Virus record (IMG/VR): IMGVR_UViG_3300040960_000077
Span: 1 to 23,751 of that record
Direction: 5' to 3' (one strand)
Source of the DNA: a virus
Length of the DNA stretch: 23,751 nt
The notes beneath the pieces were generated by a model. It was not told the origin of the DNA and searched no databases. It saw nothing but the letters and a program-made list of their open reading frames with translations. Numbering within the stretch: position 1 is the stretch's first letter; every line of letters starts with the position of its first letter. The position numbers were made by a program, and so were the translations under genes. This document shows positions 1 through 23,751 of this stretch, one piece after another.

Positions 1-1
1 A

Positions 2-646
2 GGAAACCTTCCAACCGATACAGCTTACTTTGAACAAATGTCTTCAGCAGGTACTAATGGTACTGATGGAACAGATTTAGGAACAACATTAACTACACAA
101 GGCGATATAGTTTATCGTGATGCGTCTGGTCTTGCTAGACTTGGTGCAGGAACAGCAGGTCAAGTTTTACAATCTGGTGGTACTGGAGCAAATGTTTCAT
201 GGGTTGATGCGTCTGGTGGAAAAACTTTAGGTGTTACTGAATTAGTAAATTCAACTAGAACAACATTTAGTAATGGTAATAATGTATTATTATGGAGTAC
301 AAGTTATACTCAAATAAAAGCAAACTCTAAATTAAAATTTGAAATTCTTTTACATGCTCAACAACCAACTGAAGGTGCGCTTAACATGAGATTTTCATAT
401 GATGGAACAAATTATGATGGTTATATAACTTATACTTATACAGGTATGAATTGGCAAACTGCTGATTCAGGAAATTTTATGCTTGATGGTTCAGCAACTA
501 CAGGAAGTAAAACTATAGAAATTAGAGCATATCCTAATGATGGTTCAACAATACTACCATATACAGTTTTTAATCCAAATAGTAGTGATGACTCAAGACT
601 TGCTCAAACTCGTTCAACCATAATAATAACTGAATATGATTTTTAA
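2..646 (+). CDS. Tail fibre protein, 3' part (truncated by window edge)
   Basis: The frame is open from the first bases of the window, ahead of the ATG at 38, and reads GNLPTDTAYFEQMSSAG, so the true start lies upstream. Shortly after, the protein carries a GDIVYRDASGLARLGAGTAG segment followed by GQVLQSGG. This short repeat is common in tail-fibre and adhesin-like proteins of marine podophages and myophages. The remaining roughly 140 residues are rich in Ser, Thr, Asn and Gly, look like beta structure, and probably form the distal, receptor-facing end. The fibre role is inferred from this motif and from the adhesin genes that follow. The receptor cannot be read from sequence. Confidence 0.75.
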   Translation, partial: GNLPTDTAYFEQMSSAGTNGTDGTDLGTTLTTQGDIVYRDASGLARLGAGTAGQVLQSGGTGANVSWVDASGGKTLGVTELVNSTRTTFSNGNNVLLWSTSYTQIKANSKLKFEILLHAQQPTEGALNMRFSYDGTNYDGYITYTYTGMNWQTADSGNFMLDGSATTGSKTIEIRAYPNDGSTILPYTVFNPNSSDDSRLAQTRSTIIITEYDF

Positions 647-663
647 TATAGGAGAAAAATAAA

Positions 664-924
664 ATGGCAAAATTTGATGAAATAGTTTCTAAAAAAGAAA
701 ACTTTCAAGGTTATACAGGTAATCCACCAAGTAATGAAACTGAATACAATGCTATGAAAGCAGATATGTTTGATGGCACAGCACCAACTTGGTCAGAAAT
801 ACAAACTGAAATGGATAACTATGTTTCACCACAAGATAGTGGCAATCAAAAGTTATTAGACTTGGGATTAACACAAGCTGAAGCAACTGCATTAACTGGT
901 TATACACCACCAGTAGCAGAGTAA
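664..924 (+). CDS. Small tail-region protein of unknown function
   Basis: 86 residues, starting 17 bases after the preceding stop behind a good ribosome binding site (AGGAGA, about 651-657). The protein is acidic and soluble, with no membrane segment or signal peptide. It has a middle part NAMKADMFDGTAPTWSEI and an Ala/Leu-rich C-terminal helix (GLTQAEATALTGY). Its place between two fibre genes suggests a minor virion component or a small chaperone for fibre assembly, but I do not recognise a family with confidence. Confidence 0.7.
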   Translation: MAKFDEIVSKKENFQGYTGNPPSNETEYNAMKADMFDGTAPTWSEIQTEMDNYVSPQDSGNQKLLDLGLTQAEATALTGYTPPVAE

Positions 925-955
925 TTAAAATCTTAAAATCGTAGGAGAATAATAA

Positions 956-1699
956 ATGAGTAAAGCTAGAGAACTAGCAGATATATTTGCAGACGCAAAT
1001 ACAGCCAACGAACTTGCTAAACTAGATGGTTCAGCAAAGTTAACTGACGCTGTATTTCCTGCTGTATTACCTGCTGTAGATGGTTCAAACCTAACAGGAG
1101 TAGCTGAAACAAAACCTACGATTTCTAGTATTTCACCTAGTACAATAGATAATACACAAACATCTATTACTATTACAGGTGCTAACTTTGAGAGTGTTCC
1201 TAGAGTAGAGGTGTTAAATCCTTCTACTGGTATATGGTACACAGCAGACACAGTTACTTTCAATAATTCTACATCATTAACAGTACAATTAACTTTACCT
1301 GTTGATGGTCAATATAAAATCAGAATAGAAAATCCTAATGGTCTAGCTGTATTATCATCTACAAATATTCTTACAGTATCAGATGCACCTACATGGACAA
1401 CTTCAGCAGGTGACTTAGGTACATTTGCAGGAGATTTTTCTGGTACTTTAGCAACAGTAGTTGCAACATCAGATAGTGCTATAACTTATTCTGAAGTAGG
1501 AAGTAATCTTACAACAGCGAATGTTACTTTAAATACTTCAACAGGTGCTTTAGAAACTACCGATTTCGGTGGTGCAAGTACAACAGCAACAACTTATAAT
1601 TTTACAATCAGAGCAACAGATGCTGAAGGTCAAACAGCAGACAGAAGTTTTAGTTTGACATCATCATTTGGTGCAACAGGAGGCGCACAGTTTAACTAA
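956..1699 (+). CDS. Fibre/adhesin protein with IPT/TIG-like and Ig-like domains
   Basis: 247 residues behind a strong ribosome binding site (TAGGAG, 942-947). The N-terminus MSKARELADIFADAN, followed by VDGSNLTGV at about 41-49, resembles the N-terminal linker of many marine phage fibre proteins. Residues about 53-143 look like an IPT/TIG fold (PTISSISPS, then SITITGANF). Residues about 143-240 look like a cadherin/dystroglycan-type Ig domain (VTLNTSTGALET, then FTIRATDAEGQ). Such modules form stalks and carbohydrate-binding tips on virions. The stop overlaps the next start as TAATG, so the two proteins are probably translationally coupled. Confidence 0.75.
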   Translation: MSKARELADIFADANTANELAKLDGSAKLTDAVFPAVLPAVDGSNLTGVAETKPTISSISPSTIDNTQTSITITGANFESVPRVEVLNPSTGIWYTADTVTFNNSTSLTVQLTLPVDGQYKIRIENPNGLAVLSSTNILTVSDAPTWTTSAGDLGTFAGDFSGTLATVVATSDSAITYSEVGSNLTTANVTLNTSTGALETTDFGGASTTATTYNFTIRATDAEGQTADRSFSLTSSFGATGGAQFN

Positions 1700-3036
1700 T
1701 GGCAAGTACATATTTAACAAGAAGTAATGGCACACCAACAAGCCAACAAATATTTACATTTTCTGCTTGGGTAAAAAGAAGTGGATTAAATCCATCTGGA
1801 AATAATATGGAATTATTTTCTCAATATAATGATACTGCAAATAGAATGGATTTTAGATTTCAAACTGGAGATACTATTGATTTTTATAATTCAGGTTCAC
1901 TTGGAAGAATAACAACAAACCGATTATTTAGAGATACATCAGCTTGGTATCATATAGTTTTAAGAGTTGATACTACACAAGCTACATCTTCTGATAGATA
2001 TAGATTGTATATAAATGGTGTTCAAGAAACATCATTTAGTACAGCAACATATCCATCACAAAATGCTAATCTTGGAACAAATTTTAGTACATTTTCTATT
2101 GGAGATGATAGTTATGGTTCTGGTGATTTTGATGGTTGTATGACACATATTCATTATACAGATGGTCAATCTTATGATGCTACAGCATTTGGACAATTTG
2201 ATGCTAATGGTGTTTGGACAATTAAAACTTCTCCAAGTGTAACTTATGGAACTAATGGTTTCTTTATTTTAAAAGATGGTAATTCAGTTACTGACCAATC
2301 TGGTAATGGTAATAACTTTACAGTTGCAGGTGGTACATTAACAAATACTGAAGATAATCCTTCAAATGTTTTTACTGTTTGGTCTCCATTACATACCAGT
2401 ACACAATCAACTTCTAATGTAACTTGGAAATATGGAAACACAGGAATAGCTAATGCCGAAACTGGTGGTGCTTATCCTCAAATTTATTCAACTTTAGCAG
2501 CTTCTTCTGGAAAATATTATTTTGAAACAAAACTCATATCTGAAAGTAATGCGGCATCACTTGTTGGAATATCTGGAGCTGTAACTACTGAACCATATTT
2601 AGGTGAAAATCAATATACTTATGCTTATAGATTAGGTACTGGAGAATTAAGAAATAATGCTACTAATTCTGCTTTTGGAAATGCTTGTGGAGTTAATGAT
2701 ATTTTTATGGTTGCAGTAGATTTAGATAACAACAAATTATATTTTGGAATTAATGGTACATGGCAAAATTCTGGAGACCCAACAAGTGGTGCTACAGGTA
2801 CAGGTGCAGCATATACAATAACTTCTGCTAATAATACTACACATGGTGTTTATCATTTTACTATTGGAGATACTTCTAGTACTGGAACATTTGAACATGA
2901 AACAAATTTTGGCAATGGCTACTTCGGAACTACAGCAGTAGCTAGTGCAGGAACTAACGCAAGTGGTATAGGAATATTTGAATTTGATGTTCCAACAGGT
3001 TATACTGCTTTATCAACCAAAGGATTAAATTTATAA
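1699..3036 (+). CDS. Tail adhesin with LamG-like and SPRY-like domains
   Basis: 445 residues, starting on the last base of the previous stop (TAATG). Residues about 18-165 match a concanavalin A-like/LamG fold: FTFSAWVKRS, then WYHIVLRVD and YRLYINGVQ. Residues about 235-425 look like a SPRY domain: GKYYFETKL, LVGISGA, then VDLDNNKLYFGINGTW. The C-terminal phrase GYTALSTKGLNL is of a type seen at the ends of marine phage tail proteins. Both folds bind glycans or proteins, so a role in host recognition is likely. The ligand is unknown. Confidence 0.78.
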   Translation: MASTYLTRSNGTPTSQQIFTFSAWVKRSGLNPSGNNMELFSQYNDTANRMDFRFQTGDTIDFYNSGSLGRITTNRLFRDTSAWYHIVLRVDTTQATSSDRYRLYINGVQETSFSTATYPSQNANLGTNFSTFSIGDDSYGSGDFDGCMTHIHYTDGQSYDATAFGQFDANGVWTIKTSPSVTYGTNGFFILKDGNSVTDQSGNGNNFTVAGGTLTNTEDNPSNVFTVWSPLHTSTQSTSNVTWKYGNTGIANAETGGAYPQIYSTLAASSGKYYFETKLISESNAASLVGISGAVTTEPYLGENQYTYAYRLGTGELRNNATNSAFGNACGVNDIFMVAVDLDNNKLYFGINGTWQNSGDPTSGATGTGAAYTITSANNTTHGVYHFTIGDTSSTGTFEHETNFGNGYFGTTAVASAGTNASGIGIFEFDVPTGYTALSTKGLNL

Positions 3037-3038
3037 TT

Positions 3039-4079
3039 ATGGCATACACTACAATTAAAAAACCTTCTGATTATTTTAATACTAAACTTTATACAGGTGA
3101 TGGAACTGATGGTAGAGAAATTACAGGTGTAGGATTTCAACCAGATTGGTGTTGGTTTAAAGCTAGAAGTACAGCATATGAAAATCAAGTATATGATGTT
3201 GTTAGAGGTGCAACTAAAAGACTTGTCACTAATGATACTACAGCAGAAGGAACACAAACAAATGGATTACAAAGTTTTGATAGTGATGGTTTTACTGTAG
3301 GAAATGGTAATGGAACAAATGTTAATGCTGTTACTTATGCATCATGGAATTGGTTAGCAAATGGAACAGGTGTATCAAACACAGATGGAAGCATAACCTC
3401 AACTGTTAGTGCTAATACAACAAGTGGATTTAGTATTGTTACATGGACAGGAAATGCTACAGCAAGTCAATCAGTTGGTCATGGATTAAATGCTGTTCCA
3501 AAAGTAATATTAACAAAAAATACTGATAGTGGAACGCAACCTTGGAAATGTTATTTTTCAGAAGTTGGTAATGCCGATTATTTACAATTAAATACTACAG
3601 ATGTGCCAACAACAAGTGGAGTTTGGGATAATACTACACCATCATCTTCACTTATATATATTAGTAATGACACAGGAATAAATGGAAGTGGTAATACCAT
3701 TGTTGCCTACTGCTTCGCAGAAAAACAAGGCTTCAGCAAGTTTGGTTCTTATATTGGCAATGGTAATTCTTCTAACGGAACATTTGTTTATTTAGGATTT
3801 AAACCTGCATTTATAATTTTTAAAATGATTGATAATAATGATTGGTATGTTTTTGATAATAAAAGAGATGGTAATTATAATCCAGAAGGTAATAAATATT
3901 TATTTCCTAATTCAAGTATTGCTGAAGGTACAGCTACTACAAAAAAAATGGATTTTTTAAGTAATGGATTTAAATTATATACAGCAGATGGTAGTCAAAA
4001 TCAAAATGGAACAACATACATCTACATGGCATTTGCCGAAGAACCTTTAGTGGGAGATAACCCTTGTACTGCAAGATAG
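3039..4079 (+). CDS. Tail-associated repeat protein (DUF7483-like)
   Basis: 346 residues, two bases after the preceding stop. It appears to contain two related beta-rich modules. The first (about 1-125) has GFQPDWCWFKARS, VVRGATKRL, LQSFDSDGFTVG and ASWNWLANG. The second (about 230-346) has GFKPAFIIFKMID, KKMDFLSNGFKL and YIYMAFAEEP. This repeated pattern (FxPDWxWxK, DSxGFxxG, AWNW or YMAFAEEP) is familiar from tail and fibre proteins of marine phages, and I recall it as DUF7483; the family name needs a profile search. It probably sits on the virion surface with the two upstream adhesins. Confidence 0.72.
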   Translation: MAYTTIKKPSDYFNTKLYTGDGTDGREITGVGFQPDWCWFKARSTAYENQVYDVVRGATKRLVTNDTTAEGTQTNGLQSFDSDGFTVGNGNGTNVNAVTYASWNWLANGTGVSNTDGSITSTVSANTTSGFSIVTWTGNATASQSVGHGLNAVPKVILTKNTDSGTQPWKCYFSEVGNADYLQLNTTDVPTTSGVWDNTTPSSSLIYISNDTGINGSGNTIVAYCFAEKQGFSKFGSYIGNGNSSNGTFVYLGFKPAFIIFKMIDNNDWYVFDNKRDGNYNPEGNKYLFPNSSIAEGTATTKKMDFLSNGFKLYTADGSQNQNGTTYIYMAFAEEPLVGDNPCTAR

Positions 4080-4086
4080 GAGAAAT

Positions 4087-4176
4087 ATGAAATTAATTAA
4101 AAAACTTATTTGTAAACTATTTCACAACAAAAAATGTGTGTGTTGGTACAAAAAAATAGAGAGCGGAACTAACTAA
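4087..4176 (+). CDS. 29-residue Cys/Lys-rich small protein
   Basis: A short reading frame behind AGGAGA (4078-4083) and ending in TAATG, so its stop overlaps the start of the next gene. The product begins MKLIKKLICKLFHNKK and continues with CVCWYKKIE. It is basic, with an amphipathic N-terminal helix and a Cys-x-Cys pair. The good ribosome binding site and exact stop/start coupling support a real gene. No function is recognised. The position at the head of the lysis-related block could suggest a membrane-active or regulatory peptide, but that is a guess. Confidence 0.6.
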   Translation: MKLIKKLICKLFHNKKCVCWYKKIESGTN

Positions 4177-4412
4177 TGACTAAAAAGACAGTTAAATCTT
4201 ATGCTCAAGAAAGCGTAGGAATAAGACTGTCATCACATGAGAAACTTTGTGCTGAACGCATGAAGAAATTAGATGAAAGCATTAGAGAATTAAACAGTGA
4301 AGTCAAACAATTAAGACAAGACGTGTCTAAGGGTAAGGGTGCCGTAAGTTTATTGGTATTCTTAGCTACTATTATTGCAACAGTTATTGGTGTATTCCAA
4401 TTTAAAGGATGA
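4176..4412 (+). CDS. XhlA-like membrane protein, possible holin or holin partner
   Basis: 78 residues. The N-terminal half is hydrophilic with a predicted coiled coil at about 24-52 (ERMKKLDESIRELNSE). The C-terminus is one hydrophobic helix at about 57-75 (VSLLVFLATIIATVIGVF) followed by a short positive tail. This layout matches the XhlA/haemolysin family of small phage lysis proteins. It is coupled to the gene before it (TAATG) and overlaps the next by four bases (ATGA). T7 also has its holin gene between the tail fibre and the small terminase, so the position fits. Confidence 0.7.
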   Translation: MTKKTVKSYAQESVGIRLSSHEKLCAERMKKLDESIRELNSEVKQLRQDVSKGKGAVSLLVFLATIIATVIGVFQFKG

Positions 4413-4558
4413 TAGACAAATTTTTTTATTCAATGTTTGGCACAATTGATGACATATTTAATTGGATAGATAAAAAATTTAACATTAATCAAAATGAGAG
4501 ACACAAAACTATTAGAAAAACACAGTCAAGAAATACAGCAAAAAAAGAAATCAAGTGA
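4409..4558 (+). CDS. 49-residue unknown protein
   Basis: Starts in an ATGA overlap with the preceding XhlA-like gene. The product begins MIDKFFYSMFGTIDDIFNW, an amphipathic aromatic segment, and ends in a basic tail (KTIRKTQSRNTAKKEIK). Its last 65 bases overlap another frame that starts at 4494. Support comes from the start/stop coupling and the uninterrupted frame. I do not recognise a family. Confidence 0.55.
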   Translation: MIDKFFYSMFGTIDDIFNWIDKKFNINQNERHKTIRKTQSRNTAKKEIK

Positions 4559-4670
4559 ATTATTTAAAAATTTAAAAAAAGAAGTAGAAATTGGTGCTAA
4601 CGGTACGCAAAGTTACATCATAAAAAATGGTGTAAATGCAGGAAAGAAGGTTAGCAAATGTTTAAAATAA
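4494..4670 (+). CDS. 58-residue unknown protein overlapping its neighbours
   Basis: This frame begins inside the preceding small gene and ends 13 bases into the next. The product is Lys/Glu-rich and probably helical at first (LLEKHSQEIQQKKKSSE), then has a turn-rich stretch EIGANGTQSYIIKNG. There is no clear ribosome binding site at 4494, so expression may depend on coupling. Without this frame the bases 4559-4657 would be empty in a very compact region, which favours it being real. No function is recognised. Confidence 0.45.
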   Translation: MRDTKLLEKHSQEIQQKKKSSELFKNLKKEVEIGANGTQSYIIKNGVNAGKKVSKCLK

Positions 4671-4864
4671 TAGCATTACTATGTGTAATAGGTGTAAATG
4701 GACAAAACTTATGTATTTTAGGTGATATACCTTCACAAAAATTTTATAATGAAACAGATTGTATAAATACTATAAATCAAATTGGTTTATTTATAGATGA
4801 AGAATTTAAAAACAGACAAATTGGTATAGAAATGCAATGTGTACAATCAGACGAGGGAGCTTAA
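4658..4864 (+). CDS. Small probably exported Cys-containing protein
   Basis: 68 residues. The N-terminus MFKIIALLCVIGVNGQ looks like a short signal peptide. The mature part carries Cys residues in CILGDIPSQ, DCINTINQI and EMQCVQS, which could form disulphides in the periplasm. A purine-rich site (GAAAGAAGG, about 4642-4650) precedes the start. Its position in the lysis-related block would fit an outer spanin or other periplasmic lysis factor, but I see no convincing lipobox, so that is speculative. Confidence 0.6.
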   Translation: MFKIIALLCVIGVNGQNLCILGDIPSQKFYNETDCINTINQIGLFIDEEFKNRQIGIEMQCVQSDEGA

Positions 4865-4865
4865 T

Positions 4866-5258
4866 ATGGCATTTCCAATTTTAGGTGCATTAAAATTAGC
4901 GGCTCAAGCAGGCAGTCACATATATAAAAAACGTCAAGAAACTAAAATGATGATGGCTGATGCACAATATAAACATGCACAAAAGATGGCTAATGGTGAA
5001 GCAGAGTATGCAGGTAAATTATTAGAAGCAAGGCAATCGGACTGGAAAGACGAATTTGTTCTTATAATTTTGTCGGCTCCAATAATGGTTTTAATTTGGG
5101 CTGTTGTATCAGAAGACCCTGAAGCATTAAACAAAGTTAAATTATTCTTTGAATACTTTTCACAACTACCAAGTTGGTTTACAAATTTATGGATATTAGT
5201 AGTTGCTAGTATTTATGGTATAAAAGGAACACAAATATTTAGAAATGGGAAAAAATAA
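4866..5258 (+). CDS. Holin-like membrane protein
   Basis: 130 residues from the ATG at 4866, which follows GAGGGAG at 4853-4859. The frame is open further upstream to a GTG at 4839, but that would overlap the previous gene and lacks a ribosome binding site. Residues about 1-60 are an amphipathic, charged region (KKRQETKMMMADAQYKHAQK). Then come WKDEF and a hydrophobic helix (VLIILSAPIMVLIWAVV, about 64-80), and a second helix near the C-terminus (FTNLWILVVASIYGIKG, about 106-122). The WKDEF entry into the first helix and the GIKG end of the second are typical of proteins annotated as holins in marine T7-like phages. The position before the terminase genes also fits. Confidence 0.7.
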   Translation: MAFPILGALKLAAQAGSHIYKKRQETKMMMADAQYKHAQKMANGEAEYAGKLLEARQSDWKDEFVLIILSAPIMVLIWAVVSEDPEALNKVKLFFEYFSQLPSWFTNLWILVVASIYGIKGTQIFRNGKK

Positions 5259-5427
5259 TTGGCTATTACCTTTAGTAATTACAGTGCTATTAGGTTTATC
5301 TAGTTATGTTCTTGTTACTGTAGTAGAATTACAAGTCCATTTAGGAATGTTAACAGAAGAAATAATGTCAATAGATAAACAAATAGGAAGAATTTATAAT
5401 CATATAGATAGAATGATGAGTAGATAA
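5245..5427 (+). CDS. Small membrane protein, single N-terminal helix plus coiled coil
   Basis: 60 residues, overlapping the end of the holin-like gene by 14 bases. A hydrophobic helix at about 6-28 (LLPLVITVLLGLSSYVLVTV) is followed by a helical, heptad-like tail (LTEEIMSIDKQIGRIYNHI). This is the topology of inner-membrane spanins (Rz-like), but it is much shorter than T7 gp18.5. It may be a lysis accessory or holin regulator. The assignment rests on topology and context only. Confidence 0.55.
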   Translation: MGKNNWLLPLVITVLLGLSSYVLVTVVELQVHLGMLTEEIMSIDKQIGRIYNHIDRMMSR

Positions 5428-5428
5428 C

Positions 5429-5557
5429 ATGGCAAAACAAAAATTTTTACATTTCGTACCTAGAGAGAAACCTAAAAAGAGAAAAGGAATACATGTCAAA
5501 CGACCAAATAAAAGAAGTACCTTTAAAAAGTACAACAGACAAGGAAGACCACAGTAA
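5429..5557 (+). CDS. 42-residue highly basic protein overlapping the small terminase gene
   Basis: The start is one base after the preceding stop. The product (MAKQKFLHFVPREKPKKRKG, then HVKRPNKRSTFKKY, ending RQGRPQ) is extremely Lys/Arg-rich. It resembles small basic proteins that I recall next to terS in marine T7-like phages, which often end in a QGR-type tail. The charge suggests DNA or RNA binding. The last 65 bases are also read in another frame as the N-terminus of the small terminase subunit. The conserved-looking sequence argues that the frame is genuine, but no function is known to me. Confidence 0.6.
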   Translation: MAKQKFLHFVPREKPKKRKGIHVKRPNKRSTFKKYNRQGRPQ

Positions 5558-5753
5558 TAATTTAGACCAGATTATTAAAGAGTTACCACAATTATTAGTA
5601 ACTCATGCATATACAAAATTAAAATCAGGACAAGAACTAACTGCTTCAGAAATGAAAGTATGTTTAGAAGTTTGTAAGACGTATAGTACAGACAGTTTAC
5701 AAAAGAAACCTAATAATATATTAGATGAAGTCCCTTTTGATATAAATGAATAA
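5493..5753 (+). CDS. terS: Terminase small subunit (DNA maturase A, T7 gp18-like)
   Basis: 86 residues, very close to T7 gp18 (89). AAAGGAA (5483-5489) precedes the ATG. The sequence is hydrophilic and helical, with a central segment NNLDQIIKELPQLLVTHAY followed by SGQELTASEMKVCLEVCK, consistent with the short DNA-recognition subunits of T7-like packaging enzymes. It overlaps the large subunit gene by eight bases, the usual arrangement. Identification rests mainly on size and position directly upstream of terL, since small terminases are poorly conserved. Confidence 0.8.
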   Translation: MSNDQIKEVPLKSTTDKEDHSNNLDQIIKELPQLLVTHAYTKLKSGQELTASEMKVCLEVCKTYSTDSLQKKPNNILDEVPFDINE

Positions 5754-7386
5754 TAAACTTAGAAACTTTAAAAACTTCTTATATCTTTGTTGGAAGCATT
5801 TAAATCTTCCAGAACCAACACCAATACAATATGATATAGCTGATTATCTACAGTCTAAAGACAAAAGACTTGTGATAGAAGCGTTTAGAGGTGTAGGTAA
5901 ATCTTGGATTACTTCAGCTTTTGTATGTCATCAGTTATTGCTTAATCCACAACGTAATATACTTGTTGTGTCTGCATCTAAAAGTAGGGCTGATGATTTC
6001 AGTACATTTACACAAAGATTAATAGCTGAGATGCCAATATTACAGCATTTACAGCCTAGAGATAACCAAAGACATTCTAAGGTTAGCTTTGATGTGGCTC
6101 CGGCTACAGCTTCACACGCGCCTTCAGTTAAGTCTATGGGTATTACAGGACAATTAACAGGTTCACGTGCAGACTTAATCATTGCTGATGACGTAGAGAG
6201 TGCTAACAACTCTCAGACACAGCTAATGAGAGATAGATTAGGTGAAACAGTAAAAGAATTTGATGCAATTATCAAACCTGAGGTAGGAAGAATTATATTC
6301 TTGGGAACACCACAAACAGAAATGTCATTATACAATGACTTAGAAGAACGTGGTTTTAAAACTAAGATATGGACAGCTTTATATCCTACTAAAGAACAAT
6401 TAACAGGTTATGGACATAAGATAGCTTCAATGATTGCAGAAGTTACAGGACAAGAAGGTAAACCGACAGACCCAAAAAGATTTGACGAAGTAGACTTGTT
6501 AGAACGTATGTCATCTTACGGTCGTTCAGGATTTAACTTACAGTTTATGTTAGACACTACAATGTCTGACGCAAATAGATACCCTTTAAAATTAAACGAT
6601 TTAATTGTGTTATCAGGCTGTTCTAAATGGACAGAAGCTCCGGCTAAAATACAATGGGCATCATCACCAGAACAGATGAAAGCTATTGACCCTGAGATAC
6701 CAAACGTAGGATTAAAAGGTGATTATTATGTGGCACCTATGCATACCAGTCCTGAGTTTACGCCTTTTGAGGGGTCTGTTATGTCTATTGACCCTTCTGG
6801 TCGGGGGGAAGACAAAACAGCGTATGCGGTGCTTAAAATGCTTCATGGAGTGCTTTATTTGACTGCCATAGGTTCATTAGATGGTGGTTATAGTGAAGAT
6901 ACTATGGCTAGACTAGCTCAAATTGCTAAGCAACAAGACGTAAACTATGTAGTAATTGAGAGTAATTTTGGTGATGGTATGGCTACACAGCTACTAAAAC
7001 CTATTATGGCTAGAATACACCCTTGTGAAATAGAGGAAGTAAGACATAATATACAGAAAGAAAAGCGTATTATTGACACTTTAGAGCCTATTATGAATAG
7101 TCATAGGCTAGTTGTTGATGATTTAATTATAAAAGAAGACTTTAAACTAGAGCCTGACCATCAGTTATTTAGACAGATGACTAGGATAACTAGAGACAAA
7201 GGAGCTTTAAGACATGATGACCAAATTGACGCGCTTGCTATTGCTGCTAATTATTGGGTACAGCGTATGGACAGAGACCAAATCCTGTCTTACAATCAAC
7301 ATAAAGAAGACTTGCTTGACCAAGAACTTGAACGTTTCATGGAAAGCGCCATTGGAAGAGAACCAGAAGAGGATAGATTTATATAA
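5746..7386 (+). CDS. terL: Terminase large subunit (DNA maturase B, T7 gp19-like)
   Basis: 546 residues, close to the 586 of T7 gp19. It is the packaging motor ATPase and genome-cutting nuclease. The N-terminal ATPase shows Walker A EAFRGVGKSW (45-54), Walker B LIIADDVE (144-151) and the coupling motif IFLGTPQTE (184-192). The RNase H-like nuclease shows the first acidic motif SIDPSGRGEDKT with D349, the second YVVIESNFGDG (401-411), and the third HDDQIDAL (490-497). All expected catalytic residues are present. The ATG overlaps the end of terS. In T7-like genomes this gene lies near the right end, which is why the following non-coding stretch probably contains the genome terminus. Confidence 0.97.
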   Translation: MNNKLRNFKNFLYLCWKHLNLPEPTPIQYDIADYLQSKDKRLVIEAFRGVGKSWITSAFVCHQLLLNPQRNILVVSASKSRADDFSTFTQRLIAEMPILQHLQPRDNQRHSKVSFDVAPATASHAPSVKSMGITGQLTGSRADLIIADDVESANNSQTQLMRDRLGETVKEFDAIIKPEVGRIIFLGTPQTEMSLYNDLEERGFKTKIWTALYPTKEQLTGYGHKIASMIAEVTGQEGKPTDPKRFDEVDLLERMSSYGRSGFNLQFMLDTTMSDANRYPLKLNDLIVLSGCSKWTEAPAKIQWASSPEQMKAIDPEIPNVGLKGDYYVAPMHTSPEFTPFEGSVMSIDPSGRGEDKTAYAVLKMLHGVLYLTAIGSLDGGYSEDTMARLAQIAKQQDVNYVVIESNFGDGMATQLLKPIMARIHPCEIEEVRHNIQKEKRIIDTLEPIMNSHRLVVDDLIIKEDFKLEPDHQLFRQMTRITRDKGALRHDDQIDALAIAANYWVQRMDRDQILSYNQHKEDLLDQELERFMESAIGREPEEDRFI

Positions 7387-7387
7387 T

Positions 7388-7897
7388 ATGGATAATACAT
7401 TAGGTGATATTAGAAATGATAAACATATGCAAGTAACGGCAAATCGTATTAAAAAACACGAGGGAAAAGAATACATACCCTATCAGTTAGAATACAAAGG
7501 TAACATGGATAGTAAGGTTAAAGAGAATTTTTATACAGTTGGTTATGGTCATAAAATAACAGGTGAAGTTAAAGATATATATACAGAAGATGAAATAGAA
7601 GCATTTTTTCAAGAAGATTTTAAAAAAGCACAAGATGGTGCTTTAAGATTACTTAAAGGTGCTCCAATAAAACCTGAAGCTTTTGGTATATTAACTGAAA
7701 TGGTATATCAAATGGGTGAAAATGGTGTTAGTAAATTTAAAAAAACATTAGATTTTCTAAGAGCAGGAGAATATGCACAAGCATCTTTTGAGATGTTAAA
7801 AGGTAATAAAGATGGTACTGTAAGTAATTGGGCATTACAAACACCTGATAGAGCTTATGAAGCTTCTGAGATAATGCTAAGGTTACAAGACAAGTAA
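7388..7897 (+). CDS. T4-type lysozyme / endolysin (GH24 muramidase)
   Basis: 169 residues from the ATG at 7388, one base after the terL stop. The frame is open further upstream inside terL, but that part is a shadow. The N-terminal RIKKHEGKEYIPY supplies the catalytic Glu (E25, as E11 in T4 lysozyme), and YTVGYGHKIT (49-58) contains the Thr equivalent to T26. The C-terminal domain has MVYQMGENGVSKF (105-117) and NWALQTPDRA (147-156), clear matches to the matching T4 segments. The Glu-to-Thr spacing is 25 residues rather than 15, so there is an extra loop, and the D20 equivalent is uncertain (D41 is a candidate). No signal peptide is seen, so release through a holin is expected. It is probably the true endolysin here. 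Confidence 0.9.
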   Translation: MDNTLGDIRNDKHMQVTANRIKKHEGKEYIPYQLEYKGNMDSKVKENFYTVGYGHKITGEVKDIYTEDEIEAFFQEDFKKAQDGALRLLKGAPIKPEAFGILTEMVYQMGENGVSKFKKTLDFLRAGEYAQASFEMLKGNKDGTVSNWALQTPDRAYEASEIMLRLQDK

Positions 7898-7930
7898 GTA
7901 TATATACACATAGCTGTAACTTTTAGTTTT

Positions 7931-7950
7931 TATCTTATACGGGAACCTTA
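7931..7950 (-). promoter_or_regulatory. Candidate phage RNA polymerase promoter motif, copy 1 (leftward)
   Basis: Read on the minus strand, the 20 bases are TAAGGTTCCCGTATAAGATA. This differs by one base from copy 2 (8264-8283, plus strand) and by three from copy 3 upstream of the RNA polymerase gene. It points back into the lysozyme/terL end, divergent from copy 2. It could be an origin-type or antisense promoter, or a protein-binding site at the genome end. Confidence 0.5.
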
Positions 7951-8088
7951 ATATTTAGTAAAAAAATATGAAGGGGTATATCGTCTACAGAAAAGCCGAG
8001 TTTCCCCGTGTATACCTCACGTAAACAGCGCAAAGATACCCCTAGATAACAGGTAAAGCGCCGGCTAACGGTGTATATAGGGTAAACC

Positions 8089-8156
8089 AAAGGCAACACA
8101 GGCGGGCTGTGGGTTAATTTTTGTTTTAGCGTGCCTTTGAGCTAGTCTGTTTTTTT
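8089..8156 (+). terminator. Candidate transcription terminator after the late genes
   Basis: A 7-base inverted repeat (AAAGGCA 8089-8095, TGCCTTT 8132-8138) encloses a smaller hairpin (CACAG 8097-8101, CTGTG 8107-8111) followed by TTAATTTTTGTTTT. A run of seven T follows at 8150-8156. Position after the last late gene supports a role in stopping late transcripts. The stem is short and the T run is not directly adjacent to it, so confidence is moderate. Confidence 0.4.
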
Positions 8157-8169
8157 AGTTTGGATTATA

Positions 8170-8261
8170 CATAGCCATTACACAGCCATACAGCCACGTA
8201 CAGACACAAAGCATACACAAAGCATACACTGAGCCACACACACAGAATACACACGGCTATG
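8170..8261. repeat. CA-rich repeat segment bounded by an inverted repeat
   Basis: CATAGCC (8170-8176) and GGCTATG (8255-8261) form a 7-base inverted repeat around a C/A-rich stretch. Inside, ACACAAAGCAT occurs twice in tandem (8204-8214, 8215-8225), and an ACAGCCA-type unit also repeats at about 8182-8196. The composition differs sharply from the surrounding AT-rich DNA. It may be part of the terminal repeat or a packaging recognition site. Confidence 0.6.
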
Positions 8262-8263
8262 AC

Positions 8264-8283
8264 TAAGGTACCCGTATAAGATA
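8264..8283 (+). promoter_or_regulatory. Candidate phage RNA polymerase promoter motif, copy 2
   Basis: TAAGGTACCCGTATAAGATA, followed by TATAAACAAAGG. It matches copy 1 at 19 of 20 positions and shares TAAGGT-CCC-TA with copy 3. Pointing toward the early genes, it would be placed like the leftmost phage promoter (phi-OL) of T7. Confidence 0.55.
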
Positions 8284-8346
8284 TAAACAAAGGTTTACAC
8301 ACTATGTGTATAGTATAGGTATTAATAAGGATGTATGTATACACTG

Positions 8347-8405
8347 GGTATACTTAGGGTAATACTTAGGTCTATACTTAGGTCTATACTTAGGTCTATA
8401 CTTAG
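8347..8405. repeat. 12-base tandem repeat, five units
   Basis: Three perfect copies of GTCTATACTTAG (8370-8381, 8382-8393, 8394-8405) are preceded by two diverged copies (8347-8357 and 8358-8369). On the opposite strand each unit reads CTAAGTATAGAC, and the joined copies contain CCTAAGT. T7 carries arrays of CCTAAAG-type short repeats beside its terminal repeat, so this array is a candidate functional equivalent, either in concatemer processing or as iteron-like protein sites. Confidence 0.85.
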
Positions 8406-8431
8406 GTATGCTGTGTGTATGTACTTACTTA

Positions 8432-8443
8432 TAGTAATTACTA
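8432..8443. promoter_or_regulatory. Perfect 12-base palindrome
   Basis: TAGTAATTACTA is fully self-complementary and lies just after the tandem repeats and before a terminator-like hairpin. It could be a binding site for a dimeric protein. Perfect palindromes of this length occur by chance at moderate frequency in AT-rich DNA, so confidence is low. Confidence 0.3.
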
Positions 8444-8448
8444 AGAAT

Positions 8449-8477
8449 AGACATTATTAAGTAGTGTCTGTTTTTTT
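8449..8477 (+). terminator. Candidate rho-independent terminator upstream of the early genes
   Basis: AGACA (8449-8453) pairs with TGTCT (8465-8469) across an 11-base loop, followed after one G by seven T (8471-8477). The sequence GTCTG plus seven T also occurs at 8145-8156, giving a 12-base direct repeat 321 bases apart. The stem is weak. It might stop transcripts that run through from the late end in concatemers. Confidence 0.35.
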
Positions 8478-8757
8478 CTAGTCATGCATATGATGCATAG
8501 CTGTTATGCAAAAATAACATTACTAATCATTTTTTATACATGTACACAGACAATATGTTTAATTTTTTAAAATTTTTTCAAGTGCTAACAACAGTGACAG
8601 AAGGTTTAAGCTATGATTTTAAAAAGTTTCTGACAGCCTCAGAAGCATAGAGGTTACACGGGTGTGACAGCCCCAAATAAGTCGGACACCGCAACAGTAG
8701 AGATACGCGCCGGTCTAGCGCTTCAGTGTGATTGCTTGAGCCAGTACAAACAAACCA

Positions 8758-8814
8758 TTGTTTGTCTCATATTATTAATATGACTGATGAGCTACAGAAT
8801 AGCGAAACAAACAA
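8758..8814 (+). ncRNA. Hammerhead ribozyme 1 (type III)
   Basis: All conserved parts are present. Stem III (open) is TTGTTTG (8758-8764) with CAAACAA (8808-8814), 7 pairs. The cleavage triplet is GTC (8764-8766), with predicted cut after C8766. Stem I is TCATATT (8767-8773) with AATATGA (8777-8783), 7 pairs and a 3-base loop. The core is CTGATGA (8784-8790). Stem II is GCT/AGC (8791-8793, 8801-8803) with a 7-base loop. GAAA is at 8804-8807. It sits in the leader of the first early gene, whose ATG is at 8828. After cutting, the downstream mRNA would start with a 5'-OH and the stem I hairpin. Confidence 0.92.
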
Positions 8815-8824
8815 ACTGAGGTTA
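8808..8824 (+). repeat. Leader repeat CAAACAAACTGAGGTTA, copy 1
   Basis: These 17 bases recur exactly at 9161-9177. They run from the 3' strand of ribozyme 1 stem III into the ribosome binding site (GAGG, 8818-8821) of the gene at 8828. Related (CAAA)n plus AAAGGAT leaders follow ribozymes 3 and 4 (9741-9760 and 10242-10257). These look like a standard unstructured translation-initiation module placed after each ribozyme. Confidence 0.85.
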
Positions 8825-8827
8825 ACT

Positions 8828-9070
8828 ATGAATAAACAAGATTTAAAAAAATTAATTATTAACAAGATTAAAAAAGCTAATGCTGTTTATGTACATAACA
8901 GCTTTACTGAGTTTTACTTTAAAACATCTAAAAGTGACTTGCTACACACTTTTAGAGAACAATACAAAAACAGCAACAGACCTGAAAATCAATTAAGCTT
9001 GTTAGAATGGCTTAAAGATTTCAACGACAGAGCAACACTAACTGATAGCAACAATTTAATGTTTGATTAA
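8828..9070 (+). CDS. Early protein of unknown function (80 residues)
   Basis: The start is the ATG at 8828, seven bases after GAGG. The frame stays open upstream to 8732, but that part is ribozyme 1, so the longer start is rejected. The product (MNKQDLKKLIINKIKKANAV, then HNSFTEFYFKTSKSD, then RPENQLSLLEWLKDF) is basic, soluble and probably helical. As the first gene of the early region it is placed like the host-takeover proteins of T7 (gp0.3-0.7), but nothing in the sequence tells its target. Confidence 0.72.
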   Translation: MNKQDLKKLIINKIKKANAVYVHNSFTEFYFKTSKSDLLHTFREQYKNSNRPENQLSLLEWLKDFNDRATLTDSNNLMFD

Positions 9071-9081
9071 ATGACTTGACG

Positions 9082-9101
9082 GCGGCGTCTCAGGGCGCCG
9101 C
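9082..9101 (+). promoter_or_regulatory. GC-rich hairpin directly 5' of ribozyme 2
   Basis: GCGGCG (9082-9087) pairs with CGCCGC (9096-9101) across an 8-base loop, with a possible extra G-T pair. It ends exactly where ribozyme 2 begins. After ribozyme cutting at 9109 this hairpin would sit eight bases from the new 3' end of the upstream mRNA and could protect it from 3' exonucleases. It may also isolate the ribozyme fold from the upstream RNA. Confidence 0.6.
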
Positions 9102-9156
9102 TTGCTGTCTGGCGCTGTGAGCGTCACTGATGAGCTTTAAAAAAGCGAAACAGCAA
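9102..9156 (+). ncRNA. Hammerhead ribozyme 2 (type III)
   Basis: Stem III is TTGCTG (9102-9107) with CAGCAA (9151-9156), 6 pairs. The cleavage triplet is GTC (9107-9109), with cut after C9109. Stem I is TGGCGC (9110-9115) with GCGTCA (9121-9126), 6 pairs including one G-T, and a 5-base loop. The core is CTGATGA (9127-9133). Stem II is GCTTT/AAAGC (9134-9138, 9142-9146) with loop AAA. GAAA is at 9147-9150. All three stems differ in sequence from ribozyme 1 yet still pair. It lies in the 112-base gap between the genes at 8828 and 9182. Confidence 0.92.
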
Positions 9157-9160
9157 CATA

Positions 9161-9177
9161 CAAACAAACTGAGGTTA
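9161..9177 (+). repeat. Leader repeat CAAACAAACTGAGGTTA, copy 2
   Basis: An exact repeat of 8808-8824, ending just before the ATG at 9182 and supplying its ribosome binding site (GAGG, 9171-9174). Here it lies outside the ribozyme, whereas in copy 1 its first half is part of stem III. Confidence 0.85.
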
Positions 9178-9181
9178 TAAC

Positions 9182-9349
9182 ATGGTAAAACAAATAAAAG
9201 CTATAAAAGCTATATTAACACAAAATCAAGCGGATAAGTTTAAAGACAGTGTTAACAAAGCAACTTTTTTAGCAAACTATGCTAAAGAAAAAGACAGAGT
9301 TAAAAAAATTGAGATGCTTAGAGAAGCGGCTCAGGAAGGATGGATATAA
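9182..9349 (+). CDS. Early protein of unknown function (55 residues)
   Basis: Too short for simple length cut-offs, but it has a good GAGG site eight bases ahead and an uninterrupted frame. The product (MVKQIKAIKAILTQNQADKF, then FLANYAKEKDRVKKIEML, ending EAAQEGWI) is basic and predicted wholly helical. Two imperfect repeats KAIKAI mark the N-terminus. Its end overlaps a possible start of the next gene. No family is recognised. Confidence 0.65.
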   Translation: MVKQIKAIKAILTQNQADKFKDSVNKATFLANYAKEKDRVKKIEMLREAAQEGWI

Positions 9350-9354
9350 TTAAT

Positions 9355-9666
9355 ATGGATATTGCACAAATTAATTTCCCAATAAATGACAATGACGGCG
9401 CTAAACTTATGGCGCCGTTGTTAATTCAAAAAGAGTTATGCAAACAGTTTGGCGGCTGTACAGCATATGACGGCGCCGGCTCATGGATTAATGACAATGG
9501 CAAGTTATACGCTGAGCCTGTTAAGATTATACAAACAGCCTTTAAAAATAATTCTAAGAATAGATTGTTTTTAAAAAACTTAGTTAAGAAATACGGCAAA
9601 CTATCCAAACAAGAAGCGGTTTATTTGTCTATTAATAACAAGGCTAATATAATTAATATTAAGTAA
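9355..9666 (+). CDS. Early protein of unknown function (about 103 residues)
   Basis: An AGGAAGG site (9333-9339) abuts an ATG at 9340, too close to use it, and lies 15 bases from an in-frame ATG at 9355, so I prefer 9355; 9340 is possible. The product has a recognisable core, FGGCTAYDGAGSWINDNGK followed by EPVKII. This resembles a loosely defined phage/plasmid family with a GGxT...GxW...G...E pattern of unknown role. The TAA stop (9664-9666) lies inside stem I of ribozyme 3, so translation and ribozyme folding compete for the same RNA. Confidence 0.7.
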   Translation: MDIAQINFPINDNDGAKLMAPLLIQKELCKQFGGCTAYDGAGSWINDNGKLYAEPVKIIQTAFKNNSKNRLFLKNLVKKYGKLSKQEAVYLSINNKANIINIK

Positions 9667-9728
9667 CACTGATGAGCTGTTATTCAGCGAAACTAGGCGG
9701 CGCTTTACTTTGCCGCTTAGTCTGTTAC
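9663..9728 (+). ncRNA. Hammerhead ribozyme 3 (type I)
   Basis: Stem I (open) is GTAACA (9663-9668) with TGTTAC (9723-9728), 6 pairs. The core is CTGATGA (9669-9675). Stem II is GCTG/CAGC (9676-9679, 9685-9688) with a 5-base loop. GAAA is at 9689-9692. Stem III is CTAGGCGGC (9693-9701) with GCCGCTTAG (9712-9720), 9 pairs including one G-T, and a 10-base loop. The cleavage triplet is GTC (9720-9722), with cut after C9722. The upstream mRNA would keep nearly the whole ribozyme as a folded 3' end. It shares stem I with ribozyme 5 while stems II and III differ with compensating changes. Confidence 0.95.
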
Positions 9729-9740
9729 AATAACGTAACA

Positions 9741-9760
9741 CAAACAAACAAACAAAGGAT
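9741..9760 (+). repeat. (CAAA)n AAAGGAT leader after ribozyme 3
   Basis: Repeated CAAA units ending in AAAGGAT supply the ribosome binding site for the ATG at 9765. A nearly identical leader occurs at 10242-10257 after ribozyme 4, and AAAGGATAACT precedes the ATG at 11022 after ribozyme 5. These A/C-rich stretches should stay unpaired, leaving initiation sites free of the structured ribozymes. Confidence 0.75.
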
Positions 9761-9764
9761 GATT

Positions 9765-10133
9765 ATGTCATTACAAAAACAATATCTAAGAAGTACTAAA
9801 AATTTATATAGCTGTGTCTCAAACGGCGTAACAGTTTATTATTCATACGTGACGCCTGTGGCTATTAAAGACCCGTTCAACGTGTTGCATGTGTGTGAGA
9901 ATGTCTGGTCAGTTACGACTGGGCGTCACTTAACATGGATTGACGGCGGCACACCTGAAGCTAAAAAGAAGCGTTTAAGTTATGCTGACTTTCAAAAACT
10001 TAAAGACATTTACGGCGTTGAACGTGAATACTGGTTAAACTCAAGTTATATTAGACCAAAGACAGACACTGTACCGGACATTATAAAATTTGATGAGATG
10101 TTACCGGACAGATTACAATTGTTAAAAATATAA
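9765..10133 (+). CDS. Early protein of unknown function (122 residues)
   Basis: I chose the ATG at 9765, six bases after AAGG. The frame is open back to 9672, but that ATG is in the ribozyme core, so the longer start is rejected. The product has a compact core, VTVYYSYVTPVAI, then VCENVWSVTTGRHLTWID. This pattern (YSYxTPxA...NxWSxTTGxHL) is one I associate with small phage proteins of unknown function. It is soluble with no membrane segment. It is flanked on both sides by ribozymes, so it would be released as a single-gene mRNA of about 457 bases. Confidence 0.75.
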   Translation: MSLQKQYLRSTKNLYSCVSNGVTVYYSYVTPVAIKDPFNVLHVCENVWSVTTGRHLTWIDGGTPEAKKKRLSYADFQKLKDIYGVEREYWLNSSYIRPKTDTVPDIIKFDEMLPDRLQLLKI

Positions 10134-10144
10134 TAATAAACACA

Positions 10145-10207
10145 GAGCGAAACAGGGCGCACACCTCAGGCGCCTTGTCTCACCGTTACGCGGTGACTGA
10201 TGAGCTC
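10145..10207 (+). ncRNA. Hammerhead ribozyme 4 (type II, circularly permuted)
   Basis: The order of parts is rotated. Stem II is open, GAGC (10145-10148) with GCTC (10204-10207). GAAA is at 10149-10152. Stem III is CAGGGCGC (10153-10160) with GCGCCTTG (10170-10177), 8 pairs including one G-T, and a 9-base loop. The cleavage triplet is GTC (10177-10179), with cut after C10179. Stem I is TCACCG (10180-10185) with CGGTGA (10191-10196), 6 pairs and a 5-base loop. The core is CTGATGA (10197-10203). The open stem has only four pairs and does not extend cleanly, so activity may be weaker. Cutting would leave a hairpin at the 3' end upstream and another at the 5' end downstream. Confidence 0.87.
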
Positions 10208-10241
10208 ACTATAGACTAGACGGCGCGTTGTTATCAGTAAA

Positions 10242-10257
10242 CAAACAAACAAAGGAT
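10242..10257 (+). repeat. (CAAA)n AAAGGAT leader after ribozyme 4
   Basis: CAAACAAACAAAGGAT, shared with the leader after ribozyme 3, provides the ribosome binding site for the start at 10262. There are 34 bases between the end of ribozyme 4 and this repeat. Confidence 0.75.
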
Positions 10258-10261
10258 GTAT

Positions 10262-10396
10262 ATGAATATGATATATAAAATAATATATAATTATTTACAT
10301 GCTAAAAAATTGGCTGAAGAAGAAGCCTTTAGAAATAAAAGATTAGCTGTACGTAATAGACTAAACGGCGGATATTATACGAAGGCGGGTCATTAA
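10262..10396 (+). CDS. Early small protein of unknown function (44 residues)
   Basis: AAAGG at 10251-10255 favours the ATG at 10262; in-frame ATGs at 10256 and 10268 are alternatives. The product (MNMIYKIIYNYLHAKKLAEE, then EAFRNKRLAVRNRL, ending GGYYTKAGH) is basic and helical at first, with aromatic residues in a possible membrane-surface helix. The stop abuts the next ATG with no gap. No family is recognised. Confidence 0.62.
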   Translation: MNMIYKIIYNYLHAKKLAEEEAFRNKRLAVRNRLNGGYYTKAGH

Positions 10397-10702
10397 ATGC
10401 CAAATGTAGTAATATCTAATTTTATCAACGATAAATGGGTTGATAGGATATATATGGCGTTTAATAAAACACCGTATCTGTTAAAACCTGACGGCACAAT
10501 AGAAAATTGTAAGATTAAAAAAGTTAAATCTAAGTACTTTTTAACAAGTACTGGTAAATGGTTTAATAATTCTGGTCTTAGGATTGACGAACCGGCGGGT
10601 ATTGATATAAATGCTGAGCGTAGTAAATTTCAGGCTGAGTTAAAACAGGCTGAATTTGACGCTAAATTTAACAAACTAAAACAAACAATAAGAGGTAATT
10701 AA
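10397..10702 (+). CDS. Early protein of unknown function (101 residues)
   Basis: Starts immediately after the preceding stop; GAAGGCGGG (10381-10389) may act as the ribosome binding site. The N-terminal part (VVISNFINDKWVDRIYMAF, KPDGTIENCKIKKV) looks like a small beta domain. The C-terminal third (AERSKFQAELKQAEFDAKF) is a charged helix. No membrane segment. Part of a three-gene unit between ribozymes 4 and 5. No family is recognised. Confidence 0.72.
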   Translation: MPNVVISNFINDKWVDRIYMAFNKTPYLLKPDGTIENCKIKKVKSKYFLTSTGKWFNNSGLRIDEPAGIDINAERSKFQAELKQAEFDAKFNKLKQTIRGN

Positions 10703-10703
10703 T

Positions 10704-10931
10704 ATGTATATTGAGATGTCTAACTTAAAAATCACTGAAATTGAAACTAAACACGGTGAGCGTAAAAAGGGTAAATGGGTTGATTATAAAAAACCTATTG
10801 AAACACCAAAAGTTGTATTTGAGGATGAATATACAAATTTAATGGATGTTGCCTCAGAAATAAAACACGCCGCACAGCGTAGCCCACAAAATAAAATAAT
10901 TGTTACGTTTGAAGTTAACGCTGAGTGGTAA
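10704..10931 (+). CDS. Early protein of unknown function (75 residues)
   Basis: AGAGG (10691-10695) sits eight bases before this ATG. An internal ATG at 10716 is less well placed. The product (MYIEMSNLKITEIETKHGER, then KGKWVDYKKPIETPKVVF, ending NKIIVTFEVNAEW) looks like a small alpha/beta protein ending in a beta strand. Its stop is three bases upstream of ribozyme 5. No function is recognised. Confidence 0.72.
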   Translation: MYIEMSNLKITEIETKHGERKKGKWVDYKKPIETPKVVFEDEYTNLMDVASEIKHAAQRSPQNKIIVTFEVNAEW

Positions 10932-10933
10932 TA

Positions 10934-10996
10934 GTAACACTGATGAGCTCTCACTGAGCGAAACTAGAGCCGGTATATCCGGCTTTAGTCTGTTAC
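10934..10996 (+). ncRNA. Hammerhead ribozyme 5 (type I)
   Basis: Stem I (open) is GTAACA (10934-10939) with TGTTAC (10991-10996). The core is CTGATGA (10940-10946). Stem II is GCTC/GAGC (10947-10950, 10956-10959) with a 5-base loop. GAAA is at 10960-10963. Stem III is CTAGAGCCGG (10964-10973) with CCGGCTTTAG (10979-10988), 10 pairs including one G-T, and loop TATAT. The cleavage triplet is GTC (10988-10990), with cut after C10990. Relative to ribozyme 3, stem II changed GCTG/CAGC to GCTC/GAGC and most of stem III was replaced while pairing was kept. It lies in the gap before the gene at 11022. Confidence 0.95.
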
Positions 10997-11021
10997 AATC
11001 AACTATAACCAAAGGATAACT

Positions 11022-11249
11022 ATGATTGAACTATTTATGGAATTGCCATTAGAAGGGCAAGTAATAATACTAGGCGGCGTTGTTTGTGGTCTTATTTTTA
11101 CGTTAAAAGAAAATAATACACACAATAAAAATGCTGATACTATTAATCCGTTTGCTTTAAGTACTAGACTAGACGGCAAGACAATCAAACAAATACAAGA
11201 GGCTAATAAAAATGACAGACAAAGAACAAATACAACATCTAATAGATAA
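11022..11249 (+). CDS. Small membrane protein of unknown function (75 residues)
   Basis: AAAGGATA (about 11011-11018) precedes the ATG. A hydrophobic helix spans about residues 10-28 (EGQVIILGGVVCGLIFTL), with a short negative N-terminus. A polar, Asn/Lys-rich tail of about 45 residues follows. This is a single-span inner-membrane layout. It overlaps the next gene by 38 bases in another frame. It is the first gene after ribozyme 5 and on the same RNA as the polymerase gene unless terminated. No family is recognised. Confidence 0.68.
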   Translation: MIELFMELPLEGQVIILGGVVCGLIFTLKENNTHNKNADTINPFALSTRLDGKTIKQIQEANKNDRQRTNTTSNR

Positions 11250-11574
11250 AAATAATAAGTTAGAAGCTGAGCTTATATCTTTAAAAACTAAAGTTACTGG
11301 TTGGTTTGAGGATATGGCTGAGTTAAGAAATACAGTGTTATTGCGAAACAGTGAGCTTAAACAATACAAAGATGTACATGTTAACTGGGAGCTTAAAAAG
11401 AAAATCATATTGTTTTTACAAAAGACACAGTCTTTAGAAGCTTATGATGCAATGACACCAAACCAAATAGCACACAGGGCAGCTACGTTTATTGAAAAAA
11501 TACTAGGTTCAAAACAACCGCCTTTATTAGCTATTACTAATGAAGTTCAAGTTACTACTAGGGAGCCTGACTAA
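11212..11574 (+). CDS. Coiled-coil early protein of unknown function (120 residues)
   Basis: AAGAGG (about 11196-11201) lies upstream. The first 60 residues are a clear heptad-type helix (IQHLIDKNNKLEAELISLK), suggesting dimerisation. A second part (KKKIILFLQKTQSLEAYDAM, then TPNQIAHRAATFIEKIL) is helical, and the tail is extended. It is the last gene before the RNA polymerase gene and is separated from it by a candidate promoter. No function is recognised. Confidence 0.72.
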   Translation: MTDKEQIQHLIDKNNKLEAELISLKTKVTGWFEDMAELRNTVLLRNSELKQYKDVHVNWELKKKIILFLQKTQSLEAYDAMTPNQIAHRAATFIEKILGSKQPPLLAITNEVQVTTREPD

Positions 11575-11591
11575 GGTTCCCATAGTAGATA
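11572..11591 (+). promoter_or_regulatory. Candidate phage promoter motif, copy 3, upstream of RNA polymerase
   Basis: TAAGGTTCCCATAGTAGATA, followed by TTATAAACA, in the 56-base gap before the polymerase gene; the first bases overlap the stop of the preceding gene. It matches copy 1 at 17 of 20 positions. A ribosome binding site (AAGGAG) lies further down. T7 also has phage promoters near the boundary of its RNA polymerase gene. Confidence 0.6.
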
Positions 11592-11630
11592 TTATAAACA
11601 TAACCCACAGATAATTAAGGAGTTAGACAT

Positions 11631-14078
11631 ATGGCAAGACTGATTGAGAGTATGCCTACTTATAAAGATGAAGTAGAGCATGAAAAAGAGATGAGGAATT
11701 TAGGTTCTAATAGGACTAATAAAAGACTTCAATCTCATGTAGAACGAGAAGAAGAAAGTGTTACTAGTTACGGGAAAATAATGGTAGCAAACACTATAAG
11801 ACCTTTAGCAAAAGCTATTGCTGAATGGGTAGAGGAACAATCACAAAAAACAATAGGTAAACCATCTATTGCCTTCCTGAAAATGTGTGAAGTAGAACCT
11901 GAAATATTAGCTTTAATTACTGGTAAACACATAATCAATACAATTACACAATACAAACCATTAACCGCAACGTGCATATCATTGGGCGGTAAAGTTGAAA
12001 CTGAAATTAGTCTTAGAAATTTTAAATTTTTAAATCCTGATTTGTACCAAACAGTTAAACAAGATTTAGATAAAAGAAGTTTTAACTACACTTACAAAAG
12101 AAGAAAACTAAGAGAAAGTGCTAAGCGTGATGAGGTGATGAAATGGGAAGAATGGAGTACACCTGTTAAATTACATGTAGGACTTAGATTAGTTGAGCTT
12201 ATGATTTATGCTACAGGTTTAATTGAGATAAGCACAGAGACTGTAAAACATAAAAAAGCTAAAATCATAAAACAAACAGAGACTACTAGAGAATGGATTA
12301 AGAATAGAAATAGTTTTAATGAATTACTTAATCCTGAATACTTACCGACAGTTATGCCGCCGAAGTTATGGAGTACAGTTGTAGGTGGTGGCTATTGGAC
12401 TAAAGAGTTGCCTGAGCTTGAGCTTGTTAAACAAAAAAACAAGAAATACAAAAAAGAGTTAGAAAACTATGACATGCCTGAAGTGTATGATGCTGTTAAT
12501 ACTATGCAGGCTACACCGTTTAAGATTAACACATTTATTTTACGTGTTATGCAGGAAGCGTGGGACAAAGGGTTAGCTGTTGGTGGTATGCCACCTAACA
12601 CTAATTATGATATTCCAAACAAACCACATGACATTGAAACTAATGTTGAAAGTAGAAGAGACTGGAAAAGAAAAGCTGTAATGGCTCACACAGAAAATGC
12701 TAGAATGTTTTCTAAACGTTTACTGTATGCTAAAATTATATGGCTTGCACAAAAGTTTAAAGATTATGCAACGTTATATTTTCCATTGCAATTAGACTTT
12801 AGAGGCAGAGCTTATTGTGTGCCGGCGTTTTTAAACTATCAGTCTATTGGTGGTGCTAAAGCTTTATTGTCTTTTGCACAAGGTAAAGCAATCACAAAAG
12901 AAAACAAAGGTGATTACTGGTTAGCTGTGCATGGTGCCAACATGTACGGTCAAGATAAAATATCTTTTAGTGACCGTGTTAAATGGACTGAGGATAATGA
13001 AGCTTGGATTATAAAATGTGCTGAAGACCCAATGTCAAATAGACAATGGGAAGATGCATCTAATCCATTTCAATTTTTATCTTTTTGTGATGAATGGAAA
13101 AGATTTAAAGAACAAGGATATGGATTTGTCTCTCATATACCTGTGAACGTAGACGGTTCTTGTAATGGTCTACAGATTTATTCTTTAATGTTAAGAGACA
13201 GTAAAGCAGGTAAGTTAGTTAATTGTTTACCTAGTGATACACCACAAGACATTTACCAATTAGTTGCTAATGCAGTTATTGAGAAATTAAAAAAAGATGC
13301 AGCAGAAAATAAACCTTTTGCTCAGTTGTGGTTAGACTATGGAGTTAAACGTTCAACTACTAAAAGAAGTATTATGACTATCTGTTATGGTTCAACTAGA
13401 TATTCATGTACAGACTTTGTAATTGAAGACTTAACTAAACGTAAAGACAAAGGTGAAAACCATCCATTTCAAGATGAGATATTCAAACCGGCTAGTTATC
13501 TAGCGTCTGTCATATGGGACAGTATTGGTGATAATTTGAAGTCTGCAAGAATTGGTATGGATTACTTACAAACCATTGCTAGGATAGTTGCTAAAGAACA
13601 ACTTCCAGTGCACTGGGTAACACCTGTTGGCTTTCCTGTTTATCAGTCATATCCTGAGATGAAGTCTAAAAGAGTTAAAGCTATGTTGATGGGTGAAGTT
13701 ATCAAACCTAGAATTAACACAGAGACTGACTTGACGGACAAGTTGAGAATGGGCAATGGAGTGGCTCCTAATGTTGTTCACTCAGTAGACAGTGCCGCTA
13801 TGATGAAAACTGTTAACACTGCATACAAAAATGGTATTACTAATTTTTGTAACGTGCATGATAGTTTTGGCACAACAGCCGGTGATGTTGAAACACTTAA
13901 TAAATCTATTAGAGAAGCTTTTATTGAGATGTTTACTAAGAATGACATACTAGAAGATTTTAGAAATGACGTTCTTAGACAATTACCATTAGAGTTACAC
14001 GACAAATTACCTGAAGCTCCCGCCAAAGGTGATTTGGATATTCAACAATTGCGGGACAGTGAGTTCTTTTTTGCATAG
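11631..14078 (+). CDS. T7-like DNA-directed RNA polymerase (single subunit)
   Basis: 815 residues (T7 gp1 is 883). It transcribes the middle and late phage genes from phage promoters. Motifs in order: DFRGRAYCVPAF; VDGSCNGLQIYS with the metal-binding D508 (T7 D537); TTKRSIMTICYGS with K578 and Y586 (T7 K631 and Y639, same spacing); and NVHDSFGT with H743 and the second metal-binding D744 (T7 H811, D812). The C-terminus LRDSEFFFA matches the T7 ending DFAFA style that contributes to the active site. All catalytic residues are present, so the enzyme should be active. AAGGAG (11618-11623) precedes the ATG. The N-terminal and specificity-loop parts are diverged, so the promoter should differ from T7's. 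Confidence 0.98.
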   Translation: MARLIESMPTYKDEVEHEKEMRNLGSNRTNKRLQSHVEREEESVTSYGKIMVANTIRPLAKAIAEWVEEQSQKTIGKPSIAFLKMCEVEPEILALITGKHIINTITQYKPLTATCISLGGKVETEISLRNFKFLNPDLYQTVKQDLDKRSFNYTYKRRKLRESAKRDEVMKWEEWSTPVKLHVGLRLVELMIYATGLIEISTETVKHKKAKIIKQTETTREWIKNRNSFNELLNPEYLPTVMPPKLWSTVVGGGYWTKELPELELVKQKNKKYKKELENYDMPEVYDAVNTMQATPFKINTFILRVMQEAWDKGLAVGGMPPNTNYDIPNKPHDIETNVESRRDWKRKAVMAHTENARMFSKRLLYAKIIWLAQKFKDYATLYFPLQLDFRGRAYCVPAFLNYQSIGGAKALLSFAQGKAITKENKGDYWLAVHGANMYGQDKISFSDRVKWTEDNEAWIIKCAEDPMSNRQWEDASNPFQFLSFCDEWKRFKEQGYGFVSHIPVNVDGSCNGLQIYSLMLRDSKAGKLVNCLPSDTPQDIYQLVANAVIEKLKKDAAENKPFAQLWLDYGVKRSTTKRSIMTICYGSTRYSCTDFVIEDLTKRKDKGENHPFQDEIFKPASYLASVIWDSIGDNLKSARIGMDYLQTIARIVAKEQLPVHWVTPVGFPVYQSYPEMKSKRVKAMLMGEVIKPRINTETDLTDKLRMGNGVAPNVVHSVDSAAMMKTVNTAYKNGITNFCNVHDSFGTTAGDVETLNKSIREAFIEMFTKNDILEDFRNDVLRQLPLELHDKLPEAPAKGDLDIQQLRDSEFFFA

Positions 14079-14081
14079 CAT

Positions 14082-14101
14082 TAAAGTACCCATAGTAGAA
14101 T
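14082..14101 (+). promoter_or_regulatory. Candidate phage promoter motif, copy 4, upstream of SSB
   Basis: TAAAGTACCCATAGTAGAAT, in the 35-base gap between the RNA polymerase and SSB genes. It shares ACCCATAG or CCCATAGTAGA with copies 2 and 3. It runs into GGAGAAAC, the ribosome binding site for the ATG at 14114. It would start transcription of the replication operon. Confidence 0.55.
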
Positions 14102-14113
14102 GGAGAAACACAT

Positions 14114-14731
14114 ATGAAAAATAATTATGTTAAGATTGTAAGTCCTGAAGGCGTGTCACAGTATGCATGGTTAACAAAACCTGATACTAAGTTTGACAAA
14201 GATGGACATTACAAAGTAAATCTTGTAGTGCCTACTGACAAGGCTTCTTCATTGATTAAACAGATTGATGAAGAAATTAAAAAGAGTGTTGAGATTGCCA
14301 AAGAAAAAAATAAAGGCAAAGCTGTTAAACAAGCTAACGCTCCTTATGAAGAAGAGGTAGATGAAAACGGTAAACCTACTGGAAACACTATCTTTAAGTT
14401 TAAAAGAAAAGCACAAATAATTTCTGCTGATGGAAAAGTTATTCCATTTAAAGTAGCTTTATTTGATAGCTCTGGTAAACCTTTAGTTGATGCTAACGTT
14501 TGGTCTGGTAGTGAGATGAAAGTTAGCGCTGAGTTAGTTCACTGGTTCACTGCAATGGCAGGTGCAGGCGTAAGTCTGAGATTAAGAGCAGTGCAAATAA
14601 CTAAATTAGTTGAAGGTGGTGCCGGCAATGCTGAAGGCTACGGCTTTGACAAAGTTGAAGGTGGCTACGAAGCTCCAGAAAGTGTAAACACAAATGTGGT
14701 ACAAGAAGAAAGCGCAGAAGCTGACTTCTAA
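14114..14731 (+). CDS. Single-stranded DNA-binding protein (T7 gp2.5-like)
   Basis: 205 residues (T7 gp2.5 is 232). The N-terminal part is an OB-fold-like domain with YAWLTKPDTKFDKDGHYKV and, later, FKVALFDSSGKPLVDANVW, then ELVHWFTAMAGAGVSLRL. The last residues are EESAEADF: an acidic tail ending in Phe, as in gp2.5, where it contacts the DNA polymerase and primase-helicase. Position directly after the RNA polymerase and before endonuclease I also agrees. GGAG (14102-14105) sits ahead of the ATG. The last 38 bases overlap the endonuclease gene in another frame. Confidence 0.92.
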   Translation: MKNNYVKIVSPEGVSQYAWLTKPDTKFDKDGHYKVNLVVPTDKASSLIKQIDEEIKKSVEIAKEKNKGKAVKQANAPYEEEVDENGKPTGNTIFKFKRKAQIISADGKVIPFKVALFDSSGKPLVDANVWSGSEMKVSAELVHWFTAMAGAGVSLRLRAVQITKLVEGGAGNAEGYGFDKVEGGYEAPESVNTNVVQEESAEADF

Positions 14732-15107
14732 ACAAGTTGGTTTACGTTATGGTTTTAGGTCAGGCTTAGAAGAAGCAATTGCTTCTGAGCTTGATACTAA
14801 AAACATTCAATATAAGTTTGAAGAAACAAAACTTAACTATGTTAAACCACAAAAGGTGCACACATACACACCTGACTTTTATCTAGTTCAGTCTGACATT
14901 TACATTGAGACTAAAGGTTATTTTACTTCTCAAGACCGTCAGAAAATGCGTCTTATAAAAGAACAGCATCCTGAGCTAGATATTAGATTTATATTTAGTA
15001 ATTCAAAAACAAGAATAAGTAAAAAATCAAAAACAACATATGGCATGTGGTGTGATAAATACGGTTTTAAGTATGCAGACAAACATGTCCCGAAAGAATG
15101 GTTATGA
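14694..15107 (+). CDS. Endonuclease I, Holliday junction resolvase (T7 gp3-like)
   Basis: 137 residues (T7 gp3 is 149). It resolves branched DNA before packaging and helps to degrade host DNA. Conserved signature: FRSGLEEAI with E26 (T7 E20), HTYTPDFYL with D61 (T7 D55), and YIETKGYF with E72 and K74 (T7 E65, K67), the PD-(D/E)XK active site. QHPELDIRFIFS and FKYADKHVPKEWL also match T7 closely. The only usable start is the ATG at 14694, inside the SSB gene, with no strong ribosome binding site, so translation is probably coupled to SSB. The stop overlaps the amidase start (ATGA). Confidence 0.96.
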   Translation: MWYKKKAQKLTSKQVGLRYGFRSGLEEAIASELDTKNIQYKFEETKLNYVKPQKVHTYTPDFYLVQSDIYIETKGYFTSQDRQKMRLIKEQHPELDIRFIFSNSKTRISKKSKTTYGMWCDKYGFKYADKHVPKEWL

Positions 15108-15529
15108 ACAATTTAAGAAAAGAAACTAAATACATTGTTGTCCATTCAACAAATACAAATCCTACACAAAATTTAGATGTTAAAGATTTAGACAAGCAAC
15201 ATAGAAAAGAGGGTTTATTCTCTTGCGCTTTTCATAAAGTTATTAAAAGAGACGGGTCTGTACAAGACGGTCGCGACATAATGATAGCCGGCGCACATAT
15301 TGAAACAGATGTTGTCTTGTCTAATAAAAATTCTATTGGCATTTGTCTAGTTGGTGGACAGAATGTTGATGGACAACCTGATTGTAATTTTACTTTCAAA
15401 CAATATGAGAGTTTAGTTAAACTCATAGATGTTTTAAAAGCCGATTACAAAGAGGTTGAAGTTGTTGGTCATAGAGATGTGACTAACTCCTCATGTCCGC
15501 AGTTTGATGTAAAAGAATTGCTGACATAG
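15104..15529 (+). CDS. N-acetylmuramoyl-L-alanine amidase-like protein (T7 gp3.5-like), probably catalytically altered
   Basis: 141 residues (T7 lysozyme is 151). The start at 15104 forms ATGA with the endonuclease stop; an ATG at 15098 is an alternative. The amidase_2 fold is clear: YIVVHSTNTNP, HKVIKRDGSVQDGRD, IGICLVGG, VVGHRDVTNSSCPQFD. The three zinc ligands of T7 are kept: H14 (H17), H123 (H122) and C131 (C130). Two residues essential for T7 amidase activity differ: Y46 is F43 and K128 is S129, with spacing that makes the alignment unambiguous. T7 lysozyme also inhibits the phage RNA polymerase, a separable function. This copy may mainly do that, with the GH24 lysozyme doing lysis. The functional split is inference. 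Confidence 0.92.
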   Translation: MNNLRKETKYIVVHSTNTNPTQNLDVKDLDKQHRKEGLFSCAFHKVIKRDGSVQDGRDIMIAGAHIETDVVLSNKNSIGICLVGGQNVDGQPDCNFTFKQYESLVKLIDVLKADYKEVEVVGHRDVTNSSCPQFDVKELLT

Positions 15530-15540
15530 TTTGTTTGTTG

Positions 15541-15566
15541 CCTACTGGGTAGAAATACTCAGTAGG
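15541..15566 (+). terminator. Perfect hairpin with GAAA tetraloop between amidase and primase-helicase
   Basis: CCTACTGGGTA (15541-15551) pairs with TACTCAGTAGG (15556-15566) over 11 positions (one G-T), closed by GAAA. GNRA tetraloops are very stable. It sits in a 68-base gap in an otherwise tightly packed operon. No T run follows (TTAAACCC), so it may be a pausing or processing element or an mRNA stabiliser rather than a classical terminator. Confidence 0.6.
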
Positions 15567-15597
15567 TTAAACCCAAAATATTAAGGCAAAAAATTTT

Positions 15598-17202
15598 ATG
15601 GAAAATACTGAAAGTACGTTTTTATATCATTCACATTGTGATGAGTGCGGTTCTAGTGACGCTAATTCTGTCTATGATGATGGACACACTTATTGCTTTT
15701 CATGTAACACATTAAAAAAAGGAGTAGAAGACTTGAACAAACAAACAAACACACAAGAACCAAGTAAAGATTTTATTTCAGGTAATGTATCTGCATTATC
15801 AAAAAGAAATATTGACTTTAACACAGCACAAAAATTTAATTATCAAACCGGTGCATGGTTTGGTAGACCATGTCAGATTGCAAACTACTATGATAAAGAT
15901 AAACAATTAGTAGCACAAAAATTAAGATACCCTGATAAAACATTTCAGTGGTTAGGTGACGCAAAAAAAGCAGGCTTGTTTGGACAACACCTGTGGCGTG
16001 ACGGTGGTAAAATGTGTATCATAACTGAAGGTGAGATAGACGCTTTATCAGTATCAAGAATAAATCAAAATAAATTTCCCGTAGTAAGTATTAAGACAGG
16101 CGCACAAGGTGCCAAAAAAGATATACAAAAAGAATTAGAATGGCTTGAAAGATTTGAGACAGTAGTTCTTTTGTTTGACCAAGATGAACATGGACAGAAA
16201 GCAGCGTTAGAATGTGCTAAATTATTTTCACCTAACAAAGCTAAGATTTGTACAATACCATTAAAGGATGCAAACGAAATGTTATTAGCTAATAAAGCTA
16301 AAGAGTTAACAGATTGTATCTGGTCAAGTAAACCTTATAGACCTGATGGAATAGTATTGGGTTCAGATTTATGGAATGAAATACAAAAAGAAGATAATCA
16401 TGTTACAGTTCCATATCCATTTGATTGCTTAAATATAAAAACACATGGACTACGTAAAGGTGAGCTAGTTACTATCACTGCCGGAAGTGGTGTAGGTAAA
16501 TCTAGTTTTTGTAGGCACGTAGCATTAAACTTATTAAAAAATAATTACACTGTAGGTTACATTGCATTAGAAGAAAGTATTAAACGTAGTGCACTTGGTA
16601 TCATGGGTGTTGAATTAAAAAAACCATTACATTTAACAAGAGAGGGTATTAGTGAAGAAGACTTATTTAAAACGTTTAACAATACTGTGGGCAGTGGCAA
16701 CTTTTATCTTTACAATCATTTTGGTTCAACAGTTGCAGATAACCTGCTCTCTAAAATAAGATATTTAGCTAAAGCATGTAATGTAGATTATGTAATTCTT
16801 GACCATTTACACATGGCTTTGTCTGCATTAGGTGATGCTAATACAAATGATGAACGTAAACTTATAGATTATTTTGTTTCTAAGTTAAGAACATTAGTAG
16901 AAGAAACTGGTATTGGTTTAATATTAGTATCTCATTTATCAAGAACAAAAGATGGTAACAAAGGTTATGAAGATGGCGTTCAAGTATCAATGAATAGTCT
17001 TAGAGGAAGTCAATCCATAGCTCAATTGAGTGATATGGTATTAGCTTTGTCCAGAGATTTACAATCAGAAAATAATATTGCACAAGTAAATGTATTGAAA
17101 AATAGATTTAGTGGTGAGACTGGTAAAGCATGTAGTCTTAGATATGATTTAGAAACTGGTTGTTTATCAGAAGTACAAGCGGAGACTGTTGATGACTTCT
17201 AA
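15598..17202 (+). CDS. Primase-helicase (T7 gp4-like)
   Basis: 534 residues (T7 gp4A is 566). It primes lagging-strand synthesis and unwinds DNA as a hexamer. The N-terminal zinc finger has C14, C17, C33 and C36 (HCDECGSS, YCFSCNT). The TOPRIM primase core shows ITEGEIDAL with E144 and LLFDQDEHG with D194. The RecA-like helicase has Walker A TAGSGVGKSS (294-303), Walker B VILDHLH (399-405), the sensor LVSHLSRT (443-450) and an arginine-finger region NRFSGETG (502-509). The C-terminus is acidic and ends in DDF, like the tail of gp4 that touches the polymerase. All key residues are present. The zinc finger is encoded from the only start seen, with no short second form evident. Confidence 0.97.
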   Translation: MENTESTFLYHSHCDECGSSDANSVYDDGHTYCFSCNTLKKGVEDLNKQTNTQEPSKDFISGNVSALSKRNIDFNTAQKFNYQTGAWFGRPCQIANYYDKDKQLVAQKLRYPDKTFQWLGDAKKAGLFGQHLWRDGGKMCIITEGEIDALSVSRINQNKFPVVSIKTGAQGAKKDIQKELEWLERFETVVLLFDQDEHGQKAALECAKLFSPNKAKICTIPLKDANEMLLANKAKELTDCIWSSKPYRPDGIVLGSDLWNEIQKEDNHVTVPYPFDCLNIKTHGLRKGELVTITAGSGVGKSSFCRHVALNLLKNNYTVGYIALEESIKRSALGIMGVELKKPLHLTREGISEEDLFKTFNNTVGSGNFYLYNHFGSTVADNLLSKIRYLAKACNVDYVILDHLHMALSALGDANTNDERKLIDYFVSKLRTLVEETGIGLILVSHLSRTKDGNKGYEDGVQVSMNSLRGSQSIAQLSDMVLALSRDLQSENNIAQVNVLKNRFSGETGKACSLRYDLETGCLSEVQAETVDDF

Positions 17203-17437
17203 TCTAACAATTAAAAAAAGAAAAAGAAAATCAAAAGCAGAAAATGAAACTGTCTCTTGGACATTCTACGTTTTATCAGCAGTTAAAAAAGCTAAAGACA
17301 GTCCAACACCTGTAGTTATAGATGTGGCTAAAGAAAGTTCTGCTACATTAATACAAGATGCTCTTATGGCATTGGCTATGAATGGTGAAGACGCAGCATG
17401 GAACGTAGATATAAAACTACACAAACACGTACATTAA
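17192..17437 (+). CDS. Unknown protein between helicase and polymerase genes (81 residues)
   Basis: The ATG at 17192 overlaps the helicase gene by 11 bases; a TTG just before it is a possible but less likely start. The N-terminus is very basic (IKKRKRKSKAEN), and the rest is an alpha/beta sequence (VSWTFYVLSAVKKA, PVVIDVAKES, LIQDALMALAM). It could bind nucleic acid through the basic patch. No family is recognised. The position suggests a replication accessory. Confidence 0.7.
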   Translation: MTSNLTIKKRKRKSKAENETVSWTFYVLSAVKKAKDSPTPVVIDVAKESSATLIQDALMALAMNGEDAAWNVDIKLHKHVH

Positions 17438-17438
17438 T

Positions 17439-17720
17439 ATGAAACTACCTACAATAAATAAAAAAGTATTAGACGCTAAATTTGTTTTATGTCATTGGGT
17501 TGATATAAACTCTGATGCTTCTTGGACTACTTTAGAAAAAGCTAGACAAAGTAAACCAACTATTTGTGTTAGTACAGGTTGGTTAATTAAAGAAGATAAA
17601 GATGTGCACATTCTTTGTGGTGATATTAACTTTGAAGATGACGGCACCTTAGCTGATGTTGGTAACGTGACAACAATTCCAAGTGTAAATATAATTAAAA
17701 AGAAAGTTATTAAAATATGA
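17439..17720 (+). CDS. Conserved-type phage protein of unknown function (93 residues)
   Basis: Starts one base after the preceding stop. The sequence LCHWVDINSDASWTTLEKA, then KPTICVSTGWLIKEDKDV and TTIPSVNIIKK, follows a pattern I associate with a widespread small phage protein: VxWxD, then W, KP, SxGWL, and a closing IP. Its role is not known to me. It overlaps the DNA polymerase start by four bases (ATGA), so the two are probably coupled. Confidence 0.72.
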   Translation: MKLPTINKKVLDAKFVLCHWVDINSDASWTTLEKARQSKPTICVSTGWLIKEDKDVHILCGDINFEDDGTLADVGNVTTIPSVNIIKKKVIKI

Positions 17721-19450
17721 AATATATTTTTGATATAGAAACAGATGGTCTTTTTGATGTGTGTACTAAAATACATTGTCTTGTTTTAAAAGATGTAGAT
17801 AACAATAAGATATTATCTTTGTCAGTTGATGAAGCATTAGATAAATTATCTAAAGCTGATGTTATTATTGGACACAATATTATTAAGTTTGATATTCCAG
17901 TTATTAAAAAATTATATCCCAACTTTAAAACTGAGGCAAAAATTTTTGATACACTTGTAGCAACAAGATTGTTGTTTCCGGATGTAAAAGAAAAAGATTT
18001 TCAACGTAAAGATTTTCCTAGAGATTGTATTGGAAGACACAGTTTAAAAGCTTGGGGTAATAGAATAGGAAACTATAAAGCTGAGTTTGATACTGATTGG
18101 AAAACATTTACACCTGAGATGTTAGAGTATTGTAAACAAGATGTGGAAGTAACTTACAATCTTTATAAAATGATTGAAGAAAAAACATACTCACAACAAG
18201 CTATGGATTTAGAACACAATGTAGCTCAATTAATTTACAATCAAGAAGTTTATGGTTTTACTTTTAATACTGAAAAAGCAAGAAGTCTTTACTCAGCATT
18301 AAATGGTAGAAGACATATGTTAGAAAGTGAATTGCAAGATTTATTTCCACCTGAAACAGAAAGAATACCTTTTATTCCTAAGGTTAATAATAAATCTAAA
18401 GGTTACATTAAAGGTAAAGTATTCTATAAAGAAAAAACTATTGTCTTTAATCCATCTAGCAGACAACACATTGCTAGTAGATTAATAAATAAATATAATT
18501 GGAAACCTAGTATTTATACTGATGATGGTACACCTAAATTAGATGAAACTATTTTAGAAAGTTTACCATATCCTGAAGCTGAAATATTATGTGAGCATTT
18601 TTTATTAGATAAAAGAATTGGTCAGTTAGCTACTGGCGCTCAAGCTTGGTTAAAGCATGAGAAGAATAATAAAATACATGGTACTTGCAATACTAATTCA
18701 ACAGTAACTGCAAGAGCAACTCATTCTTATCCTAACATGGCACAGATACCTAGTGTATCAGTACCTTATGGTAAAGAATGTAGAGCATTATTTACGGTTC
18801 CAACTGGTAAAAAACTTGTAGGCATTGATGTCTCAGGTTTAGAAGTGAGAATGTTGGCTCACTATATGGCTAGGTATGATAATGGTAAATACGCTAAGGT
18901 TGTTTTAGATGGTGACATACACTCTGAAACACAAACGTTAGCCGGTTTAGATAGCCGAGACCTAGCCAAAAGATTTTACTACTGTTTTTTATATGGTGGT
19001 GGAGTAACAAAGATAGCTTCAGTAACTGGTAAGACTGTTCCTCAAGCATCTAAGATTAAGAAAAGGTTCTTAAATAATTTACCTGCATTAAGTAAATTAA
19101 TTGAGGATGTACAACAAGCGGCTGAACGTGGTTACTTAACAGGTCTTGATAAAAGAAAAGTTAAAGTACGTTCTTCTCATGCCGCGCTAAATACTTTATT
19201 ACAAAGTTCCGGCGCATTGGTTTGTAAACAATGGTTGGTAGAGTTTGACAAAGTAATAAAACAAATACCACATGCACAACAAGTTGTCTGGGTGCATGAT
19301 GAAATACAAGTTGAGTGTCTTGAAAAAGATGCAGAGCAAGTTGGGCAACTAGCAGTAAAAGCAATCAAAGACACTGGTGAGTATTTTAATTTAAGATTAC
19401 CGCTAACTGGTGAATATAAAATAGGAGACAACTGGAGTGAAACACACTAA
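17717..19450 (+). CDS. Family A DNA polymerase (T7 gp5-like)
   Basis: 577 residues (T7 gp5 is 704). The 3'-5' proofreading domain has FDIETDG with D6 and E8, GHNIIKFDIP with D59, and YCKQDVEVTYNLY with D142. The polymerase domain has motif A VGIDVSGLEVR with D371 (T7 D475), motif B SRDLAKRFYYCFLYGGG with R414, K418 and Y422 (T7 R518, K522, Y526), and motif C WVHDEIQVE with D528 (T7 D654). It should be active in both functions. The exonuclease-to-palm interval is 72 residues shorter than in T7. The stretch just before VFNPSSRQH, where T7 carries its 76-residue thioredoxin-binding insertion, is reduced, so use of host thioredoxin is doubtful. Confidence 0.97.
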   Translation: MKYIFDIETDGLFDVCTKIHCLVLKDVDNNKILSLSVDEALDKLSKADVIIGHNIIKFDIPVIKKLYPNFKTEAKIFDTLVATRLLFPDVKEKDFQRKDFPRDCIGRHSLKAWGNRIGNYKAEFDTDWKTFTPEMLEYCKQDVEVTYNLYKMIEEKTYSQQAMDLEHNVAQLIYNQEVYGFTFNTEKARSLYSALNGRRHMLESELQDLFPPETERIPFIPKVNNKSKGYIKGKVFYKEKTIVFNPSSRQHIASRLINKYNWKPSIYTDDGTPKLDETILESLPYPEAEILCEHFLLDKRIGQLATGAQAWLKHEKNNKIHGTCNTNSTVTARATHSYPNMAQIPSVSVPYGKECRALFTVPTGKKLVGIDVSGLEVRMLAHYMARYDNGKYAKVVLDGDIHSETQTLAGLDSRDLAKRFYYCFLYGGGVTKIASVTGKTVPQASKIKKRFLNNLPALSKLIEDVQQAAERGYLTGLDKRKVKVRSSHAALNTLLQSSGALVCKQWLVEFDKVIKQIPHAQQVVWVHDEIQVECLEKDAEQVGQLAVKAIKDTGEYFNLRLPLTGEYKIGDNWSETH

Positions 19451-19805
19451 AGCACAACCACATTTTGATAAAGATTTAAAGTTTGGTCAACAATATGAAA
19501 ATGAATTTCAAGAAGCTGTAGAAGGTAAGCTTGAATGTAAGACTGACAGACTTTGTCAAAAAACAGGTAACGTTTATATTGAAACAGAAAGTAGAGGTAA
19601 ACCTTCTGGTATTAACACAACACAATCAAGGAACTATGCTATTTGTTTATGGACAGAAAAAAGAACAGACCAAGTATGGGTTATGATACCAACAGCACAT
19701 CTTAAAAAACTTATGGTTAAGTACCCTATTAAAAAGGGTGGTGATAACTGGACAAGTAAAGGACACATAATTCCAAAAGAAGATTTATTAACATTTGATA
19801 TATAG
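19437..19805 (+). CDS. PD-(D/E)XK-like phage protein, possible nuclease
   Basis: 122 residues with a GTG start at 19437 overlapping the polymerase gene by 14 bases, ten bases after AGGAG (19422-19426). The core KLECKTDRLCQKTGNVYIE, then ESRGKPSGINTTQS, is a known type of small phage protein with a restriction-enzyme-like fold. E33 and K35 form the ExK part, and E21 or E23 may complete the site. The classic upstream PD is not obvious, so catalysis is uncertain. A nuclease helping degrade host DNA or process replication intermediates would fit between the polymerase and exonuclease genes. Confidence 0.72.
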   Translation: MKHTKAQPHFDKDLKFGQQYENEFQEAVEGKLECKTDRLCQKTGNVYIETESRGKPSGINTTQSRNYAICLWTEKRTDQVWVMIPTAHLKKLMVKYPIKKGGDNWTSKGHIIPKEDLLTFDI

Positions 19806-19812
19806 GAGAAAC

Positions 19813-20562
19813 ATGATTAGAAAAAAAGTATTGTTAATTGATGGTGATATTTTGTTATACAAAATTGCCATGAACAATGAAGTAGAAACACATTGGGGTG
19901 ATGGATTATGGACATTACATTCTGATGCAAACATTTGTAAAGCAGATGTAGATTTAGTTATAGAAGATTTAGGTTCTAGTTTAGAAGCTGATGATTATGT
20001 TGTTGCATTAACTGACAGCAAAAACTTTAGAAAAGATGTGTTGCCTACATACAAAGATAATAGAAAAGATAAAAGAAAACCATTAGCATTAAAAGAGTTA
20101 AGAGAATATGTTATTAAAAAACATAAAGGAGTTGTCTGGGATAATTTGGAAGCTGATGATGTTATGGGTATTATGGCAACAGAGCCTACAGAAGAAGAAA
20201 GAATAGTAGTTACAATTGACAAAGACTTAAAAACTGTACCATGTAATTTGTCTTCTGATGGTTTAAATGTTGAACGTATTCCAGAAAGATTAGCTGATTA
20301 CTGGTTTATGATACAAACATTAACTGGTGATAAAGTTGATGGTTATGATGGTGTAGAAGGAATAGGTATTAAGACTGCTGAAAAACTTATCAAGAAGTAT
20401 ACTAACGTTCCCCTTTTAGACCTATGGAAAATTGTCAAAAAAATATATGTTGACAAAGGATATACTGAAGCTGAAGCATTACAACAAGCAAGAGTTGCAC
20501 GTATACTTAGACACGGTGAATACAATAAGAAAACAGGGAAGGTAAAACTATGGACAATATAA
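19813..20562 (+). CDS. 5'-3' exonuclease, FEN family (T7 gp6-like)
   Basis: 249 residues from the ATG at 19813, which follows AGGAGA; the open frame upstream lacks a good start. It should remove RNA primers and degrade host DNA. Motifs: VLLIDGDILLY with D10 and D12, YKDNRKDKRKP, NLEADDVMGI, VVTIDKDLKTV, then GDKVDGYDGVEGIGIKTAEK, which is the helix-three-turn-helix DNA-binding element. The acidic metal ligands of the FEN family are all visible. It overlaps the next gene by 13 bases. Confidence 0.93.
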   Translation: MIRKKVLLIDGDILLYKIAMNNEVETHWGDGLWTLHSDANICKADVDLVIEDLGSSLEADDYVVALTDSKNFRKDVLPTYKDNRKDKRKPLALKELREYVIKKHKGVVWDNLEADDVMGIMATEPTEEERIVVTIDKDLKTVPCNLSSDGLNVERIPERLADYWFMIQTLTGDKVDGYDGVEGIGIKTAEKLIKKYTNVPLLDLWKIVKKIYVDKGYTEAEALQQARVARILRHGEYNKKTGKVKLWTI

Positions 20563-20777
20563 AAAAACCTTTACATTATAACAAAGGTGCTATTGAACCT
20601 ATAGATTATATAGTAGCAAACAATCTTACGTACTGCGAAGGTAATGTAGTTAAGTATATAACTAGGTGGCGTTTCAAAGGACATGGAATAGAAGATTTAA
20701 AAAAAGCTAAACAATACATAGACTTTATTATTGATAAAGAAGCACAACCTAAAGTCATGGAAACTAAAGATGCTTGA
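20550..20777 (+). CDS. DUF3310-type protein
   Basis: 75 residues overlapping the exonuclease gene. The sequence PLHYNKGAIEPIDYIVANN, then CEGNVVKYITRW and KGHGIEDLKKAKQYIDFII, is the DUF3310 signature (HYxxGxIEPIDYI...GNxxKYxxR...DLxKAxxYL). This domain occurs in many phages, and T7 gp1.7, a nucleotide kinase, carries a related segment. A role in nucleotide metabolism fits the SpeD-like and nrd genes nearby, but the reaction of the stand-alone domain is not established. It overlaps the next start by eight bases. Confidence 0.88.
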   Translation: MDNIKKPLHYNKGAIEPIDYIVANNLTYCEGNVVKYITRWRFKGHGIEDLKKAKQYIDFIIDKEAQPKVMETKDA

Positions 20778-21138
20778 ACATAAACATATTATAATTAGAG
20801 CAACTGTTAAAAAACCACCTGTGCAAGTAGATGTAATAAAACAATGGGTAAGAAATTTAGTTGAAAAATTAAACATGAAACCATTGGGTGATACAGTTGC
20901 TGTTTATGTAGACAAAGAAGGCAACAGAGGTTTGACTTGTTTACAAGCTATTGAAACATCACACATAGCATTTCATTCTTGGGATGAAGACAAACCTGCT
21001 GTTGTTCAATTAGATGTATACACTTGCAGTCATTTAAATAAACAAACAGTATTTGATGCATTGGAAAAGTTTGAACCAATAGAAATTAATTACTTAACAT
21101 TAGATAGAGAGAAATATTTAAATATAATACACATATGA
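20770..21138 (+). CDS. speD: S-adenosylmethionine decarboxylase-like protein (SpeD)
   Basis: 122 residues from the ATG at 20770, which overlaps the previous gene by eight bases; the longer frame from 20731 lacks support. Known SpeD enzymes make decarboxylated AdoMet for spermidine synthesis and self-cleave to form a pyruvoyl group. The segment ETSHIAFHSWDED, then VVQLDVYTCSHL, matches the family core. S64 is the pyruvoyl precursor (S63 in Thermotoga), H69 matches H68, and C86 matches C83. Length is typical of the bacterial short form. No spermidine synthase gene is seen, so the product would feed the host pathway. It could act in DNA condensation or in methylation balance; that is inference. 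Confidence 0.85.
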   Translation: MLEHKHIIIRATVKKPPVQVDVIKQWVRNLVEKLNMKPLGDTVAVYVDKEGNRGLTCLQAIETSHIAFHSWDEDKPAVVQLDVYTCSHLNKQTVFDALEKFEPIEINYLTLDREKYLNIIHI

Positions 21139-22889
21139 TAGATTACGAAAGAGATAATTTACTTACTGATTTTGGTAAGACTACATTAAAAGATAGATAT
21201 TTATTACCAGAAGAAACTTCACCGCAAGAAGGATTTATGCGAGCGGCTAAAGCTTTTTCAGACAATGATGAAATGGCACAACGTATATATGATTATGCAT
21301 CTAAACTTTGGTTTATGTATTCTACACCTGTGTTGTCTAATGCAGGTAGTAAAAGAGGCATGCCTATTTCATGCTTCTTAAATTATGTTGGTGATAGTAG
21401 AGAAGGATTAACAGGACATTACACAGAGAACGCTTGGCTTGCTTCTGTGGGTGGTGGTATTGGTGGTTACTGGGGACATGTAAGAAGTGATGGAACACAA
21501 ACTTCTGGTGGCTCACAGTCTTCAGGTTCAATACCTTTTTTACATGTAGTTGACAGTGAGATACTTGCGTTCTCACAAGGTAAAACAAGACGTGGAAGTT
21601 ATGCGGCGTACATGGATATATCACATCCAGAGATAATAGAATTTTTAGAAATGAGAAAACCTAGTGGTGGTGACATACATAGAAAATGTCTTAACCTTCA
21701 TCATGGTGTAAATATTTCTGATGAGTTTATGCAGTTAATAGACAACTGTATTAAAGAACCTACGTATGATGACAGTTGGAATTTAATTGACCCACATACA
21801 AAAGCAGTAGTACGTACTGTATCAGCTAGAGATTTGTGGTTAAAAATATTAGAGACAAGAGTTGCCACTGGTGAGCCGTATGTTTCATTTATTGATACAG
21901 TTAATGAAGCATTGCCTGAAACACAAAAGAAATTAGGATTAAAAGTAAATCATTCTAATTTATGTACAGAGATAACACTTGCTACTGATGAAAATAGAAC
22001 AGCAGTTTGTTGTCTATCTTCTGTTAATTTAGAAAAATATGATGAATGGAAAAACAATAGTTTATTTATACCTGATTTAATTAGGTTCTTAGATAATGTG
22101 TTACAATACTTTATTGATAAAGCACCTGATGAATTGTTTAGAGCTAAGTTTAGTGCAAACAATGAACGTAGTATTGGTTTAGGTGCTATGGGTTTTCACG
22201 CTTATTTACAATCAAGAGGAATACCTTTTGAAGGTGCGCTTGCTAAATCATTAAACATGAAAATATTTAAAACAATTAAAGAGCAAGCTGTAGAAGAAAG
22301 TAAAAGACTAGCAGTTAAAAGAGGTGAAGCTCCAGACATGGAAAACACAGGTATGCGTAATGCACACTTGTTAGCTATTGCACCCAATGCTTCTAGTTCT
22401 ATTATCTGTGGAACTACATCACCATCAATAGAACCATACAGAGCAAACGCGTATGTACAAAAAACTATGTCTGGTTCATTCTTGGTTAAGAATAAATATC
22501 TTGAAAAATTATTAGAGAAAAAAGGTATTAACAATGAAAAAACATGGACTTCTATTTTAGCTAATAAAGGTTCTGTTTTACATTTAAATGAATTATCTGA
22601 TAATGAAAAAGATATATTTAAAACAGCAATAGAAATTAATCAGCAATGGATTATTGAACATGCGGCAGACAGACAAAAACATATTTGTCAAGGACAATCA
22701 GTTAATGTGTTTGTGCCTGCTGATGTTAACATTAAAGAATTACATGACATACACATGTTAGCATGGAAGAAGAAGTTAAAAACTTTGTATTACTGTCGTT
22801 CAGAAGCAATTAAACGTGCTGAGTTAGTATCAAAAAAAATAGAAAGAACAATCATACCAGAAGCTGATTGTCTAGCCTGTGAGGGATAA
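21135..22889 (+). CDS. nrdA: Ribonucleotide reductase class I, large (alpha) subunit
   Basis: 584 residues (E. coli NrdA is 761). It reduces ribonucleotides to deoxyribonucleotides for phage DNA. Active-site residues: C80 in MPISCFLN (E. coli C225), N275, C277 and E279 in NLCTEI (N437, C439, E441), C292 in AVCCLSSVNL (C462), and the tyrosine pair in KTLYYCRSEA for radical transfer. The C-terminal CLAC can pass electrons from thioredoxin or glutaredoxin. The protein begins almost directly with the barrel-entry region, so the N-terminal ATP-cone, the overall on/off site, is missing. That would free it from dATP shut-off. The start overlaps the speD stop (ATGA). Confidence 0.95.
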   Translation: MIDYERDNLLTDFGKTTLKDRYLLPEETSPQEGFMRAAKAFSDNDEMAQRIYDYASKLWFMYSTPVLSNAGSKRGMPISCFLNYVGDSREGLTGHYTENAWLASVGGGIGGYWGHVRSDGTQTSGGSQSSGSIPFLHVVDSEILAFSQGKTRRGSYAAYMDISHPEIIEFLEMRKPSGGDIHRKCLNLHHGVNISDEFMQLIDNCIKEPTYDDSWNLIDPHTKAVVRTVSARDLWLKILETRVATGEPYVSFIDTVNEALPETQKKLGLKVNHSNLCTEITLATDENRTAVCCLSSVNLEKYDEWKNNSLFIPDLIRFLDNVLQYFIDKAPDELFRAKFSANNERSIGLGAMGFHAYLQSRGIPFEGALAKSLNMKIFKTIKEQAVEESKRLAVKRGEAPDMENTGMRNAHLLAIAPNASSSIICGTTSPSIEPYRANAYVQKTMSGSFLVKNKYLEKLLEKKGINNEKTWTSILANKGSVLHLNELSDNEKDIFKTAIEINQQWIIEHAADRQKHICQGQSVNVFVPADVNIKELHDIHMLAWKKKLKTLYYCRSEAIKRAELVSKKIERTIIPEADCLACEG

Positions 22890-23017
22890 TGAAAAAAATA
22901 AAACAATTCATTAAAAATTGGGGTTGGACTAACATAATCTTAGCTAGTTTGTTAGGTGGATATATGAGTTATGTATTTATACTGGCGTTAGCTAATACAA
23001 TATGCGATTGCATATAA
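22889..23017 (+). CDS. 42-residue small membrane protein
   Basis: Coupled to nrdA by TAATG. A basic N-terminus (MKKIKQFIKNWGW) is followed by a hydrophobic helix (IILASLLGGYMSYVFILAL, about 16-34) and a Cys-x-Cys end (TICDCI). A single-span membrane peptide. The role between nrdA and nrdB is unknown. Confidence 0.6.
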   Translation: MKKIKQFIKNWGWTNIILASLLGGYMSYVFILALANTICDCI

Positions 23018-23028
23018 AGGAATACAAA

Positions 23029-23223
23029 ATGACAGATAGCAGTTTGTTTGATGGCATAAATTATAAACCTCTTAAAAAGAAGAATAAACGTAAGGGGGTT
23101 TCATGTCATCATTCTAATAAAAAACAATCAGTGCTATGGACAGTTTATCATACTGTCCTAGCATTGGAATTATTAATCTTAATTATAATAGAAGGAGTAG
23201 AATTATTTTATGGGTTTCAATAG
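23029..23223 (+). CDS. 64-residue small membrane protein
   Basis: The ATG at 23029 follows AAAGGAA (23017-23023); the frame extends upstream to 23002 but without a ribosome binding site. The N-terminal half is basic (YKPLKKKNKRKGVS), and the C-terminal half is a hydrophobic helix (TVYHTVLALELLILIIIEGV). An anchored protein with its basic part in the cytoplasm. It overlaps the next small gene by 14 bases. No family is recognised. Confidence 0.62.
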   Translation: MTDSSLFDGINYKPLKKKNKRKGVSCHHSNKKQSVLWTVYHTVLALELLILIIIEGVELFYGFQ

Positions 23224-23365
23224 TTATAAAATAAGAGATGGAAAACATATTCCATCTAAAAAGTTTAAAGAAAACTGGAATGATATTTTTGGTAAAGATA
23301 AAACCAAAGAAGAATTACCAAAAGAAGAAGAAGATTATATCAAGGAGTTAGAAAAAAAGATATGA
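23210..23365 (+). CDS. 51-residue acidic/basic unknown protein
   Basis: GGAG (23194-23197) lies ahead of the ATG. The product (MGFNSYKIRDGKHIPSKKF, then ENWNDIFGKDK, then KEEEDYIKELEKKI) ends in a charged helix. The last bases overlap the nrdB start (ATGA), so it probably couples translation of nrdB to the upstream genes. No family is recognised. Confidence 0.6.
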   Translation: MGFNSYKIRDGKHIPSKKFKENWNDIFGKDKTKEELPKEEEDYIKELEKKI

Positions 23366-23751
23366 GTTTATTTGACAAACGAACACACTATAAACCATTT
23401 GATTATGGTTGGGCTTTTGAAGCTTATGACATGCAACAAAAAATGCATTGGCTACCAAGTGAAGTCCCGTTACATGAGGATGTAAGAGATTGGAATGAAA
23501 GATTAACACCAGAAGAAAAAAATTTAATAGGACAAATATTAAAATTCTTTACTCAAGGTGACGTAGATATAGCACAAGCTTATCTTGATAAATACATTCC
23601 TAAATTTAAAGCTCCAGAAGTAAGAATGATGTTGTCTGCTATAGCAACAAGTGAAGCTAACCATGCACATAGTTATTCATTATTAAATGATACTATTGGT
23701 TTACCTGATAAAGAATACAAAGCATTTCAAGAATACAAAGAGATGGCTAAT
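23362..23751 (+). CDS. nrdB: Ribonucleotide reductase class I, small (beta) subunit, 5' part (cut by window edge)
   Basis: The first 130 residues are visible. This subunit holds the metal cofactor and tyrosyl radical that start catalysis in NrdA. The helix with FFTQGDVDIAQAYLD supplies D67, 31 residues before E98 as in E. coli (D84, E115). SEANHAHSYSLL supplies E98, H101 and Y105, matching E115, H118 and the radical Y122 with exact spacing. So a classical tyrosyl-radical subunit is likely. The second half with the remaining metal ligands lies outside the window. Confidence 0.93.
   Translation, partial: MSLFDKRTHYKPFDYGWAFEAYDMQQKMHWLPSEVPLHEDVRDWNERLTPEEKNLIGQILKFFTQGDVDIAQAYLDKYIPKFKAPEVRMMLSAIATSEANHAHSYSLLNDTIGLPDKEYKAFQEYKEMAN

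Follow-up and report, generated by a model that had tools for sequence, protein, structure and literature searches.

A conserved serial array of hammerhead ribozymes in the early region of a T7-like Pelagivirus and its probable role in early-mRNA processing

The purpose of the hammerhead ribozyme clusters of phages has been a standing question since 2011, when Perreault et al. proposed that clustered prophage hammerheads cut long transcripts into gene-sized mRNAs (PMC3088659). The stretch of viral DNA analysed here (the window, 23.75 kb) raises the question in a phage with the same genome plan as T7, its best-known relative, where a host enzyme solves the equal problem. The contig belongs to Pelagivirus (Autographiviridae), and its RNA polymerase is 94.4% identical to that of Pelagibacter phage Eistla, which bears out the T7-like character given in the preliminary description. 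The genes of the early region are listed below; cuts are numbered as in the list of ribozymes that follows.

8828-9070, plus strand: early gene 1, 80 aa, without a family match, 3' of cut 1
9182-9349, plus strand: early gene 2, family D
9340-9666, plus strand: early gene 3, family B, DUF3574-like
9765-10133, plus strand: early gene 4, 122 aa, phrog_5643, function unknown
10256-10396, plus strand: early gene 5
10397-10702, plus strand: early gene 6
10704-10931, plus strand: early gene 7
11022-11574, plus strand: early genes 8 and 9 (families F and C), after cut 5, predicted to share an RNA with the RNA polymerase gene
11631-14078, plus strand: T7-type single-subunit RNA polymerase gene (PF00940, E 1e-108)

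The motif GACTWGACGG was considered as a phage promoter and dropped, as it occurs inside genes too. A polymerase search of bacterial genomes yielded a single phage-like contig, found within a metagenome-assembled genome, and no host genome.

Hammerheads were sought by a structural search that demanded the core CUGANGA and GAA, the A15.1-U16.1 pair, a nucleotide other than G at position 17 and three stems, in all three permutations and on both strands of the window. Exactly five matches were obtained, of types III, III, I, II and I, all on the coding strand between 8758 and 10996, and nothing else on either strand of the window qualified as a hammerhead.

8758-8814, plus strand: HHR1, type III hammerhead in the early leader, predicted cut after 8766 (GUC^UCA)
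9102-9156, plus strand: HHR2, type III hammerhead, predicted cut after 9109 (GUC^UGG)
9663-9728, plus strand: HHR3, type I hammerhead, predicted cut after 9722 (GUC^UGU)
10145-10207, plus strand: HHR4, type II hammerhead, predicted cut after 10179 (GUC^UCA)
10934-10996, plus strand: HHR5, type I hammerhead, predicted cut after 10990 (GUC^UGU)

The five elements and their cuts agree base for base with those proposed in the preliminary description, and its spacings and gene counts were also correct: the predicted cuts lie 343, 613, 457 and 811 nt apart and enclose 1, 2, 1 and 3 genes. Each element has the invariant core surrounded by three helices, in an arrangement that matches one of the three permutations. 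Only two matches, both with a score of 11 as against 19-20 for the real elements, appeared in 200 Markov-1 random windows searched on both strands. When each element was folded alone, the hammerhead was the minimum-energy structure in all five cases.

Detection by the general models of Rfam was weaker. For HHR1, HHR2 and HHR5 the best-matching library entries were RF00008 (Hammerhead_3) and RF03152 (RAGATH-1 hammerhead), which share the core and fold of our elements. RF00008 scored HHR2 at 44.4 bits (E 7e-8) and HHR1 at 39.5 bits against a gathering cut-off of 48.5, and RF03152 scored HHR5 at 30.4 bits against 56.3. Only three of the five elements were thus clearly detected, all below the gathering score. 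A gathering-level search of 120 kb from ten related loci likewise gave no hammerheads and only a tRNA, and we therefore built our own models from relatives. These models scored phages outside the training set at 46-78 bits; the model R3 scored HHR1 at 81.6 bits, a value for a window sequence that belonged to the training set. The sub-cut-off scores are explained by the tuning of the Rfam models to other hammerheads. We accordingly file the elements under the hammerhead catalytic class and not under RF00008 or RF03152, and regard the failure at the cut-offs as a detection limit of the models.

Pairing across the relatives gave the strongest evidence. In the aligned stems, 99.1% of the cells were paired for type I, 100% for type II and 95.5% for type III, compared with 27-46% for slid partners. 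Changes on both sides of a pair were found in 15 of 19 pairs (type I), 13 of 18 (type II) and 12 of 18 (type III), with an invariant core. Fast hammerhead cleavage involves a tertiary contact between stems I and II; as to loop II, most type III sequences kept the trinucleotide CAG. The preliminary description had named a covariance-model search as a check, and with the gathering cut-offs of Rfam the elements fell below threshold, an outcome it had named as refuting and which taken formally speaks against it; the scores of the relative-built models, and above all the covariation, which is decisive for the structure as judged from sequence, speak for it. That the elements are functionless look-alikes scoring by chance is scarcely credible. 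This reading can point to every element lying below the Rfam gathering cut-offs, but the negligible chance expectation and the covariation refute it as to structure. The hammerhead structures are real, and Mg2+-dependent self-cleavage is predicted from them; since the sites are hammerheads, RNA catalysis is to be expected.

The position of the elements was then considered. Every early gap of at least 80 nt in the window carries a hammerhead (one each in gaps of 111, 98, 122 and 90 nt), and the shorter gaps, of -38 to 56 nt, carry none. The claim that the ribozymes fall only in gaps before early genes holds for their confinement to the early region and needs correction in two places: HHR1 lies in the leader and not between two genes, and HHR3 overlaps the final 4 bases of gene 3 upstream of it, the stop codon of which sits in the 5' strand of stem I. 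Two genes lie between the last predicted cut and the RNA polymerase gene that follows. No strong hammerhead match was found downstream of the RNA polymerase gene, and none directly flanks it.

The same confinement was observed in dozens of relatives, which carry one to five hammerheads each, always on the coding strand and always 5' of the RNA polymerase gene. All strong matches in five complete Pelagivirus genomes were in the early region, on the coding strand and upstream of the RNA polymerase. Within the close clade the same type of hammerhead occupies the same boundary, as the preliminary description had proposed to check; the type II element at the HHR4 boundary, for example, is kept in close relatives. 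Between clades the types switch. Type II sites in which stem III is imperfect (L016, L017, L018 and L070) escaped the strict finder and were recovered by the covariance model, so that maps based on the finder undercount. Among T7-like pelagiphages the number ranges from 0 to 5, with none in the Votkovvirus phages HTVC200P and HTVC119P and one each in HTVC021P and HTVC022P. This range indicates that a T7-like cycle in this host does not depend on the array.

The gene cassettes between the hammerheads differ among clades. It is conceivable, therefore, that the elements mark recombination boundaries, early-gene cassettes travelling with a hammerhead whose RNA activity is secondary or decaying. 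The inconstant gene identities in the prophage clusters (PMC3088659) would fit this reading, as would HHR3 and HHR5, whose stem I strands are identical and which share a GTAACACTGATGAGCT start. However, compensatory changes maintain pairing despite sequence divergence, and the core letters are invariant, no core-breaking substitution being present in the aligned sets (the finder itself demands an intact core). In addition, the types swap at equivalent boundaries between clades, and in several relatives (L028, L030 and L039) the stems within one array are unlike one another, which is poor for homologous recombination and good for independent cleavage. We consider the recombination reading quite improbable.

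The identical stem I strands of HHR3 and HHR5 also allow a scheme in which cleavage is followed by re-ligation of the 5' end from one type I site to the 3' end from the other, the RNA 9723-10990 forming a hybrid ribozyme and a circular early RNA. This is very unlikely: HHR4 would cut the 9723-10990 segment, stem I sequences differ within one array in many relatives, and a 5'-terminal hairpin on the type I product, described below, would hinder the re-pairing that ligation requires by competing with it. Perreault et al. sought circular or spliced products and found none (PMC3088659).

We consider it likely that the array self-processes the Pelagivirus early transcript, in analogy to the RNase III cuts of T7. 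The five hammerheads would cut the polycistronic early RNA during its synthesis, giving a leader, then mRNAs of 1, 2, 1 and 3 genes and, with the RNA polymerase, one of 3 or more genes. As in T7, an early polycistron upstream of and around the RNA polymerase gene would be cut in the leader and between genes, and the mRNAs would have structured ends. The phage probably divides its early message by itself into separate mRNAs with protected ends, a task for which T7 uses a host enzyme, and the cutting would uncouple the expression of the cassettes, matching the role of RNase III cleavage in T7. Unlike in T7, the catalyst is expected to be the RNA itself. Hammerhead chemistry leaves a 2',3'-cyclic phosphate on the upstream product; each cut here would leave this end on the upstream mRNA and a 5'-OH on the downstream mRNA, whereas RNase III leaves a 5'-phosphate and a 3'-OH. 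In T7, early RNase III sites also flank the RNA polymerase gene closely on both sides. The parallel drawn in the preliminary description therefore stands as to discrete early mRNAs predicted from cuts in the leader and gaps of an Autographiviridae early region, and not as to cuts flanking the RNA polymerase gene.

The ends of the predicted products were analyzed further. By the layout of the element, the upstream RNA at types I and II would end with the stem III hairpin, and by construction the downstream RNA at types II and III would start with the stem I hairpin; HHR4 would provide both. At many type I sites, the 5' strand of stem I occurs once more further downstream, which would let the downstream RNA start with a hairpin as well. 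The example after cut 3 is the following.

9723-9740, plus strand: UGUUAC-AAUAAC-GUAACA, 5'-terminal hairpin of the product after predicted cut 3, in which the 3' strand of HHR3 stem I is used again

The 5'-terminal pairing of the type I downstream product was 0.76, compared with 0.50 in shuffles (28 clusters, P = 8e-7), in a test that controls for base composition and not for all relatedness. A strict 5'-terminal hairpin was present at 18 of 42 type I sites, as against 2.2 expected. An earlier test that allowed long loops and wobble pairs gave little signal; the stricter tests were positive. The hairpin is weak at the polymerase-proximal site, HHR5 included. By eye, the HHR3 loop UUAUU could pair with a downstream AAUAA; such a loop-flank pseudoknot was not seen in the other elements and is not claimed.

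Such terminal hairpins would guard the early mRNAs from RNase E/5'-end-dependent decay and from exonucleases. Pelagibacterales possess a short RNase E (PMC5436854). What the analysis shows are the structures, their covariation, their restriction to the early region, their conserved positions and the tendency to terminal hairpins; cleavage, stabilisation of the mRNAs, independence from host RNases and the replacement of RNase III by hammerheads we infer. A fuller version of this processing can be put forward only tentatively: the conserved serial array would replace RNase III by enzyme-free processing, every released mRNA would start with a 5'-OH hairpin, for which the type I sites would have gained the complement, and this cap would both protect the messages and drive the reaction forward.

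Folding in the native context complicates the two type III sites. The minimum-energy fold of both HHR1 and HHR2 is there an upstream alternative hairpin and not the hammerhead.

8747-8766, plus strand: alternative 8-bp hairpin ACAAACAAACCAUUGUUUGU, in which the 5' strand of stem III is paired anew, upstream of cut 1

This hairpin, present only in the Eistla/HTVC031P lineage, would in the folding model either close off the released leader at its 3' end or act as a rival to the HHR1 ribozyme. Because of this competition HHR1 and HHR2 may cut slowly or conditionally. The elements might then be conditional regulators, in which competing hairpins, upstream of type III and downstream of type I sites, switch cleavage on or off and so adjust the expression of certain early genes to time, ribosome load or conditions; the stem strands beside the cut do possess a second partner, and ribosomes could interfere at HHR3, which contains the upstream stop codon. 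Nevertheless we regard this as unlikely. An upstream hairpin, which would also have closed the 3' end of the upstream RNA at each type III cut, did not prove to be general among type III sites (Wilcoxon P = 0.28); for HHR4 the minimum-energy fold in context is still the hammerhead; and the alternative pairing on the product side is what a post-cleavage cap requires.

The preferred reading, self-processing of the early transcript, has precedents. The preliminary description knew of no serial array that serves early-mRNA processing, but transcript processing by phage hammerhead clusters is an idea known since 2011, and the present array is a variant of it. It resembles the clusters of Perreault et al., three of which cleave in vitro (PMC3088659), in having hammerheads of mixed type in series, with single genes or short gene blocks between them. 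Those clusters are prophage loci with inconstant genes, whereas the present array is dedicated to the early genes of a T7-like phage and occupies boundaries that stay fixed among close relatives, with up to five members, all three types and the product-end hairpin tendency at type I sites. The HHphage hammerhead of haloviruses HF1/HF2 precedes an early helicase gene (PMC3088659) and is similar in its place immediately ahead of an early gene in a lytic virus; it is a single variant hammerhead of an archaeal virus, unlike the array here. In the open-access literature, we found no paper tying hammerheads to pelagiphages or Autographiviridae.

The arrays, invisible at the curated cut-offs of Rfam, occur in cultured phages of Pelagibacter, among the most abundant bacteria of the ocean, and their predicted cut sites are exact. 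HTVC031P and Eistla have 3-4 predicted sites. At least one element, of type I (L218:2292-2365), is present in HTVC022P, a related phage for which stranded RNA-seq data from infection of HTCC1062 are public (PRJNA1253180), so that no new sampling is needed to test the question.

A purpose-written structural search of the window returned exactly five hammerheads, all on the + strand and all inside 8758-10996. The five cut sites named in the preliminary description were thus recovered independently.

8758-8814, + strand, type III hammerhead HHR1, predicted cut after 8766
9102-9156, + strand, type III hammerhead HHR2, predicted cut after 9109
9663-9728, + strand, type I hammerhead HHR3, predicted cut after 9722
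10145-10207, + strand, type II hammerhead HHR4, predicted cut after 10179
10934-10996, + strand, type I hammerhead HHR5, predicted cut after 10990

Each folds to a hammerhead when taken alone, and 200 random windows with the same dinucleotide make-up gave two poor matches. The early gaps with a hammerhead measure 111, 98, 122 and 90 nt, whereas those without one measure -10, 0, 1, -38 and 56 nt; this split is nearly identical in close relatives. In type I elements the cut precedes the next annotated start by 29-44 nt; the distance is 61-106 nt in type II elements and 67-72 nt in type III elements that lie between genes. An unstructured CAAACAAA-type spacer often separates the ribozyme from the ribosome-binding site.

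The window, a virus record of 23,751 bases, encodes an RNA polymerase that shares 94.4% identity with that of Pelagibacter phage Eistla EXVC025P and 91-92% with those of HTVC142P, HTVC031P and HTVC168P, all four phages being Pelagivirus, Autographiviridae. The tail genes come first, followed by maturase/terminase and lysozyme genes and a repeat-rich non-coding region. Nine small early genes then lead to the RNA polymerase gene, after which come genes for ssDNA-binding protein, endonuclease I, lysozyme, primase, DNA polymerase, exonuclease and ribonucleotide reductase. The non-coding region contains direct repeats of 12-bp period (8349-8408; TATACTTAGGTC) and a 36-nt inverted repeat (7915-7950 / 8264-8299), which are possibly related to a terminal repeat or an origin.

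A strict finder was applied to 80 IMG/VR loci that carry related polymerases and to eight cultured phages; it gave 148 hammerheads (84 type I, 31 type II, 33 type III; 96 distinct sequences) in 61 loci. Paired cells made up 99.1, 100 and 95.5% of the alignments A2-A4, respectively, values that are biased upward because the finder that selected the sequences itself demands pairing. The variety of pair types is not explained by this selection. Both sides changed in 15/19, 13/18 and 12/18 pairs, and pairing fell to 27-46% when the partner was slid by one to three columns. Phylogenetic dependence was handled by clustering and these slid controls alone.

The Rfam scores were 44.4 bits for HHR2, 39.5 for HHR1 and 30.4 for HHR5 (RAGATH-1), every one under the gathering score, and ten related loci (120 kb, some 20 hammerheads) gave no gathering-level Rfam hammerhead match. 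Sub-threshold covariance scores, proposed earlier as a refutation, were indeed obtained, but as a refutation they would mislead, since the gathering scores miss real hammerheads in relatives. Covariance models from A2-A4 were scanned over 466 kb, nine complete genomes among them. Every match above 45 bits was on the coding strand and upstream of the polymerase gene; this held also for HTVC022P, HTVC019P and the L100 contig, on which the models had not been trained. HTVC031P and HTVC109P have four hammerheads, Eistla and HTVC168P three, and HTVC142P two. The covariance models gave two in HTVC019P and one each in HTVC021P and HTVC022P, these three being scanned as linear records with wrap-round ends unjoined. 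The strict finder gave none in Votkovvirus HTVC200P and HTVC119P or Limnohabitans phage YIMV22061, and one in Roseobacter phage CRP-125. The CRP-125 element is a single type III hammerhead (L096:38163-38230) in a Roseobacter Autographiviridae phage with the gene order MarR-integrase-RNA polymerase; the A. tumefaciens array of Perreault is likewise listed with ardA, marR and integrase (PMC3088659). L100 (NZIV01000032.1) is Pelagivirus-like phage DNA, with an RNA polymerase 75% identical and hammerheads upstream of it, filed under a Neomarinimicrobiota metagenome-assembled genome; the contig is therefore probably misbinned. In HTVC109P, the annotated starts of two early genes (L087:589-816, L087:1121-1387) fall within hammerheads, and the deposited start codons are therefore probably too far upstream.

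In the Eistla/HTVC031P clade, each boundary between early-gene families (A-G) has one type: type III is used in the leader and ahead of D, type I between B and A, type II ahead of A-G-E, and type I again ahead of F-C, some members being without some of the sites. Sister clades have a different type at seemingly corresponding boundaries, which suggests that the predicted cut, rather than the permutation, is what is kept.

By construction, the stem III hairpin is the predicted 3' end of the upstream RNA for types I and II, and the stem I hairpin the predicted 5' end of the downstream RNA for types II and III. In type I, stem I is open, and the cut alone would give a single-stranded 5' end. Just after the type I ribozyme, however, the stem I 5' strand is often repeated, as in UGUUAC-AAUAAC-GUAACA, GUUGC-AUAA-GCAAC, UAUUGC-AUAC-GCAAUA and UGUCA-CACAA-UGACA, and the sequence of the repeated strand tracks the changes in stem I. 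Strict 5' end hairpins occur at 18 of the 42 distinct type I sites against 2.2 expected, and mean end pairing is 0.76 versus 0.50 (28 clusters, P = 8e-7). This tendency is distinct at internal sites but weak at the site nearest the polymerase gene, as in HHR5. At type III sites, a corresponding hairpin at the 3' end was found in the lineage of the window, but is no general rule.

A hammerhead cut yields a 5'-OH and a 2',3'-cyclic phosphate, and RNase E is the enzyme against which a 5'-OH and 5' hairpins would help. RNase E is present in Pelagibacterales (PMC5436854). From the structures, their conservation, place and strand, all shown here, we infer that the early RNA would be cut co-transcriptionally, giving a leader and end-protected mRNAs. 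The HTVC022P transcriptome, reported with no mention of ribozymes, has contiguous early genes and an early-expressed polymerase (PMC12753301), a pattern that fits an early operon.

In prophages, Perreault et al. 2011 (PMC3088659) described hammerheads of mixed types bordering genes or blocks of genes and proposed that they process transcripts. They observed that three arrays cleave in vitro and one in E. coli; no circular or spliced products were found. The Pelagivirus early array belongs to the same kind. Serial phage hammerheads and the processing idea were already known. The present case extends them to a T7-like phage genus, in which complete genomes show strict confinement to the early region and positions are conserved while types switch. 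The gap rule, the hairpin at the product end of type I sites and a direct comparison with the T7 RNase III scheme are further additions. The likeness to that scheme is only partial, because no hammerhead sites flank the Pelagivirus polymerase gene.

In a pattern scan of IMG/VR, the phage contigs L109, L173, L105 and L114 each carried a series of four to six hammerheads of type I, and no T7-type RNA polymerase was found in their fetched stretches. Judged from these predicted arrays, the serial arrangement is wider than the genus Pelagivirus. L173 comes from an 82.7 kb contig and encodes, by eye, ParB-, HNH- and PAPS-reductase-like proteins.

In the window, a near-GACTWGACGGC motif occurs at 9073, 10214, 10359 and 11167, in gaps and within genes alike, the copies at 10359 and 11167 being coding (RLNGG/RLDGK). 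With copies also inside genes, a promoter role is unsupported; the copies are perhaps traces of cassette exchange. The early protein of 46 aa encoded at 10256-10396 has the C-terminal end RLNGGYYTKAGH, and many relatives have short early proteins with the same GY..KAGH C-terminus.
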